Below, one piece after another: positions 1 to 64,000 of a stretch of DNA of 64,000 bases (positions are counted from its first letter, which is position 1; every line of letters begins with the position of its first letter). The translations under genes were made by a program, and so were the position numbers. The notes under the pieces were generated by a model that searched no databases, was not told the origin of the DNA, and was given only the letters and a program-made list of their open reading frames with translations. Source of the stretch: Natrinema ejinorense (GTDB lineage Archaea > Halobacteriota > Halobacteria > Halobacteriales > Natrialbaceae); contig NZ_NXNI01000001.1 in NCBI RefSeq assembly GCF_002494345.1, positions 2,232,001-2,296,000 on the forward strand, given 5' to 3'.

Positions 1-1
1 C

Positions 2-1003
2 TCCGAGTTTCTCGTCCGAAAGCGCCCGCGACACGTCTACTTCTCCGCGGGACGCTTTCGCGATCCCGGCGCGAGTTCGATGCACGAGAAAGACTGGCAG
101 TCCGCCGACCTCGTCTTCGATCTCGACGCCGACCACCTGCCCAGCGTCACGCTCGGCGAGGACAGTTACGGGGAGATGCTCGCGAAGTGTCAGGACGCCC
201 TGCGTCGGCTCCTCGAGTTCCTCGAGGACGACTTCGCGTTCGAGGACCTCGAGATCGTCTTCTCGGGCGGCCGGGGGTATCACGTCCACGTCCGCGACGA
301 GAACGTCCTCCACCTCGAACGGGAGCACCGCCGCGAGATCGTCGACTACGTTCGGGGCATCGGTCTCGAGTTCGAGGAACTGATCGAGACCGAGACCGTC
401 GCCGGACTGGGACGGAAGACGCCGACGGAACGGCGCACCCTCCAGATCGAGGGGGGCTGGGGCGCTCGGACCCACGACCACTTCATGGCCTTCGTCGACG
501 AGTTGCTCGAACTCGAGGAGGACGCCGCACTCGAGCGGCTCCAGTCGTTCGACGGCATCGGCGACGGAAAAGCCCAGGCCACGCTGAACGCGGCCCGCAA
601 CAATCGGGCGCAACTCGAGGCGGGCAACGTCACCGTCCACACCGCCGTCGCGCAGTTGGCCGAGCGGTTCGCGAGCGAGGCCGTCCAGCAGGACAACGCC
701 CCGATCGACGAACCGGTTACGACGGACACGAACCGGCTGATCAGGCTTCCGGGCAGCCTACACGGCGGCAGCGGGCTGCAAACGGTTCGACTCGAGCGCG
801 ACGAGATCGCGGACTTCGATCCCCTCGTGGACGCCGTCCCGGAGACGTTCGTCGGCCACGAAATCACCGTCGACGTGAGCGATGGCGGCGAGGTCGAACT
901 CGGAGGAGATACTTTTACGGTCTCGGAGGGTGACCAGTCACTACCCGAGTACGTCGCCGTGTTCCTCATGGCACGTGGCTGCGCCGAGAAGGAGAAAGAA
1001 TGA
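2..1003 (+). CDS. priS: DNA primase small (catalytic) subunit PriS, 5' end outside window
   Basis: Catalytic subunit of the archaeal/eukaryotic-type primase, which makes RNA/DNA primers with PriL. The reading frame is open from base 2, before the first ATG at 80, so the N terminus is cut by the window edge. Visible motifs are the acidic metal-binding motif DLDADHLP and the primase motif SGGRGYHVHV. Between them lie the usual haloarchaeal acidic segments, and RLPGSLHGGSG near the C terminus fits the family. The stop overlaps the start of the GINS gene by 4 nt (ATGA), so the two are probably translationally coupled. Pairing of priS with GINS is common in archaea. Confidence 0.95.
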   Translation, partial: SEFLVRKRPRHVYFSAGRFRDPGASSMHEKDWQSADLVFDLDADHLPSVTLGEDSYGEMLAKCQDALRRLLEFLEDDFAFEDLEIVFSGGRGYHVHVRDENVLHLEREHRREIVDYVRGIGLEFEELIETETVAGLGRKTPTERRTLQIEGGWGARTHDHFMAFVDELLELEEDAALERLQSFDGIGDGKAQATLNAARNNRAQLEAGNVTVHTAVAQLAERFASEAVQQDNAPIDEPVTTDTNRLIRLPGSLHGGSGLQTVRLERDEIADFDPLVDAVPETFVGHEITVDVSDGGEVELGGDTFTVSEGDQSLPEYVAVFLMARGCAEKEKE

Positions 1004-2010
1004 ACCTAGACGAACTGCGTTCGGTCCAGAGCAAGGAGCGCCAGAAGGACAGCCTCCAGAACCTGCGCCCTTCCTTCTACCAGGAGGTCGGCGAGTACAT
1101 CGCCGACCTCGAGGACGAACGCGATCGCGTCGCCGAGCGGGCCGAGGATCCCTTCTCCTCGCCCGAAGTGGGCCGACTCACCGACGAGATCGAGACCGCC
1201 AAGGACGTCGTCGAAGCGATCTACGAGCGCCGGATGGGGAAACTCGTCAAGCAGGCCAGCCTCGCCGCGGCCGGAATGGCGGCCGACGACGAGGGACTGA
1301 CCGCCGAAGAAGCGGACCTCTTCGACGACCTCGTCGACCGCATCGGCTCGAACAAGAGCCGCGTGCTGGACGTCCTCGAGAGCGCGGAGGAGTCGGCCGT
1401 CGCCCCCGACGCGGGCACCGACTCCGCGACCGGCTCCGATCCCGCTGGGCCAGCTCTCCCCGACGATGCCGAGTCGCGATCCGAGCCGCAGTCGCCACGC
1501 GACGCGACCGCGGACGACGTCCCGCCGGCTCCCCCCGAGGAACCACCGACGGACGCCGGCGCTGCAGCCGCCGACGGACCGAAAGCGGACGAGGCAAGCG
1601 GCGTTTCCCCCGCGGACGTCATGGGCGGGACCGGCCGTTCGATCGATCAGGCGGACGCGAGCGGCGGCGATCGGACCGACGCCGCCGGGGAGCCGACCGG
1701 ACAGTCCGAACGGTCGTCGGAGCACGCACGGGGCGACCGACCTGCCGATCCCGACGAGACACAGACGCCATCGGATCCGGCGGCAGCTCCCAGCGGAACG
1801 GCCGGCTCGAACCGCACCGACGACACCGCCGACTTGAGCCCCACCGACGCTGCCGTCGACCGGACGACGGTCCGCATCACCAGCGATATCGGCGCGATTC
1901 TCGGCGTCGACGACCGGGAATACACCCTGACGACCGACGACGTCGTCACACTGCCCGAACAGAACGCCGCTCCCCTCGTCGATCGAGAGGCCGCCGAACG
2001 ACTCGAGTGA
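1000..2010 (+). CDS. GINS complex subunit (Gins51/Sld5-Psf1 type)
   Basis: Replisome factor that joins MCM and GAN/RecJ in the archaeal CMG-like helicase. The protein is 336 aa. The N-terminal 110 residues carry the helical GINS A-domain (MNLDELRSVQSKERQ to EAIYERRMGKLVKQA). A long acidic, low-complexity Pro/Ala/Asp linker follows, roughly residues 125-285. The C-terminal 45 residues (TVRITSDIGAILGVDDREY) match the small beta-rich B-domain of Gins51. The linker is far longer than in non-halophilic archaea, a usual halophile trait. It overlaps priS by 4 nt, so one operon is likely. Confidence 0.92.
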   Translation: MNLDELRSVQSKERQKDSLQNLRPSFYQEVGEYIADLEDERDRVAERAEDPFSSPEVGRLTDEIETAKDVVEAIYERRMGKLVKQASLAAAGMAADDEGLTAEEADLFDDLVDRIGSNKSRVLDVLESAEESAVAPDAGTDSATGSDPAGPALPDDAESRSEPQSPRDATADDVPPAPPEEPPTDAGAAAADGPKADEASGVSPADVMGGTGRSIDQADASGGDRTDAAGEPTGQSERSSEHARGDRPADPDETQTPSDPAAAPSGTAGSNRTDDTADLSPTDAAVDRTTVRITSDIGAILGVDDREYTLTTDDVVTLPEQNAAPLVDREAAERLE

Positions 2011-2094
2011 GCGCCAGGTTTCTCCCCGGCCGGGTCGCAGTCGGGAGTCGTGTGAAATCGTAACGCATACATTACCGCTCGCTAACTCGCATGC

Positions 2095-2568
2095 ATGCTC
2101 GATGTCGGCGACGAGGCACCCGAGTTCGAACTGACAAACCAGCACGGCGAGACCGTCAACCGCTCCGATTTCGAGGGGCAGCGACTCGTCGTGTACTTCT
2201 ATCCCCGTGCTAACACGGAGGGCTGTACGACCGAGGCCTGCGGGTTCAACGACGCGCTCCCGCGCCTCGACGACCTCGACGTCGCAGTCGTCGGCATCAG
2301 TGACGATCCCGTCGACGATATCGACGACTTCGCGGCCGATTACGGCCTCGAGTTCGACCTCCTGTCCGACGAGTTCGGCGAAGTCGCGACGCTCTACGAG
2401 TCCTACGGCGAGAAGCGAATGTTCGGGAAGACGTTCGATGGCGTCTTCCGGAACACCTACGTCGTCGGTCCGGACGGGCGGATCGAGGAAGCTTACGAAG
2501 GCGTCTCTCCTGACGGCCACGCCGACGAGGTCCTCGCGGATCTCCAGCCGGCGGACATCGCACACTGA
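2095..2568 (+). CDS. bcp: Thioredoxin-dependent thiol peroxidase (Bcp/PrxQ peroxiredoxin)
   Basis: Cytosolic peroxiredoxin that reduces H2O2 and organic hydroperoxides with electrons from thioredoxin. The protein is 157 aa, normal for Bcp. The sequence shows the family fold VVYFYPRANTEGCTTEAC, with peroxidatic Cys44 and resolving Cys49 spaced CxxxxC as in PrxQ/Bcp. The conserved NTYVVGPDGRI strand lies near the C terminus. It stands alone 85 bp after the GINS gene. The thioredoxin reductase fusion at 46.6 kb could be a functional partner, but that is inference. Confidence 0.93.
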   Translation: MLDVGDEAPEFELTNQHGETVNRSDFEGQRLVVYFYPRANTEGCTTEACGFNDALPRLDDLDVAVVGISDDPVDDIDDFAADYGLEFDLLSDEFGEVATLYESYGEKRMFGKTFDGVFRNTYVVGPDGRIEEAYEGVSPDGHADEVLADLQPADIAH

Positions 2569-2616
2569 CGGCGTTTACGGGCGTTTCGTCTATCGTCCCA
2601 GTATGTTACCAGTAGT

Positions 2617-2626
2617 GTTATTATCA
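2617..2626 (+). promoter_or_regulatory. TATA-like element of the ABC transporter operon
   Basis: The AT-rich stretch TGTTATTATC sits about 28 nt upstream of the ATG at 2650. That spacing suits a leaderless haloarchaeal transcript. Confidence 0.45.
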
Positions 2627-2649
2627 ATTCTCGTGAACAGTCCCGTTCG

Positions 2650-3402
2650 ATGGGTGCAATTCGCGTAGACGGACTGCGGAAGTCATACGGAGCCGTCGAG
2701 GCAGTGGCCGGGATGAACGTCACCGTCGAACGGGGGGAGCTGTACGGCTTTCTGGGCCCAAACGGTGCCGGGAAGACCACGACGATTCGAATACTGACCG
2801 GCCAGATACGGCCGGATTCGGGTTCGGTACGCGTTCTCGAGACGGACCCGGTCGCGGAGCCACTCGAGACGCGCTGGCAGGTCGGTATCCTGCCGGAACA
2901 GGGATCGCCGCCGAGCTTTCTCACGCCGCGTGAGTACCTCGAGTTCGTCGGCGAGGTGCGGAACCTCGAGCCCGACCGGGTCGCCGACCGGACCAATGCC
3001 TGGGCCGAACGGCTCGGATTCGAGCGCAAGCTCGATACGCTCCATACCGATCTCTCCCGGGGCCAGCAACAGAAGGTGATGATCTCGCAGGCGTTTCTCC
3101 ACGAACCCGACGTGGTCTTCATCGACGAGCCGCTGGCGAACCTCGACCCGCTCGTCCAGGAGCAAGTCAAGCGCTTTCTCGTCTCCTATGCGGCCGGCGA
3201 CAACGCCGTCTTCGTCTCGACGCACAACATCGACGTCGCCGAGGAGATCTGCACCCGCGTCGGCATCGTCGCCGACGGCCAACTCGTCACGGAGCGGTCC
3301 GTAGAAGACGGCAGCGACGAATCCCTACTCGAGGTGTTCCTCGACCGCGTCGACGGTGAAGACGTACGAGATACCCCGACGCTCGAACGGATCGACCGAT
3401 GA
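2650..3402 (+). CDS. ABC transporter ATP-binding protein
   Basis: Nucleotide-binding subunit of an ABC-2-type exporter, 250 aa. Motifs in order are Walker A GPNGAGKT (36-43), a Q-loop region around LPEQG (81-85), the signature LSRGQ (135-139), Walker B VVFIDEP (155-161) and the switch His in VSTHNID. ABC-2 exporters drive drug, lipid or polysaccharide export, but nothing here identifies the substrate. Its stop overlaps the start of the permease by 4 nt, so the two form one operon and one transporter. Confidence 0.93.
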   Translation: MGAIRVDGLRKSYGAVEAVAGMNVTVERGELYGFLGPNGAGKTTTIRILTGQIRPDSGSVRVLETDPVAEPLETRWQVGILPEQGSPPSFLTPREYLEFVGEVRNLEPDRVADRTNAWAERLGFERKLDTLHTDLSRGQQQKVMISQAFLHEPDVVFIDEPLANLDPLVQEQVKRFLVSYAAGDNAVFVSTHNIDVAEEICTRVGIVADGQLVTERSVEDGSDESLLEVFLDRVDGEDVRDTPTLERIDR

Positions 3403-4883
3403 GCGGGATCGATACGACTGACCGGACGAGCGCGACGGAGTCGGGCCGATCCGGATCGGGACTCTCGACCGCGCAGTTGCTCGCCGTCCTCTTCCGCGAG
3501 GAGTGGCGACTGCACACCCAGCTGTTCGGCGGCTGGCGCTTCGCCCTGTTCCCGTTCGTGATCGCACTGCTCACGATCAGCGCGACGATCGCGCTCGTCG
3601 AGACCGGCACCGCGCCGGCGACGGTCGTCGGCGGACTCCACGTTCTCGCCGTCGGGTTCGGACTCTACAGCGGGACCGCGGGCTTTGCCGGCTCGGACAT
3701 GCTCGAGAACGTCTTCGGGGAGCTGTCGCTGTTGCTCTCGTCGTCGACGACGCTCCCGCTCTCGCGGCGGCGATTACTGGGGGTGTTCCTCCTGAAGGAC
3801 GGGCTGTTCTACGGCGTCGCGTTCGTGTTGCCGATGGCACTGGGCAGCGTCGCCGTCGATGGGGTGTCGGCGACGACGCCGCTTTCGATCCTCCTGTTCT
3901 GGCTCTCCCTCTGTCTCGTCTTCGCGGCCGGGATGGCAGTGACCGTCGCGGTGATCGCCGTTCGAACTCGCGGCGTGCCGTCGTGGGCGATCGGCCTGGT
4001 GATCGGACTCGCCGTCGTCGGCGGCTGGACGACCGGCGGACTCGAGGCGCTTCGGAATGTGCTCGTTCCGATCAGCGGAGCGGCGCTACCCGCTGTCGGA
4101 CTGTCCGTCGCGACGCTTCTCGTGGCGACGGGATCGCTCGCGGTCTACGATCCGACGTACGGTCGTCCCTCGCGGACCGCAACCGATCGCTTCGCTCGAC
4201 TCAGTACCGCCCTTCCGATCGACGACGCGCCGCTGGTCACGAAGTCGCTGCTCGATCTCGCGCGCTCCTCGGGGGGCGTCTGGAAGCCCTTCGTTTCGGC
4301 GAGCATCCTGCTCGCGCTCGTGGCCGCGCTCGTCGGCGTCGTCGACGCGATTACCGGTATCGAACCCGCGCCCGGAATCTTCTTCGGCGGCGTGCTCGGC
4401 CTCTCGGCGTTTACGACGTACAACTGGCTGACCCAGTTCGATTCGCTCGAGGCCTACCTCGTCTACCCCGTCTCGATCGAGGACGTTTTCCGGGCCAAAC
4501 GGATCGCGTTCGTCCTGGTCGGCGCGCCGACGGTCGCCCTGCCATACCTCGCGGCCGTCCGCTGGTTCGACGCGACGCTCGTCGACGCCGTCGTCGGAGC
4601 CGTTCTGCTGGCGGGCTACGCGCTGTACTACTACGGCCTCACCGTCTACATCGCCGGCTTCGATCCCAACGAGTTCCTCTTCGATGCCGTCCGCTTTACG
4701 ACGTTTACCGTCGGCGTCGCCGTTGCGCTCGTGCCGACGCTGGTCGCCGGCTTCGTCGTCGTCCCGCCGTCGCTCGAACTCGCCGTCGGACTCGCGCTCG
4801 CGGGGATCGGACTCGGTATCGTGGGGCTCGTCCTCTCGAGTCGGGCCGGGCCGCGTTGGGACGCGCGGTATCGGGCAGAATAG
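3399..4883 (+). CDS. ABC-2-type transporter permease
   Basis: Integral membrane partner of the preceding ATPase, 494 aa. The N-terminal 30 residues are polar and cytoplasmic. About a dozen hydrophobic segments follow, for example FALFPFVIALLTISATIAL, GLVIGLAVVGGWTTG and the C-terminal LAVGLALAGIGLGIVGLVL. There is no recognisable substrate-binding domain, in keeping with an exporter. The start is fixed by the ATGA overlap with the ATPase gene. Substrate unknown. Confidence 0.88.
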   Translation: MSGIDTTDRTSATESGRSGSGLSTAQLLAVLFREEWRLHTQLFGGWRFALFPFVIALLTISATIALVETGTAPATVVGGLHVLAVGFGLYSGTAGFAGSDMLENVFGELSLLLSSSTTLPLSRRRLLGVFLLKDGLFYGVAFVLPMALGSVAVDGVSATTPLSILLFWLSLCLVFAAGMAVTVAVIAVRTRGVPSWAIGLVIGLAVVGGWTTGGLEALRNVLVPISGAALPAVGLSVATLLVATGSLAVYDPTYGRPSRTATDRFARLSTALPIDDAPLVTKSLLDLARSSGGVWKPFVSASILLALVAALVGVVDAITGIEPAPGIFFGGVLGLSAFTTYNWLTQFDSLEAYLVYPVSIEDVFRAKRIAFVLVGAPTVALPYLAAVRWFDATLVDAVVGAVLLAGYALYYYGLTVYIAGFDPNEFLFDAVRFTTFTVGVAVALVPTLVAGFVVVPPSLELAVGLALAGIGLGIVGLVLSSRAGPRWDARYRAE

Positions 4884-5072
4884 CCGGTCTGGAGGCGCTG
4901 CGATCCCGGCACGACCCTCTCGGTCGGGTCGCGGTGCGGTCTCGTACCGCTCGATTTCGTCGGCCTTTTCCATTCCGGACGAACTCGAACGGCCTCGAGT
5001 CGCGCCGACCCCCGCGTACGACCGGAACCGATAGGACGATACTCCCGGCCCCGCGACTACCGCCCAACGCGG

Positions 5073-6668
5073 ATGACCAGAACCCTTCTCGTCGCCGGAA
5101 CCGCGAGCCACGTCGGCAAGTCGACGGTCGCCGCCGGCCTCTGTCGGCTGCTCGCCGATCGGGGGATCGACGTCGCGCCGTTCAAGGGCCAGAACATGAG
5201 CAACAACGCTCGCGTCGTCGTTCGGCCGGACGTGGCCGGCCAGGACGGCAGCGAATCCAACGGCAGCACCGTCGACCGGTGGGGTGAAATCGGCGTCTCC
5301 CAGTTCGTCCAGGCTCGAGCGGCTCGAACCACCCCCACAACGGATTGCAATCCGGTCTTGCTCAAACCGCGCGGCGACGGAGAGAGCCAGCTCGTGTTGC
5401 ACGGGGAGGCTCACGATCACGTGCCCGCCGGGACCTACTACGAAGAGTACTGGGAACGGGCGTGCGAGGCCGCCGAAGCATCGTATCGGAGGCTGGCGGC
5501 CGACAACGACGTGATCGTCGCCGAGGGTGCGGGGAGCATCGGCGAGATCAACCTGCACGATCGCGACCTTGCAAACGTCGAAACCGCCCGGTTCGCGGAC
5601 GCCGACATCCTCCTGTTGGTCGACATCGAACGCGGCGGAGCCTTCGCCAGCCTCTACGGCACGATCGAACTCGTCCCCGACGCGCTCCGCGATCGGATCG
5701 TCGGCGCGCTCATCACGAAGTTTCGCGGCGATCGGTCCCTGCTCGAGCCCGGCATCGAGGAAATCGAATCGCGGACGGGAGTGCCGATCCTGGGCGTCCT
5801 GCCGTACGACGACCCCGGCCTCCCCGAGGAGGACAGCGTCGGACTGCCCGGAAGCGAGGAGCGGGGCATCGTCGGCGACGACGACGGCGTTGCAGCCGAC
5901 CGCCGGATTCGGATCGCCGTGCCGCGGCTGCCGCGGATCTCGAACGCGACTGATCTCGAGGCCCTGGCCGACGAACCGGGCGTCTCGGTGGTGTACGTCC
6001 CAGTCGACGGCAGTTCCGCCGGTCCCCTCGCGGGCGTCGACGCCGACGCGGTCGTCCTTCCGGGAACCAAGAACACGGTCGACGATCTGCTGGCGCTCCA
6101 AGAAGCCGGGTTCGCCGAGGCCCTCGTGGCCTTCGACGGGCCGATCGTCGGCGTCTGCGGTGGGTATCAGATGCTCGGCGAGCGGATCACCAACGCCGCG
6201 CTCGAGGGGACGGAGGACGACAATGTCGTCACAGGATTGGGTCTGCTCCCGGTCGAAACCCGTTTCGAGGGGAGCAAGCGCCTCGAGCAAACGACCGTTC
6301 CGGTCGACGGAAGCGCATCACCGCTCCTCGAGGGGGCCGACGGCCCGGCGTCGGGCTACGAGATCCACGCCGGCCGGACGCGGGCGCTCGAGGACGTGAC
6401 GCGGCCGCTGGGTGACTCGAGTGCGGCCCGCGGACGGGTACTGGGAACCTACCTCCACGGCCTGTTCGACAACGAATCGGTTCGAACGACGTTTCTCGAT
6501 GCCGTCGCCGCGAGGGCAGGCGTCGACCGGCCGACGCCAGTCGCTACTGATGGGTCGTCGTCGTCGACCGAACCGGGGGTATCCGAACGGACGCCGTACG
6601 ATCGGGCAGCGCGACTCGTCCGCGAAAACGTCGATCTAGCGGCGCTTGGCGACCCCTTCGGCGAGTGA
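5073..6668 (+). CDS. cbiP: Cobyric acid synthase (adenosylcobyrate amidating)
   Basis: Glutamine-dependent amidation of adenosylcobyrinic acid a,c-diamide to cobyric acid in cobalamin synthesis. The protein is 531 aa. The N-terminal BioD-like ATPase domain begins [18 protein letters not shown] with the P-loop-like [10 protein letters not shown]. The C-terminal class I glutaminase domain has nucleophile Cys362 in [11 protein letters not shown] and His462 in [10 protein letters not shown]. An acidic, Ser-rich stretch near the C terminus is a halophile feature. No other cobalamin gene lies in this window, so it is detached from a cob/cbi operon here. Also called cobQ. Confidence 0.94.
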
Positions 6669-6709
6669 GATCGCGGGAGAAACGGTGCGGTCGATCGTCA
6701 CCCGGCCGA

Positions 6710-7099
6710 TCACGCTGATCCGTCGCGGTAGGTACCGAGCAACTCCTCGAGGATGATACACTCCTGGTCGGTCTCGTCGTAGTGGGTGTCGATGAACCGT
6801 TCGGCGGCCTCGTAGTTGCCACGCAGACCGTGTTTGCGGACGTTTATCACGGCATCGAGGAAGAAGGTTCCACCGTCGGCCCCGAGCGCTTCGGCGTGGT
6901 CGCGGTCGCTGATATCGAGTTCGGACCTGATTTCGTCGAAGTTGAACGTCTTGACCTCGTGTTCGTCGTCGATCAAGGTCAACACGTACTCCGCGGAGAA
7001 CCGATAGAACTCGGATTTACTCTCGAACATACCGTCTTCGACGAGCGCGTCGATCTCCTCGACCACGTCGTCGGGATACCTGACGGTATCTTTCGCCAT
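6710..7099 (-). CDS. Ribbon-helix-helix (CopG-type) DNA-binding protein
   Basis: Small putative regulator, 129 aa. The first 45 residues (MAKDTVRYPDDVVEEIDALV, then ESKSEFYRFSAEYVL) have the beta-strand/helix/helix pattern of the RHH fold. The remaining 80 residues are acidic and probably mediate dimer or effector contacts. RHH proteins of this length exist in haloarchaea, including cell-division regulators of the CdrS/CdrL group, but I cannot assign it to them from sequence alone. It is convergent with cbiP. An AT-rich TATA-like box about 28 nt upstream suggests a leaderless transcript. Confidence 0.8.
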   Translation of the reverse strand: MAKDTVRYPDDVVEEIDALVEDGMFESKSEFYRFSAEYVLTLIDDEHEVKTFNFDEIRSELDISDRDHAEALGADGGTFFLDAVINVRKHGLRGNYEAAERFIDTHYDETDQECIILEELLGTYRDGSA

Positions 7100-7122
7100 G
7101 TACCGATACTGTTCACTACTGA

Positions 7123-7132
7123 CTAATTATTG
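7123..7132 (-). promoter_or_regulatory. TATA-like element of the RHH gene
   Basis: Read on the minus strand the sequence contains AATAATTAG about 28 nt before the ATG at 7099, typical of a leaderless haloarchaeal promoter. Confidence 0.45.
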
Positions 7133-7264
7133 TTTCTACTGTTCGAGGGAATCGACCGACCACCGTTCGCGTCTTCCCCACGAGACCGGAATCGGCGGGT
7201 GGACGACGGACGGGAGCATTCGCCCTTCAGATTTATTGTTTCGGGCCGAGAACGACAGCACGTA

Positions 7265-7525
7265 ATGGCGGACGAAGCCCACCTCCGAGAGCAACTGACC
7301 GAGGCGTTCGAGGACGCTGACTACCCGGTCTCAGGTCCGATGGAGCTCCTCCCGGCGCTTCCGAACGGCCCCGGAACGAGGTTCGAATCCGGTGAGTTCT
7401 CGATGACTGTGATGGAGTTGAACGCGAAGACCTCCGGCGGCGACTTCCCGTACGACGACGTCGAGTCGTTCGTCGACGATATCATCGAAGAGTTACAGGA
7501 ACAGGGTGAGTTGGAAGCCGCTTGA
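7265..7525 (+). CDS. MTH865-like family protein
   Basis: Small acidic protein of 86 aa resembling the archaeal MTH865 family (PF07747), whose function is not established. The family-like pattern includes LREQLTEAFEDADYPV near the start, the central PNGPGTRFESGEFSM and the C-terminal VESFVDDIIEELQ helix. I chose the ATG at 7265 rather than upstream in-frame codons. It gives the expected family length, and an AT-rich TATTG element lies about 30 nt upstream. It sits alone between the RHH gene and the large regulator. Confidence 0.85.
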   Translation: MADEAHLREQLTEAFEDADYPVSGPMELLPALPNGPGTRFESGEFSMTVMELNAKTSGGDFPYDDVESFVDDIIEELQEQGELEAA

Positions 7526-7663
7526 CCCGGCTGGTCGTGCCAATGGATCTCGTGTCGGAAGGGATGCCAGCAGCCGACCAGCAAGCTTTTGTTCTCGAAT
7601 TGTTCTTGATAGAATAGTGTCGAGTAGTGAGTAAAACGTGGGCAACTGTGTGGAATAAAAAGG

Positions 7664-9670
7664 ATGACCGCTGTCCATCGATCGAAACCGATCGTCGTCG
7701 TAACGGGCCGTCAAGAAGAAGCAAGCGATCTTCGGACGCGACTCGACGACGCGATCGATCGTGACGTTCGAACGGTTTCCACAGCCGGGGATCTCGAGGA
7801 CGCCGTCGACCCGGCCTCCGACAGTGGGTCCGTACTGGAGACCCCGAGCGCCGTGGTCCTCGAAATCGACTGTCCGGGCGAAATACGGACCGTTCTCCGG
7901 CGCGTCCACGCCAGATGGCCGGAGATCCCGACGATCGTTGCACCACGCGAGGGCAGCGAACGGCTTGCGACCGTTGCACTCAGGGCGGATGCAACCGAAT
8001 ACGTCCCGACGGAGCGCGAGGAGGACCCCGTCGACCGGATCGTGGCGACAGTTCGGTCCGTACCCGAACCGCCATCGGACGGCGACGGGCGACGACATAG
8101 CCGAATTCTCGCCAACGAACTGCCCGACGAGGCCTTCGTCATCGGCGAGGACGGTACCTATCTCGAGGCGAAGGTCCGGCCCGACTCGGCGGACCTGTAC
8201 TCGACGGACGCCGACGAACTACGCGGAACGAGGCTCGCGGACGCGTTCCCCGACCAGGTCGCGGCGAAACTCCAGGACTGCGTCGATCGGGCGATCAGAA
8301 CTGACGACGTCCAGTCGGTCGAGTACGATACGGAGACGACCAAGGGCCGCCGGCGATTCGAGGCCCGTGTCGTTCCGATCGATCAGCGAGTCCAGGGTCA
8401 ACGGGCCGTCGTCTGGCTGGCTCGAGATATCACGGAACGGGTCCGACGCGAACGACAACTCCGATCGAGACAGGATCAACTCGAGACGCTCAACCGGATC
8501 AATGCGGTCGTTCGACAGGTGATCGAGACGTTAGTCGAGGCACCTGCTCGGGATGCGATCGAGAGCGAAGTCTGTGCACAACTCGTCGATTCGGAGCTGT
8601 ACTGTGGCTCGTGGATCGCCGAACGGACCGGCGACGGACGGCTGTCCTATCGAACCGGCGCGGGGGAGGCCGAGCGCTATCTCGAGCGCGTCCGTGGCCG
8701 CTCGAGCGATCACGAGCGACCGGTGACGAAGGCAGCGCGAACCGGCGAGATTCGGACGACCAACCGCATTCTCGAGGACGAAACGTTCCCAGAGCCACTC
8801 AGGGAAGCCGCCGACGAAGACGACGTCAGATCCGCGATCGCCGTCCCGATCACCCACGAGGACGCGACCTACGGCGTCCTCACCGTTCTGGCGAGCCGAG
8901 CCGATGCCTTCAGCGAACGCGAACGAGCCGGATTCAGACTTCTCGGGGAGACGATCGGCTTCACCATCATGGCCGTCAAGAACCGCCAACTGCTCTTTGC
9001 GGACACCGTCGTCGAACTCGAGTTTCGGATCGACGGCGGCGATACGTTCTCTTTCGACCTGTCCGAGGAATACGGCTGTACCTGCTCGCTCGAGTGGGCC
9101 GGGACGACCGCGAACGGACGAACCTTCCAGTACGTGACGATCGACGGGATCGACAGCGAGACGGTCCTCGAAGCGGCCAGGGATCACGACTCCATCGAGG
9201 AGTGTCGGCTCATTCACGACGGTGAACAGCGCTGTACGATCGAGATACGATTGACGAGGTCGGGAGTCCGAACGCTCGGGAATCACGGCGCAACGATCCG
9301 GGATGTGACGGTCGAACGCGGCGTCGGGACGTGCGTGGTCGAGGTGTCACAGGACGCCGACGTTCGAGAGATCGCGGAGGCACTGACCGTCATCTACGAG
9401 AACACCGAACTCGTCGCCAAACGAGAGGTCGATCGGCCGGTTCGAACGGCGGCCGAGCGGCGAAATCGAATCCTCGATGGACTCACCGACCGTCAGCTCA
9501 CGACGCTTCGGCTCGCCTACTACGGCGGCTTCTTCGACTGGCCGCGGGAGAGCACGGGCGAGGAAATCGCCGAGGCGATGGATATCTCGCCGCCGACGAT
9601 GCACCAACACCTTCGGAAGGGGCTCAGGGCGATCCTCGATGAGTTCTTCGAGGACAGCAGACACGATTAG
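7664..9670 (+). CDS. PAS/GAF sensor with bacterio-opsin-activator-type HTH_10
   Basis: Cytosolic sensor-regulator of 668 aa, Bat-like. Residues 1-130 look like a response-regulator receiver, but the phospho-acceptor position reads VVLEIDCPG, so it may be a pseudo-receiver. Residues about 145-270 form a PAS domain ending WLARDITERVRRERQL. Residues about 290-445 form a GAF domain. A Bat-type beta domain (about 450-590) follows, and the C-terminal HTH_10 reads LTTLRLAYYGGFFDWP and then GEEIAEAMDISPPTMHQHL. Targets and signals are unknown. The 1064-aa protein at 22.6 kb has the same architecture with extra PAS/GAF modules. Confidence 0.9.
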   Translation: MTAVHRSKPIVVVTGRQEEASDLRTRLDDAIDRDVRTVSTAGDLEDAVDPASDSGSVLETPSAVVLEIDCPGEIRTVLRRVHARWPEIPTIVAPREGSERLATVALRADATEYVPTEREEDPVDRIVATVRSVPEPPSDGDGRRHSRILANELPDEAFVIGEDGTYLEAKVRPDSADLYSTDADELRGTRLADAFPDQVAAKLQDCVDRAIRTDDVQSVEYDTETTKGRRRFEARVVPIDQRVQGQRAVVWLARDITERVRRERQLRSRQDQLETLNRINAVVRQVIETLVEAPARDAIESEVCAQLVDSELYCGSWIAERTGDGRLSYRTGAGEAERYLERVRGRSSDHERPVTKAARTGEIRTTNRILEDETFPEPLREAADEDDVRSAIAVPITHEDATYGVLTVLASRADAFSERERAGFRLLGETIGFTIMAVKNRQLLFADTVVELEFRIDGGDTFSFDLSEEYGCTCSLEWAGTTANGRTFQYVTIDGIDSETVLEAARDHDSIEECRLIHDGEQRCTIEIRLTRSGVRTLGNHGATIRDVTVERGVGTCVVEVSQDADVREIAEALTVIYENTELVAKREVDRPVRTAAERRNRILDGLTDRQLTTLRLAYYGGFFDWPRESTGEEIAEAMDISPPTMHQHLRKGLRAILDEFFEDSRHD

Positions 9671-9730
9671 GGAACCGTTCGCTCTCCCTTGACAGTCATC
9701 TTTTCTTAAACGTAGCCTATGTGAACCCCA

Positions 9731-10264
9731 GTGTGGATAGTCACGACGGCCGACCGGTCGGGTACGAATGACGATGCCCGGTTGGAAAAGACAGGCCCTC
9801 ACTCGATGGTGGGCAGATGTCCCGTGATCGGGCGACCGTTTGGAACGCTCTTCGAAGGGGCAAACGGCCGGTACTACACCGGCTGGCAAGTCAGGAACCG
9901 GCTTCGAACGGGCGTCTGGACGCTCTGCATTCGGCAACGAGAACCCCACAAGGTGCTGGTCGAAACCGAAGACGAAGCGCTTCTCCTGCTCACGCCCGTC
10001 GACCCGTCCGGATTGCCCGCCGGCATCCACGTTCGCGTTTCCGATACTCACGCCCGCGTCGTCGATACGCGGCGTGGATCGCCGCCGGGCGGGTCGGTCG
10101 AGCCCGGACATCGGGTTCGTCGACGCCTGGGTCGTAATAGCCGTCTATGTTCACACCTAGAATCTGGGGCCCTCCCACACGACTTCGACCGTGAATCGTC
10201 GCGTGCTCCTGGGATCGGTCGGCTCGATAGCCTCGCTTGGGACGCTGGCATACGCGACACGTGA
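9731..10264 (+). other. Orphan coding-like stretch, possible decayed or partial gene
   Basis: This 520-bp gap between the sensor gene and the protease holds a frame that looks coding from about 9839 to 10070. It has haloarchaeal codon choice (GTC, GAC, CTC, GCC endings) and protein-like segments such as GRYYTGWQVRNRLRTGVWTL and HKVLVETEDEALLLLTPVD. The ends are poor: the start is unconvincing, and the C terminus becomes Arg-rich and runs into the protease gene. It may be a remnant of a PH-domain-like small protein, but that resemblance is from memory only. Treat it as a possible pseudogene. Confidence 0.3.
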
Positions 10265-10913
10265 CCCCCTCGAGACGCTCGCCGTTCGGGTCTGGCTCTC
10301 CGAGCAGGCCGCCAGCTACGAGGGAGTGACCGACCGTATCTTCGACTATCTCGAGAAAATATTCGGGTTCGACCACTGGACACTGAAGCTCTCCGTCGGC
10401 GGAACGGTCCCGGTCTCGACGGAAAACGCCGCTCGTCTCACCACTCGTGGCGAATGGCCGATGGCCGTCGCGGCGGGCGAACTTAGCCGGCGGAACCTCG
10501 AGCCGGTGTCGGACGTCAATCTGTTGGTGACCGATGGCGGGATGGAAGAGGCTCCCACCGGGTACGGCATTCCCCACATCGCCTCGGTCGGCGGGGCGCG
10601 ACAGATCGCCGCTCTCGAGCCGTTCGACGACCTGGTCGACGACGACTGGATCGTTCCGAACACGACACCGGCACGAACGATACAGGTACTCGCCCACGAG
10701 ATCGGCCACGCGCTCGGACTGGAACACGACCACGGCGTTGCGTTTCGCGATGGTGGGGCCGTGATCGCGACGCCGATGCTCAGCAGCTACGCGTGGGATC
10801 CGACCTACGATACTGATCGCTCTCGCTGTGGAACGATACATCCGAGCACGGACGGTCTGGAACGAAAACTCAGCCTGGCGTTTTCGTCCTGTGCCCGTCG
10901 CGAGCTCGAGTAA
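10191..10913 (+). CDS. Secreted metzincin-like zinc metalloprotease
   Basis: Putative exported peptidase of 240 aa with a GTG start. The N terminus (MNRRVLLGSVGSIASLGTLA) has an Arg pair followed by a hydrophobic stretch, a Tat-like signal. The catalytic motif HEIGHALGLEH occupies residues 169-179: His169, Glu170, His173 and His179 fit HExxHxxGxxH of the metzincin clan. A Met in ATPMLSSYA downstream could be the Met-turn. No propeptide or anchor is evident. Substrate unknown. It is convergent with the PhiH1-like regulator, only 6 bp apart. Confidence 0.75.
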   Translation: MNRRVLLGSVGSIASLGTLAYATRDPLETLAVRVWLSEQAASYEGVTDRIFDYLEKIFGFDHWTLKLSVGGTVPVSTENAARLTTRGEWPMAVAAGELSRRNLEPVSDVNLLVTDGGMEEAPTGYGIPHIASVGGARQIAALEPFDDLVDDDWIVPNTTPARTIQVLAHEIGHALGLEHDHGVAFRDGGAVIATPMLSSYAWDPTYDTDRSRCGTIHPSTDGLERKLSLAFSSCARRELE

Positions 10914-10919
10914 GGCGTC

Positions 10920-11270
10920 TTACTCGTCGTCCTCGCCGTCGTTCTCGCCGCGGGCGAAACTCGCCTGCGCGTCCCCGTCTTGGTCCGTGCCGGCGTTTGG
11001 CCCTTCGATGAGCGCCTCGAAATCGTCGACCTCGTCGTACTGGTCACGGTAGACCAGCGCTGCTTTTCCCGTCGAAGAGATCTCGTAGAGACCGGACCGT
11101 TCGGCGGGCCCGATCTTGTCGACGAGACCGTAATCCTCGAGCACCGGGAGTCTGGTGTTGATGTTCTTTCGGCTCTTTCCCGTGTGTGCGGCTAGGTTCG
11201 TTGCGACGTTTCGTCCCGTATCCTCGAGTGCCTCGAGGATCAGGAAATCAGTTGGTTGTCGGAGTTTCAC
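10920..11270 (-). CDS. PhiH1 repressor-like winged helix-turn-helix protein
   Basis: Putative DNA-binding regulator, 116 aa. The N-terminal 70 residues form a winged helix: MKLRQPTDFLILEALEDTGR, ATNLAAHTGKSRKNINTRL as the recognition region, and GLYEISSTGKAALVYRDQYD as the wing. This matches the haloarchaeal family named after the phage PhiH1 repressor, many members of which are chromosomal. The last 30 residues are acidic and disordered. No phage gene lies nearby. Target unknown. Confidence 0.8.
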   Translation of the reverse strand: MKLRQPTDFLILEALEDTGRNVATNLAAHTGKSRKNINTRLPVLEDYGLVDKIGPAERSGLYEISSTGKAALVYRDQYDEVDDFEALIEGPNAGTDQDGDAQASFARGENDGEDDE

Positions 11271-11693
11271 TCTCGTTCACTCTCGTACCGGACTATATTT
11301 CCAGTGGTAACTAATACTTTCGGCTCGAGATCCGGTATTTGTTGTGGTAATTCGTATCGGTATCGTTAAGTGGGAGGCGACAAAACGATCCGACTGGGTG
11401 GGCCGAGCGACCCCAGACGGACTCCCCCCTACACCGCCTCAGCCGAACCGAGCGCGGGTCTGGAGTTCCCCCCTCCGACCCGTGTTCGGTCGTCACCTCC
11501 CGCTACTCGGCACCCACCCGCTCCCCATCCCCCCATCCCCTTTCCGGACGGCCGGCGAACGGAGCCGACAGCGCCGATACCACTCCTGGGTAGTCCCGGC
11601 CCACGTCTGTGGCGTCGAAGCCGTCCGGCTATCGGGTCGATACCGGCCAACGCGCGAGCGACGACCAGCCAACGCGTGAGAAACGAGGAGACG
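11271..11693. other. Intergenic region without a supported gene
   Basis: About 420 bp between the PhiH1-like gene and otsB. The first 80 bp are AT-rich and probably hold the promoter of the PhiH1-like gene. The rest is C-rich on the plus strand, with several CCCCCC-type runs around 11425-11545. I see no convincing coding frame. Confidence 0.5.
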
Positions 11694-12545
11694 CTACCGC
11701 GACCGGTTCTCGGGGCAGTCTACTGGCACCGACTCCGTTCGATCAGCCGCTTCGATCGCGAGCGAATCGAGCCACGAGAGAACCGATGCGACGCCAGCGG
11801 GTGACTCGACCCGGGCGGACGCACTCGAGGGCTCATCGCCACCGACCCGAATCCCGATCCCGTCGGACTCGGCGACTCGAAACGCCGATTCGTCGGTCAC
11901 GTCGTCGCCGATATAGACGACCGGTGTCCCCGGTGGCTCGTCGGCGGCGATCAACTCGACTGCGTTTCCCTTTCCCCAGCGGAAGTCCGGCCCGATTTCG
12001 AGGATTCGTTTGCCGGTCGAAATCTCGAGTTCGTCCCCGCCGAACCGATCGACGGTCCGGCGGGTGATCCGTCGTGCGATCGGTTCGGCGGCCGCCGGAA
12101 CGGCTCTGAGATGGACCGTCCCGGTCAGCCGCTTGTTCTCGATCCGGCAGTTCGGGACGGAGGCGAGGGCCGTCTCGAGGAGCGAACAGATCCGTTCGAT
12201 TCGAGCAGCGCGTTTTCGTGCGACAGGGTGGACGGCGATCGATCCGTGGCGCGCGAGTTCCAGTCCGTGGTTGCCGGCGTAAATCGATGGCCCGTCGACG
12301 CGTTCGTGGACATCGGTCAACGCACGGCCACTGACGATTGCCGTGGTCACGTCGGGGCGTTCCGCGAGCCTGGCCACGGCGTTCCGATTCCGCGTGGTCG
12401 GTGCTGCGGCGTCCGGATCCTCGACGATCGGTGCGAGCGTGCCGTCGAAATCGAGACAGACGAGCAGTCGGGCAGCGGCCTCGATCCTCGCCCGGATCGC
12501 CGGGAGACGCGCCGCAAGTCGTGGCGGCGGTGACTCGCTCTCCAT
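11694..12545 (-). CDS. otsB: Trehalose-6-phosphate phosphatase
   Basis: HAD-superfamily phosphatase that converts trehalose 6-phosphate to trehalose, a compatible solute. The protein is 283 aa. HAD motif I is LDFDGTLAPI with nucleophile Asp32 and acid Asp34. Motif II is around AIVSGR, the substrate-binding region contains YAGNHGLE, and motif III is YIGDDVTDE. It starts 6 bp after the stop of otsA on the same strand, so the two form an otsA-otsB operon. The C-terminal 25 residues are less conserved. Confidence 0.93.
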   Translation of the reverse strand: MESESPPPRLAARLPAIRARIEAAARLLVCLDFDGTLAPIVEDPDAAAPTTRNRNAVARLAERPDVTTAIVSGRALTDVHERVDGPSIYAGNHGLELARHGSIAVHPVARKRAARIERICSLLETALASVPNCRIENKRLTGTVHLRAVPAAAEPIARRITRRTVDRFGGDELEISTGKRILEIGPDFRWGKGNAVELIAADEPPGTPVVYIGDDVTDESAFRVAESDGIGIRVGGDEPSSASARVESPAGVASVLSWLDSLAIEAADRTESVPVDCPENRSR

Positions 12546-12551
12546 GATCGA

Positions 12552-14258
12552 CTACACGAGCGACGTCGATTCCCGAGAATCGGAATCACGGTCCGTTTCG
12601 TCCCCCCGCCGGTCGTCGTGTACGCGTCGTATCCAGTCGAACTGGGTCTCCATCCAGGACTCGATGTCCCCGTTGCAGACGCGCTGTCGAAGGGTGTTCA
12701 TTCGTCGCTTGCGTTCGTACGGCGGCATCGAGAGCGCGGTCTCGAGTTGGGCCGCCACGCCGACCGCGTCGGTCGGATCGATCGTCAGGGCGTGTGAGCC
12801 GAGTCGCTCGTGTGCGCCGATCCGATCGCTCAACAACAGTGTGGCGTCGCCGTCCACGCTGGCGGCGACGTACTCCTGTGCGACCAGGTTCATGCCGTCG
12901 GCCAGCGGACTCACGACCATTACGTCCGCACACCGGTAGAGGGCACAGAGTTGCTCCTTCGGGAGGACATCCTCCGTGTAGACGATCGGCCGCCAGTCGG
13001 CGGTCTCGAAGCGACGGTTGATCCGCTGGACCTCGCTGCGGACGAGTTCGCCGTACTGCTCGTAGGTCTCGATATCCGTCCGCGAGGGGGTCGCCTTCTG
13101 GACGAACGTGAACTCGCCACGCCAGTCGGGATTGCGCTCGAAGAACCGCTCGAGCGCGGTCAGGCGTTCGGGGATCCCCTTGGTATAATCGAGGCGGTCG
13201 AGGCCGAGTCCGATCGTCACGTCCCGGGGGATGCCATACGTTTCGAACAACGTCGAGAGCTGATCCGGATCGATCGACCGGGCCTCACGGGCATACGATT
13301 CGGCGTCGACCCCCATCGGTGTCGCCACGACGCGAGTCGTCCGGCCATCGTACCGGACCGTTCGATGCGCGTGGTCGACGGTCGCTTCCGGCAGGAAGCG
13401 ATCGACACACGCCAGGAACTGATCGGCGTACCGGGTGACGTGAAAGCCGAGTAGATCGTTCCCGAGCAGTCCCTCGAGGAGTTGCCTGCGGCCGGGACAC
13501 TGCCGGAACCTCGCCGGCGTCGGCCACGGAATATGCCAGAACTGGGCGACCGTCGCGCCTGCGGGGACCGCGTCCCGAATCAGCCGCGGCGCGAGCGCGA
13601 GATGGTAGTCCTGCAGCCAGATCACCGAGTCGTTCGTGGCGTGATCGGCGACCGCCTCGGCGAAGCGCTCGTTGACCGTCCGGTACCACTCGAAGTCGTT
13701 CGGTCGGTTCTCGATCAAGTCCGAAAAGCCGTGACAGAGCGGCCAGAGGACGCGGTTGCTGAACCCGTAGTAGTAGGAGTCGATCGCCTCCTCGGAGAGG
13801 TCGAGCCGGCGCAACGTGTAGGCCTCGTCGTCGGGTGGAACGGCGACACAGTTTCGCTCGTCCGTGACCGCGAAGTCGGCGTCGCCGTCCCCCCAGGCGA
13901 TCCAGGTCCCGTCGGTCCGCTGAACCACGGGATCGAGGCCGGCGGTCAAGCCGCCAGTCGGCTCGTCGACCGTGATGGATCGCGTCTCGGCCGTCGAACG
14001 AGCACCGCCATCGGTCCCCGCTGGCGGAGCTTCGTCTTCACTGATATTCGCGGAACCAGTGTTCGAATCCGCAGCCTCGTCTTCGTACTCGTGACGATAC
14101 GGTTGCCGGTTCGAGACAACGATCAACGAACCGGGACAGCTAGGGCCGTCGGACGCGAACGCCTCGTCCGCCCGTCCACGGCCGTCCGCCAGTCGCTGTC
14201 GATTACGCACAGTCGTCGACGACAACCGCTCGGTAACTCGCATTCGCTGAAATACCAC
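12552..14258 (-). CDS. otsA: Alpha,alpha-trehalose-phosphate synthase (GT20)
   Basis: Glycosyltransferase family 20 enzyme joining a nucleotide-activated glucose to glucose 6-phosphate. The protein is 568 aa. Family motifs are IVVSNRQPY near residue 48, GGLTAGLDP, WLQDYHLALAP, FWHIPWP, GLDRLDYTKGIPERL and the C-terminal GMNLVAQEY. The first 40 residues are Arg-rich and unlike the family, so the true start may lie downstream near SCPGSLIVVSN. An acidic insert follows at about residues 58-95. It is transcribed with otsB and divergent from the M24 peptidase. Confidence 0.93.
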   Translation of the reverse strand: MVFQRMRVTERLSSTTVRNRQRLADGRGRADEAFASDGPSCPGSLIVVSNRQPYRHEYEDEAADSNTGSANISEDEAPPAGTDGGARSTAETRSITVDEPTGGLTAGLDPVVQRTDGTWIAWGDGDADFAVTDERNCVAVPPDDEAYTLRRLDLSEEAIDSYYYGFSNRVLWPLCHGFSDLIENRPNDFEWYRTVNERFAEAVADHATNDSVIWLQDYHLALAPRLIRDAVPAGATVAQFWHIPWPTPARFRQCPGRRQLLEGLLGNDLLGFHVTRYADQFLACVDRFLPEATVDHAHRTVRYDGRTTRVVATPMGVDAESYAREARSIDPDQLSTLFETYGIPRDVTIGLGLDRLDYTKGIPERLTALERFFERNPDWRGEFTFVQKATPSRTDIETYEQYGELVRSEVQRINRRFETADWRPIVYTEDVLPKEQLCALYRCADVMVVSPLADGMNLVAQEYVAASVDGDATLLLSDRIGAHERLGSHALTIDPTDAVGVAAQLETALSMPPYERKRRMNTLRQRVCNGDIESWMETQFDWIRRVHDDRRGDETDRDSDSRESTSLV

Positions 14259-14531
14259 AGCATCCCGCCTGGTTGCTTCGCGGCCTGCGACCGCCGGGGG
14301 GTTAATACGTTCCCGCTAGCGGTCGCGGGCAACCGACTATCCGCTCGCGGCGACAGTCACCGCTCCGCACCCGCCGTCCCGCTCGACGTATCGAACGATC
14401 GACGGGGCGGTGGCGTATCCGTCGAGCGACCGAACGATAGTGAGGGCACCCGGGCAAGCTGTGTGAGGGCTCTGAGCCACTCACCGACGGGCAACCAAAC
14501 GTTGATTTCTCGCTCGAGCGAACTATCTCCC

Positions 14532-15683
14532 ATGCAAACGCCCTTCGAGCGCCGGATCGCGGCCTGTCAGCGACGGCTCGCGGAGACGGGAGCCGACCTC
14601 GCGGTCTGCTTCCCGGGCCCGAACCTGACCTATCTGACCGGTTTCGAGGAGTCGCCGTCCGAACGCCACCTGCTGTTGTTCGTCCCCGAACGCGGCGACC
14701 CCACGCTGGTCGCGCCGGCGATGTACGCGGCGCAACTGTCGGCTCTTCCGATCGCGGCCCGACAACTGCGCCTCTGGGACGACACGGACGATCCACTCGA
14801 ATGCGTCGTGGACGTCCTCGAGGAGTATTCGCTCGGGGGATCCGAGCCGGCGACCGTCCTCGTCGACGACCGGATGTGGGCGACGTTCACGCAGGATCTC
14901 CGGGACCTGCTTCCCGACGCCGAGTTCGACCTCGCGAGTGCCGTTCTCGAGGGGCTCCGACTCCGAAAGGACGTGGTCGAACGCGAGGCGCTCCGGCGGG
15001 CCGGCGAGATCGCGGATCGCGTTTCGCTCGAGATTCGGGGGCGTGGGACCGACCTCGTCGGCACGACCGAATCGGAACTCGCCAGCGAGATCGACCGACT
15101 GCTCGCAGCGGCGGGCGGGGAGGAGCCGGCGTTCGACACGATCGTCGCCGCCGGGCCGAACAGCGCACGGCCACACCACCACAGCGGCACGCGGGAGATC
15201 GAGGCCGGCGATCCGATCGTGCTGGATTTCGGTGCGTTCGTGCCCGCCGATCTCGAGGCCGGAACGAGCCGGTATCCGGGCGATCAGACGCGGACGATCG
15301 TCGTCGGGGAGCCAGCGCCCGAGTACGAGCGAATTCACGAGATCGTCAGGGAGGCACAACGGGCCGCGATTGAGGCCGTCGAGCCAGGTGCTACCGCGAG
15401 TTCGATCGACCACGCGGCGCGATCGGTCATCGACGAGGCCGGCTACGGTGACGCGTTCGTCCACCGGACCGGCCACGGCGTCGGTCTCGAGGTCCACGAA
15501 CCGCCGTACATCGTCGCGGGCAGCGATCGGGAACTCGAGCCCGGAATGGTCTTCAGCGTCGAGCCGGGGATCTACCTCGAGGGCGAATTCGGGGTCAGGA
15601 TCGAGGACCTCGTCGTGGTGACCGAGGGCGGAGCAACGCGGCTGAACGAGACGTCACGTGGCTGGGAGACCGACCTCGAGTGA
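14532..15683 (+). CDS. Xaa-Pro dipeptidase/aminopeptidase, M24 family
   Basis: Pita-bread metallopeptidase of 383 aa, probably cleaving X-Pro bonds in the cytosol. The N-terminal creatinase-type domain (residues 1-145) begins [20 protein letters not shown]. The C-terminal M24 domain holds the metal ligands in [31 protein letters not shown] and the RIED near the end. The loop between the first two ligands has a short PADLEAGTS insertion. The ATG at 14532 gives the family start; the open frame extends upstream without support. It is convergent with orc1. Confidence 0.92.
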
Positions 15684-15737
15684 GACGACGGAGTGAACGG
15701 CCCGACCCAGTGAGGCGGGACACCGTCGAACAGGGGA

Positions 15738-15757
15738 CACCGGATTTCCGATGAAAT
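15738..15757 (-). repeat. Degenerate origin recognition box 3' of orc1
   Basis: The segment CACCGGATTTCCGATGAAAT matches 17 of 20 bases of the two boxes that lie just upstream of orc1 (core CACCGTGTTTCCGGTGAAAT) and has the same orientation. It lies about 130 bp beyond the orc1 stop codon, so it flanks the initiator gene on the far side of the main array. Confidence 0.5.
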
Positions 15758-15795
15758 GTCGGCGTGTTGGCGGCTGAGGAGACTGGTTGACACGA

Positions 15796-15885
15796 CACCA
15801 GTAAACGAGTGTCGTGATGACCAGGAGACGTACTGTGACCCACCAGTAAACGAGTGCCGTGACGACCAGGAGACGTACTGTGACG
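15796..15885. repeat. Two-copy 45-bp tandem direct repeat
   Basis: Copies at 15796-15840 and 15841-15885 are identical except at three positions. The repeat ends 2 bp before the orc1 stop, in the gap between convergent genes. In one plus-strand frame both internal differences are synonymous, and each copy reads PVNECRDDQETYCD. No credible start or flanking coding sequence supports a gene. Confidence 0.85.
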
Positions 15886-15886
15886 G

Positions 15887-17092
15887 CTACGGATCGCCAG
15901 TCTCCACGAGGACCGTCCGGACGACCTCCGGGTCCTCGAGCAATTGGTGTTCGGTGTAGCTGCCCTCCGCGCTCCCGCCGCTCCGGCGAGTCTGCTCCAA
16001 GATGTCGAGAAACGCGTGTTCTTTCAAGAGATCCCGGACCCGTCGCAGGGAGAGCGGGTCGGAGCTCTCCTGGCGGCAGATCTCCTCGTAAACGTCGTAG
16101 ATCTTCGTCGTTCGGAACCCGTCCTCCTCGGCCGCGTTGAGCGAGAGGACGGCAAGCGCCTGTAAGACGTATCGAGAGTGGGGCGTCGAGCCACGAATGA
16201 GCTCACGGAACCGGTCGGTTTCGGCCCGTTCGCGGGCCTGAACCACGAAGTCCTCCCGGACCGTCTCGCTCCCCTTCGACTGGGCGATCTCCCCGGCGTA
16301 CCGGAGGATATCGATCGCCTTCCGCGCGTCGCCGTGTTCGCGGGCCGCGAGTGCGGCAGCACGGGGTATCACTGACGGCTCGAGCACGCCGTCCTTGAAC
16401 GCGTCGCTGCGGGCCTGCATGATGTCCCGGAGCTGGTTCGCGTCGTAGGGCGGGAAGACGAACTCCCGTTCACAGAGGCTTGACTTGACCCGCTCGTCTA
16501 ACCGATCCTTGTACTTGATCTTGTTACTGATCCCGATGACGCCGATCTTGCACGACTCGAGTTTGCCGGCTTCGCCCGCCCGCGAAAGTTGCATGAGGAT
16601 GTCGTCGTCGTCGAGTTTGTCGACCTCGTCTAAGATAACGAGGACGACGTCGTACTGGGAGTCGAGCACCGTCCAGAGGCGCTTGTAGTACGTCGAGGTG
16701 CTGAGTCCCTTGTCGGGGATTCGAACGTCGGTGACGGACGGCTCGTTGAGCGTGTGTGCGATCGTCTGGACGGCCTGTGTCTCCGTATTGTCCTGTGCAC
16801 AGTCGACGTACGCAAACGCCGCAGTGATCTCCTCGTCACCAGCAACGCGGACGGCCCGTTCCGAGATGTACTTCGCACAGAGGGACTTGCCCGTCCCCGT
16901 CTTGCCGTAGATGAGGAGGTTACTCGGACTCTGACCGAAGATCGCCGGGTTGACCGCGTTCGCGAGTTCCGAAATCTCGTCGTCCCGACCGACGATTCGT
17001 CCCTCCGCGGGGAGATGGTTGATCTCGAGCAGTTCCTTGTTCTCGAAGATCGGATCGTCGCGGGTAAACAGATCGTCGCCGGAACTCGACAT
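15887..17092 (-). CDS. orc1: Orc1/Cdc6 replication initiator AAA+ protein
   Basis: Binds origin recognition boxes and loads the MCM helicase. The protein is 401 aa. Walker A is GKTGTGKS (63-70), Walker B is ILDEVD (153-158), sensor 1 lies in IGISNK and sensor 2 in HGDARKAIDILRYAG. The C-terminal winged helix domain (about residues 300-390) includes SLRRVRDLLKEHAFLDIL. I start it at the ATG at 17092 (MSSSGDDLFTRDDPI) because upstream in-frame residues are origin sequence. It is transcribed away from the adjacent ORB array, the classic oriC1-orc1 layout of haloarchaea. Confidence 0.96.
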   Translation of the reverse strand: MSSSGDDLFTRDDPIFENKELLEINHLPAEGRIVGRDDEISELANAVNPAIFGQSPSNLLIYGKTGTGKSLCAKYISERAVRVAGDEEITAAFAYVDCAQDNTETQAVQTIAHTLNEPSVTDVRIPDKGLSTSTYYKRLWTVLDSQYDVVLVILDEVDKLDDDDILMQLSRAGEAGKLESCKIGVIGISNKIKYKDRLDERVKSSLCEREFVFPPYDANQLRDIMQARSDAFKDGVLEPSVIPRAAALAAREHGDARKAIDILRYAGEIAQSKGSETVREDFVVQARERAETDRFRELIRGSTPHSRYVLQALAVLSLNAAEEDGFRTTKIYDVYEEICRQESSDPLSLRRVRDLLKEHAFLDILEQTRRSGGSAEGSYTEHQLLEDPEVVRTVLVETGDP

Positions 17093-17099
17093 AATCGAA

Positions 17100-17119
17100 C
17101 ACCGTGTTTCCGGTGAAAT
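17100..17119 (-). repeat. Origin recognition box 1
   Basis: Core CACCGTGTTTCCGGTGAAAT, 7 bp upstream of the orc1 start codon. It probably overlaps the orc1 promoter, so it could also autoregulate the gene. Confidence 0.9.
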
Positions 17120-17270
17120 AGCTGTTCCGTTTGCTCTCCTGGTCCGGCGTCGAGACGGACCGCGCTCCGAACGGGCTCGAGCGGCGGTAGAACCGGTCGG
17201 TTCACGCTCTCGGCCGATGGAAATCGGCTCGCGCTCTGTGGGTCGGTGGGAGACTGGATCGAGGTGGACA

Positions 17271-17292
17271 CACACCGTGTTTCCGGTGAAAT
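17271..17292 (-). repeat. Origin recognition box 2
   Basis: Identical to box 1 over the 20-bp core (17273-17292) and in the same orientation. Confidence 0.9.
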
Positions 17293-17335
17293 GAGGTGAG
17301 GTGGCGTGGCGGGTGGAATTGAAACGGGGGTTGGG

Positions 17336-17353
17336 TTCACCGGAAACGTGGTC
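17336..17353 (+). repeat. Origin recognition box 3 (variant)
   Basis: TTCACCGGAAACGTGGTC: the conserved left half is intact but the right half is altered. Its orientation is opposite to boxes 1 and 2. Confidence 0.75.
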
Positions 17354-17474
17354 GGGACGGCATCGAGCGCAACCGAGATCGAAGATCGGACAGCTCACCC
17401 GAAAACACTGCACCTGTGACCGAAGCCGCCGCTCTCGATCGAAATGGAAGCAACCCCTGGATCGAGTGCGGTCG

Positions 17475-17570
17475 GTTACTGACCAGGATCTAAGTAGGGA
17501 ACTGATCCAGCTAATGGACTATAGTCATAAGTGCTACTTATAGATTATCAAGTTCGAGAGAACATCCCTC
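17475..17570. other. AT-rich putative DNA unwinding element
   Basis: The most AT-rich segment of the origin, with ACTATAGTCATAAGTG and TTATAGATTATCAAG, lies between box 3 and box 4. Its position between oppositely oriented ORB sets fits a duplex unwinding element. Confidence 0.7.
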
Positions 17571-17589
17571 CAAACAGTAGTCCGAGACC

Positions 17590-17610
17590 TTCACCGGAAA
17601 CACGGTGTGT
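17590..17610 (+). repeat. Origin recognition box 4
   Basis: TTCACCGGAAACACGGTGTG followed by T. First box to the right of the AT-rich element. Confidence 0.9.
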
Positions 17611-17738
17611 CCCTGTAGCACCGATCCGGAATACGGCCCCTGCCACCACCGGAATACGTCGTTGCCCGTCCTGACTGCTTCCACAACTGTGGTCGTGGTA
17701 CCGTAGCTCACTAACACCCCTCGCAGGATACATCGGCG

Positions 17739-17760
17739 TTTCACTGGAAACCCGGTGTGG
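17739..17760 (+). repeat. Origin recognition box 5
   Basis: TTCACTGGAAACCCGGTGTG core, with one C-to-T change in the left half relative to box 6. Confidence 0.88.
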
Positions 17761-17829
17761 GGTGATTAGTCCTAGCATCATTACTAGCTCTACAGTTCGG
17801 GTGCTCTCACACGCAGCGGTCCGCGTCGA

Positions 17830-17850
17830 TTCACCGGAAACCCGGTGTGT
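17830..17850 (+). repeat. Origin recognition box 6
   Basis: TTCACCGGAAACCCGGTGTG core, same orientation as boxes 4 and 5. Confidence 0.9.
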
Positions 17851-18001
17851 GCATCCGAAACACCCGTTCACCAGCCCGGTACGGCGCGACACACTGCAGT
17901 ACGACCAGAATGGACCGGACAGTTGACTTCACGGCTTCTCCCCTCCCGTGAACACTTCGCCAAGCGATACTCGAGTATCGGACGACCGAACGAGATCCCA
18001 C

Positions 18002-18020
18002 TTCACCGGAAACACGGTGT
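18002..18020 (+). repeat. Origin recognition box 7
   Basis: TTCACCGGAAACACGGTGT, same orientation as box 4. Confidence 0.9.
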
Positions 18021-18123
18021 CCACGCCCCCGGACCGGTCGGATCGAACGCACGGGGATACCGGCAGAACGGACGGCGGTCTATCGGCAAAACGAACGGCA
18101 ATCCGCCGGCAATGCGACGCCGC

Positions 18124-18144
18124 TTCACCGGAAACCCGGTGTGT
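18124..18144 (+). repeat. Origin recognition box 8
   Basis: TTCACCGGAAACCCGGTGTG core, identical to box 6. Confidence 0.9.
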
Positions 18145-18185
18145 CCGACGAAAACCGGATCACCGGCCGGATGCCGCCGGACGGA

Positions 18186-18208
18186 TTTCACCGGAAACGC
18201 GGTGTGGG
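18186..18208 (+). repeat. Origin recognition box 9
   Basis: TTCACCGGAAACGCGGTGTG core, the last box of the array, 63 bp after box 8. Confidence 0.9.
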
Positions 18209-18403
18209 AACCGGACCCGCCTCTCGCATCCGTCTCGAGGGTCGAACTCGCTTCCGTCCCTGGATCCGTCCCGCAGGGTTCGAGACGCCTGTTTCCAACT
18301 TCACCACGGACGTCGTTTGGACCGACAGGAAACCGGCACAACGTCGTGAGACCGCCTGTGTACTTGAGGGGAGTAAAATCGGTCGTACGCCGAGTACAGG
18401 AGA

Positions 18404-18580
18404 TCAATAGTAGTAGAGTTCGAGTTCGTGGCCGCAGTTCCGACACTGGGTCTCACTGCCGAGCAGTCGGTTCGAGTCGCGCTCCGGATGGATCCCAGGG
18501 CCTGGCGGGAGGGACGCAGTGACGGTGGCATCACACTCCGGACAACCGATATCCATATCCGTGTTGCCTGTCCGAGACAT
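18404..18580 (-). CDS. Small zinc-ribbon protein next to the origin
   Basis: A 58-aa protein starting MSRTGNTDMDIGCPECDATV. Two Cys pairs, C13/C16 (CPEC) and C46/C49 (CRNC), form a likely zinc ribbon, and the tail is HELELYYY. Such single-domain zinc-finger proteins are numerous in haloarchaea and mostly uncharacterised. I chose the internal ATG at 18580 because the upstream residues are not conserved-looking. It is transcribed toward the ORB array. Any role in replication is speculative. Confidence 0.72.
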   Translation of the reverse strand: MSRTGNTDMDIGCPECDATVTASLPPGPGIHPERDSNRLLGSETQCRNCGHELELYYY

Positions 18581-18748
18581 GGACCCATGGGTATTCCATG
18601 ATCGGTGATTGTTATCCCAACCATACGGCACCGCTGGCAGTTCCGTCCGACCGTTCAGTTCGAGCAGAGTCCGGTTTACCCGCGAAACACGCGGCCCGAA
18701 CGCCGGCGACTCGATCTTCCTCTTCCTGCGTGCCCCTTCTCGAACCGG

Positions 18749-19858
18749 CTAGTAAGTGACGGCTTCGAACTCGAAAAACGCCGTCTCGTAGCCGTCGTGG
18801 CGGGATACCTGCGGTGGAGAGTCTACGGTGATCGTCACACGATCCCCCTCGCGCACGTCGTCGACCGCGAGCCCGTAGTGATACCCGAACTCGTCGTCGA
18901 GCGTCGCCGTGAGCGAGCCGTCGTCGCGGCGCTCTCCCTCGCGTTCGATGGCTGCCGACAGGGAGGTAAACGGGAGTATAACGTCGTTGTACGGCGTTCT
19001 GGGAAAGACGGCCAGATACGATCCGTCGTCGGTAAACCGATCGGCATCGGTCACGACTGCGGGGAGTTTCGCGTCACCGCTGCGCTCGGTCCCGAGCAGT
19101 TCACCGGGTAGCTCATCGACCGACGGCCCCTGCCCCGTCGGCGGCCCGGCTCCCTGACCGTCGGATTCACCGTCACTCCCCTCCTCCCCGTGAGCCATCA
19201 GTGACAGCGCATCGCGGCTTCCCCGCCGATCCTCGTCGATCGTCTCGAACGAGAGGCCGTTGATGTCGGATCGGGCGTACTCGAAGTCGACCTCGAGCGA
19301 TGCGGGTGCTTTCAGTCGCCCCTCGAACGCGCCGGTTCGAGCGGTGCCCGTGAGGGGATCGGCTCGAACGTGGACCGTGTACTCGCCTTCGCCGGGGAGC
19401 CGGACGTTGTCGCCGTAGTGAAAGCCCATCCGCTGGGAGATCATGGGCCACGGCGAGAAGACCCCGCCGTCGATCGGCGACCCCTCCTGTCGGATCTCGA
19501 GGCGCATGTCCACCGGAAGGACGGTGTGGGTCTCGCGATCCCAGAGGGTGACCATGAGATGGAGGCTATCGTCGGCGTTGACCTCGACTAGCTCCTTGCC
19601 GCCGCTGACGATCCAGAACCGGTGTGGAAACGTATAGGAGAGCGCGACGGCGTAGTCGCCGTCGGTCGCCATGCCGTACATCCCCATCTCCTCTCTGGAG
19701 GCCGGGAGATAGACGGCGTCGGGCCGATTCTCGACGAGCGGCGGATTCGCCCAAGCGGACTCCTCCTCGAACCCCAGTTGCTCGAGACAGCCGGCGATGC
19801 CGGCGATCCCGGCGGTTCCGATCCCGGTCGTTCCACGGAGGAAACCCCGACGATTCAT
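18749..19858 (-). CDS. Tat-exported lipoprotein of the iron-transport (Tp34-like/DUF7350) type
   Basis: A 369-aa predicted surface lipoprotein. The N terminus MNRRGFLRGTTGIGTAGIAG is a Tat signal, followed by lipobox IAGC with Cys24. The mature part resembles haloarchaeal proteins annotated as iron transporters: HFWIV-type strands, MVTLWDRETHTVLPVD and HYGDNVRLPGEGEYTVHVRA. The C-terminal half has a Gly/Asp-rich linker (about residues 220-250) and a second beta domain. It is divergent from the SCO1/TlpA/CcdA operon, which suggests a shared metal or cytochrome-assembly role. Family naming is from memory. Confidence 0.72.
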   Translation of the reverse strand: MNRRGFLRGTTGIGTAGIAGIAGCLEQLGFEEESAWANPPLVENRPDAVYLPASREEMGMYGMATDGDYAVALSYTFPHRFWIVSGGKELVEVNADDSLHLMVTLWDRETHTVLPVDMRLEIRQEGSPIDGGVFSPWPMISQRMGFHYGDNVRLPGEGEYTVHVRADPLTGTARTGAFEGRLKAPASLEVDFEYARSDINGLSFETIDEDRRGSRDALSLMAHGEEGSDGESDGQGAGPPTGQGPSVDELPGELLGTERSGDAKLPAVVTDADRFTDDGSYLAVFPRTPYNDVILPFTSLSAAIEREGERRDDGSLTATLDDEFGYHYGLAVDDVREGDRVTITVDSPPQVSRHDGYETAFFEFEAVTY

Positions 19859-20107
19859 TGGCCATCGCTTGGAACGCAGCGAGGAAACGCCTGTTGGTTC
19901 GCGGGTCGAACGCGCCGAGGCAGCCACGGTGTGCTCCACCGTGTCCATCCGGCCAGCAGTTACCGGGATCCGTTCGACCAGCGGTCGTCGACTCCATCCG
20001 GACGGTCGTCAGCGTCAGCCCGCCAGCAGTCCGTTGGTTTCGGTATACCGTCCGTCTTCGTGAACCGAACCAACGAACCTTTGATCGGTGGTTCCTACGA
20101 TTTATAC

Positions 20108-20806
20108 ATGGACCGGCGGACATACCTCGGCTCGGCTGGTGTTGCAGGACTCACAAGCGTCGCCGGCTGCCTCGGCGGAGCGCTCAAGAGCATCAGGGGT
20201 GACGACGACACCGTGCTCGGACCGCCAGAGACGGACCTAAGCGAGGCGACGCATCCGAGCTACGGCGACGAATACCCGGCAGTCAGCGTGCCGGATCCCC
20301 TGTCTGGTGAGACGATCTCGACCGATCAGTTCGAGGGAGACCGTACGGTGTTGATGACCTTTCTCTATACCAACTGTCCCGACGGGATGTGTCCCGCATT
20401 GACGCTCCGATTGCGACGGGCACAGGAGGTCGCCGCCGAGAAGGGGTACGGTGACGAAGCCGCGTTCCTCGCGATGACGTTCGATCCAGAGCGCGATACC
20501 GCGGAGACGCTGCGTACCTTCGGCGAAGAACGAAGCGTCGATCTCGACGCCGGGAACTGGCACTTCCTGCGGCCCGAACGGTACGAAGAGGCACAATCGA
20601 TCATTAGTGACACGTACGGACTGCCGGAGGGAAGCCTCGAGAAGCAGTACGACACCGAATACGAGCAACTCGAGTACACGTTCCCGCATCTCCCCTACAT
20701 TTTCCTCGTGAACGAAAAGGGGATCGTCGAACGGGTATACGTCAGAGGACACACCGTGGACATCTCACGGCTCGTCGACGACTTCGAAACGGTGGTGACG
20801 GGGTAG
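20108..20806 (+). CDS. SCO1/SenC family lipoprotein
   Basis: Copper chaperone/thiol-disulfide protein for cytochrome oxidase assembly, 232 aa. The N terminus MDRRTYLGSAGVAGLTSVAG is a Tat-type signal with lipobox VAGC (Cys21). The metal-binding site is LYTNCPDGMC, with Cys90 and Cys95 spaced by four residues where classic Sco has three. The distal ligand His194 is in TFPHLPYIFLV. The start at 20108 gives a proper signal peptide. It is immediately followed (0 bp) by the TlpA-like gene. Confidence 0.9.
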   Translation: MDRRTYLGSAGVAGLTSVAGCLGGALKSIRGDDDTVLGPPETDLSEATHPSYGDEYPAVSVPDPLSGETISTDQFEGDRTVLMTFLYTNCPDGMCPALTLRLRRAQEVAAEKGYGDEAAFLAMTFDPERDTAETLRTFGEERSVDLDAGNWHFLRPERYEEAQSIISDTYGLPEGSLEKQYDTEYEQLEYTFPHLPYIFLVNEKGIVERVYVRGHTVDISRLVDDFETVVTG

Positions 20807-21349
20807 ATGCGCAGGCGGGATCTCCTCGCTGGCGTCGGCAGCCTGGCCGTGATCGGGGGCGCAGGCGCGGTGGCGATACAGGGGATGCCGTCGTTCCTCG
20901 GGAAGCCAACTGTCGATCCCTACACCATCGAGACGATCGACGCACGGGGCAGCGAGGCCGGCGAGGTACGCGTCCCGGCGACCGACCGCCCGACGTTCGT
21001 CGATTTCTTCGGGACGTGGTGTGCTCCCTGTGCCAAGCAGATGCCCGCCCTCGTCGAGGCCCACGAGCGTCTCGGCGACGACGTATTGTTCATGTCGGTC
21101 ACGAACGAGAACGTCGGGGGGTCGGTGACGGAAGCCGAGGTCGCCGACTGGTGGGCCGACCACGACGGGAACTGGACAGTCGGCATCGATCCGACCGCCG
21201 AACTGAGCGCCGAGTACTCCATCGGCGGGGTCCCCTACGCCGTCGCGATCGACGCGGACGGACGCATCCAGTGGTCGGAGGGCGGGCGGAAGTCCGCTGA
21301 CGAACTCGTCGACGGCATCGAACGGGCCCTCGAGGCCGAGGCGGAGTAA
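20807..21349 (+). CDS. TlpA-like thioredoxin-fold protein, membrane anchored
   Basis: Extracytoplasmic thiol-disulfide oxidoreductase, 180 aa. The N terminus MRRRDLLAGVGSLAVIGGAG is an Arg-rich signal or anchor. The active site is WCAPC (Cys72, Cys75), and the cis-Pro loop reads GGVPYAV. It probably keeps apocytochrome or Sco/CuA cysteines reduced, receiving electrons from the CcdA homologue that follows 2 bp downstream. The gene starts on the base after the SCO1 stop, so the three genes form a tight operon. Confidence 0.9.
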   Translation: MRRRDLLAGVGSLAVIGGAGAVAIQGMPSFLGKPTVDPYTIETIDARGSEAGEVRVPATDRPTFVDFFGTWCAPCAKQMPALVEAHERLGDDVLFMSVTNENVGGSVTEAEVADWWADHDGNWTVGIDPTAELSAEYSIGGVPYAVAIDADGRIQWSEGGRKSADELVDGIERALEAEAE

Positions 21350-21351
21350 GA

Positions 21352-22035
21352 ATGGTCGATGCTCCGCTCGCGGCGACGATCACGTTCGGACTGATATCCG
21401 GGGTTGGGACGTTTTTCTCCCCGTGCTCGTATCCCCTCCTGCCGGGGTACGTCGGCTTTTACGTCAGTCAGACCGACGGTGAGCAGGCGTCACTCGGCGG
21501 TGCATTGAGTCGGGGACTGGTCGCCGGTATCGGCGGCCTCGTCACGCTCGCCGTGCTGCTCGGAGCGACGTTCTGGGTCGGCTACTCGACGCTATCGAAC
21601 ATCACGTGGTTCGAAGTGATCGCCGGAGTCGCCCTGATCGCCTTCGGTCTGCTACTCGTCTTCGATCGCGCTCCATCGCCGTCGATCGCGCTCCCCAAAC
21701 GCCGTTCAAGCGTGCTCGGCTTTGGCGTGTTCGGCGTCGGCTACGCCCTGGCGGCGGCGGGCTGTGTCGCACCGGTGTTCTTCGGCGTCGTCACCCGTGC
21801 GCTCTCCTTGCCGACGACCGCAGCGGCGATCCTCCTCGCGACGTACGTCGGGAGTTTCGTCGTGCTCATGGTCTCGTTGACCGTCGCAACGGGGATGGGA
21901 CTGAGCGCCGGTGCCAGCCGGATTGCGGCCTATACGGGACAGCTCAAACGCCTCGCGGGCGCGGTCATGATAGTTGCCGGGATCGGTCAACTCTATCTCG
22001 CTATCGTCGTTCTCGAGGTACTTCGATTGGGCTGA
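21352..22035 (+). CDS. CcdA-type cytochrome c biogenesis membrane protein
   Basis: Transfers electrons across the membrane from cytosolic thioredoxin to extracytoplasmic TlpA-like proteins. The protein is 227 aa with about six membrane segments. The two conserved redox Cys lie in FFSPCSYPLLPGY (Cys25) and ALAAAGCVAPVF (Cys138), each near a Pro as in CcdA. It is the third gene of the SCO1-tlpA-ccdA operon. The sequence between the third and fourth segments (RAPSPSIALPKRRSS) is a short basic cytoplasmic loop. Confidence 0.92.
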   Translation: MVDAPLAATITFGLISGVGTFFSPCSYPLLPGYVGFYVSQTDGEQASLGGALSRGLVAGIGGLVTLAVLLGATFWVGYSTLSNITWFEVIAGVALIAFGLLLVFDRAPSPSIALPKRRSSVLGFGVFGVGYALAAAGCVAPVFFGVVTRALSLPTTAAAILLATYVGSFVVLMVSLTVATGMGLSAGASRIAAYTGQLKRLAGAVMIVAGIGQLYLAIVVLEVLRLG

Positions 22036-22104
22036 CCGGGCCACCCGGCAGGCAACGGCAGGTCCGGGAGCTATCCCGTCGTCTCCCGAACGGGTGTGCA
22101 AACG

Positions 22105-22527
22105 ATGTATCAGGATTTGCTGCTCGCGACTGACGGGAGCGACGCCGCTCGTCGAGCGACCGATCACGGTATCGAACTCGCGGGGGAACTCGAGGCGACC
22201 CTGCACGTGCTGTCGGTTTCCGAAGCGGGCCCCCAAGCGACCGAGAAACAGGACCGACTCCGGTCGGAGCCCGACGACGAAGCCGTCTCGGCCGCCGAGA
22301 GCGCCAGAGAGGCGGCGGGTCGGGAGGGCGTCGACGTGACGACGGATATCCGCCAGGGCGTTCCCCAGGAGCAGATCGTCGACTACGCGGAGACGAACCC
22401 GATCGACATGGTCATCGTCGGAACGGCCGGCCGATCCGGCCTCGACCATCTGATCTCGGGCAGCGTCGCTGAGGAGATCGTCCGGAACGCGCCGGTTCCC
22501 GTCCTCACCGTTCGCGAACGGACCTGA
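22105..22527 (+). CDS. Universal stress protein (UspA family)
   Basis: Single-domain Usp of 140 aa. It starts MYQDLLLATDGSDAARRATD, with the typical first strand and Asp. The ATP-binding signature is GTAGRSGLDHLISGSVAE, matching G-2x-G-9x-G(S/T). A GTG at 22096 would add three residues, but the ATG fits the family start. Archaeal Usp proteins bind ATP and respond to stress; no specific role is visible here. Confidence 0.9.
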   Translation: MYQDLLLATDGSDAARRATDHGIELAGELEATLHVLSVSEAGPQATEKQDRLRSEPDDEAVSAAESAREAAGREGVDVTTDIRQGVPQEQIVDYAETNPIDMVIVGTAGRSGLDHLISGSVAEEIVRNAPVPVLTVRERT

Positions 22528-22636
22528 TGGACCAGAGCGCTCGTCCCGTCCCACGCCGAGACGCCACATCGGTGGCTCGGACGCCGAATCCTGCGGTCGG
22601 CGCGGAGGCGAGACCGATACCCAGCGTCCCGATCCG

Positions 22637-25600
22637 ATGAGCGACAGCACCGCAACCGTCCTCGGGGATGTCTCGTGCGTGCTGGTCGTCGGCGACTCCC
22701 AACCAGCCGACGACGCGATGGCAGCGCTCGCGACACGGTTCGACCGCGTCTCGCTCCTCAGGGAGCGAACGCTCGAGGGAGCGCTCGAGCGACTCGACGA
22801 CCGAGACGTTCACTGTCTCGTCTGTCCGTTCCCAGTCGCCGACGGATCGGCAGCGTCCGATTCGATGCTGGCGGCGCTCGCTGCCCGAACCGACGAGCGG
22901 CCGATACTCGCCGTGGTCGACGACGAGAACGCCGACCGGGCGCTCGAGGCCGGGGCGACCGACGTCGTCGATCGGGACGCATCGGCGGCGGTACTGACCG
23001 CCCGCGTCAGAACCGCTGCCCAGCGGGAACGGTACCGTCTGGCCGCGGCGAACGCGGACCGACAGCCCGGGTCGATCCTCGAGCACGCCACGGCCGTGGT
23101 CTGGGTCCTCGATGCCGACGGCGACATCGAGTACGCGAGCCCGGCCGTCGAATCGCGGATGGGGTACACCCCGACGGAACTCGAGCGGACGGCGATGAGC
23201 CGGCTCGTCCACCCGGACGACCGCGAGACGGCCCGCGAGACGCGTGCGTCCGTCGCCGCCGCCCCGCTCGGGACGACCGAGCGCGTGACCGTCCGACTGG
23301 GCCACGGCGACGGGAGCTGGTACGTCTCGGAGCTCACCTATACCAACCGACTCGCGGACCCGTCCGTCGAGGGGATCGTCGTCACCCGGACCGGCGTTTC
23401 GGGGTCCGAGTCGGATACTCCCGCTCGAGACGGGGTCGACCGGCTCGCAGATGCGGTCATCGCGGTCGGCCCGCGGGGGGAAGTGCAGTACGCAAACGAG
23501 GCGGCAGAACAGTTGTTTTCCGACGATCGAGGGAATGGCGACCGTTCGAGCGGGGCGATCGTCTGGGATCGCTTCCCGGCGGAGTTCGGCGAAACGGTCG
23601 CCGACCGGATCCACGAGGCGCAGGCGACGGACTCCGTCGTCGAGTTCGAGACGACCGTTCCCGAACTCGAGGGAGCGCTCTCCGTCTCCGTCCATCCCGG
23701 CGACGACGGCGTCACGCTCACTGCGAGACAGCGACCGGCTGCCGATCGCTCGACGGACCGGGATCGCCTCGCGCTCTACGAATCCATCGTCGACGCGTTG
23801 GACGACGGCATCGCCGTCCTCGAGGGGGAGACGATCCGACTGGCGAACCCCGCCTTGCTGGCACTCGCCGAGACGGACGCACTCGCCGGTCGGGGCCTCG
23901 AGGCGGTGTTCGACGAGGATCTCGCGGCGGCGGTTCGCGAACGGGCACGGTCGCCGGTCGTCAGATGGGTCGAACCCGCGACGGGTGAACTCGCGACCGA
24001 CGCGAGCCGCCCGGTCGACGTGTTCGTCGCGCCGTTGTCGGCTCCCGATCGAACGCTCTGTCTCGTCCGCGACAGACGCGGCTCTCGTGGTGCCGCGCTG
24101 TCGACGCTCCAGGAAACGGTCGCGACGCTTCGTCGTGTGGACACGCCGACCCCCGTTCGGGAGCGCGTCGCCAGCGCCATCCGTGAGTGTGTCGATGCCG
24201 ATGCCGCCATCTGGTTTCTCGTCGACGACGGCCGCCTTCGCCCCGCGACAGTTACGACGGCGACGGACGGACGGTCGGCCAGCGGCCGGACATCGTTCGA
24301 TCCGCCCCCGATCGATATCGACGACACCCCACTGGCAACCGCCCTCGAGAGCGAGGAGCCGACCGTTTACGAGCGGACGGCCCTCGAGGACGTGCTCGCT
24401 CGGACGGGCCTCCGTGCCGAACGACTCCTGGTCGTCCCGGTCGCGGACCGAGGCATCGTCGTCGCGACCAGTGAAGAACCGATGGCGTTCGACGGGATCG
24501 ATTTGGGGCCAGTGGAGACGCTGTCGGACGCGGCGGCGATGGCCCTCGAGGGCCTCGAACACGCCGCGGCCCGCAGAACGTGTCGACAGGAGGTCGATCG
24601 ACTTCGGACGACCGTCGCGCGGACCCAGCGAGCGTGGGAGACGATGCGATCGCTGCTGAACGCACCCACGCGTGATGCGGTCGAAAAACGGCTTTGCGAG
24701 GGAATCGTCTCGTTGACCCCGTCCGAATCGGCCGCCGGAATCGACCTCGCGTGGGTCGGTCGGGTGGACGACGGGCGCGAGCGGATCGTTCCCCAGACGT
24801 GGGCCGGTCGCGACGGAGACGTCCTCGAGTCGGTGACACTGCCGCTGGAACGTGGCGACTTCCCGGCCGGAAACGCGGCGGCGACCGGCGAGCCGGTCGT
24901 TCTCGACCGTCTCGATACGGACAATGCCATCGGCAACGACGGCACGGACGAGGCGCATGCGTGGCGAGAGCGCCTCCTGGATCGGGGGTTTCGCTCCGCA
25001 CTGAGCGTCCCGCTCGAGTCGGGCGAGTTCCGATACGGCACGCTCACGGCGTACGCGGAGGAGCCAGCCGCGTTCGACGACGCGATCCGACGAGCCTGCG
25101 AACGCCTCGCGTCGATCGCCGGCGAGTCGATCGGCGCGATCGAGCGGAGAGATGCGCTCCTCGCCGATCGGGTCACCGAACTCGAGGTCGTCGTTCGGGA
25201 CGGTGCCTCGGAGCCGCTTTCGTCGATCGCCCATCGGCTCGGCCGCCCCATCGAGTTCCGCGCCGTGATCCCCCGCTCGTCCGGTGGGTCGACGGTGTTT
25301 TGCTCGGTTCCGGGCGATGCGGACGCGGTTCAGGTGCCGATCGCGTCGGTGGCCGCGGTCGATTCGGTCTCGGTCGTCGGCGACGGGAACGGCGAGACCG
25401 TCCTCGAGATCGGGCTCCGCGAGTCCGACGACCCGCCAATCGGGCGGACGATCGCGGACAACGGTGGCGTCCTCCGATCGCTGACCCCCGTCGACGATCG
25501 GAGCAGACTCGAGATCGACCTCGGGAATCCGATCGACGTCCGGTCGTTTCTGCGGGCACTCGAGAACGTCCATTCGGAAACGGAGCTGGTCGCCCGACGA

Positions 25601-25831
25601 GACCGGGATCGGTCGCCGCGAACGGCGCGCTCGTTCGCCGACCCGATCGCGGCGCTGTCGGAGCGACAACGGCGGACGCTCGAGGCGGCCTACTATAGCG
25701 GCTTCTTCGAGTGGCCCCGCGAGCATACCGGCGAGGAGGTCGCCGACTCCCTCGGTATCTCACAGCCGACGTTCAGCCGCCATCTCCGAGTCGCCCAACG
25801 AAAGCTATTCGAGTCGTTGTTCGACGAGTGA
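22637..25831 (+). CDS. Large multi-sensor PAS/GAF regulator with HTH_10
   Basis: Bat-type sensor-regulator of 1064 aa. Residues 1-130 resemble a receiver, but the phospho-acceptor region reads HCLVCPFPVADG with no Asp at the usual place. Two PAS-like domains follow (about 145-255 and 260-370) and a third PAS-like segment (about 375-465). Two GAF-like domains come next (about 490-640 and 660-830). A Bat beta domain and the C-terminal HTH_10 (RTLEAAYYSGFFEWP, VADSLGISQPTFSRHLR) end the protein. Ligands and targets are unknown. It shares architecture with the 668-aa protein at 7.7 kb. Confidence 0.88.
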   Translation: MSDSTATVLGDVSCVLVVGDSQPADDAMAALATRFDRVSLLRERTLEGALERLDDRDVHCLVCPFPVADGSAASDSMLAALAARTDERPILAVVDDENADRALEAGATDVVDRDASAAVLTARVRTAAQRERYRLAAANADRQPGSILEHATAVVWVLDADGDIEYASPAVESRMGYTPTELERTAMSRLVHPDDRETARETRASVAAAPLGTTERVTVRLGHGDGSWYVSELTYTNRLADPSVEGIVVTRTGVSGSESDTPARDGVDRLADAVIAVGPRGEVQYANEAAEQLFSDDRGNGDRSSGAIVWDRFPAEFGETVADRIHEAQATDSVVEFETTVPELEGALSVSVHPGDDGVTLTARQRPAADRSTDRDRLALYESIVDALDDGIAVLEGETIRLANPALLALAETDALAGRGLEAVFDEDLAAAVRERARSPVVRWVEPATGELATDASRPVDVFVAPLSAPDRTLCLVRDRRGSRGAALSTLQETVATLRRVDTPTPVRERVASAIRECVDADAAIWFLVDDGRLRPATVTTATDGRSASGRTSFDPPPIDIDDTPLATALESEEPTVYERTALEDVLARTGLRAERLLVVPVADRGIVVATSEEPMAFDGIDLGPVETLSDAAAMALEGLEHAAARRTCRQEVDRLRTTVARTQRAWETMRSLLNAPTRDAVEKRLCEGIVSLTPSESAAGIDLAWVGRVDDGRERIVPQTWAGRDGDVLESVTLPLERGDFPAGNAAATGEPVVLDRLDTDNAIGNDGTDEAHAWRERLLDRGFRSALSVPLESGEFRYGTLTAYAEEPAAFDDAIRRACERLASIAGESIGAIERRDALLADRVTELEVVVRDGASEPLSSIAHRLGRPIEFRAVIPRSSGGSTVFCSVPGDADAVQVPIASVAAVDSVSVVGDGNGETVLEIGLRESDDPPIGRTIADNGGVLRSLTPVDDRSRLEIDLGNPIDVRSFLRALENVHSETELVARRDRDRSPRTARSFADPIAALSERQRRTLEAAYYSGFFEWPREHTGEEVADSLGISQPTFSRHLRVAQRKLFESLFDE

Positions 25832-26086
25832 CTCGAAGAGCGAGCCGGTCGGCTCTCCGACCTGCCAGCACCGGCCAGTAGCACGGATTAACCTCGACTC
25901 GTCCCGGGGAAATCATGCCTTTCCGCCCCGGCAACCGGCGACGCCGAACGGCCGGATGAATATGTATTGGCAGCGATTCCAGCTCGGGTTGGGTGTATAG
26001 CGTCTACAATCATCACCGCGGCTCCTAATATGGCATTCAATGAGCGCGTTCGAGGTAAGTGACGATTACGGCGGCCATCTCCCCGG

Positions 26087-26878
26087 ATGGCGGATGGACC
26101 CGTGAGTATCGATATCGCCGATACCGAGGACGTCGCCGAGACCGGGGATGTGACCGAAGACATCGGTGCCGCTGAGAGCGCCACCGACACCGCAGCGCCA
26201 GCCGAGAACGACCAGCCCGGAGTCCCATCGACGGCAGACGGTGGCATCGTCGCCCAACTTCGCCTCGAGCATCCGAACCTGTTCTTGGGTCCGACGCTCC
26301 GAAACGCTCCGGCCGTTACCGTCCAGCCCGACTACTGGACGACCGTCGAACCGGACCGAACGCTCGTGTTCGTCACCGTGTATGGCTCCGCGTTCGAGGC
26401 GTTCGAAACCGCCCTCGGGACGGACCCGACCGTCGCCGATCCGGTTCTCGTGGATCGCTACCCGGACAGACGGGTCTACCGCGTCGAGCGCACCGACCGT
26501 GCGCTCCCGTTTACCGCCAAAACCGCCGCGGTCGGCGGCCGAGTGCTCGAGTACTCGAGCACTCGGGACGGCTGGCTCGTCCAGCTTCGGTTCCCCGACC
26601 GGGACCGTCTCGTCGCGTTCAACGACTACTGTCGAGACATCGATATTTCGGTCACTGTCGACCACCTTCGCGTCTCCGACGAGGAAGACGACGGCGTCGT
26701 CGCCCTCACCGACAAACAACAGGAGCTACTCGCGGTCGCCCACGAGGAAGGGTATTTCGATGTCCCGCGCGGTATTTCCCAGGACGAACTCGCGGATCGA
26801 CTCGACGTCTCGAAGTCGGCCGTCTCCCAGCGGCTACGACGGGCGATCGGTGAACTCTGTGCCGCAAAACTCACCTAG
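26087..26878 (+). CDS. HTH_10 (bacterio-opsin activator type) transcriptional regulator
   Basis: A 263-aa regulator. The first 50 residues are acidic and disordered. The middle (about 55-200) is a beta-rich Bat-like sensing domain without PAS or GAF. The C terminus is HTH_10: LTDKQQELLAVAHEEGYFDV and then DELADRLDVSKSAVSQRLRR. It is the third HTH_10 regulator in the window and lies 255 bp after the large one on the same strand. Its start is uncertain, because several in-frame Met or Val codons lie near 26087. Confidence 0.85.
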   Translation: MADGPVSIDIADTEDVAETGDVTEDIGAAESATDTAAPAENDQPGVPSTADGGIVAQLRLEHPNLFLGPTLRNAPAVTVQPDYWTTVEPDRTLVFVTVYGSAFEAFETALGTDPTVADPVLVDRYPDRRVYRVERTDRALPFTAKTAAVGGRVLEYSSTRDGWLVQLRFPDRDRLVAFNDYCRDIDISVTVDHLRVSDEEDDGVVALTDKQQELLAVAHEEGYFDVPRGISQDELADRLDVSKSAVSQRLRRAIGELCAAKLT

Positions 26879-27180
26879 TGGCGGTCCACGCCTCCACTGG
26901 GCCGAATCCGGCGGCGTGATCCGAGTCGACCCTGCAGCCGACGGGTGGAGCGGTGCTAGGGCCCCATACCTTGCTTATCGCGTCGAACCGACGTTTCCTG
27001 CCGATTAGCCGACATCTCTTTGTAGGTTCGATCGGGTAGCAACGGGCGTTCCGGGGAAGATGCCACCCGGTGAGCCCGTGACGTTCGTTCGCCGGAGCCG
27101 TATCGGTCGATACGTGTCGAGTCGACGCGAGAAAAGGCAAATCGACGGGACCGTTCCGGACAGCGACGGACTGCGGTGGT
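26879..27180. other. Intergenic region without a supported gene
   Basis: About 300 bp between the HTH_10 gene and the convergent DUF5786 gene. I see no coding frame with natural-looking protein and no clear RNA gene. Confidence 0.5.
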
Positions 27181-27360
27181 TTACTCTTCGTCGTCGCTTT
27201 TCATCGACCCGAGCTGGTCGACCAGCTCGTCCGTCGAGACGTCGGACTCGAACGACATTTCGCCGTGATGATCGTTTTCGTGGACGTTAACGGCTTCGAC
27301 GTCCTCGTCGTCGGTCGTCTGCTCTTTTTGTTCGGATTCGTCGTAGCTACCAAAACCCAT
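27181..27360 (-). CDS. Small acidic DUF5786 family protein
   Basis: A 59-aa, very acidic protein beginning MGFGSYDESEQKEQTTDDED. I recognise this N terminus as a conserved haloarchaeal family (DUF5786) of unknown function. The C-terminal half (SFESDVSTDELVDQLGSMK) may form one helix. Longer upstream in-frame extension is Arg-rich and not protein-like, so the ATG at 27360 is preferred. No operon partner. Confidence 0.82.
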   Translation of the reverse strand: MGFGSYDESEQKEQTTDDEDVEAVNVHENDHHGEMSFESDVSTDELVDQLGSMKSDDEE

Positions 27361-28036
27361 ACCCGTACGTCCCGCGCCACTGCAAAAGGTGTGCCGGTTT
27401 GGTCCATCTCCGTCGCTCGTTCCCGGTCGACACGCGACGATTCCGTGACGGGACACGGTCGACTCGAGGACCGCCGGTAACCGTTCCGAACGGCCTCCCG
27501 TTCCCGTCTCTGTCCGTGCGAGAGCGGTGAGTTGGACCTTCGCCTGGAAACTGCGTACTCGCGTCCGGCAATCACCCGCTCGTATCCGACAGTATCGGCC
27601 CCGGTCGGTGCCGACTAGTCGCGTTCGTACCGATCGGGAATCAGCTGTTCGTTTGGCATACGTTTCAACTGATGGCAACAACCGACCAAAAAGCGCAACG
27701 GGAACGGGTCTCATCGAACAGTCGTTGGAAATTACGGATCGTCGCGGAGTTCGACCACGACGGTCGTCCGCGGCGAGACCGTCAGTCAGCGCCGGGGTAC
27801 CCGGAGACTACGCGATTCAGTAGTCCGTCTATAGTAATGGGTTCGGGAGGGTTGAACTCCGTGTATGGCTGCGTACTCCCCATCGTTTCGACCGATCGCC
27901 GGGGATCGGCAGGCGACGACGCCGTCCCTCCGATCACGTTCTAAGCATCGTCGCGTCGACGAAGCGTCGACTGGAATCGATACCGTGTCCGGGCCACACG
28001 ACCACACCGAACGGCCCGACGGTCGGTGAGTAACCG
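27361..28036. other. Intergenic region upstream of glmS
   Basis: About 675 bp between the divergent DUF5786 and glmS genes. Frames on both strands are broken or Arg/Ser-rich. It should contain both promoters, but I could not pick a convincing TATA box for glmS. Confidence 0.5.
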
Positions 28037-29848
28037 ATGTGTGGCATCATCGGCCGCGTCGGCGACGGCAACGCCCTCGAGCCGTTGTTGCGGGGACTGG
28101 AAAACCTCGAGTATCGCGGCTACGATTCGGCGGGCGTCGCCGTCCAGAACGGGACCGGCATCAACGTCGAAAAACGATCCGGGAAGGTCGAGGAACTGAA
28201 GGAGTCGATCGGCGAACCCCTCCAGGGTGACGTCGGGATCGGGCATACCCGCTGGAGTACCCACGGCCCGCCGACCGACGCAAATGCCCATCCCCACACG
28301 GACGAAAGCGAGGACGTCGCGGTCGTCCACAACGGGATCGTCGAGAACTACGCCGAACTCAGGGAGCGGCTGGCGGCCAACGGCTACGAGTTCACGAGCG
28401 ACACCGACACCGAAGTCATTCCGCATCTCGTACAGTACTATCTCGACGCGGGCTTCGACAGCGAGCGGGCGTTCCGACAGGCGATCGACGAACTCGAGGG
28501 CAGCTACGCCGTCACCGCGATGGTCTCCGGCGAGCACGTCCTCTACGCGGCCCGTCAGGGCTCGCCGCTCGTCGTCGGAATCGAGGACGGCGAGTACTTC
28601 CTCGCGAGCGACGTGCCGGCCTTCCTCGAGTACACCGACAACGTGGTGTATCTCGAGGACGGGGACGTCGTCATCGTCGACGAGGACGGCGTCGAGTTCA
28701 CTGATCTCGACGGCGATCCGATCACGCGCACGACGGAGACGGTCGACTGGGACCCCGAACAGGCGGGGAAAGGCGAGTACGACCACTTCATGCTCAAGGA
28801 GATCACCGAGCAGCCGACCGCGCTGGCGCAGGCGATCGAGGGACGGATCGATCCCACGAGCGGCCGGATCGGACTGTCCGCGTTCGAACCGGGCAGCTTC
28901 GAAGCGATCGACAGCGTCCAGTTCGTCGCCTGCGGGACCTCCTATCACGCCGCGCTGTACGGCTCGCTCGCGTTGAACCAGGCGGGCGTGCAGGCGACCG
29001 CCTTGCTGGCGAACGAGTACAGCGTCGCCGCGCCCCCGGTCGACGAGACGACGCTGGTGATCGCAGTCACGCAAAGCGGCGAGACGGCCGACACCCTCAA
29101 CGCACTCCGGCAAGCCACTGCCGAGGGTGCTCGCACGCTCACCGTGACCAACGTCGTCGGCTCGACGGCCGCCCGCGAGGCCGACGACGCGCTCTTCATC
29201 CGCGCGGGACCGGAGATCGGTGTCGCTGCGACGAAGACGTTCTCCTCACAGGCGGTCATACTCACCTTGCTCGGTCACCGCATCGCCACCGACCTCCGCG
29301 GGGAGCCGTCGGCCGACCTCGAGTCGTTGCTGCCGGCACTGGAGTCGATGCCGAGTCGGATCCACGAGTTGCTCGAGCACTCCGACGCCGAAGCGATCGC
29401 CGAGCAGTACAGGGACAGCCGGTCGTACTTCTTCATCGGACGGGGCCTGGGCTACCCCGTGGCGCTCGAGGGGGCACTGAAGTTCAAGGAGATCACCTAC
29501 GAACACGCCGAAGGGTTCGCCGCGGGTGAGCTCAAACACGGCCCGTTGGCCCTGGTGACTCCCGAGACACCGGTGTTCGCGATCTTTACCGGCCAGGAAG
29601 ACGAGAAGACGCTGAAGAACGCGGAGGAAGCCCGGACCCGTGGCGCACCCGTCATCGCGGTCTGTCCCGACGGCCATCCGGCCGTCGAAGCCGCCGACGA
29701 GCACCTGTCGATCCCGGAAACCGATTCCGACCTCGCCGGTCTGTTCGCGAACGTCCAGCTCCAGTTGCTCTCCTATTACGCCGCCGACCTCCTCGATCGC
29801 CCGATCGACAAACCGCGAAACCTCGCCAAGAGCGTCACCGTCGAGTGA
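28037..29848 (+). CDS. glmS: Glutamine--fructose-6-phosphate aminotransferase (isomerizing)
   Basis: Makes glucosamine 6-phosphate from fructose 6-phosphate and glutamine, the entry to UDP-GlcNAc for protein glycosylation and other glycans. The protein is 603 aa, the usual length. It starts MCGIIGRVGDGNALEPLLRG, so Cys2 is the N-terminal glutaminase nucleophile, with RGYDSAGVAV and HTRWSTHG as family motifs. Two SIS domains follow (CGTSYHAALYG, TQSGETADT). The C terminus NLAKSVTVE is the conserved end. It could feed glycosylation of the surface glycoproteins encoded at 48-55 kb (inference). Confidence 0.96.
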   Translation: MCGIIGRVGDGNALEPLLRGLENLEYRGYDSAGVAVQNGTGINVEKRSGKVEELKESIGEPLQGDVGIGHTRWSTHGPPTDANAHPHTDESEDVAVVHNGIVENYAELRERLAANGYEFTSDTDTEVIPHLVQYYLDAGFDSERAFRQAIDELEGSYAVTAMVSGEHVLYAARQGSPLVVGIEDGEYFLASDVPAFLEYTDNVVYLEDGDVVIVDEDGVEFTDLDGDPITRTTETVDWDPEQAGKGEYDHFMLKEITEQPTALAQAIEGRIDPTSGRIGLSAFEPGSFEAIDSVQFVACGTSYHAALYGSLALNQAGVQATALLANEYSVAAPPVDETTLVIAVTQSGETADTLNALRQATAEGARTLTVTNVVGSTAAREADDALFIRAGPEIGVAATKTFSSQAVILTLLGHRIATDLRGEPSADLESLLPALESMPSRIHELLEHSDAEAIAEQYRDSRSYFFIGRGLGYPVALEGALKFKEITYEHAEGFAAGELKHGPLALVTPETPVFAIFTGQEDEKTLKNAEEARTRGAPVIAVCPDGHPAVEAADEHLSIPETDSDLAGLFANVQLQLLSYYAADLLDRPIDKPRNLAKSVTVE

Positions 29849-30034
29849 CGCCGGGTTCACCGTCCGTTCCAGCGCGGTCGACCTCGAGTCGTCCCGGGGC
29901 CACCGAAACTGTCGGCTCGATTCGTTTTCGTGGGCACCCCTGGCAGTCGCCGTCGCCGCGGGTGCAGCCGAGTCCGGTCGCCCCCAGTACCTCGCGAGAC
30001 GCTCTCCGGGGCACACGCCTCTCTCGCGTGCCGC

Positions 30035-30205
30035 TCAGACAGTGTTCGAGGACTCCCACTGTTCGCGACACTCGTCGGTACAGAAGTGTCGATACACGGT
30101 CGTTCCGTCCTCGACGGTCGTGATGACGCGCTGTTCGGAAGACGGTCCTACGGGGTTGCCACACTGTCGACACGCTGGTGAGTCCTCGTCGGTCGAGTCA
30201 GTCAT
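30035..30205 (-). CDS. Small zinc-binding protein (DUF7576-like)
   Basis: A 56-aa protein starting MTDSTDEDSPACRQCGNPVG. Cys pairs C12/C15 and C42/C46 (CTDEC) with a nearby His make a likely TRASH/treble-clef-type zinc site, and the end is CREQWESSNTV. I recall similar haloarchaeal small proteins under DUF7576, but the name is tentative. It is divergent from the Gfo/Idh/MocA gene. Confidence 0.72.
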   Translation of the reverse strand: MTDSTDEDSPACRQCGNPVGPSSEQRVITTVEDGTTVYRHFCTDECREQWESSNTV

Positions 30206-30335
30206 CGGTTGACAGGTAGAACGAGACCCACTTGAACGAATCCATTGCGGCGGATTCGGCCAGGCCGGGCGAAGTTGTTCGTGCTTGCCTCTGACGGCCT
30301 CCAGAAGGACGGTACTCGAGTCCGTAGCATGTGGT

Positions 30336-31373
30336 ATGAGCCACGGGACAGCACGCCCCCCGATTCGTCTCGGCATCGTCGGACTCGGCTACATCGGGAC
30401 GACCGTCGGCAGCCAGTTCTACCACCATCCGAACGCAACCGTCGAGGCGATTTGCGATCTCGATACTGACCGTCTCGAGGGAGTCGGCCGAACCCTCGGC
30501 GTCCCCGACGACCGCCAGTACGCCGACTATACAGCGATGCTCGAGGACGCGTCGGTCGACGCGGTCCTCGTCGGGACACCACACACCCTGCATTACGATC
30601 AGGTCGTCGCCGCCCTGGATCGGGGCGTCCACGTCTACTGTGACAAGCCGTTGACGACCGATCTCGAGCGCGCCCGCGATCTCGCCCAGCGGGCCGAGCG
30701 GACCGAGCTGACGGTGATGGTCGGCTATCAGCGACACCTGCAAGCCGCGTTTCGGACGGCCCGTGAGCGGTTCCTCGAACACGAGCCACAGTGGCTGACC
30801 GCGTCGATCACACAGGACTGGATCGACGACTCGCGGGGAACGTGGCGGCTCGAGCCGGAGCTGTCGGGCGGGGGGTTCCTGTACGACACGGGGAGTCACG
30901 TCCTCGACGGCGTCCTCTGGACGACCGGCCTCGAGCCGGCGTCCGTCGCCGCGAGCATGGACTTTCACGACGACGACGGGCGGATCGACCGTCGTGCCCA
31001 CCTCGACGTCGAGTTTACGAACGGCGCGACCGGCACGTTCTCGTTTCACGGTGACGTGCCGTCGGTCCGTGAACACGTCCACCTGTGGGACCAGCAGGGA
31101 GCGGTCTATCTCGAGGGTGTCCAGTGGGGGTCTCGAACCGTCCTCGAGATCGATTCCGACGCCGGCGAGTACGCTCCGTATATCGATCCCCACGGCGAGC
31201 CGTCCCGCGCCGACGCCTTCCTCGAGAGCGTCAGGGAGGGAACCGAACCGCCGGCGACGGTCCGCGACGCCCTCCGGGTGACGGCACTGACCGAAGCGGC
31301 ATACGAGGCAGCGAGGACGGGAAAGCGGATCAGCATCGATTCGCTGGACTCGTCGGTCACGGACGGTGACTGA
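30336..31373 (+). CDS. Gfo/Idh/MocA family oxidoreductase
   Basis: NAD(P)-dependent sugar or polyol dehydrogenase of 345 aa. The Rossmann motif GLGYIG lies at 16-21. The EKP-type catalytic Lys is in YCDKPLTT (Lys104). The substrate-binding beta domain contains GGGFLYDTGSHVLD, with the conserved D-x-x-x-H-like pattern. The ATG at 30336 places the Rossmann strand at residue 10 as usual. Substrate unknown. It stands alone. Confidence 0.9.
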   Translation: MSHGTARPPIRLGIVGLGYIGTTVGSQFYHHPNATVEAICDLDTDRLEGVGRTLGVPDDRQYADYTAMLEDASVDAVLVGTPHTLHYDQVVAALDRGVHVYCDKPLTTDLERARDLAQRAERTELTVMVGYQRHLQAAFRTARERFLEHEPQWLTASITQDWIDDSRGTWRLEPELSGGGFLYDTGSHVLDGVLWTTGLEPASVAASMDFHDDDGRIDRRAHLDVEFTNGATGTFSFHGDVPSVREHVHLWDQQGAVYLEGVQWGSRTVLEIDSDAGEYAPYIDPHGEPSRADAFLESVREGTEPPATVRDALRVTALTEAAYEAARTGKRISIDSLDSSVTDGD

Positions 31374-31745
31374 GGGTGCCGGCCACGAACCGATCGACGC
31401 CACCGTCCCAGGGCGATCGCACCGCCCCCGTTCCCCTGCCGCCGCAACTGGCAGGTTCCGTGGTCGTGTTCGCCAGTACGAGCGCGGGTCTAACAACGTA
31501 TTTCGTCGAGAAAAATCGTTTTTCGTTACGGAAACGCGTCGTCGAATCGTCGTCGTCGATACCGACGAAGTCGTGCGATTATGACGTTATTACTCGCGAG
31601 GTTTCGGGCTCGAGCCGCCGAGGATCGCCTCCGGACCCGCCGATCGGCAGCGAAGCGATCGACGTCCCGGTAAGACAGTGATAGTCTCCCGTCCCTTTCG
31701 GTTACAAGCCGGATAACTACAACCGGTGACGGCTATCGAACGGGT
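31374..31745. other. Intergenic region without a supported gene
   Basis: About 370 bp between the dehydrogenase and the small zinc-ribbon gene. A mildly AT-rich patch around 31495-31590 could hold a terminator and promoter. No natural-looking protein in either strand. Confidence 0.5.
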
Positions 31746-31961
31746 ATGATCACCTGCACTAACTGCGAGACCCCTCAGTTCTTGCAGATCACGCAGAGTC
31801 GCGTCTACTTCGAGGACGGCGAGATGATCAACGAGATCTCCGAGACCTACGAGTGTACCCTCTGTGGGGCGACCGGACAGTACGTCTACGACGACGACAG
31901 CGACGAGGAGACCGTCACCGGCGACGTCGAACGGACGACGGAACGGCCGAAGTACGCCTGA
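31746..31961 (+). CDS. Small zinc-ribbon protein
   Basis: A 71-aa protein starting MITCTNCETPQFLQITQSRV. Two CxxC pairs, C4/C7 and C37/C40 (CTLC), bracket a YFEDGEMINEISETYE stretch, a typical zinc ribbon. An acidic tail (DDDSDEETVTGD) follows. Function unknown. It is convergent with gvpM, 109 bp away. Confidence 0.78.
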   Translation: MITCTNCETPQFLQITQSRVYFEDGEMINEISETYECTLCGATGQYVYDDDSDEETVTGDVERTTERPKYA

Positions 31962-32070
31962 CGGTCGGCCCCCGTTCGGGGGCGCAGTCGACCCGTTCGC
32001 TCTCCCGGATCGAAGACAGGTGTGATTCTCGCCGTTCGGTCTCCCTTCCGTTCTCCGCTCGAGTTCTCCG

Positions 32071-32394
32071 TCAGTTCTCCGATTCGTCGCTCTCTTCGAC
32101 ACCGTCGTGAGTACTGCCGATACCGAGCTCGGTCAGTTCGTCGAATTCCCCGTTCTGCTCGCGGTCGTCGTTCTGACGGCGGCTTATACCCGCTAGTCGT
32201 CGAGTGGTGTCCCACTCCTCGAAGATACCGTACTCGTTCATCGTCTCCATGCCGGCGATCGCCGCCGTGAGTTTGATTCCCAGCAGCGGGATGTCGGCAA
32301 CTGAGACGATGACGTCCGCTCGGAGGATCGCACCGTCCCTGAGCAGCACGTCGATCACGTCGACGAACGATTCGTCGTCCCGTCGCGGTCTCAT
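32071..32394 (-). CDS. gvpM: Gas vesicle protein GvpM
   Basis: Minor GvpA/J/M-family vesicle protein of 107 aa. The GvpA-like core is FVDVIDVLLRDGAILRADVI, then ADIPLLGIKLTAAIAGMETM. The C-terminal 40 residues are polar and acidic. It overlaps gvpL by 4 nt and is the last gene of the leftward gvp operon, as in the haloarchaeal order F-G-H-I-J-K-L-M. GvpM and GvpJ differ in tail length, and position supports M here. Confidence 0.93.
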   Translation of the reverse strand: MRPRRDDESFVDVIDVLLRDGAILRADVIVSVADIPLLGIKLTAAIAGMETMNEYGIFEEWDTTRRLAGISRRQNDDREQNGEFDELTELGIGSTHDGVEESDESEN

Positions 32395-33335
32395 GGGTGT
32401 GGGTTCGCATCGTCCGCGGCGGGTGCGTTTCCGTCGCTATCACTGCCCAGTTCTGGCGCGAACGTGTACGGCGGCCACGGGCCGGTGAACCTGACCTCGA
32501 GTCCCTCGTTCGCGGCCACGTCGTCGAGTATCGAGCCGACCGCCCCCTCGTCGTCCTCGTGAGCTAACAGCGTGAGCCGTGAGAGGGTCTCGCCGTCGTC
32601 GGCGCCGTCAGTTTCCGAACCGCTGCCGGCTACGTCGTTCGAGAGTTTCGCACTCGGTGACCGCTCGAGCGCGTGGACTTCGCGCGCCTCGGTGGCCAAC
32701 CGCCGTTCGAGGTCCGCGGTCAGCGACTCCCGTCGAGCAGCCCGGAGTTCCGTCAACCGCTGTTCGAACTGCTTTTCGAGCAGGAACGCGGTCCCCTCCT
32801 GGGAGTCGCCGATCTGCTCGTCGAGTTCGCGCAAGCGGTCGTCGCGTTCGATCAGCGCCTCGTCACTGATCGGGTTGACTTCGACGACCTCGACGCGATA
32901 CTCCCAGTGGCCGGCGAGTCCGGAGAGCGCACGCTCGAGGGTATCCGACTCCTCGCGGAGCCACTCCCTGACCCGGTCGTCGTCCCCTCGGAGGATCGTA
33001 TCGAACTGGAACGGGATCGGCGTGCCGAAGGCCTGTCCTGACTCGTCGACGACCGTCTGGTGACGAACGAGCCAGCGCCTGATCGTCGCGATGTCCGCCG
33101 AGTCGTAGATCCCGTCACAGGGGTGGACGACCGCACCGATACCGTCTTCGACGACGACCGAGACCGGTTCGCCGTCAACGCCCGTCGTCTCGAGGTCGGC
33201 GTCCTCGTCGGCCCGAACGATACAATAGAGGTAGCGCCCCTCGTCGATCGTCGGTGCCTCCGCCGGTTCGGCGGTCGCCTGCTCTTCGATCGCCTCGGCG
33301 CGTCCGGTGGGGGTATCGGATTCGCCGTCGCTCAT
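32391..33335 (-). CDS. gvpL: Gas vesicle protein GvpL (GvpL/F family)
   Basis: Accessory vesicle-assembly protein of 314 aa that in Halobacterium contacts several other Gvps. The family core begins EGRYLYCIVRADEDADLETT and ends with the signature VRFTGPWPPYTFAP, shared with GvpF. A coiled-coil-rich middle (about residues 150-225) and acidic termini are present. It overlaps both gvpM and gvpK by 4 nt, so translation is coupled. Confidence 0.94.
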   Translation of the reverse strand: MSDGESDTPTGRAEAIEEQATAEPAEAPTIDEGRYLYCIVRADEDADLETTGVDGEPVSVVVEDGIGAVVHPCDGIYDSADIATIRRWLVRHQTVVDESGQAFGTPIPFQFDTILRGDDDRVREWLREESDTLERALSGLAGHWEYRVEVVEVNPISDEALIERDDRLRELDEQIGDSQEGTAFLLEKQFEQRLTELRAARRESLTADLERRLATEAREVHALERSPSAKLSNDVAGSGSETDGADDGETLSRLTLLAHEDDEGAVGSILDDVAANEGLEVRFTGPWPPYTFAPELGSDSDGNAPAADDANPHP

Positions 33336-33676
33336 TTGTCGTCACCTCCGAACACCGAATACCCGGGTCGGCGAGCGGCCGTCGGTTCGCCGTGAAGCCC
33401 TTCGATCGCGTCGTTGACCAGCCCGTCGAGGTCGCCTCGGAGGTCGTCGACGCCGTTTTCGATCCCCTCGTCTTGCTTGAGCCGTTCGATCTCGGCCTCG
33501 ATCGTCGCGAGTTGCTCCCCGAGGCGCTCGACCTCTTCGTCGGTGAGGTTTCCCGACTCCATGCGGCGAACCGCCTCCCGCTCGAGTGCTTCGATCAGGA
33601 TCTCGACGACGGTAACGATCAGCGTCATCAGCCCATCCCGTGCGTCCTCGCCGTCGCCGACGTCGATCGCCGTCAC
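33332..33676 (-). CDS. gvpK: Gas vesicle protein GvpK
   Basis: Vesicle-assembly protein of 114 aa. The GvpK core is GLMTLIVTVVEILIEALERE, then AVRRMESGNLTDEEVERLGE and LATIEAEIERLK, predicted helical. The tail is Gly/Asp-rich (GYSVFGGDDK). It overlaps its neighbours gvpJ and gvpL by 4 nt each. Confidence 0.94.
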   Translation of the reverse strand: MTAIDVGDGEDARDGLMTLIVTVVEILIEALEREAVRRMESGNLTDEEVERLGEQLATIEAEIERLKQDEGIENGVDDLRGDLDGLVNDAIEGLHGEPTAARRPGYSVFGGDDK

Positions 33677-34293
33677 GACTCCTCGTCCTCCGATTCCGCC
33701 GCCGCTTCCGGAGCTCCCTCGCTGGTCTCGGACTCGTCGGGCGATTCCGCCCCGTCGTCGCTCGAGTCGGTCTCCGACCCCACCTCGTCACCCGATTCCG
33801 CGTCGGCCCCCGAATCGTCACTGAGTAGATCGAAGCCGCCGCTGGTGGGACGGTCCGGATTCGGTCTGGTACCGAGGTGCTTGCTCGCCCGTTTCTCGTC
33901 GTCGACGGCCGAATCACGCCCGCTGGACTCCGTCGAACCGTCGTCGCTCTCGCTCGCGTCACTCCGCTCACGAGCCGTCTCCGACTCGTCCGCCGTGACG
34001 TTGACGCCTCTCGTCGGGTCGATCACCGGGTTCGGCCGATCAATTTCGGCGAGTTCGGGATCCCCGGCTGCTTCGGCGACCCGGCGCATGTCCGTCCCCT
34101 CGGGGAACTCGAGGCCGTACTTCGCCGCCGTCTCGAAGGAGGCGATCGCGGCCCGAACCTGGACGCCGAGCAGTTGCGTGTCGCCGATCGAGACGGCGAT
34201 GTCGGCGTTGATGACGATCCCCTTGTCCAGCAGCATTTCGACCACTTCCGCGAGGTCGGTCTTCTGGCGGCTGGGCTGGAAGTCATGTACCAT
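33673..34293 (-). CDS. gvpJ: Gas vesicle protein GvpJ with long acidic tail
   Basis: Minor GvpA-family protein of 206 aa. Residues 1-80 hold the GvpA-like core, TDLAEVVEMLLDKGIVINAD and IGDTQLLGVQVRAAIASFET. From about residue 95 the sequence is a low-complexity Ser/Asp/Glu tail, roughly 110 residues. That is longer than the GvpJ I recall from Halobacterium. A GTG at 34302 would add three residues. It overlaps gvpK by 4 nt. Confidence 0.92.
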   Translation of the reverse strand: MVHDFQPSRQKTDLAEVVEMLLDKGIVINADIAVSIGDTQLLGVQVRAAIASFETAAKYGLEFPEGTDMRRVAEAAGDPELAEIDRPNPVIDPTRGVNVTADESETARERSDASESDDGSTESSGRDSAVDDEKRASKHLGTRPNPDRPTSGGFDLLSDDSGADAESGDEVGSETDSSDDGAESPDESETSEGAPEAAAESEDEES

Positions 34294-34387
34294 CGCGCTC
34301 ACCCCCGGTGTCGGGTACTCCTCGGTCCGAGTCGGTCGTCGGGCTCACCTCGCATCCGTGTACGTGTCGGTTCAGTAGATCGGTCAT
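34283..34387 (-). CDS. Possible 34-aa ORF between the gvpI slot and gvpJ
   Basis: A short frame starting MTDLLNRHVHGCEVSPTTDS. It begins 10 nt after the stop of the preceding gene and overlaps the gvpJ start by 11 nt, matching the tight spacing of this operon. It could be a real small protein, a coupling leader, or chance. No family is recognised. Confidence 0.35.
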   Translation of the reverse strand: MTDLLNRHVHGCEVSPTTDSDRGVPDTGGERDGT

Positions 34388-34397
34388 TGTTGGTAGC

Positions 34398-35312
34398 TCA
34401 GTCGTTTCGCCGCTGTCGTTCCCGCTCGAGTTCGAACCGACGGCCGTAGATCCGCGTTCGGCTGGGTGCCGTCGAGAGCTTGACATCCCGGGGGACCGTC
34501 GAGTAGCGGGCCCCGCCGCCGAGATCACGTCGGTCGGTAGGGATCGTCGACGACGCCGTCGGGTTCCGCGAGTTCGTGCTCGTGTCCTTGGTCCGCATCT
34601 TCTCGCGGTTGAACTCGTAGAGTCGCTCGAACGTTTCGTGGGTCTCGAGCAGGGCCGTCCGGAAGGCGTCGATTCCGCGCATCGCCTGCTGCTGGATGGC
34701 GACCTGATAGGCCTCCGGATCCTCGGCGACGTCGATGCCCCCCAGCGCCTCTTTGGCTGCGGAGCCGGCGTCCATTCCCGTGTCGAGGATGCCGTCCTCG
34801 TCGTCGCCGACCAGTCCGTCGCCGTCCTCGTCGCCGGTCGCGACGTCCGATACCGCGCCTTCGACCATCCCGGCGTCGTCGCCGTCCTCGAGGTCGTCCA
34901 GCGCGTCCTCGAGTTCGCCTTTCTCCTGCCAAACGTCGCCCAGGTCCGCGGCGTTCCAGGCGTTTAGCAGGTCGACCGCGTCGAACAGCTCCGTGAAGTC
35001 GACGAGATCGGTCACGCCCTCGTCCTCGTTCGCCAGCACGTCCGGGATCTCGCCGAGTTCGATCGCCTCGAGGAGTTCGTCCCCGTCGACCGCGTCCGGC
35101 AACTCGCTCAGATCCATCGCCTCGAGCAGTTCGACGGTCTCCTCGGCGACCCGTACGAGGGTCTCGACGTCGCCCACGACGGTCTCGAGGTTCTCGTCGT
35201 CGAGGTCGTCGATCGCCTCGCCCTCGCTGAGGGCCGTTTCGAGTCGTTCGAGGCTCTCTTCGGCGTCCTCGAGCAGTGCGTCGAACGTGTCCCCGGGCTC
35301 GGCGTCGCTCAC
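34398..35312 (-). CDS. Acidic protein in the gvpI position
   Basis: A 304-aa protein between gvpH and gvpJ, exactly where gvpI lies in haloarchaeal gvp operons. About 240 residues are strongly acidic, with repeated Leu/Asp helices (LEAMDLSELPDAVDGDELLE, AIELGEIPDVL, FTELFDAVDLLNAWNAADLG). The last 60 residues are basic, ending YSTVPRDVKLSTAPSRTRIY then GRRFELERERQRRND. Known GvpI is a small basic protein, so only this tail could correspond to it. It overlaps gvpH by 4 nt. Assignment to GvpI is by position, not by proven homology. Confidence 0.6.
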   Translation of the reverse strand: MSDAEPGDTFDALLEDAEESLERLETALSEGEAIDDLDDENLETVVGDVETLVRVAEETVELLEAMDLSELPDAVDGDELLEAIELGEIPDVLANEDEGVTDLVDFTELFDAVDLLNAWNAADLGDVWQEKGELEDALDDLEDGDDAGMVEGAVSDVATGDEDGDGLVGDDEDGILDTGMDAGSAAKEALGGIDVAEDPEAYQVAIQQQAMRGIDAFRTALLETHETFERLYEFNREKMRTKDTSTNSRNPTASSTIPTDRRDLGGGARYSTVPRDVKLSTAPSRTRIYGRRFELERERQRRND

Positions 35313-35914
35313 GTTTCGTCCTCCGTGTTTTCGTCCGCCCCTGTTTTCGCCGTCTCGTCAGCGTCCTCGCTCTCGGCCGTCCTCGGCCTGACCAGGACGG
35401 TGAGCACGCCGTTTTTCATCATTGCCTCCGACGAGTTCTCTCGCCAGGGGATCTCGATGCGATCGAGTTCGCGCCCCTCGATGGCGATGACCAGCATCGA
35501 GTCGTCGAACCCGACCGTGACGTCGTCCGGATCGGCACCGGCGACATCCGCGGTGACGACCAGTTCGTCGTCGTAGCTCCGGGTTGATACGTTGTGATCG
35601 CTCGAGGAGCCCGACGATCGGATGCGGCGCGTTCGCGACCGATCGCCGTCACGGTCTCGTCTCTCCTCGCCACCGAACGGGTTGCTACCGAGTGGCGAGT
35701 CGTCCGCCGAGCGGTCGTCACCGGAGCGAATCGAGATGTCGTAATCGAAGATCGCCCGATCACCCCGCCGACGCCCCGAGGTCGATCCGCTCTCGAGCGA
35801 TTCGAGCGCGGATAGCAGGCTCGAGAGCCAGTGCTCGTCGTCGATCCGACTGTCGTCGGATCGGTGGTCGTCGTCCGATTCGTCGCGGTCGTCCGGCGGA
35901 ACCCTGTCGCTCAT
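35309..35914 (-). CDS. gvpH: Gas vesicle protein GvpH (Hsp20-like)
   Basis: Small-heat-shock-like accessory protein of 201 aa. The N-terminal half is polar and disordered. The C-terminal half has an alpha-crystallin-type strand pattern: YDDELVVTADVAGADPDDVT, VGFDDSMLVIAIEGRE and AMMKNGVLTVLVRP. This fits GvpH, which resembles Hsp20 chaperones. It shares one nucleotide with gvpG and overlaps the next gene by 4 nt. Confidence 0.9.
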   Translation of the reverse strand: MSDRVPPDDRDESDDDHRSDDSRIDDEHWLSSLLSALESLESGSTSGRRRGDRAIFDYDISIRSGDDRSADDSPLGSNPFGGEERRDRDGDRSRTRRIRSSGSSSDHNVSTRSYDDELVVTADVAGADPDDVTVGFDDSMLVIAIEGRELDRIEIPWRENSSEAMMKNGVLTVLVRPRTAESEDADETAKTGADENTEDET

Positions 35915-36168
35915 TATCGTTTTACCTCCACGCGGCCACTCGAGAGCCGCTCGTGGACGTCGCGGGCGGTTTCGAGCTCCGCCTCGAGTTCTTCCTTGCG
36001 GCGGCGATACTCCGCCTCGGAGCGTTCGCCGAGTTCGTACAACAGCTGGTTCTCCTTGAGGTCGTCCTCGAGGGCGTCCACGTCGTACAACTCGTCGAGC
36101 GCGATCGTGTGCAGCGCGTCGATGATACCGACGAACGGCCGAAACAGGAGGTCGTCGATGACGAACAT
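35914..36168 (-). CDS. gvpG: Gas vesicle protein GvpG
   Basis: Accessory Gvp of 84 aa, the usual size. The conserved start is MFVIDDLLFRPFVGIIDALH, followed by a helical coiled-coil region LYELGERSEAEYRRRKEELE. It lies 2 bp after gvpF and abuts gvpH in the leftward operon. Confidence 0.94.
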   Translation of the reverse strand: MFVIDDLLFRPFVGIIDALHTIALDELYDVDALEDDLKENQLLYELGERSEAEYRRRKEELEAELETARDVHERLSSGRVEVKR

Positions 36169-36170
36169 GG

Positions 36171-36794
36171 CTATTGCTGGGCTCCGATTTTCACGTCGAC
36201 GAAGCTGTACGGCGCGAACGGACCCGTGTACTTGACCATGAGCTCGTCGTGCTCGTCCTCGAAGCGGGCGATCGCGTCGTCGAAACGTTCACGGTCGGAT
36301 TCCGCGACGAGATACGAGCGGTTCAGGACGAGCCGATCACTGAACAGGTCGTTCGCGACTGACTGCGCCGCAATCGGCTCGAGCAGGTCGGCGACCGCCG
36401 TCTCGATCGCTTCGGGGTCGACATCGGCGTCTTCCTCGCGCACGAGTTTGAGGCCGAGTTCGATCTTTCCCTCGATGTCGTTCATCGCGCGCCTGAACGC
36501 CGGCCTCGCACCGCGCAAGACGTTCTTCAGCGCCCGATCGCTCTCGAAGGCCATGCCGAACTGCATCGGAACGACGGTCGTCCCGCCGTCGTACTCCATG
36601 ATCTCCCGGAGGACGTCGTCGTGACGCTGGGCGTCCTCGTCCGTCTCTTCTGGATCGGTGGTGTCGATGTCCGAGACGACGGCACCGAGTCGGCGGTGGG
36701 AGATCGTGTACACGCGCTCGGCCCCGGCGACGGCCTCCGTCTCGAACTCGACGGTATCGGACGCGACGACGCCGTAGACGTATCGGTTGCTCAT
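36171..36794 (-). CDS. gvpF: Gas vesicle protein GvpF (GvpL/F family)
   Basis: Assembly protein of 207 aa and first gene of the leftward operon. It starts MSNRYVYGVVASDTVEFETE and has RLGAVVSDIDTTDPEETDED and VVPMQFGMAF, as in Halobacterium GvpF. The C terminus carries YTGPFAPYSFVDVKIGAQ. An upstream in-frame ATG at 36863 would add 23 unconserved residues, so I prefer 36794. Confidence 0.94.
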   Translation of the reverse strand: MSNRYVYGVVASDTVEFETEAVAGAERVYTISHRRLGAVVSDIDTTDPEETDEDAQRHDDVLREIMEYDGGTTVVPMQFGMAFESDRALKNVLRGARPAFRRAMNDIEGKIELGLKLVREEDADVDPEAIETAVADLLEPIAAQSVANDLFSDRLVLNRSYLVAESDRERFDDAIARFEDEHDELMVKYTGPFAPYSFVDVKIGAQQ

Positions 36795-37157
36795 CGACGC
36801 GCCTCCGTCGACCGCTCGTCGGGCATCCTCGAAATCACTCGCTGACTGTGCATCGAGTTGCATGGAGTTCGATCGGGGATTGGGCGGCTGAATGACATGG
36901 GTATACGATAACGGTGCGTCTCGTGACCGACGACTGCCGTGACGACCACTCGAGTATCGTCACAGACGATTCGTCGCGCTGTCGGGTTACCGTAGTGCTT
37001 GCAGTCGCAGCCCGCATTCGCAAGGCCGGCCTACCGGCTCCAAAGCAGGGCCTCTCGGCCGGGAACCCTATTTCTCGGCCGATGGAAATCTCGCGGACCG
37101 ACCGGCTTGCAGTCGCAGTCCAAGTCATGTTACGACGGGCCGGATAACGTCCGTTGC
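36795..37157. promoter_or_regulatory. Divergent gvpF/gvpA control region
   Basis: About 360 bp between the oppositely transcribed gvpF and gvpA. A 14-bp direct repeat GCTTGCAGTCGCAG occurs at 36997-37010 and 37105-37118, the second ending about 40 bp before the gvpA start. A TATA-like element on the minus strand (36901-36911, TTATCGTATAC) could serve gvpF with an 80-nt leader. I see no strong TATA box for gvpA. Confidence 0.5.
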
Positions 37158-37442
37158 ATGGCACAACCACAACGCAGACCCGACTCCTCGAGTCTCGCGG
37201 AAGTACTGGACCGCGTCCTCGACAAGGGCGTCGTCATCGACGTCTGGGCGCGAATCTCGGTCGTCGGGATCGAGCTCATAACGATCGAGGCCCGCGTCGT
37301 GGTCGCCTCGGTCGACACCTTCCTCCACTACGCGGAGGAAATCGCGAAAATAGAGCAAGCCACCGCCGAGGGTGACCTCGAGGAACTCGAGGAGCTCGAG
37401 GTCGAGCCCCGCCCGGAATCGTCCCCGAAATCCGCGGAGTAA
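37158..37442 (+). CDS. gvpA: Major gas vesicle structural protein GvpA
   Basis: Small hydrophobic protein that assembles the gas vesicle wall. The protein is 94 aa. The canonical core reads [40 protein letters not shown] and [16 protein letters not shown]. The C terminus ([20 protein letters not shown]) is a polar tail longer than in the 76-aa Halobacterium GvpA. It is followed 6 bp later by gvpN, with no gvpC between. Confidence 0.96.
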
Positions 37443-37448
37443 CTCCCC

Positions 37449-38483
37449 ATGGCTGACGACGCCTCGCGCAAGCGCAAGGTCCGCGGGAAGAAAATCAGGG
37501 CCAGCCGCGAGCAGAAGGAAGGCCGCAGAGCGAAGAAAGAGCTCGCGCGATCGGCAGCGAGTGTCGGCGAACTGAACGGTGACAGCCCCCTCGCCGATCC
37601 CGAAACGGTCGTGCCCGAGCCGTTCGTCGAGACCGACGCCGTCCGGACCCTCCAAGAGCGGATCACGGGCTGGCTCGAGGCGGATCAGCCGATTCACCTG
37701 ATCGGGCCGACCGGCTGTGGCAAGACGGCGCTCGCGCTGTCGGCCGCCGCCGAACGCGGTCGTCCGGTCGTCTGGCTCAACGGTGACGAGGCAGTCGACA
37801 CGGCCGCACTCGTTGGCTCCCACGCCGGCGGCGAACGCTACGAAGAACACGACCAATACGTCGGCGGTGTCGACAAGAAGACCCAGATTGTCCGCGAGCG
37901 GTGGGTGGACAACCCGCTGTCCGTCGCCGTCCAGGAGGGCGCGACGCTCGTCTACAACGAGTTCTCGCGCAGCGACCCCGCCGCCCACAACGTCTTGCTG
38001 TCGGTGTTCGAGGAGGGCGTTCTGGAGCGACCCGGCAAACGCGGCGAGGACCGGACGATCGACGTCCATCCGGAATTCCGGGCGATCCTCACGTCGAACG
38101 ACGCCGAGTACGCCGGCGTCCACGAACAACAGGACGCGCTGCTCGACCGGTTCGTCGGCGTCCACGTCGACTACTACGATGCGGAAACCGAACGCGAGAT
38201 CGTCGCTGCACACGTCGATCTCTCAGCGGACGACATCGCGACCGTCGTCGAAACGACGCGAGCGCTTCGGGACGAATTCGAGATCGTGGTCGGGACCCGT
38301 GCCGCGATCACGGCCGCGAAAGGGCTTGCCGTCTTCGACGGCCAGGGCGAACCCCGAGAGGCCGGCGGGTTCGACGACGAGACGCTGACCAACGTCTTCA
38401 CCGACGTGCTCGCACCGAAGATCGCCGGGGATGGCGAGGGCAACATCGACGAGCTGCGAACGCAAATCGTCGAGACGATCTGA
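37449..38483 (+). CDS. gvpN: Gas vesicle ATPase GvpN
   Basis: AAA+ (MoxR-like) ATPase that promotes vesicle growth, 344 aa. A basic N-terminal 35 residues (RKRKVRGKKIRASREQKEGR) precede Walker A GPTGCGKT (86-93). Walker B-like TLVYNEFSRS and sensor motif AILTSNDAEY follow. It sits 6 bp after gvpA, so it is cotranscribed. Confidence 0.95.
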   Translation: MADDASRKRKVRGKKIRASREQKEGRRAKKELARSAASVGELNGDSPLADPETVVPEPFVETDAVRTLQERITGWLEADQPIHLIGPTGCGKTALALSAAAERGRPVVWLNGDEAVDTAALVGSHAGGERYEEHDQYVGGVDKKTQIVRERWVDNPLSVAVQEGATLVYNEFSRSDPAAHNVLLSVFEEGVLERPGKRGEDRTIDVHPEFRAILTSNDAEYAGVHEQQDALLDRFVGVHVDYYDAETEREIVAAHVDLSADDIATVVETTRALRDEFEIVVGTRAAITAAKGLAVFDGQGEPREAGGFDDETLTNVFTDVLAPKIAGDGEGNIDELRTQIVETI

Positions 38484-38562
38484 GCGACGCGACGGCGACA
38501 GAACCGAACCACACGATCCATCGGCGACCGAATCTAACGACACGAAGCACGAATTCAGACCA

Positions 38563-39108
38563 ATGGCCGAAGCCGACACGCAATCACAGGAGCAGTGCAA
38601 GGCCCTCACTACGGACGGCGAGCGCTGCTCGCGGCCGGCCCGAGAGGACGGCTTCTGCTACCAGCACGACGAGAGTGATTCAACAGTGAGCGACAGTCAG
38701 GCAGCCCAAGAAGAGGAACAGGCTGACGAACAGGCCGAATCCGGCGACATCGAGGAGCCGCGATCCCGCGGGACGGCTCCCATGACCGCCGAGGAGATGA
38801 CCGATCCCGACGAGGTCGACGCCGACGTCGATACCGATCGGGAAGAGATCGCCGGCGTGCTCGCGGTCCGACGGACGGTTCAGTCGACGGCGAGCCAGCT
38901 CATCGGCCACGAGTTCGACGGCGTCAGCGAAATCTCGCCGACCGACGACGGCTGGCGGTCCGTCGTCGAAGTCGTCGAACGACGAGCCGTTCCCGACACC
39001 CAGGACATCATCGGGCGCTACGAGATCGAACTCGACACCGACGCGACCGTCCACGGCTACCGACGAGTCGACCGGTACCGACGGGGCGACACCGCCCAGT
39101 TCGAGTGA
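38563..39108 (+). CDS. gvpO: Gas vesicle protein GvpO with zinc-finger-like N terminus
   Basis: Gas vesicle protein of 181 aa, third in the gvpA-N-O unit, 79 bp after gvpN. The C-terminal half (about 95-181) has the GvpO domain: AVRRTVQSTASQLIGHEFDG, GWRSVVEVVERRAVPDTQDI and RYEIELDTDATVHGYRRVDR. Residues 11-37 hold QCKALTTDGERC and GFCYQHDE, a Cys/Cys/Cys/His pattern resembling a small zinc-binding module. An acidic linker joins the two. The zinc module is not part of the GvpO core I know. Confidence 0.9.
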   Translation: MAEADTQSQEQCKALTTDGERCSRPAREDGFCYQHDESDSTVSDSQAAQEEEQADEQAESGDIEEPRSRGTAPMTAEEMTDPDEVDADVDTDREEIAGVLAVRRTVQSTASQLIGHEFDGVSEISPTDDGWRSVVEVVERRAVPDTQDIIGRYEIELDTDATVHGYRRVDRYRRGDTAQFE

Positions 39109-39257
39109 GCCTGAGTGAGTCGCTCTCGAGGGGACTCGAGTGACAACGGTATCCGGCCTGTCGCTCACTACCGTCCGCTTGATCCATCAGAACGATGATT
39201 GTTATCTCGAGTTCGTACGAGTCCGCCCGTCCTCAGCCGCCGGTGCAACAGGGAGAC

Positions 39258-40139
39258 TCAGTTGGCGGTTCGCAAGTGGTGGAAGACGTACGTCTGGGCG
39301 TAGCCGGCGTGCTCGTTCCCGAAGCGCTCGCGAAGCGCCCGCGACGTTTCGGCGTAGGAGCCCCGATCGCAGTCCGGATAGTACTCCTCGATCGCGGACT
39401 TGATCCAGGTATCCAGCGGCACGGCTTCGTCGAACCCGAGCGAAAAGAGGAGGACGCAATCGGCGACCTTGTCGCCGACGCCGACGAACTGGGTCAGGTA
39501 CTCCCGAGCCGACTCGTACTCGCGGTCCCGCGCATCGGCCGGATCGGCGTCGCCGCTGGCAACCATCTCGGCGGTCCGGACGACGTAGGGGGCCCGGTAG
39601 CCGAGACCGAGCTCGCGGAGGTCGCTTTCGGTCGCGGTCGCGAGTTGCGCCGGCGTCGGGAACGCGCGATAGGTCCGACCGTCGAACGCGACCTCGTCGC
39701 CGTACTCGCGGGCCAGCGTCGACACCATCGTGTGAATGCGACCGACTCGCATCTGTGCCGAACAAATAAACGAGATCAACGTCCCGAAGGGTGGATCCTG
39801 AACGATTCGCATCCCACGATGGGCCTCGTAAGCCTCCGCGAGCAGTGGATCGTCCGGTCCAGCCGCGACGATCGCCTCGAGATCGTCGTCGAGACCCAAC
39901 AGCCTGCGCACGGTCGGCTCGGCATCGGTCGTCGACTCCCATTCGAGGCGACCGTCGCGAGTCCGGACCCGGATCACCGCCCCGTCGACGACCGTCGCGT
40001 ACCACGTCCCGGGGGCCGGCGTATCGGTGTACATATCGCCGTCCTCGCGTCGCCACAGGTAGCTCTGCCCGCTCTCGAGCGTTCGATACAGATCGAGTCC
40101 ACCGGCGAGTTCGTCGAGTGGGATCGTCCCGGTTGCCAT
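39258..40139 (-). CDS. DNA glycosylase of the OGG1/AlkA HhH-GPD type
   Basis: Base-excision repair enzyme, 293 aa, probably an 8-oxoguanine DNA glycosylase/AP lyase. The N-terminal OGG1-type domain contains ESGQSYLWRR. The HhH-GPD core has FICSAQMRVGRI, the hairpin GVGDKVADCVLLFSLG with candidate catalytic Lys224, and catalytic Asp243 in VPLDTWIKSAI. It is a single gene convergent with gvpO. AlkA-type alkyl-base activity is an alternative, but the K...D pair favours OGG1. Confidence 0.9.
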   Translation of the reverse strand: MATGTIPLDELAGGLDLYRTLESGQSYLWRREDGDMYTDTPAPGTWYATVVDGAVIRVRTRDGRLEWESTTDAEPTVRRLLGLDDDLEAIVAAGPDDPLLAEAYEAHRGMRIVQDPPFGTLISFICSAQMRVGRIHTMVSTLAREYGDEVAFDGRTYRAFPTPAQLATATESDLRELGLGYRAPYVVRTAEMVASGDADPADARDREYESAREYLTQFVGVGDKVADCVLLFSLGFDEAVPLDTWIKSAIEEYYPDCDRGSYAETSRALRERFGNEHAGYAQTYVFHHLRTAN

Positions 40140-40280
40140 TCGCTTGCCCCTTCGAGGGTGTGGGCTTTTGCCTTTCGGACCGGGCGAGCGAGACGACGCT
40201 GTCGATGGTCCACGGGAGCCAGAGCGGGCGTTCAGCCGTTGGGGCGAACCTTCTTACTGGAGGCGATACAATGATTATGT

Positions 40281-40754
40281 ATGAATTGCAGGGTCGTCGT
40301 CGAAGCTGCCGTGCCGGTATTCGACGTTGAAACGGAAGACGAAGCGATCCGTATTGCCATTTCGAAGACCGGCGAAATGTTGAACCCTGACCTCAACTAC
40401 GTCGAAATCAACATGGGAGAGCGGACGTCCCCATCGGGAGAGGAGCTCCCACCAGCGTTTATCGCGGCCGACGAAGCGCTCGTCGCGCTCGAACTGGAGA
40501 TGACCGTCTTCAACGTCGAGCGGGAGGAGCACGCCTCGCGTATCGCACGCAAAGAGATCGGGCAACGCCTCGAGAACATCCCGCTCGAAGTCACGCAGAT
40601 CGACATCCTCGAAGACGAAGACGACAACGAAATGGACGAGACCGACGAGTCGTCGGACACCGACCGGACGGAGACGGCTCCCACCCCAGACGCCAGTGAC
40701 GATGAGTCCGACGACGAGGAAATCCTCCCCGAGTTCGAAGACCTCGTCGAATAA
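40281..40754 (+). CDS. UPF0212 (DUF555) family protein
   Basis: A 157-aa protein of unknown function. The N-terminal 115 residues match the archaeal UPF0212 family (MNCRVVVEAAVPVFDVETED, EAIRIAISKTGEMLNPDLNY). The remaining 40 residues form an acidic Ser/Asp tail. It stands alone between the glycosylase and the UPF0058 gene. Confidence 0.9.
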   Translation: MNCRVVVEAAVPVFDVETEDEAIRIAISKTGEMLNPDLNYVEINMGERTSPSGEELPPAFIAADEALVALELEMTVFNVEREEHASRIARKEIGQRLENIPLEVTQIDILEDEDDNEMDETDESSDTDRTETAPTPDASDDESDDEEILPEFEDLVE

Positions 40755-40886
40755 TCAGTAACCGTTCGTCTTTCTTGGCACCCGTAGTGTGAGTGAGAAG
40801 GGGCTGCCGTTTAGCTCGTGGCTCCGTGTATCGAGCGCAGTCTCGCCAGTTGCCGTATTGATCTATTCGAGGATACGACGAGAATC

Positions 40887-41123
40887 TCAGTCCGCGGTGG
40901 CGGGGACTGCTTCCTGCTCTTCTTCGCGCATGTTCTTCGTGATCCCGCCAGCGAGTGCAAAAACAGCGGCTTTGTGATCGGTTTTCGACTTGTGAATGGA
41001 TGTCGGCCGGATCCCCTTCGATTCGTACGTTTCGAGGTCGATCTGACAATCGTCCCACTCGGCACACTGATTGGATACCTCCGCAAGAAGGCCGTGAAGG
41101 TGAATGAGCTCCTGTTTCTTCAT
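40887..41123 (-). CDS. UPF0058 family protein
   Basis: A 78-aa archaeal protein of unknown function, MKKQELIHLHGLLAEVSNQC then a Tyr/Lys-rich middle and KTDHKAAVFALAGGITKNMR. An alternative ATG at 41129 adds two residues; a TATA box near 41153 places either start at or near the transcript 5' end. Confidence 0.88.
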   Translation of the reverse strand: MKKQELIHLHGLLAEVSNQCAEWDDCQIDLETYESKGIRPTSIHKSKTDHKAAVFALAGGITKNMREEEQEAVPATAD

Positions 41124-41148
41124 AACCATGCAATCCTATCCACTGCAG

Positions 41149-41158
41149 GGTTATATTA
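41149..41158 (-). promoter_or_regulatory. TATA-like element of the UPF0058 gene
   Basis: AATAATATAA on the minus strand, about 25-30 nt upstream of the start codon; a leaderless promoter is likely. Confidence 0.5.
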
Positions 41159-41412
41159 TTATCTTGAGTCGCGTTAACACGCTGTCCCGCTTCACCGGCC
41201 GGAGTAGCATCGATCGAAACGATTCGAACGTCCCCCCTACGTGAAGAAAACGGAATCATAACAGCGTGTTACGATCGTATTTACCACAGTAACGAGTTCT
41301 TTCAGACATCATCCGACACGCTCCCACCGGGACCGAAACTGTAGGTATTGCGAGAACGACGGGTTGAAAACGCTGCTGCTATCGGAACTGTCCTCGAAAT
41401 CGATACAGCAGC

Positions 41413-41592
41413 CTATCCGAGTTGTTTCAGCGTCTGTAGATCACGATCCGTTCGCATGAATTCCGCAGTCCGGCGAGAGGCATGACAGTTCGGGCAGTGA
41501 AACATTTCGGCGGCCGCGGGGAGTTCGTCCGGAGACACCTGCCAGTCTTTCGCACACTCTGGACACAACAGTTGGACGGTCGTCTGGTCCAT
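41413..41592 (-). CDS. Small zinc-ribbon protein (DUF7836-like)
   Basis: A 59-aa protein starting MDQTTVQLLCPECAKDWQVS. Cys pairs C10/C13 (CPEC) and C33/C36 (CPNC) form a zinc ribbon, with a helical polar tail (TAEFMRTDRDLQTLKQLG). I chose the ATG at 41592 over 41616 because the upstream eight residues are not conserved-looking. Family name tentative. It lies downstream of tfb on the same DNA strand with a 110-bp gap. Confidence 0.75.
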   Translation of the reverse strand: MDQTTVQLLCPECAKDWQVSPDELPAAAEMFHCPNCHASRRTAEFMRTDRDLQTLKQLG

Positions 41593-41701
41593 GCCACTCC
41601 CTTTCACACGAGACATGAAAAGCTTTGTCGCAGTTCCGTTCGACCGAAAACGCCACCCGCGTTTGCGGACCGACAGATGTCGACGCGACGGTAGTTCTCG
41701 T

Positions 41702-42688
41702 TTACGCGGGTGCAGCCGTGTCCGATGCCTCGAGCAGTTCCTTGTACCGGTTTCGAATAGTGACTTCGGAGATGCTCGCGACTTCGCTGACCTCGTTTTG
41801 GGTGACTTTCTCGTTGGTCAAGAGCGCGGCGGCGTACACTGCCGCGGCGGCGAGGCCGACCGGCGACTTGCCACTGTGGACGCCCTCCTGACGGGCCGAC
41901 TCGAGCAGGTCGCGGGCCATCCGCTCGGTCTCGTCGGAGAGATCGAGGTCGCTGACGAACCGGGGGACGTAGTGTTCGGGGTCGGCCGGCTTGACTTCGA
42001 GACCGAGTTCCCGGATGATATAGCGGTACGTACGGGTCAGCTCCATCTTCTCGACGCGGGAGACGGCCGAGATCTCGTCGAGGCTACGCGGGGTACCGGC
42101 CTGGCGGGCGGCGGCGTACAGCGACGCGGTTGCGACGCCTTCGATCGAACGGCCCGGTAGCAGATCCTCCTCGAGTGCGCGACGGTAGATGACCGACGCG
42201 GTCTCGCGGACGTTCTCGGGGAGCCCGAGCGCGGAGGCCATCCGGTCGATCTCGCCGAGTGCCTGCTTCAGGTTGCGTTCCTTGGAGTCGCGAGTGCGGA
42301 ATCGCTCGTTCCAGGTGCGCAGGCGCTGCATCTTCTGGCGCTGGCGACTCGAGAGCGAGCGGCCGTAGGCGTCCTTGTCCTGCCAGCCGATGTTCGTCGA
42401 GAGCCCCTGGTCGTGCATCATGTTCGTCGTCGGCGCACCGACGCGGGACTTCTCGTCCTTTTCGGCGGCGTCGAACGCACGCCATTCGGGGCCACGATCG
42501 ATCTCGTCTTCCTCGACGACGAGTCCACAGTCCGTACAGACCGTTTCGGCGTGTTCGTCGTCGGAGATCAGTCGGCCGCCACATTCCGGACAGTGCTCTT
42601 GCTCGTCGGTCACCGACGTCGTTTCGTCTTCGGTTTCCGTCTCGGTCTCTCGTTCGTTCGTATAAGTTCGGATGCTCGTATCTGTCAT
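41702..42688 (-). CDS. tfb: Transcription initiation factor TFB
   Basis: Archaeal TFIIB homologue that bridges TBP and RNA polymerase at promoters, 328 aa. The N-terminal zinc ribbon has Cys33, Cys36, Cys51 and Cys54. The B-reader/B-linker region reads GPEWRAFDAAEKDEKSRVGA. Two cyclin repeats follow (about 125-215 and 225-315), with typical SIEGVATASLYAAARQAG and SPVGLAAAAVYAAALLTN. Haloarchaea encode several TFB paralogues; which one this is cannot be told here. Confidence 0.95.
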   Translation of the reverse strand: MTDTSIRTYTNERETETETEDETTSVTDEQEHCPECGGRLISDDEHAETVCTDCGLVVEEDEIDRGPEWRAFDAAEKDEKSRVGAPTTNMMHDQGLSTNIGWQDKDAYGRSLSSRQRQKMQRLRTWNERFRTRDSKERNLKQALGEIDRMASALGLPENVRETASVIYRRALEEDLLPGRSIEGVATASLYAAARQAGTPRSLDEISAVSRVEKMELTRTYRYIIRELGLEVKPADPEHYVPRFVSDLDLSDETERMARDLLESARQEGVHSGKSPVGLAAAAVYAAALLTNEKVTQNEVSEVASISEVTIRNRYKELLEASDTAAPA

Positions 42689-42774
42689 TGTGTCGGGTGG
42701 GTTACTCGGGGCTCCCGGGTGGGGTAATCCAGAAGAAACCCGGTCGCCTCGGCTAACATAGGGTAAGGTCGTAA

Positions 42775-42806
42775 GGCATATAAATGTTTCGCCTACTTTA
42801 TAAACT
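42775..42806 (-). promoter_or_regulatory. Putative tfb promoter, two TATA-like elements
   Basis: On the minus strand, GTTTATAAAGT (42796-42806) and ATTTATATGC (42775-42784) lie about 90-115 nt upstream of the tfb ATG. This implies a leadered transcript of roughly 65-85 nt. The surrounding 42780-42855 is the most AT-rich part of the area. Confidence 0.4.
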
Positions 42807-42903
42807 AACTGGATTTGCTATTATATAGGTTCCGGTTATATAGTTATTAATCGTTTAGAATGTGCGGGACAGGAGGCGGAATCGATCCGATACGCCGTCC
42901 CAC

Positions 42904-43191
42904 TCACTCGACGGTAAAGAGGTGACCGTCCCTCGGCACATCGAACAGTCCGACTCGAGCACCGGCGTCGAGCCACGCGTGCCCGTATGAAAATGACGCC
43001 AGTGCGTTGACGAGGTCGTCTTGCTCCCGGAAATGATTGCCGTCCTCCAGATAGGACGCCGCCATCTCGTAGCAGTCGGCGGCTGCGTCAGCCATCGGAG
43101 TTCCCTCCGGCGGTGCGACAGTCGCCGCCTCGAGCGCTTCGGTGAGCAGTTCGCCGTAGCGGTTCGTCTTCTCCTCGAGATCGGCGGCCAT
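42904..43191 (-). CDS. DUF357 family protein
   Basis: A 95-aa helical protein of the archaeal DUF357 family (function unknown). It begins MAADLEEKTNRYGELLTEAL and includes AAADCYEMAASYLEDGNHF and VNALASFSYGHAWLDAGARV, which look like a helical hairpin related to HEPN-type folds. It lies upstream of tfb on the same strand, but the 215-bp AT-rich gap suggests separate transcription. Confidence 0.85.
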   Translation of the reverse strand: MAADLEEKTNRYGELLTEALEAATVAPPEGTPMADAAADCYEMAASYLEDGNHFREQDDLVNALASFSYGHAWLDAGARVGLFDVPRDGHLFTVE

Positions 43192-43293
43192 GGTCGTTCC
43201 TCGTCCCTCGAGTCCGTAAGTGCGTCGTCTCCGTCGATTCTCGTCATCGCGGGAACGGTTGGGTTACTGGTGGATTTCGATCCCTCGAATCGC

Positions 43294-45345
43294 TCAGTCG
43301 GCGCGTCGGGCGATCGCTGCTGCGCCGAGCAGGGCGACGAGTGCTGCGGTGATACCGAAGCCGGGCACGCTGTCGCCCGACTCTTCGGCCATCTCGTCGT
43401 CGCCATCTTGATCACTCATTTCGTTACTTCCATCTTCGCCGTCCATCGATCCGTCGTCCATGCCGTCCGTATCGTCACCCTCGACCGTGATGCTAGCGGG
43501 CGACATGATCGGTCCCCCAGCAGCCGCGTAGGGACCGTCGGCTGCGCCCTCGCTCTCGAGGAAATCGTACGCCTCGTCGGCGTCGGTATCCTGGTGTGCC
43601 ATCGCGAAGACGTCGTCGTCGGACGTCAGTGGCTCATCCAGCGTGATCTCGACGTCCTCGTGCGTGCCGGGGCCGAGGTAGGCGCTCGTTCCGCGAACGC
43701 TGTCGAAGACCGCGCCGTCCGCGAGCGTGCTGTCGTGAACCGTCACGAACCCGCCGTCGTGGAGCGTCACCGATTCGACGGTGATCGTCTCGCCGTTACC
43801 CTCCTGATCCATCGCATCGACCGTCGCCGGAACGGTCAGCTTGGCCGTGTCCACGACGGCCTCACCGTTTGCGGTGTACGGGCCGTCGTCCTCGCCCTCG
43901 CTCGCGGCGAAGTCGTACGTCTCGTCGCCGTTCGTATCCTGGTGTGCCATCGGCACAACCGTCTGGCTGGCCGTCAGGCGCTCGTCGAACGTGACCTCGA
44001 CGTTCTCGTGCGTGCCGGCCTCGAGGTACTCGCTCGTGCCGACGACGCTCCCGAAGACGTCTCCCTCGAAGAGACTGGCGTCGTGAACCGTCACGAAGCC
44101 GCCCTCGGAGAGATCGACTCGATCGATCGTCATCGTGGTGCCGTCCGACGACTGCGCCGAGGCGGACACGGCGGCCGAGACGGTGACGTCGCCGTCGTCC
44201 ATCACGATATCGCCGTCAGTCGTGTACGGACCGTCCTCCTCGCCCTCGCTGGCGGGGAAATCGTACTTGTTGTTGTCGTTCGTGTCCTGATGTGCCATTC
44301 CGAACAGCGTGTCGTCCTCGTCGAGTTCGTCGTCGAGGTGGACCACGACGTCGCGGTGGAGTCCCGCCTCGAGGTAGGCGCTCGTGCCGCGGATGCTCTC
44401 GAAGACCGCGCCGTCTGCGATCGTGCTGTCGTGCATCGTCACGAAGCCGCCCTCGGGGACGAAGATCTCGTCCACGACGACGGAGCTGCCGCCGGTGGAT
44501 TGGTTCTCGAACGAGACCGCCGCGTCGTCGCTCACCGTCACGCCAGTCGGGGCCATCACCGGGTCGCCGTTGCCGTTCGCGTACGGCCCGTCCTCGGCTC
44601 CCTCACTCGTCGCGAAGTCGTACGCTTCGTTGTCGTTCGAATCCCGGTGCGCCATCGGATACACCGTCTCGTCGCCCGTGAGGGGGTCGTCGAGCGTGAC
44701 GCGGACGTTCTCGTGAACGCCGGCCTCGAGGTAGGTGCTCGTGCCGCGGATGCTCTCGAAGACCGCACCGTCCGCGATGGTGCTGTCGTGAACCGTCACG
44801 AAGCCGCCCTCCGCGAGTTCGACGCGATCGACGACGACGCTGTCGCCGGTCGTCGGCTGCTCGCTCATCTCGAGGTCGGCTGAGACGGTGACCTCGGCGT
44901 CCGCCATCACGATGTCACCGTCGACGGTGTACGGGCCGTCCGCCTCGCCGTTGCTCGAGACGAACGAGTAGACTCGATCGTCGTCGGAGTCGGTGTGTGC
45001 CATTGCGAACAGCGTGTCGTCTTCCGAGAGCGGTTTCTCGAGGTGGACGGTGACGTCCTCGTGCGTGCCGGACTCGAGATACGCGCTCGAGCCGACGACG
45101 CTACCGAGCACCGCACCGTCACCCAGCGAGCTGTCGTGGATCGTCACGAAGCCGCCCTCGGGGAGCCGTACTTCGTCGACGACGGTCGACCCGCCTGACG
45201 TCTGCCCATCGAACGTGACTGCTGCCTGTCCGTCCTGTGCTATCGCAGGCGACGCATCGGTCGCGCCGGCTGCACCCGCCGTCCCGGCCAGCATCGCGCT
45301 GACCAAAACGACGGCTCCCATCAGTACTGCGCTGTATTGGCGCAT
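43294..45345 (-). CDS. Surface protein with five DUF7282-type repeats and PGF-CTERM
   Basis: Predicted exported, membrane-anchored surface protein of 683 aa. A Sec signal (MRQYSAVLMGAVVLVSAMLA) is followed by five ~120-residue repeats. Each starts with a VVDxVxLxEGGFVTVHDS-type strand and contains YLEAGxHE, a negatively charged loop and MAHxDxNxD. The repeats resemble haloarchaeal DUF7282 modules. An acidic Ser/Asp linker precedes the C-terminal PGFGITAALVALLGAAAIAR segment, a PGF-CTERM archaeosortase signal. Likely role: cell-wall or adhesion; ligand unknown. Confidence 0.85.
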   Translation of the reverse strand: MRQYSAVLMGAVVLVSAMLAGTAGAAGATDASPAIAQDGQAAVTFDGQTSGGSTVVDEVRLPEGGFVTIHDSSLGDGAVLGSVVGSSAYLESGTHEDVTVHLEKPLSEDDTLFAMAHTDSDDDRVYSFVSSNGEADGPYTVDGDIVMADAEVTVSADLEMSEQPTTGDSVVVDRVELAEGGFVTVHDSTIADGAVFESIRGTSTYLEAGVHENVRVTLDDPLTGDETVYPMAHRDSNDNEAYDFATSEGAEDGPYANGNGDPVMAPTGVTVSDDAAVSFENQSTGGSSVVVDEIFVPEGGFVTMHDSTIADGAVFESIRGTSAYLEAGLHRDVVVHLDDELDEDDTLFGMAHQDTNDNNKYDFPASEGEEDGPYTTDGDIVMDDGDVTVSAAVSASAQSSDGTTMTIDRVDLSEGGFVTVHDASLFEGDVFGSVVGTSEYLEAGTHENVEVTFDERLTASQTVVPMAHQDTNGDETYDFAASEGEDDGPYTANGEAVVDTAKLTVPATVDAMDQEGNGETITVESVTLHDGGFVTVHDSTLADGAVFDSVRGTSAYLGPGTHEDVEITLDEPLTSDDDVFAMAHQDTDADEAYDFLESEGAADGPYAAAGGPIMSPASITVEGDDTDGMDDGSMDGEDGSNEMSDQDGDDEMAEESGDSVPGFGITAALVALLGAAAIARRAD

Positions 45346-45364
45346 GGCCTACCCTGCCCGGAGT

Positions 45365-45374
45365 ACTTAAAAAA
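45365..45374 (-). promoter_or_regulatory. TATA-like element of the DUF7282-repeat gene
   Basis: TTTTTTAAGT on the minus strand is centred about 25 nt upstream of the ATG at 45345, which predicts a leaderless transcript. Confidence 0.55.
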
Positions 45375-45615
45375 GGATTTTCCGAACTCGGACCGCACTC
45401 CCGTGGGACTCCGACCGGACTTGTACCCAAATTCGACCCAAAACGTCCGTTCGAAGGTGACTGTCTTCTGTAAAATACAACAGCACAAGACATCGGCGCA
45501 GGCATCGCACTGTGCAGTCACTACCGTCGTAGTCGTCGGTGAGAGAGCACGAACCGTCGGTATCGGATCCCGAACTATCGCGAAGAATGAAACCAGCAGG
45601 AAGCGGTGAGCGCCC

Positions 45616-45927
45616 TCAGTCGAGCGTGATCCACAGCAGAAAGCTCAGGCCAGCCGTCTGCGCGATGTTGATCGCCATCTGGGTCTGCCAGACGATCATC
45701 GGAACCAGCGACTCGTTGTGCCACCACGCCGAGAGATCCGGATCGATCAGGTAGTAGTAGAGAACGAGGGCGTTCTCGAGCAACAGAAACGCCGCGAAGA
45801 CGAGGAGGCCGAGCGTGTGCTTCGACTTGAACGTCAAGTAGTTGCGGCCCCAAATGTAGCCCAAACCCACCAGTAGCACGACGTTGAGGGCAGTTGCGAT
45901 CTTCGCAGCGGCGATCCAGAGGCTCAT
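45616..45927 (-). CDS. Small three-helix membrane protein (DUF7521-like)
   Basis: A 103-aa integral membrane protein starting MSLWIAAAKIATALNVVLLV. Three hydrophobic segments are visible (residues 5-24, 38-58, 80-101). It lies 55 bp downstream of the winged-helix gene on the same strand; such HTH/membrane-protein pairs recur in haloarchaea. Its family name is tentative and no function is known. Confidence 0.8.
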   Translation of the reverse strand: MSLWIAAAKIATALNVVLLVGLGYIWGRNYLTFKSKHTLGLLVFAAFLLLENALVLYYYLIDPDLSAWWHNESLVPMIVWQTQMAINIAQTAGLSFLLWITLD

Positions 45928-45982
45928 CTATTCCTCCGTTGGAAACGATATGCGATATACTCTTTCCCAAATTCGTCCATAA

Positions 45983-46258
45983 TTACTCCACCTGTTCGAT
46001 TATCTGCTCGACTGTTTCCCAATGACGGCGCGTGCGATCCGTTGGCAAGTAAATCGCACCGTAATCGTCGCCGCTCTTCGTCACGATATCGTTCTCGAGG
46101 AGCACGTCGAGATGATGACGAATCGTCTTGTAATCGAGCTCGAGCGCCTCCGCGAGTTGGTTGGCATTTCGCGGTTGTTCGTCGAGCGCGTTGAGGATGC
46201 GGACGCGGTTCGTGCCGCCGCGAGTGCCGGTCAGCACGTACCACAGTGCCGCCTCCAT
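45983..46258 (-). CDS. Winged helix-turn-helix transcriptional regulator
   Basis: A 91-aa ArsR-like regulator: MEAALWYVLTGTRGGTNRVR, ILNALDEQPRNANQLAEALE and YKTIRHHLDVLLENDIV form the HTH, then the wing SGDDYGAIYLPTDRTR. The ATG at 46258 fits the family start, and a TATA box about 28 nt upstream supports a leaderless transcript. It probably forms an operon with the membrane protein downstream. Confidence 0.87.
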   Translation of the reverse strand: MEAALWYVLTGTRGGTNRVRILNALDEQPRNANQLAEALELDYKTIRHHLDVLLENDIVTKSGDDYGAIYLPTDRTRRHWETVEQIIEQVE

Positions 46259-46570
46259 TATCCGGGCCAACTCACTCGACTGTCTTAAACTATGACGTAT
46301 GGGGAAGCATAACCGCAATCGACGGACGGGGCACGTTTGCCCCGGTTCAGATGTCCGCTGAATCGACAGCCACTGACTACGGACCGCCGCCGTGACATTT
46401 CGAACTCCCGTGTGCTCGAATCGGGGACGTCCCACTGGAGTGGATCCCAGTGCTGTCCACTCGAGTGAGCCCTCTCGATCGGGTAGAACGGGGAGCAGGG
46501 CCGTCGTCGCAACAGGGAGCACTTGCTGAGAGCGCAAGGGGTTTAGGATACTCTACCCTACACCTGATAC
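46259..46570. other. Divergent intergenic region
   Basis: About 310 bp holding the promoter of the winged-helix gene at one end and, at the other, a GTTTAGGATAC element (46546-46556) about 20 nt before the reductase start. No gene is seen in between. Confidence 0.5.
46283..46292 (-). promoter_or_regulatory. TATA-like element of the winged-helix gene
   Basis: TAGTTTAAGA on the minus strand, about 28 nt before the ATG at 46258. Confidence 0.5.
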
Positions 46571-47896
46571 ATGAGCGACCAGCCACGCGTCGAGATTTAT
46601 ACCAAAACGGACTGTCCCTATTGTGAGAAGGCAAAGGACCTCTTCGACAGCAAAGGCGTCGAGTACGAGACGTACAACGTCACCGGCGACGACGAACGCT
46701 TCGAGGAGATGGTCGAGCGCGCGGACGGTCGCCAGACCGCCCCCGAAGTGTTCATCGACGACGAACTGATCGGCGGCTGGGACGACACCGCCGCGCTGAA
46801 CGAGACGGGCGAACTCGACGAGAAACTCGGCATCGCCACGGAAACCGACGAGGAAATCGTCGAGCATCGAAAACTGATCATCGCCGGCACCGGCATCGCC
46901 GGCCTGACCGCCGCCATCTACGCCGGCAGATCGAACAACGAGCCGCTGGTCATCGAGGGCGACGAACCCGGCGGCCAGCTCACCCTGACCACCGACGTCG
47001 CCAACTACCCCGGCTTCCCCGAGGGCATCGGCGGTCCGGAGCTGGTCAACAACATGAAAGAACAGGCCACGCAGTTCGGTGCCGACCTGAAAAACGGGGT
47101 TATCGAATCGGTCGAGGACTCGAGTCGCCCGTTCCGCGTCGAACTCGCGAACGGCGACGTCTACACCGCTGACGCCGTCATCGCGGCCTCGGGTGCCAGC
47201 GCCCGAACCCTCGGTATCCCCGGCGAGGACGAACTCATGGGTTACGGTCTCTCGACGTGTGCGACCTGTGACGGCGCGTTCTTCCGCGGCGAGGATATGC
47301 TCGTCGTCGGCGGCGGCGACGCCGCGATGGAGGAAGCGACCTTCCTCACGAAGTTCGCCGATACCGTCTACATCGCCCACCGCCGCGAGGAGTTCCGCGC
47401 GGAGGACTACTGGATCGACCGCGTCCACGAGAAGGTCGAAAACGGCGAGATCGAGATCATGAAGAATACCGAGTTGATCGAGATCCACGGCTCCCAGGCG
47501 GAGGGCGTCGACCACGTTACTCTCGTCGAAAACGAGCAGGGCCACCCCACCGACCGCCTCGACGACCCCGAAACCGAGGAGTTCGAGTTCGACGTCGGCG
47601 CGGTCTTCTTTGCGATCGGTCACACGCCCAACACCGACTATCTCGAGGGCACCGGCGTCGAAACCGACGCTGATGGCTACCTGAAGACTACGGGCGGCGA
47701 GGGTGGCGGCCAGACCGAAACCGACGTCCCCGGCATCTTCGGCGCTGGCGACGTCGTCGACTATCACTACCAGCAGGCCGTGACCGCCGCCGGGATGGGG
47801 TCGAAAGCCGCACTGGACGCCGACGAATACCTCGAGGACCTCGAGCGAGCCGACTCGAGCGTCGCGGACGCGGAAGCCGCTGCCGCCGACGACTAA
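46571..47896 (+). CDS. Glutaredoxin-thioredoxin reductase fusion
   Basis: A 441-aa flavoprotein. Residues 1-85 are a glutaredoxin domain (VEIYTKTDCPYCEKAKDLF, Cys15/Cys18, and APEVFIDDELIGG). Residues 100-430 are a low-molecular-weight thioredoxin reductase: FAD-binding GTGIAGLTAAIYAGR, redox CATC (Cys230/Cys233), second nucleotide fold VVGGGDAAMEEATFL, HRREEFRA and C-terminal GIFGAGDVVDYHY. The fusion could let the reductase pass electrons directly to its own glutaredoxin domain. Haloarchaea use gamma-glutamylcysteine rather than glutathione, so the Grx substrate is uncertain. Confidence 0.93.
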   Translation: MSDQPRVEIYTKTDCPYCEKAKDLFDSKGVEYETYNVTGDDERFEEMVERADGRQTAPEVFIDDELIGGWDDTAALNETGELDEKLGIATETDEEIVEHRKLIIAGTGIAGLTAAIYAGRSNNEPLVIEGDEPGGQLTLTTDVANYPGFPEGIGGPELVNNMKEQATQFGADLKNGVIESVEDSSRPFRVELANGDVYTADAVIAASGASARTLGIPGEDELMGYGLSTCATCDGAFFRGEDMLVVGGGDAAMEEATFLTKFADTVYIAHRREEFRAEDYWIDRVHEKVENGEIEIMKNTELIEIHGSQAEGVDHVTLVENEQGHPTDRLDDPETEEFEFDVGAVFFAIGHTPNTDYLEGTGVETDADGYLKTTGGEGGGQTETDVPGIFGAGDVVDYHYQQAVTAAGMGSKAALDADEYLEDLERADSSVADAEAAAADD

Positions 47897-48329
47897 CTCT
47901 TCTCCGCTATCGCCGCTCGCTCGAGCGTGTGGGTCGGGGTTCTACGGTCCGCCGTCGCGTTCCGACGTCACGAGAACTGGGCGGTCCCGAAGGGCGTAGC
48001 TCGCGAACGACCATCACACCGGATCGTTCGTCCGGGCCCGTTGGCCGCTCATTCATCGCACGGCACTAGTGGAACCACGCCCATAGTGCGCTCGCAAGAC
48101 CAACCGGCCTCCATACGGGGGCACCGACGCCACTATCAAGCGCTTCCCGTTTGAGTACCTCCTCGTACACAGCCGCGATCCACGAGCCGCGGACGGACGG
48201 CAGAGACCGTGTTTCGAGTCACTTCTCGTCACCGGTCGACTCGATCGAGATACCTGTCGGTGATCGTGTAACGGTCGATAAAAGAAAACCGCGACTATCA
48301 GGGCCGGCGTGAGCCGGTAGTGTTACGAC
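47897..48329. other. Intergenic region without a supported gene
   Basis: About 430 bp between the convergent reductase and surface-glycoprotein genes. Besides the terminator near 48.3 kb I see no gene or RNA signature. Confidence 0.5.
48279..48317 (-). terminator. Putative terminator of the PGF-CTERM glycoprotein gene
   Basis: Downstream of the stop on the minus strand a CCGGC-TCAC-GCCGG hairpin (48304-48317) is followed by the T-rich run GGTTTTCTTTTA (48279-48292). Confidence 0.45.
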
Positions 48330-51182
48330 TTAGTTCTGACGGCGGAGTGCCAGCATGGCAGCGCCGAGCAGCGCGACGAGAGCGACGCCGACACCGAAGC
48401 CGGGCGTCGTGTCGTCGCCGGAGTCGTCAGAGCCGGAGTCGTCAGAGCCGGAGTCATCCGAGCCGGAGTCGTCCGAGCCGGAGTCGTCCGAGCCGGAGTC
48501 GTCCGAGCCGGAGTCGTCCTTGCCGGAGTCGTCAGAGCCGGGGTCTTTCTCGACCGTCAGCGTACCGTCCTTCTCGGATTCGCCGTCGACGATCAGTTCC
48601 CACTCGTAGTCGCCAGCCGAAGCGTTTTCGAGGAGGGTTGCGTCAACGATCGTCTCGGAGGCACCGCCCTCGAGTTCGACGGTGTCGTTGTACAGTTCGT
48701 CGCCGTCGAAGACGAACTGGACGTTCTCGGTGACGGTGTCGTCGTTGGTGTTCTCAGCAGTGACCGTACCGCTCACGTCGTCACCAGGCACGGGTTCGGC
48801 CGGGTCGGTGGAGACGTCGTAGTTGAACGGCTGCGGTTCGGTCGCTTCGATGAGAACCGAGTCGATCTCGTTCTCGCCAGCGCCGTTGTTCGCGACAACG
48901 TCGCTTGCGCGGAGCGTGAACTCAGTACCGGGCTCGTAGTCACCGAAGTCGTATTCGGCGACGAAGTACCGGTCACCGCCATCGCTCATGACCATACCGT
49001 CAGCGGTGTCGGTGAAGGTACCTTCCGCACGGACACGCGTTCGCAGTTCCGTGCCGGGGGCGACGTTCGTGTCACCCTCGATGGTTGCACCATCGGTTGC
49101 GGGCACTTCTTCGGCGCTGTCGGTCCACTCGATATCACGCTCTTCGAGCGTGATATTGGTTTCCGAGGAGACTTCGTCGTCCTCGTCGTCGATGTACGGG
49201 TTGTCCTCAGTGATCGTGAGGTTCGCGGTGTAATCCTCGTCGTCCCACATGAGGTTGTTACCAGCGTCCTCAACGACGAGGATGAGCTGGCTGCCGTTGT
49301 AATCGTCACCGTTGACCGCAACGACGTTGAGCTGGTCAGCGTCGTCAGCGGCCGTGAGGTTCAGGACCTGTGGGTCCCGGTTCGTACCGGGTTCTGCCTG
49401 CTCCATCTCGAAGGAAACGCCTGCGTTGGCGAGTTCTTCGGTGACGTCGTCGCCGTTCTCCGTATTGGCGAAGACACCAGTCATGCCGAGATCCTCGACC
49501 GTCACGAGGAGGTGGTCCTCCTGTGCGATGGTCGACGTCTGCGTGACCGTCGTGTCGTCGTCCTCGAAGTCTTCGAGGTTGTCTACGGAGTCACTGTTCG
49601 GTGCGGTGTGAGCCGCGAGCGCGCCGGGTTCGGCTCGCTCGTTGAGGTACAGGAAGCCGGTGTCCTGCTCGTCGTCGATCTCGCCGTGGTTGTCTTCAGG
49701 GGTGGACTCCCAGTCGTTACCGATGTTGACCAGGTATTCACCGTCGCCGAGACGTTCGCCGAGCGGACCGTCACCGTCTTCGGTAACGTTCGTGTAAGCG
49801 ACCTCAACGTCGACGTCGTCGATGACGTCGCCTGCGTCCTCACCTTCGAGGTAGATCGGGTTGAAGACGTTCGCTTCGTCCTCGGTGGTACCAGCGATGT
49901 ACGTGTTCATCGAGATACCGAACTGATCCTCGTCGTAGTCCGAGGAGTCGATATCGAGGCCGATTTCGTAGTTGTTCTCTTCGTGGTCACCGACCTGCAT
50001 GACGCTGCTGTCGGTTCCGTCAGTGTCGATCGGGATGACAACGTTGTCACCCTGTGCGCCTGTTGGGTTGCCGTCGATCGAGCGGTCGGCACCGTCGCTT
50101 TCGGTGACGTTGACCGTATCCGAGGCTTCGGCGGTCGTGTCCGTCACCTCGAAGTCGAAGGTGTATTCGTCCGCGTCGATGTTCGTGAAGTTCGTCTCGT
50201 AGGTGTCGTCCTCGACGTCCTCGAGCGTGACGATCTCGTCATCGTCGTACGTCTCCGAGATGTCGAAGTCGTCTCCGAAGATGTGCTCGAGTTCCTCGAC
50301 GTCGAGACCGTCGGCGGAGACGTTGATGTTGTAGGCAGCACGCCGGGACTCGAACTCGAGTTCGAAGTCGTCGGTCGTGTCGTCGACACTGTCAGCCTCG
50401 AATTCGGCGGTGTCGAACTCCTGGACCAGGATGTCGAACATGTTGTCCCGGTCGTCGATGAAGTACTGACCCGTCTCCTCGCCGCTGGTGTCGAAGGTGA
50501 TGTAGCCGTCCTCGTCAGCAGTCAGCTGGTTTGCTGGGTCGGAGGAGCTGTCACCAGTGCTCTTTCGGAGCACGACGGTGTCGCCAGCCTCGAAGCCGCC
50601 AACGCGGACTTCCTGGCCGCTCCAGACGAGGTCACCAGCGAGGTCGGACGTGTCGTCGAAGGACACGTCAGCCTCGTCGGAGTCCTCCTCGTCGGAGTCG
50701 TCTCCATCGTCGCCGTCGTCGCCGTCGCTGCTGTCGACGGTGATCGTGACGGTCGCGTCATCGCTCGAGTCCGGCGTCACGAAGCCGGTTGCAGCGATGT
50801 CGTAGTCTCCGTCAGCAGCGTTGTCGTCAACGGTAACCGTAGCGGAGACCTCGTAGGACTCGCCAGCGGCGACCGTTTCGGACGTGCTGAGCCACGACTG
50901 GGAACCGCTCTGCCAGTCGCTACTGTCAGACGTCACGTCCCAATCGGAGGGAAGCTCGCTCAGTTCGATACCAGTTGCCGTTCCATCCTCATCCCCAGTA
51001 TTCTCCAGGGTATAGGTAATCTCTACTTCTTCGCCAGGGGCCACAGTCGCATCATCGACTGACGCGTCGAGAGATGCGTTCGCGCCCGACTCCTGTGCCG
51101 AAACCGGCACAGCAGCGAACACGGATAGCACCATCATCAGCGACAGTGTGATCCCAATAAGTTGTTTTCTTGTAGTTGTCAT
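48330..51182 (-). CDS. Surface glycoprotein with BGTF-like domain and PGF-CTERM anchor
   Basis: Predicted S-layer-type cell-surface protein of 950 aa. A Sec signal (MTTTRKQLIGITLSLMMVLS) precedes a CARDB-like beta domain (about 30-130). An acidic D/S/E linker and a domain resembling haloarchaeal BGTF surface domains (QEVRVGGFEAGDTVVLRKST) follow, then further beta-rich regions. A repeated DSGSD linker precedes the PGF-CTERM segment TPGFGVGVALVALLGAAMLA. It was probably glycosylated and lipid-anchored. It lies just downstream of the dockerin-type glycoprotein, in the same orientation. Confidence 0.87.
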   Translation of the reverse strand: MTTTRKQLIGITLSLMMVLSVFAAVPVSAQESGANASLDASVDDATVAPGEEVEITYTLENTGDEDGTATGIELSELPSDWDVTSDSSDWQSGSQSWLSTSETVAAGESYEVSATVTVDDNAADGDYDIAATGFVTPDSSDDATVTITVDSSDGDDGDDGDDSDEEDSDEADVSFDDTSDLAGDLVWSGQEVRVGGFEAGDTVVLRKSTGDSSSDPANQLTADEDGYITFDTSGEETGQYFIDDRDNMFDILVQEFDTAEFEADSVDDTTDDFELEFESRRAAYNINVSADGLDVEELEHIFGDDFDISETYDDDEIVTLEDVEDDTYETNFTNIDADEYTFDFEVTDTTAEASDTVNVTESDGADRSIDGNPTGAQGDNVVIPIDTDGTDSSVMQVGDHEENNYEIGLDIDSSDYDEDQFGISMNTYIAGTTEDEANVFNPIYLEGEDAGDVIDDVDVEVAYTNVTEDGDGPLGERLGDGEYLVNIGNDWESTPEDNHGEIDDEQDTGFLYLNERAEPGALAAHTAPNSDSVDNLEDFEDDDTTVTQTSTIAQEDHLLVTVEDLGMTGVFANTENGDDVTEELANAGVSFEMEQAEPGTNRDPQVLNLTAADDADQLNVVAVNGDDYNGSQLILVVEDAGNNLMWDDEDYTANLTITEDNPYIDDEDDEVSSETNITLEERDIEWTDSAEEVPATDGATIEGDTNVAPGTELRTRVRAEGTFTDTADGMVMSDGGDRYFVAEYDFGDYEPGTEFTLRASDVVANNGAGENEIDSVLIEATEPQPFNYDVSTDPAEPVPGDDVSGTVTAENTNDDTVTENVQFVFDGDELYNDTVELEGGASETIVDATLLENASAGDYEWELIVDGESEKDGTLTVEKDPGSDDSGKDDSGSDDSGSDDSGSDDSGSDDSGSDDSGSDDSGDDTTPGFGVGVALVALLGAAMLALRRQN
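48421..48540. repeat. Eight-copy 15-bp tandem repeat encoding DSGSD
   Basis: Eight copies of GAGTCGTCNGAGCCG-type units, inside the surface-glycoprotein gene, encoding (DSGSD)n on the minus strand. It is a likely glycosylated, wall-spanning linker and a potential site of copy-number change. Confidence 0.85.
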
Positions 51183-51472
51183 GCTACTCCAGACGTTGGT
51201 TGCGCACCATCTATTAAATGCTTTGTGTTCCCCTGTTATGTTTATAAATAGATCATTCACCGAGTGGTAGAGAGGTATTAATGGCTGGTGTAGACGCACA
51301 GTATAGCGCCTCTTAGTAACAGTTGTGGAAAGCAAAGGAGTAATAACGTATTTCGAACGCCAATATGTATTCGCCGGAGTGAATAGCAATTCACTTATAA
51401 GTAATCGTTCAGCGGACGTCAAAAAATAAGCTACATTTCAATTCGCGAGCCGACTGGAGAGTCTGAGCGAAT
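51183..51472. promoter_or_regulatory. AT-rich region upstream of the PGF-CTERM glycoprotein gene
   Basis: About 290 bp, clearly AT-richer than the genes. Minus-strand TATA candidates are GCATTTAATAG (51214-51224) and TATTTATAAAC (51239-51249). The latter would give a leader of roughly 30 nt. Confidence 0.45.
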
Positions 51473-51479
51473 TCAGACT
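51419..51479 (-). terminator. Putative terminator of the dockerin-type glycoprotein gene
   Basis: A 7-bp inverted repeat AGTCTGA/TCAGACT (51460-51466 and 51473-51479) covers the stop codon region. A TTTTTT run on the minus strand (51421-51426) follows. Confidence 0.4.
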
Positions 51480-54400
51480 TCCTGGTCGGTGTTGTACGCC
51501 TGAAGGACGGTCAGCACTTCGGTCGTGCCGATATCGCCGTTGTTGTTGTCCTGAATTGCGGTAAGGACTTCGTTGATATCGATCTGGCCGTTATCGTTCG
51601 TGTCGTACTGCGACACGTCGAAGTCGTTATTGCCGTCGTTTTCAGTGACAGTCAGCGTAGCAGTCTGGTCGTTGAGCGACGTCGAGACGCCGTGCTCGTA
51701 GTCACCAGCTTCGGCGTCGACGGTGTACTCGAACTCGACCGTGGTACTCTCTCCAGCATCGATCGTGACATCGGTGGAGTCCACGACTGCACCGTCGAAC
51801 ATGTAGTCGACCGTGTTGGTGGCACTCTCGGCACCGGTGTTAGTGACGTTTGCCGTCACCGTGATCGTGTCACCCTGGGCTGCGTCCGCAGGTGCAGCCA
51901 GGTCGGAGACCGCGAAGCCTTCGGGGGCCTCGACACCCTCGATCACGATGTCAGCGTTGGTCGTCCCGAGCGGGAGGTTCTCGTCGATCGTGTAACCAGT
52001 CTGTTCATTGAACGTCGCTTCAGTACGGTAGTCCATACCGGTTCGGAGGTCCGTGAACGCGTACGAACCAGTGGCACCAGTTTCACGCTGGCCAACGAGG
52101 TCGTACTCCTGGCTGGTTACGTTCCAGACGTAGAGTTCGACGTTTGCACCGGGGATGTTGTTGTCTTCTGCGTCAACAACGTCGCCAGTGATCTGACCGA
52201 CACCGAAGACTTCGACTTCGGCGTTCTGGTTCTCGTCGGTGGTGAACTCCGTGTCTTCGGAGTTCTCGGTAGTGGCGTTGATGTCAGTGACGCCCGTGTT
52301 CGGGCCACTGACGAACGTCGTCATCGCCGTACCGTTATCGTCGGTCGTGAGGTTGGTAGCGTCGAGTGCACCGACGGTACCGTCGTTGGTGGTAAGCTCA
52401 ACGTCCTGACCCGGAGCGGGGCTCCACTCGTCGTCGCCGGTCTGTGGGTTGCGCTCGGTCACGACCTGAACGTTGGTCGTGTCGTCGAGCGGCAGAGAGG
52501 TCGCGTTCACCCATTCGCCATCCTCTTCGACGTACACGTTCGTACGGTAGTCGAAGACGACGTCTTCCTGGAAGATAGCGACGTCTTGGGTCACCTGGTC
52601 GTTCGCAGCGCCAGTGTTCAGGTTCTGGTCCGTACCAGCGACGAACTGACCGGCTGCCTCAGAGGACAGGTTGATCTGGTCGTACTGGTCGTTGTAGGAC
52701 ACGTAGAGGTTGAACTCCGTCTGCTCACCGGCGAGACCGCTGACGACGTAAGCGCCGTCCTCGTTGGTCTCGGCGGTCAGGAAGGAGTCTCCCTCATCGT
52801 TAACGAAGGTGTCGTTGATGTAATCGTAGGACTGGTCGACCTGTCCGTCGTAGGCGACCCAGACGTTAGCGTCTTCGATCGGCTCCTGGGTTTCGCCGTC
52901 GCGGATCTCACCGGTGACGACTTCGTCGCCCTCGAGGACGTACGTGACGTTAGCTGCAGCACTCGCGTCGTCTGCAGTGGCGTCATCGTCGAGGCCGGAA
53001 ACTGCTTCGCCGTCGATGAGGTTTTTGACGATCGGCTGGATGTCTCCGGCGCCGTCCGTCATGTTGCTCTCGTTGGCGTAGTCAGCACTCACTTCGAACG
53101 TTTCGTACGACCAGTTGCCCGTCGCGGCATTGTCGTCGATGTTGCCTTCGGGGCTGTCGGGCGTGATCGTGACGGTCAGGTCCTGCGTGGAGTTACCCTG
53201 TTCATCGAGGAAGGTCGCGATGTCGAAGGTACCTGCAGCCACGGGATCGATTTCAGCAGTGCTGAGGTCGACCGTAACGTCGCGGTTCACAGCGCGGTTG
53301 TCGTCGTTCTGCGTCTGCGAGTAGACGACGTACGTCTGCGTGTTGTCGAGCTCCCCGTCTGCGAGAAGCGTCGTTTCGTTACTGACGATTTCCTGCTCTT
53401 CTTCGTCGAAGACGCCAATGCCGATCTCCTGTGGCGCTTCGTCGCTCTCGAGTTCGACTTCGACGCTGTCACCAGTTTGACCCGGCGTGTAGAGCGAAGC
53501 CGTACGGGTGTTCGAGACGAGGAGGGCGCTCCCTTCAGCTTCAACGACGTAGTCGTACGAGTCTGCCTGCGAAGGACCAACAGCGAGGCCCTCGAAGCGG
53601 ACGAATCCGTCGTCGTTAGTCGTGAGAGAGTCGAGCGGAACTGCAGTGGACGGGTCCGTGTTGTACTCGTCAGCATCGTAGATGTTGACGGTAGTATCCG
53701 CGACGGGTTCACGGGTGTCAGCATTGATGACGTCAGTGCTCACGGTCCCCTTGTCGTCCGTTGCGATCGTCAGGTCTACTCCAGCGTTGGAGTTGGCCGT
53801 GGCGACACCGTGACCGTAGTTGTCGTTGGAGTCAGTAGTAGCGCCACTGAAGACGGTATCGTCTCCCGTGTTCGGCGTGAACTCAACGTTCGCCTCTTCG
53901 CCAGGCGAGATCACAACGTTGGTCTGGCTGTCCTTCTCGTCAGTTCCGTCGAAGGCAAGGGTACCTGCCCCGTTTCCGACACCAGTCACGTGGTAGGAGA
54001 CCGTCTGATCTCCTGCGAGGTCACCGGTGTTCTCGATCGTTGCGTTGACCGTGATGTCCGCACCGTACGGTGCGTACGGTGGTGCATCGATGTTCGAAAC
54101 CTGATAGTTGGCTGGGTCGACGGTCAGCTCGTCGACGTTCTCGACGTCGGACCAGTCAGCTGTAGCAAGGCTGCCACCATCGGCTGGTTCGGCAGTCGCA
54201 CTCGAGCTACCCGAAACCGCGTAGACGTTGTAGCTGTCTGCAGCGAGACTAGTGATGTCTACGCTTTCGAAGGTGGTTTCGCCGGAGCTATCTGCCGATG
54301 CGCTGGCGTAGAGGTCGGTACCAGCGTCGTAAGTGGCGTCGGCACTCACCACGTATGCTACGTTCGAGTCACCCGCATCGTGAGTGACCGTAATATCCGA

Positions 54401-54559
54401 TTCGCCTGAGGCTGTATCGTCCGAATTAACCGCGGTCGCTGCCGCCGCCGCCCCGCCCGCAAACGCTGCGGACATGGCGACAACGGACAGTACCATCATC
54501 ACGGTCAGGAACACTGCGCGTCCCTTCTCGCGATAGGTTGGTTTGTCGTTTCTTGTCAT
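51473..54559 (-). CDS. S-layer-type surface glycoprotein with dockerin-like C terminus
   Basis: Very large exported surface protein of 1028 aa. The N terminus MTRNDKPTYREKGRAVFLTV then MMVLSVVAMSAAFAGGAAA matches the halobacterial surface-glycoprotein signal peptide. The body has several acidic Ig-like/CARDB/carboxypeptidase-regulatory-like beta domains, e.g. VVTGEIRDGETQEPIEDANV. The C-terminal 60 residues are dockerin-like with paired Ca-binding loops: DTNDNGQIDINEVLTAIQDN and NNGDIGTTEVLTVLQAY. There is no PGF-CTERM or membrane segment. It may be the cell's main S-layer protein, or bind a cohesin-like partner. Confidence 0.87.
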   Translation of the reverse strand: MTRNDKPTYREKGRAVFLTVMMVLSVVAMSAAFAGGAAAAATAVNSDDTASGESDITVTHDAGDSNVAYVVSADATYDAGTDLYASASADSSGETTFESVDITSLAADSYNVYAVSGSSSATAEPADGGSLATADWSDVENVDELTVDPANYQVSNIDAPPYAPYGADITVNATIENTGDLAGDQTVSYHVTGVGNGAGTLAFDGTDEKDSQTNVVISPGEEANVEFTPNTGDDTVFSGATTDSNDNYGHGVATANSNAGVDLTIATDDKGTVSTDVINADTREPVADTTVNIYDADEYNTDPSTAVPLDSLTTNDDGFVRFEGLAVGPSQADSYDYVVEAEGSALLVSNTRTASLYTPGQTGDSVEVELESDEAPQEIGIGVFDEEEQEIVSNETTLLADGELDNTQTYVVYSQTQNDDNRAVNRDVTVDLSTAEIDPVAAGTFDIATFLDEQGNSTQDLTVTITPDSPEGNIDDNAATGNWSYETFEVSADYANESNMTDGAGDIQPIVKNLIDGEAVSGLDDDATADDASAAANVTYVLEGDEVVTGEIRDGETQEPIEDANVWVAYDGQVDQSYDYINDTFVNDEGDSFLTAETNEDGAYVVSGLAGEQTEFNLYVSYNDQYDQINLSSEAAGQFVAGTDQNLNTGAANDQVTQDVAIFQEDVVFDYRTNVYVEEDGEWVNATSLPLDDTTNVQVVTERNPQTGDDEWSPAPGQDVELTTNDGTVGALDATNLTTDDNGTAMTTFVSGPNTGVTDINATTENSEDTEFTTDENQNAEVEVFGVGQITGDVVDAEDNNIPGANVELYVWNVTSQEYDLVGQRETGATGSYAFTDLRTGMDYRTEATFNEQTGYTIDENLPLGTTNADIVIEGVEAPEGFAVSDLAAPADAAQGDTITVTANVTNTGAESATNTVDYMFDGAVVDSTDVTIDAGESTTVEFEYTVDAEAGDYEHGVSTSLNDQTATLTVTENDGNNDFDVSQYDTNDNGQIDINEVLTAIQDNNNGDIGTTEVLTVLQAYNTDQEV

Positions 54560-54717
54560 ATGTTATGTTAGTTGGGTTGCTTCTCCTGAGTGGCCACGCT
54601 TGCGTTCCGATCGTGAGTCCGGGTAATCGAACGTTGAATGCGGTCCGAAAGACGCCGTCCGATCCTACTAGCTTGCATGACCATGGGTAGGGGTACGGAC
54701 GATATTTCATAGGCGTG

Positions 54718-54730
54718 TCTTAAATACTTT
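54718..54730 (-). promoter_or_regulatory. Promoter of the S-layer-type gene
   Basis: AAAGTATTTAAGA on the minus strand is a strong haloarchaeal TATA/BRE-like box about 165 nt upstream of the ATG. It predicts a leader of about 135 nt. Long leaders are known for haloarchaeal S-layer genes. Confidence 0.6.
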
Positions 54731-55094
54731 GTTGTACGTCACGACAGATGAGTATACTCTATGACATACAGGAACAGTCGTGTGTCTCTTATTATGGCGG
54801 GTATAATATCTCCGATTATGCCCGCATCAAACCGTTCAACCCGCTACTTGGCCGAAATCGACACCCGGATCAGACCTATGTCACGAATTCGGTAGGAAAT
54901 ACTTATTTAGAGGTCTGATACGGATTGTATAATTATCGAGACTGTCGGTATCACTATTATGACTACTGAAAAAGAGTTAGTAGAGTACGGTAAGACGGTA
55001 TTACAACCGCGATCTGCACCGCTCGAGCGGAGATCCCTCCAGGTGGGGGTCGTGTACCCACGTCCCATACGGAGGAACGGGGATTTCGGGAAGC

Positions 55095-55123
55095 AGTAAT
55101 TGTGCCGAGTTGACACAATTACT
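55095..55123. repeat. 10-bp inverted repeat
   Basis: AGTAATTGTG (55095-55104) and CACAATTACT (55114-55123) are perfect complements separated by nine bases. This could be an operator or hairpin; no adjacent gene explains it. Confidence 0.7.
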
Positions 55124-55474
55124 CCGATGACAAGAAACGATGGTTGGCTGCACCGAAAGTCGGATGGTTGGTGATACACACCCTGGTACCCCTACCCACA
55201 GGGCGGGATCGATCGAGTGTGGGTGAGCAGGGTGAGATCCCATCCGTCCCCGCCATCGGAGGCTATCGACTCGCCGCTTATCAACTTGTCTTATGTCCAA
55301 TGTTGACTATCATAGGTTGCAACTGGATCGATAGCGAGAGTAATACCGTACCTGAAACTGGCGGCGAGGCCGTTGCCGAGTACTGCCGGTGCTGGTCCTC
55401 AGCTGGGTGATTCCCACGATCGGGGACGGCTACCGGTCCCGTGTTCCTCGGCAACCGATCCGGGAAAGAGCTGC

Positions 55475-56203
55475 TTACTCATCGGAGACCGTCTTCGCGT
55501 ACACGCGCGTCCGAAGATAATAGCTTAGTTCATCGTGAATTCCTCCGAGCCAGTCATCGTCCTCCGTACTCGAGCGGCGCAACACCGTCCCGAGAACCGT
55601 CGTCTGGATCGTCTCGGCGACGGCCTCCGGATCACACTCGCGGAAGGCCCCGTCGTCGATACCCGCCTGAAGGATCGCCGTGATCGACTCGCTGAACAGC
55701 CGATCGCTCCGGGTGAAGTGTTCTCGATAGGCCGGGTCGTGGACCGCCTGGCTCCGGAGTTCGAGGATCGTCGTCACGAACGCTCCCCACTCCTCTTCTT
55801 GGTCCACCGTGAACCACCACTCGAGGAGTTCCTCGAGTCGCGCCCGTGGCTCGTCGACGCCGCCTTGCCCGAGTTCGTCCTGGAAGTACTCGAGGAGGTA
55901 CTCCAGGCACGCGAGTACCAGCGCGTCCTTGTCCTCGTAGTGGTGGTAGATCAGCGACGGGCTCCGGTCGAGTTCCTCGCCGATCGTCTGTATCGTCAGC
56001 CCGGCGTAACCGTGGTCCCTGAGACTGCGATAGGTCGCTGCCAGGATCTCTTCGCGGGTATCCGCCGGGTCGTCGAACACGTCGATCGTCACGGCGGGCC
56101 ACCTCTGAACCGCGTCGGTCCGCCCGACTGTCCCCGGGCGAGTCTCGACGGCGCGACCAGATCGAAGGGTTGCATCTAGTGACAGCACAGCGTCGGACAC
56201 CAT
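55475..56203 (-). CDS. TetR/AcrR family transcriptional regulator
   Basis: Likely repressor of the divergent exporter operon, 242 aa from the ATG at 56203. The HTH is DTREEILAATYRSLRDHGYA, LTIQTIGEELDRSPSLIYHH, then YEDKDALVLACLEYLL, typical of TetR. The C-terminal ligand domain is all-helical. The first 37 residues are unlike the family, so a GTG at 56092 (VTIDVFDDPADTREE) may be the true start. A palindromic operator lies 7 bp upstream of 56203. Confidence 0.9.
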   Translation of the reverse strand: MVSDAVLSLDATLRSGRAVETRPGTVGRTDAVQRWPAVTIDVFDDPADTREEILAATYRSLRDHGYAGLTIQTIGEELDRSPSLIYHHYEDKDALVLACLEYLLEYFQDELGQGGVDEPRARLEELLEWWFTVDQEEEWGAFVTTILELRSQAVHDPAYREHFTRSDRLFSESITAILQAGIDDGAFRECDPEAVAETIQTTVLGTVLRRSSTEDDDWLGGIHDELSYYLRTRVYAKTVSDE

Positions 56204-56209
56204 AACCGG

Positions 56210-56231
56210 TTTGATTGAACGTTCATTCAAA
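56210..56231. promoter_or_regulatory. TetR-type palindromic operator
   Basis: A 22-bp inverted repeat with 10 of 11 base pairs matching, half-sites TTTGATTGAAC and GTTCATTCAAA meeting at AACGTT. It lies between the divergent tetR and exporter genes. It very probably is the binding site of the adjacent regulator, overlapping both promoters. Confidence 0.8.
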
Positions 56232-56265
56232 AGAGTTATAGCCTGCCCCTCCCGGACATCTGACA

Positions 56266-56364
56266 ATGAGCGAAAGTAACACCGCCGAACATGTATCGGG
56301 GGCGACGCCGTCGCCGCGCGACGCGTCACCCGCTCGCGACACACCCACTAGGTGGTTCCCGTGA
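56266..56364 (+). CDS. Possible 32-aa leader ORF of the exporter operon
   Basis: Starts MSESNTAEHVSGATPSPRDA and ends in a TGA that overlaps the GTG start of the next gene. It begins 35 bp after the TetR operator, so it would be the first ORF of the transcript. The peptide is polar and Ser/Pro-rich with no known family. It could couple translation to the exporter gene, or be chance. Confidence 0.4.
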   Translation: MSESNTAEHVSGATPSPRDASPARDTPTRWFP

Positions 56365-57974
56365 GCCGCCGTCGGCGTCTCGCCCTGGCCCTCGCTGCGA
56401 TCACCGTCGTCGGATTCCTCGCCCCGCTTGGCGCGACCGCAACGCTGGCACAACAGGCACCACAGCAGTCCGGCAACGATTTGACCCGCGGTGAACCGGA
56501 ACTCGAGGTCGTCAACTCGAACCCCGAAGTGACGCCGGGTACCGAGACGACCCTCGAAGTCAAGATCAAAAACGACGGAGATCTCAAAACCGGCTCACAG
56601 GCCGATCTGGTCCTGACGGCCCGCGGCGTCACCGCCGAGATCGAGGACGCCGGTCCCTTCGAATCCGGCTCCGGCGAGGTCGCCGTCGGTCCGATCCAGG
56701 ACGGGACGATCGCGACTGCGCCGCTCGAACTCGAGGTTCCCGAGGACGTCGAGCCCGGCAAATACGAAGTCGACGTTAAAGTTAGGTACGCCTACACGAA
56801 CCGCGTGTCGGAGTCCCAACAGCGGTTCACGACGACGGAAACGCTCGAGCTAGATGTCGTCGTTCCCGACGAACCACGGTTTTCGATCTCGAACGTCGAG
56901 ACCGACGTCGCGCCCGGCGAAAACGGCGATATGACGCTCGAGATCGAAAACACGGGAACGGAACCCGCGAACGAAACCCGCGTCTCCGTGACCGGGTTCG
57001 GTGGCGTGACGATCGATGGCGGGGCAAGCGAGAACGCCATCGGCGATCTCGCGCCCAACGAGTCGACGACGACGACGGTCAAGGCGGCAATCGCCGACTC
57101 GACGAGTGAGACGGCCAAGTCGGTCGAGGCGATGTTCACGTACGAAGACGGGTCGGGAATCGAGCGGACGTCACCCCCCACCCGATCGACGTTTACGCCC
57201 GCGGGCGAGCAGTCGTTTTCGATTCGAACGCTCGAGGACACCCTCTCGGTCGGTTACGAGGGAGAGGTGACCGGCGAAGTCGTCAACGACGGGCCACAAC
57301 CCGTCGACGACGCAGTGCTGATCGTCGAGCCGATGAGCGATTCGCTGTTCGTCGAGGATACCCGCTACGCGCTGCCCGAACTGAAATCGGGTGAAGCCGC
57401 GACGTTCCGTTATCCGACCGACGTCAGCGGAGAGGCCGACGCAGGTGCACGACAGCTTCGGTTTACCGTCGAATACACCGGGAGCGGCGATACGATGCTC
57501 CAGGACGGTCCGATCTCCGAGCGAGTCGTCGTCGACGAGCGCACCGACGAGTTCTCGATCAGCGACGACGGCGTCTCCGTCCGCCAGGGCGAAACCGGCG
57601 ATCTCGTACTCGAGATCACGAACGAGCGCGCGGAGACGCTGTCGAACATCGACGCCAGACTCTACACCGAAGGTGATCTCGACGCCCCCGACGACGAGGC
57701 CTTTGTCGACGAACTCGAGCCCGGCGAGTCGGCGGAGCTACCGTTCGAAGTCTCGGCGGGGGACGGTGCACGCGTCGAGACCCACCCCGTCGAACTCGAC
57801 TTCGAGTACGAAACCGAGCGCGGGGAGACGGTCCTCTCGGACGTCTACCAGCATCCCATCGAGGTCGAGCCCGGCGAGGACGACGGGGGTGGCTTCCCGT
57901 CGACTATCGTCGGAATCGCGGGTGCACTCGCCGTCACCGGACTCGGCGTCGGCCTCTGGTTGCGACGGAGCTAA
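56361..57974 (+). CDS. COG1361/CARDB-type exported membrane-anchored protein
   Basis: A 537-aa exported protein from the GTG at 56361. The signal is MSRRRRLALALAAITVVGFL. Repeated beta domains of CARDB/alpha-galactosidase-NEW3 type follow, each with VxPGExxxxxVxVxNxGxxxAxxV-like patterns (VVNSNPEVTPGTETTLEVKI, FSISNVETDVAPGENGDMTL, FSISDDGVSVRQGETGDLVL). A C-terminal membrane helix (STIVGIAGALAVTGLGVGLW) ends in WLRRS. It lies 3 bp before the MMPL exporter and probably acts as its extracellular partner. An alternative GTG is at 56352. Confidence 0.85.
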   Translation: MSRRRRLALALAAITVVGFLAPLGATATLAQQAPQQSGNDLTRGEPELEVVNSNPEVTPGTETTLEVKIKNDGDLKTGSQADLVLTARGVTAEIEDAGPFESGSGEVAVGPIQDGTIATAPLELEVPEDVEPGKYEVDVKVRYAYTNRVSESQQRFTTTETLELDVVVPDEPRFSISNVETDVAPGENGDMTLEIENTGTEPANETRVSVTGFGGVTIDGGASENAIGDLAPNESTTTTVKAAIADSTSETAKSVEAMFTYEDGSGIERTSPPTRSTFTPAGEQSFSIRTLEDTLSVGYEGEVTGEVVNDGPQPVDDAVLIVEPMSDSLFVEDTRYALPELKSGEAATFRYPTDVSGEADAGARQLRFTVEYTGSGDTMLQDGPISERVVVDERTDEFSISDDGVSVRQGETGDLVLEITNERAETLSNIDARLYTEGDLDAPDDEAFVDELEPGESAELPFEVSAGDGARVETHPVELDFEYETERGETVLSDVYQHPIEVEPGEDDGGGFPSTIVGIAGALAVTGLGVGLWLRRS

Positions 57975-57977
57975 CGG

Positions 57978-60515
57978 ATGAGGGACCTCGAGAAACGCCC
58001 TGAAGGTAGCGATTCGAGTGGGGACGGTCTCGATCTCGCCGATCGAGTCAACACGTTGATCACCGACCACCCCTGGCGGATCGTCCTCGCGTTCGTCGTG
58101 GTGACCGGCCTGTTCATCGGTGGCATCGGAGGCGGTGGCGAGCAAGAAGCCGGCACCGACCAGTTCACCGAGGGTCTAGAGGAACAGGAAGCCCTCGAGG
58201 ACATGCAGGACGACTTCGAACGCGGGGGTCGTGACGACGGCGGATCGTCCGCGAGCTTGTTTATCACTGACGACCACAACACCCTCTCGAAGCCGAGTCT
58301 GCTTCGGATGCTCGAGTTTCAGGAGCGTGCGGAAAACGAGGACGGGCTCCGGATCGTCTCCTCGACGAGTCCGGCCTCGCTCGTCGCGCAGCAACTCGAT
58401 CCGGAGGCCGACACGGCCGAAACACAGCGACGTGCCATCGAGCGGGCCTCCCAGGGAGAACTGGAGGCGGCGATCGCAGACGCCGACGAGAGTAGGGGGC
58501 TGCCGGTAAGCACGGACTTTACTCGTGAGTCGGCACAGGCGGACGTCGCTCAGATCGCCGTCACATACGATACGCCGCCGAACGCGGACGATTCCGACAA
58601 GGCCGAACTACAGACGCGAACGGCCGAACTGGCCGGCGAGATCGACGGCTACGAGACGGGCCAGAACGTCGAGGTCTTCGGCAACGCGCTCATCCAGGAA
58701 GAGACGGTGCAGTTGCTCGGAGACACCGCGATCGTCGTGTTCCCGGCGGCGCTCGTGTTGATCATGTTCTTCCTGCTCGTCGCCTACCGCGACCCGATCG
58801 ACCTCTCGCTTGGGTTGCTGGCGCTGGTGATGACGCTGATCTGGACGTTCGGGTTCATGGGGTACGCGGGGATCCCGTTCTCGGATTCGCTCGTCACGGT
58901 CTTTCCGCTGTTGCTCGCCGTCGGAATCGACTTCGGGATTCACATCATCAACCGGTATCGAGAGGAACGAGCGGCGGGAGCGGCGATCGGCGACGCGATG
59001 GGCATCACGACGCGCCAGCTTTCCGGTGCGTTCCTGATCGTCACGATCACGACCGTCATCGGATTCGCCGCGAACCTGACGAGTTCGCTCTCCCAGCTGC
59101 GTGACTTCGGTATCGTCGCCGCCGTCGGTATCATCTTCACGTTCCTCATCTTCGGGGTCTTCCTGCCGGCCGGGAAGGTCGGGCTGGATCGACTTCGGGA
59201 GGGAACGCGAATCCCGAACTTCGGATCTGCGCCGCTCGGAAACGAGGACTCGGTTCTCGGGTACGTCCTTCCCGTGGGAGCGAAGCTCGCACGGATTGCG
59301 CCCGCCGTCGTGCTCGTGAGCGCGCTCGTCTTCGGTGGGGCAGCGGCAGCCTACGGGACGGGCGTGGATACGGAGTTCTCACAGGAGGCGTTCTTCCCGG
59401 ACGAGGACCGGATCGCCCAGTACGAACGGCTTCCCGAGCCGTTCGCACCCAGCGATTACACGTTCATGGCCGTCCTCGACTACCTCGAGGAGGATTTCGA
59501 TCAGGGATTCGTGGGGTCGGTCACCGTCTACATCGACGATCCGGACGTCAGATCGGACAGTGCGTTTCGGGACGTCGACCGTGCGATCAGGGACCCCCCC
59601 GACGCGTTCAAGGAAACCGACCGCCGCGCGGAAGCCGATAGCATGATCAGCGCGATGGAGCAACGCAAGGAGACCGATCCCGAGTTCGCGGCGACAGTCC
59701 GTCGGACCGATTCGAACGGTGACGGACTTCCGGACCGGGACGTCGACCGGGTCTACGACGAACTGCTCGAGGAAGACGCGGCTCGCCAGTACGTCACGAG
59801 CGACCGGAGCGCGACCCGCATCGTGTATCAGGTAGACGTCGACGCGGACCAGACGGAGGCGACGAACGCCGCCGAAGCGGTCGCGGACGAAATGAAGATG
59901 GACGCGACGGCGACGGGCAGTCTGGTGGTCAACCAGGCCCTCATCGACCGCATCAGCGACTCGGCGATCAGGAGTCTGGTCGTCGCGTTCATCCTCACCG
60001 CCGTCTTCCTGATGCTGTCCTACTGGTGGCTCGAGGGACGGATGATCTACGGCGTGATCAACCTCGTGCCGGTCCTCGTGACCGTCGCGATGCTGGCGGG
60101 GTCGATGCGGCTCTTCGACGTTCCGCTCTCCCCGTTCAATGCACCCATTCTGTCGGTCTCGATCGGGCTTGGCGTCGACTACACCGTCCACTTCATGCAT
60201 CGGTTCGTCGACGAGTACGAGCGAGGAGCCGACGTTCACGATGCGCTCGCGGTGACCGTCCGCGGAACGGCCGGTGCCCTGACCGGCAGTATGCTCACGA
60301 CCGTCTGTGGGCTCGGCGTGTTGTATCTCGCTTTGATCCCGCTGATCATGGAGTTCGGGCTCCTGCTCGCGCTTGGGGTCTTCTACGCCTACCTCACGTC
60401 GCTCCTCTTGCTTCCGTCGACGATCGTCGTCTGGGACCGCCTCGAGCGGCGATTCGGGACGATCGGTGACCTGCAGTGGCGGGAATCGGCTCGCGCCTTG
60501 ACCGGACGGAAGTAG
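57978..60515 (+). CDS. MMPL/RND family exporter
   Basis: Integral membrane exporter of 845 aa, RND superfamily (MMPL/HpnN-like). Two homologous halves have six TM segments each: TM1 WRIVLAFVVVTGLFIGGIGG, then a large extracytoplasmic loop, then LVLIMFFLLVAYRDPIDLSL to RNLTSSLSQLRDFGIVAAVG; the second half repeats this (VVAFILTAVFLMLSYWWLEG, LGVDYTVHFMHRFVDEYERG). Asp-rich TM motifs DFGIHIINRY and DYTVHFMHRF fit proton-coupled transport. Expression is presumably controlled by the TetR regulator. Substrate unknown; lipids or drugs are usual for the family. Confidence 0.92.
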   Translation: MRDLEKRPEGSDSSGDGLDLADRVNTLITDHPWRIVLAFVVVTGLFIGGIGGGGEQEAGTDQFTEGLEEQEALEDMQDDFERGGRDDGGSSASLFITDDHNTLSKPSLLRMLEFQERAENEDGLRIVSSTSPASLVAQQLDPEADTAETQRRAIERASQGELEAAIADADESRGLPVSTDFTRESAQADVAQIAVTYDTPPNADDSDKAELQTRTAELAGEIDGYETGQNVEVFGNALIQEETVQLLGDTAIVVFPAALVLIMFFLLVAYRDPIDLSLGLLALVMTLIWTFGFMGYAGIPFSDSLVTVFPLLLAVGIDFGIHIINRYREERAAGAAIGDAMGITTRQLSGAFLIVTITTVIGFAANLTSSLSQLRDFGIVAAVGIIFTFLIFGVFLPAGKVGLDRLREGTRIPNFGSAPLGNEDSVLGYVLPVGAKLARIAPAVVLVSALVFGGAAAAYGTGVDTEFSQEAFFPDEDRIAQYERLPEPFAPSDYTFMAVLDYLEEDFDQGFVGSVTVYIDDPDVRSDSAFRDVDRAIRDPPDAFKETDRRAEADSMISAMEQRKETDPEFAATVRRTDSNGDGLPDRDVDRVYDELLEEDAARQYVTSDRSATRIVYQVDVDADQTEATNAAEAVADEMKMDATATGSLVVNQALIDRISDSAIRSLVVAFILTAVFLMLSYWWLEGRMIYGVINLVPVLVTVAMLAGSMRLFDVPLSPFNAPILSVSIGLGVDYTVHFMHRFVDEYERGADVHDALAVTVRGTAGALTGSMLTTVCGLGVLYLALIPLIMEFGLLLALGVFYAYLTSLLLLPSTIVVWDRLERRFGTIGDLQWRESARALTGRK

Positions 60516-60781
60516 CGTCTCTCGAACCGGCGTCACACGCCGGTTTCCCGCGTGCCGATCTCGTCGGATCGCTGCAAGCCAGTCTCGATTCCCATGACAG
60601 TCGACTGGCGATCGCAGTCAGGACGTCAGCAGTTCGGGCTCCTGCCTGCCGTGAGTTACACGGAAGGTCGGTCCGCTCGGGTTCCCCATGTCGCGTATCG
60701 TAGATACCGCGTGAACGGAACGCGTGACGTACTCGCCCGGTCAGCTCGTTCGGCCGGGCGTCCAACTCGAGTAGGGACCCC

Positions 60782-62659
60782 TCAGTTAACCGATTTCGAA
60801 AGCTCGGCGCCGGCCTTGAACTTCACGTCGTTCGAGGCCTCGACAGCGGCGAGATGGACGACCGGCGCATCCAACGCCATCACGAGCATCTCGGCTGAAT
60901 CGCCGTCATCGGTAGCGTCATCACCGGCCTGTTCTCCGCGTGTCCGACCCGGCTTTTTGCGAACGACCCGGTCGTTGCCTTCTCGCAACGCGTTCAGCCC
61001 GTCTGCTCCGTCCTCGGTCCGGAGTGCCGCCGGCAAGTAGTCGGCGTCCCGGTCGTGCTCACCGCTGACCATCGTCGTTCCGTAGTGACTGCGGGGACGT
61101 GAGAGGCGACGGGCGACGAGGTCGCCGTAGCCGTCGCCGTCGACGTCGGCCGCGGAAACAGCGACCACCTCCGTCGGGCCCTCGCTGGCCAGGAGGGTCA
61201 TGGTGTTCTCGTAGAGTGCGCCGTCGTCGATCAGCCACCCGCCGGTGAAGAGGTACTGCTCGTCGTGCTTACAGCGCCGAACGTAGAACAGCGCGGGCAT
61301 CGGGCACGGGCAACCCGGCGGCGTCGCCAGCACGGGACAGACCAGCGTCGGCGTCACGGCGACGCCATCTGCCACCGTTTCCTCCCCCCACTCATCGAGA
61401 GAGTCGGGCGCGTACGCGACACCCTGGTACAGCTTCGGCGTCGTTCTGTCCTCCGTAACGTACAGCATCGTTTCGGCACCGTCGGCATCCGGCAGGACGC
61501 CCGTGACGCAGACGCCACCGCGTGTCGTGAACGCAGCGACGCCCCGGCTGCCCTTGTAGGACTGTTCGTCGAGCGTTGCCGAAAGGAGATTCCGGCACGC
61601 GATATCTCGGTGGATTCTGGCAGCCCCCTCGCGTCCGTTCGCTTCGCACCGCTCGCCGTTTGGCTCGCCGGTGAAGTATTCGATCACCCGTCGTGGCGTG
61701 AGTTCGTCGACCAGCGCGCCGCGGTCGGCCGGCAGACGGGCGTCGGGTAGACAGACGGTGAACCGCTCGCCGATGGTCGGGTCGTCGTCGAGATAGTCGT
61801 ACAGCGCTGTGACTTCGTCGGGAATGCCGTCGCCGTCGTCGTCCATGTCGTCAATCCAGTCCGGAGTCCGTATCGTCGATCCGGATCCGTTACTCCGCGT
61901 GTTGTCGTTTGTACGGGCGTCCTCCAACCGCGTGATGTCTCCCTCGACGACGCCCCGGACCTCCTCGAGCAGTCCGTCCGCCTCGTCCCAGTCCTCGGCG
62001 TCGACGGCGTCCATCGTGGCGCGAATGCTCTTTACTCGACCGTCGGAACTCTCTCTGACGGCCGAACAGACGTCGCTGGTACAGCGGTCGAGTTCGGGCC
62101 TGAGCGCCCTGGTCGTAGCGTTGATGAAGGCGTCGAGGGCCTTCTTGCTATCGGCTTTCGATCGTCGGCTCACGGCGTCCAGCGCCGAATCGACGTGGCC
62201 CAACAGTTCCCGTTCGACCTCGAGTACCGTGGCGTGGCTGTCGTCGTTGGCGTCGTCGCCGTCGTCGGACTGGTCCCACCACTCGCTGCTCGGTTTGTTC
62301 GACCGCGAGGAGTTGTAGTCCTGTGCCTTCGTGACGGCGCTGGTGCTCCACCCCTCGAGATCGAGCTCGCCGGAGAGGAAGCCGGCACCGCCCCGAATCG
62401 TGGCCGGCACGTACCGGACGTCCGTCGGGCCTGCCCCGTACGCGCGGATCGCCTCGGTACCCGACGTCGCGCGTGTGGCGTCGCCGTCGTAGTATGCGGC
62501 CGGTGAGGCCCCGGTGTTCGTCGTCGCGCCCGCAACCCGCTCGAGACACCCGCTCAGCCCACCTGCGGCGAGAATGCCACCGGTTGCGAGTAATTGTCGG
62601 CGCGTCACAGTCGGGTTTCGATCGCCCACCGGCGTCTCGATGCGCTGCGTATTCTCCAT
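60782..62659 (-). CDS. Large Tat lipoprotein with EF-hand/FG-GAP-like motifs
   Basis: A 625-aa surface lipoprotein of unknown function. The N terminus contains TRRQLLATGGILAAGGLSGC, a Tat motif and lipobox. The mid region has many Cys (CRNLL, CVTGV, CPVLATPPGCPCPMPALF, CKHDE) that could bind metal or form disulfides. Calcium-loop-like segments DMDDDGDGIPDEV and DVDGDGYGDLVAR resemble EF-hand/FG-GAP motifs. It begins at the ATG at 62659; upstream in-frame sequence is not protein-like. No operon partner. Confidence 0.7.
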   Translation of the reverse strand: MENTQRIETPVGDRNPTVTRRQLLATGGILAAGGLSGCLERVAGATTNTGASPAAYYDGDATRATSGTEAIRAYGAGPTDVRYVPATIRGGAGFLSGELDLEGWSTSAVTKAQDYNSSRSNKPSSEWWDQSDDGDDANDDSHATVLEVERELLGHVDSALDAVSRRSKADSKKALDAFINATTRALRPELDRCTSDVCSAVRESSDGRVKSIRATMDAVDAEDWDEADGLLEEVRGVVEGDITRLEDARTNDNTRSNGSGSTIRTPDWIDDMDDDGDGIPDEVTALYDYLDDDPTIGERFTVCLPDARLPADRGALVDELTPRRVIEYFTGEPNGERCEANGREGAARIHRDIACRNLLSATLDEQSYKGSRGVAAFTTRGGVCVTGVLPDADGAETMLYVTEDRTTPKLYQGVAYAPDSLDEWGEETVADGVAVTPTLVCPVLATPPGCPCPMPALFYVRRCKHDEQYLFTGGWLIDDGALYENTMTLLASEGPTEVVAVSAADVDGDGYGDLVARRLSRPRSHYGTTMVSGEHDRDADYLPAALRTEDGADGLNALREGNDRVVRKKPGRTRGEQAGDDATDDGDSAEMLVMALDAPVVHLAAVEASNDVKFKAGAELSKSVN

Positions 62660-63024
62660 AAACGACGTATATATGTTTCGGAAGGTATTAAGTGTGTGTA
62701 TCTCTAACGAACGAGACTGTATTCCACTCGAGCATCGGAGAACGAGCGAGAACCGACTGAACGGTACACAGAAGAGACTCGACGAGGAAGCTTCCGAGCG
62801 CTGAAGGCTCGGAAGAAGGGCGGACAACGCTTCAGTGAACCCGTCAAGCGCCTCGCAGGAGAACGGTTCTGGAACGAGGTCGCAGGCATTCGTTCCGAGG
62901 CGCCAGCCCTCGAGGCCGCCATCGAAGAGGGGCCAACGACGTCTAGAGAACGGAGTGACCGTCTCACTGCGGAACGAGTATCGGTCACGTAGTGACCAGT
63001 CGAGACGTGATTCGTTGGTGCTAT
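62660..63024. other. Intergenic region containing a decayed antitoxin gene
   Basis: About 365 bp. Its first 45 bp are AT-rich and probably carry the promoter of the lipoprotein gene. Most of the rest is the antitoxin remnant listed separately. Confidence 0.5.
62777..62992 (+). pseudogene. Decayed VapB-type antitoxin (UPF0330-like)
   Basis: A plus-strand frame without any start codon ends at a TAG at 62992. It reads FRALKARKKGGQRFSEPVKR, then LAGERFWNEVAGIRSEAPAL and EAAIEEGPTTSRERSDRLTA. This pattern (LKARKK...FSxxVKRLAGER...EVAGI...AIEEG..RSRERSDRLTAE) is that of haloarchaeal VapB-like antitoxins from memory. The N-terminal strand and start are lost and no PIN toxin follows. Confidence 0.55.
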
Positions 63025-63372
63025 CTACTGGTCGATTTCTTCGTGAATCGACTCGCCAGTACCGGGTTTTGATTCCCACTCCCACTCGTCCACGACTCTA
63101 ATACGTCCATCGTCGAGGTGTTCGACGTCACCGACGGAGTGGCCAGTTGCGGTTTCGTTATCCGTATTTATTTGGGTGTATCTGATGTCCCATTGCTCCC
63201 CGTCGAACGTCCCAACCAAGTGTCCATCCACGATCTCGCCACCAGCGTAGTTCGCATAGATTCGTTCACCGGTCTGCTCGAAGTGGAAGACGGTATCTGC
63301 ACCCACTTCCCCGTCTTCGTCATTTGCAACGCCAGCGAGTGTCCGGCCATCAAACGATATTTCGTCTCCCAT
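63025..63372 (-). CDS. Small protein of the family often labelled 'N-acetylglutamate synthase'
   Basis: A 115-aa protein. The pattern ISFDGRTLAGVANDEDGEVG, TVFHFEQTGERIYANYAGGE, IVDGHLVGTFDGEQWDIRYT and DGRIRVVDEWEWES matches a short beta-rich family common in Firmicutes and other bacteria. In databases it is often named n-acetylglutamate synthase without basis, as it lacks a GNAT fold. The repeated strand-turn units resemble MORN-like repeats. Its presence in a haloarchaeon next to decayed DNA suggests acquisition by transfer. Confidence 0.72.
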   Translation of the reverse strand: MGDEISFDGRTLAGVANDEDGEVGADTVFHFEQTGERIYANYAGGEIVDGHLVGTFDGEQWDIRYTQINTDNETATGHSVGDVEHLDDGRIRVVDEWEWESKPGTGESIHEEIDQ

Positions 63373-64000
63373 ACGTTAGATGACTCGAATAAGTCGATAA
63401 CAGTTCCGGAGTGCTGTTCGCACGTATCGTGTTCACTGGTTCTGGCAATCGGCCCACTTCTCGAACTCCCGCCGTTGAACGTCGTTCTATGAGTTCCGTC
63501 GTACCTGCGAGTGCGAGTCGTCTAGAAGGTAGTTCTGCACCCTGACTAGAAGCTGGTTCGTGCATCGATCGGTGTTTCTGCCTGCCGCCAGTTGATCACA
63601 CCAGCCAAACAAGGGTTTAGACACATCTAATATCTATGTGATACCTGTAGGGCTGCTCTGGAGGCGATCGATCTCTGACGCTCATCAGCGAGGTCCAACT
63701 CGGAGTGATCTGACAGCGTCTTCAGGGGGAGCCAGTGCGTTCACTGTCTGTCAGGCCCTTGTAGGCCGTAATTGGGTGCTGCTCGACCGTCTCTGTGTAT
63801 ATCGTACGCCACGTTGATCCGATCTGTCGGTTCTCGACCCCACCAAGCGAGTTTTCGACCGTACCGAAAATTAGCCTAGACGCAATCAAAGTTTAGCCCC
63901 ATCAAATACAAATAGGCAGTCGTCTAACAGCGTCGTATGAGGAGCCGAAACACGGTGTGGAGATGAGCATATGACACCGATAGAGTACTATAGCGCAGCT
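63373..64000. other. AT-richer terminal region with decayed sequence
   Basis: About 630 bp to the window end. No intact gene is seen. On the minus strand two short frames read WWGREPTDRINVAYDIHRDG and GSTWRTIYTETVEQHPITAY before stops; both look like fragments of a degraded gene. An ORB-like fragment lies at 63945-63960. The composition differs from the rest of the window. Confidence 0.45.
63945..63960 (+). repeat. ORB-like fragment near the window end
   Basis: CCGAAACACGGTGTGG is identical to the centre and right half of box 4 (17590) apart from one missing G in the left half. It may be chance or the edge of another ORB set beyond the window. Confidence 0.3.

Follow-up and report, generated by a model that had tools for sequence, protein, structure and literature searches.

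A predicted TetR-gated RND/MMPL pump module of Natrinema ejinorense with a conserved CARDB partner gene and a candidate ribosome-relay leader ORF

The closest described relative of the module reported here is the HVO_A0466/HVO_A0467 pair of Haloferax volcanii, in which an exported protein with four Ig folds and a C-terminal transmembrane (TM) helix is encoded upstream of an 827-aa RND permease with 12 TM helices, the two genes overlapping by 1 nt (PMC11349517). That 2024 study described the pair as an RND permease and an RND-associated glycoprotein, adjacent in 21 haloarchaeal genomes and with matching trees; HVO_A0467 was 44-fold up in iron starvation and siderophore export was proposed. A comparable arrangement is seen in the mycobacterial MmpS5/MmpL5 and MmpS4/MmpL4 systems, where an RND/MMPL pump is translationally coupled to an operon-encoded, Ig-like, membrane-anchored accessory protein and a repressor gene adjoins (PMC12346298, PMC12501195). 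The module also invites comparison with translation in Haloferax, where 72% of transcripts are leaderless (PMC4983044), initiation is not driven by Shine-Dalgarno (SD) motifs located in 5'-UTRs (PMC3986360), and an overlap of roughly 4 nt or 1 nt (-4/-1) is required for reinitiation (PMC6728339, PMC10666635). In the same organism 16 uORFs of 15-31 aa in long 5'-UTRs have been treated as small proteins (PMC6728339, PMC10666635, PMC4983044, PMC3986360).

We analysed a window of 64,000 nucleotides from the archaeon Natrinema ejinorense, in which positions 55475-60515 hold a tetR gene, a 22-bp palindrome, a 32-aa ORF, a CARDB gene and a gene for an RND/MMPL pump. All five had been named in an initial annotation of this DNA, and all are present where it placed them. 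The tetR gene (55475..56092, minus strand) encodes a TetR-family repressor with the Pfam domains TetR_N and TetR_C_6, the latter a BetI-type C-terminal domain. Its likely start is GTG 56092, identified through a 4-nt overlap and an SD motif, and not that of the long ORF reaching to 56344. The overlap is made by a leader ORF of 28 aa (MQPFDLVAPSRLARGQSGGPTRFRGGPP; 56089..56175, minus strand) that the annotation had missed; it ends in a GTGA overlap with tetR after an SD-like GAGGTG at 56100-56105. On the plus strand the 32-aa leader ORF (56266..56364) overlaps the GTG of the CARDB gene (56361..57974; alternative start GTG 56352) by 4 nt, and the pump gene (57978..60515) begins after a gap of 3 bp, and this part of the annotation holds by coordinates and Pfam domains. 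Further upstream in the window (51473-54559, minus strand) lies a gene for a large exported surface glycoprotein with the TIGR04207 haloarchaeal surface-glycoprotein signal and a C-terminal EF-hand/dockerin-like segment, a relative of which adjoins the module in 11 of 80 surveyed loci from several genera. Immediately 3' of the pump, and convergent with it, is a gene for an FG-GAP-repeat-like protein (60782-63085, minus strand), whose likely start is within the called ORF. Across the surveyed pump loci we found no neighbour besides tetR that is kept in most of them; other recurring neighbours were Halorubrum-specific or of Natrialbaceae type only.

The 845-aa pump matches PF03176 (MMPL) in two stretches with 146 bits against a cut-off of 20.5, placing it in the RND/MMPL superfamily. 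Its best NCBIfam model was HAE3 (TIGR00921), and because the score of 243.9 bits falls below the cut-off of 351.9 we call the pump HAE3-like only. The nearest named pumps in a pump-based scan were from Natrinema, with 83-86% identity. Using Foldseek, the structure model (pLDDT 82) was best matched by MmpL5/MmpS5 and MmpS4-MmpL4 entries, and VIA-align placed NPC1-type, Dispatched, CmeB/AcrB-type and MmpL5/4 chains close together (Z 36-38). Asp318, Phe319 and Tyr735 (D318, F319 and Y735) are invariant and D734 nearly so; in RND pumps, proton-relay residues are found at these positions.

The initial annotation had cast the CARDB protein as a fixed extracellular partner of the pump, like the periplasmic partner of bacterial RND systems, a claim that depends on the two genes being conserved as neighbours. 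Of the 80 best loci of a pump-based scan of GTDB species genomes, 77 have a co-directional CARDB gene immediately upstream of the pump; a script found 76 of these, and the other is L132, whose pump ORF had been called too long. We found none beside the pump at two Halorussus loci (L193 and L200) and in one MAG (L178). The short-type pumps of other fetched Halobacteria loci have a CARDB neighbour in 43 of 43 cases; some of these loci were picked knowing of a CARDB hit, and the 80-locus sample is the fairer test. In distant Euryarchaeota, 10 of 16 HAE3 loci have a CARDB/NEW3 gene adjoining the pump, on the upstream side in four and on the downstream side in six. Since the genes are conserved as neighbours in both samples, a fixed CARDB-pump partnership is supported at the level of gene order. 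Distances between CARDB proteins and between pump proteins are also correlated (0.95), a co-divergence that linkage alone could produce. The pairing itself has already been published (PMC11349517), and it is the operator and the leader ORFs that are new here. With an exported four-Ig protein, a C-terminal TM helix and a position directly upstream of an RND permease, the window pair is of the HVO_A0466/HVO_A0467 type; it differs from the H. volcanii pair, whose permease is iron-responsive (PMC11349517), in that a divergent TetR acting at a conserved operator, together with leader ORFs, is predicted to control it. The likeness to HVO_A0466/HVO_A0467 rests on the published description, and the pumps of the Haloferax relatives in our survey (L189, L191 and L198) are 46-48% identical to the window pump.

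Could the CARDB protein instead be a surface glycoprotein or adhesin in its own right, sharing only a transcript with the pump? Its CARDB and NEW3 domains are generic, the best Foldseek matches of its model in the PDB are generic Ig repeats, and the TIGR04207 surface-glycoprotein gene is close by. However, adjacency is kept in nearly all the haloarchaeal loci and also, with reversed order, in distant archaea, and the pumps that lack a CARDB neighbour differ in architecture, which makes this explanation unlikely. The genome of the window encodes two further pumps, of about 1000 aa, that lack a CARDB neighbour, and we term these long type. None of the long-type pumps checked has a neighbouring CARDB gene, and long-type HAE3 pumps (L002, L003, L057-L062, L105 and L106) carry an insertion of 88-160 aa in the first extracellular loop, after the position of residue 148 of the window pump. 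This insertion is probably helical and possibly does the partner's job. Because the long type combines an extracellular insertion with the lack of a CARDB neighbour, short pumps with a partner and long pumps without one look like two designs.

The CARDB protein contains the Pfam domains CARDB and NPCBM_assoc/NEW3, and its model (mean pLDDT 86, with a pTM of 0.56 that leaves the inter-domain arrangement uncertain) shows four Ig-like domains between a signal segment and a C-terminal TM helix, the two membrane-proximal domains being the most conserved. We rejected the idea that it is a membrane-fusion-protein adaptor. The adaptors of tripartite RND pumps have a helical hairpin, which the model does not contain, having just one four-residue helix beyond the signal and TM segments; in addition, we found no PDB sequence match for the protein and no membrane-fusion protein among the Foldseek matches listed. 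The partnership that had been annotated is thus supported by adjacency, while the analogy to a periplasmic partner is a loose one. Judged from the model, the CARDB protein resembles MmpS or a spacer more than it does a membrane-fusion protein. It is not an MmpS-type accessory in the strict sense, as the single Ig-like domain and N-terminal TM helix of MmpS stand against four such domains and a C-terminal helix in the CARDB protein; the pump also differs from MmpL in having no predicted long coiled-coil hairpin, and the host has no outer membrane.

A related question is whether the module exports siderophores, the role proposed for HVO_A0467 and reported for MmpL4/5. It shares family and gene pairing with HVO_A0466/HVO_A0467 (PMC11349517), MmpL4/5 are among the closest pump folds, and genes for two IucA/IucC proteins are present on another contig of the genome. 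Against this, control appears to lie with a local TetR, and in 46 genomes of the family IucA/IucC occurs in 4 of 12 with a window-type pump and in 12 of 34 without one, in a tally made by hand that took IucA/IucC as the only siderophore test and counted genomes outside the pump survey as lacking the pump. In the sister genome G005, which may lack plasmids, the pump is present and IucA/IucC is not. We therefore rejected a dedicated link to NIS siderophores, with no co-occurrence of IucA/IucC and window-type pumps, and consider siderophore export in general to be quite unlikely. Gene co-occurrence does not support a siderophore-only role, and other siderophore roles remain compatible with it.

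The near-perfect palindrome that had been noticed between tetR and the coupled genes proved to be just that. It reads TTTGATTGAACGTTCATTCAAA (56210..56231; core TGATTGAACGTTCATTCA, 56212-56229), with 11-bp arms and one mismatched pair in 11. Given the TetR_N domain of the divergent gene product and the intergenic position of the palindrome, we predict that it is the operator bound by TetR. The motif TGATTGAACGTTCAWTCA recurs between tetR and the CARDB gene across genera and several families, with a score of at least 13 of 18 in 56 of the surveyed loci, hereafter the operator loci. An 18-bp match with up to three mismatches is expected by chance 0.02 times per window, and at up to one mismatch of the degenerate pattern the site occurs once in the 4.48-Mb genome. 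TetR is missing or undetected at about a third of pump loci. In the window the operator sits midway between two divergent TATA-like elements, both assigned by sequence inspection: TTATA at 56236..56240 (plus strand), a putative promoter element of the CARDB-pump operon that precedes the leader ATG by about 28 bp (56238 to 56266), and one for tetR at 56201..56205 (minus strand), about 28 bp before the ATG of the tetR leader. Two further predicted operators deserve mention. In the Haloferax relatives L189, L191 and L198 a 16/18 match (TGATTGTACGTTCAGTCA) lies upstream of the CARDB gene, but these loci lack both a divergent TetR and a leader ATG at the expected spacing. In the genome of the window, a second pump, which is of the long type (L003, 780-1010; C1:2117396 region), also faces a divergent TetR; two CCGAACGTTCGG palindromes stand there in tandem, an operator that differs from the one in the window but shares the core GAACGTTC. 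The window operator also resembles, we presume, the BM3R1-type fatty-acid operator, which we take as a lead only.

The ORF of 32 aa had been listed in the initial annotation and left unexplained, although it is the more interesting part of the module. Gene starts in the surveyed loci were set mechanically and the loci are related by descent, so the following counts are of non-independent events. Of the 56 operator loci, 52 have an ATG at 43-46 bp from the operator centre, where about one would be expected from the local ATG frequency, and it falls about 28 bp past the TATA-like element. In 40 of 51 leader ORFs the stop shares exactly 4 nt with an in-frame CARDB start, and the other 11 miss this exact overlap; leaders are present in 17 genera and the exact overlap in 11. 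Ahead of the CARDB start, 34/49 loci have an SD match of 5 nt or more, a length reached at 2.6% of control positions. The window junction shows the same features, a GTGA overlap preceded by AGGTG (56350..56354, plus strand), those of a termination-reinitiation pair, and we predict that CARDB translation depends on the leader.

Might the leader nevertheless be incidental, either a chance open frame in the 5'-UTR or the product of a mis-set CARDB start? Open frames are common in GC-rich DNA, and a lenient scan of other genes found an ORF with a 4-nt overlap at about 12%, and at 4% with an SD motif. At L151 the CARDB gene begins directly at the leader position (+44), with no separate leader, and at L091 the leader is fused in frame to CARDB, so the leader is not strictly needed. 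Still, ATG position, overlap and SD motif coincide across genera despite unconserved leaders, and tetR itself starts at an equal distance from the operator on the opposite flank. We give an incidental frame little credence, and on these sequence patterns the 32-aa ORF is no chance frame. On the tetR side the gene starts in frame at +43 to +45 from the operator centre in 27/47 loci, mostly Halorubrum, and the TetR proteins that start directly there have conserved MDDPFAEP-like N-termini; this distance would mark the start position of a leaderless message. At the window locus and in several further Natrialbaceae, tetR is instead preceded by its own leader, so that across the operator loci tetR may or may not have one, whereas the CARDB gene almost always does.

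A second possibility is a leader peptide with a function or a sensing role, such as that of an attenuator stalling on a drug or metabolite to switch pump expression. In bacteria, short ORFs upstream of efflux genes act as stalling attenuators, and the position of the leader is strongly conserved. Its peptide sequence is not, however, and lengths are mostly 19-67 aa. GC content is flat over the codon positions of the leader (0.68/0.70/0.67), compared with 0.68/0.48/0.87 in the CARDB gene, and substitutions among close relatives are equally flat (345/354/371). We observed no excess of RNA folding over shuffles in the leader region (mean z -0.25). A functional peptide was rejected on the codon-position statistics and an RNA-structure attenuator on the folding result, and a sensing role appears highly improbable. 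In one Halorubrum locus (L165) an in-frame peptide repeat (GPSHRS) has lengthened the leader frame, which still closes in the overlap.

The best reading of the leader, from these features, is that of a relay and not a sensor, as it bears the marks of the upstream gene in a reinitiation pair minus a conserved product. Since Haloferax mRNAs are mostly leaderless, with SD motifs inert in 5'-UTRs and reinitiation occurring at overlaps, a gene starting 80-170 nt inside its transcript could make use of a first ORF that loads ribosomes and passes them on. The full model, with TetR-gated divergent promoters, a leaderless relay ORF and the CARDB protein as extracellular pump partner, we consider probable. 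A TetR dimer on the single operator would block both tetR and the CARDB-pump operon, until released by a small ligand that is probably amphiphilic and probably related to the pump cargo. Transcription would then begin on or beside the leader ATG, whose spacing of 43-46 bp from the operator centre is seen directly, giving a leaderless mRNA that opens with the short ORF. Ribosomes would load at this ATG, make a peptide of no importance, stop at the TGA overlapping the CARDB start and reinitiate there, aided by the SD motif. The four-Ig-domain protein would be exported and anchored by its C-terminal helix beside the proton-driven pump, where, in a role like that of MmpS towards MmpL, it may assemble or extend the pump beneath the S-layer. 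The cargo might be an amphiphile or lipid-like compound.

The predicted relay resembles the termination-reinitiation pairs and uORFs of Haloferax in its leaderless start, 4-nt overlap and SD motif inside the upstream frame (PMC6728339, PMC10666635, PMC4983044, PMC3986360). Those pairs consist of protein genes, in contrast to the module, where the upstream frame shows no peptide constraint and keeps a fixed operator distance over many genera. If the model is right, a mostly leaderless archaeon can place a gene start downstream of the transcript start by means of a disposable first ORF and reinitiation. Given the conserved geometry of operator, TATA element, ATG and stop-start overlap, the relay could be tested by mutating a few positions in a haloarchaeon that is genetically tractable. 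The module would also add a TetR-controlled branch to the archaeal RND-partner pairs, whose mycobacterial counterpart is of medical interest. We tentatively suggest, with confidence a little short of even, that such leaders form a class of genetic element, leaderless ribosome-entry frames lacking a peptide function that keep a fixed distance from the promoter and relay ribosomes by termination-reinitiation onto transcript-internal starts; we found no prior description of translational relay ORFs of this kind in the open-access literature. They may be widespread in haloarchaea, which appear not to use SD initiation in 5'-UTRs, and given the overlaps in the lenient scan the device may occur at other genes. 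Among 249 other well-separated genes (L123-L202), 11 are preceded by an ATG ORF of 15-60 codons that ends in a 4-nt overlap with an SD motif, and these are possible further relay ORFs.
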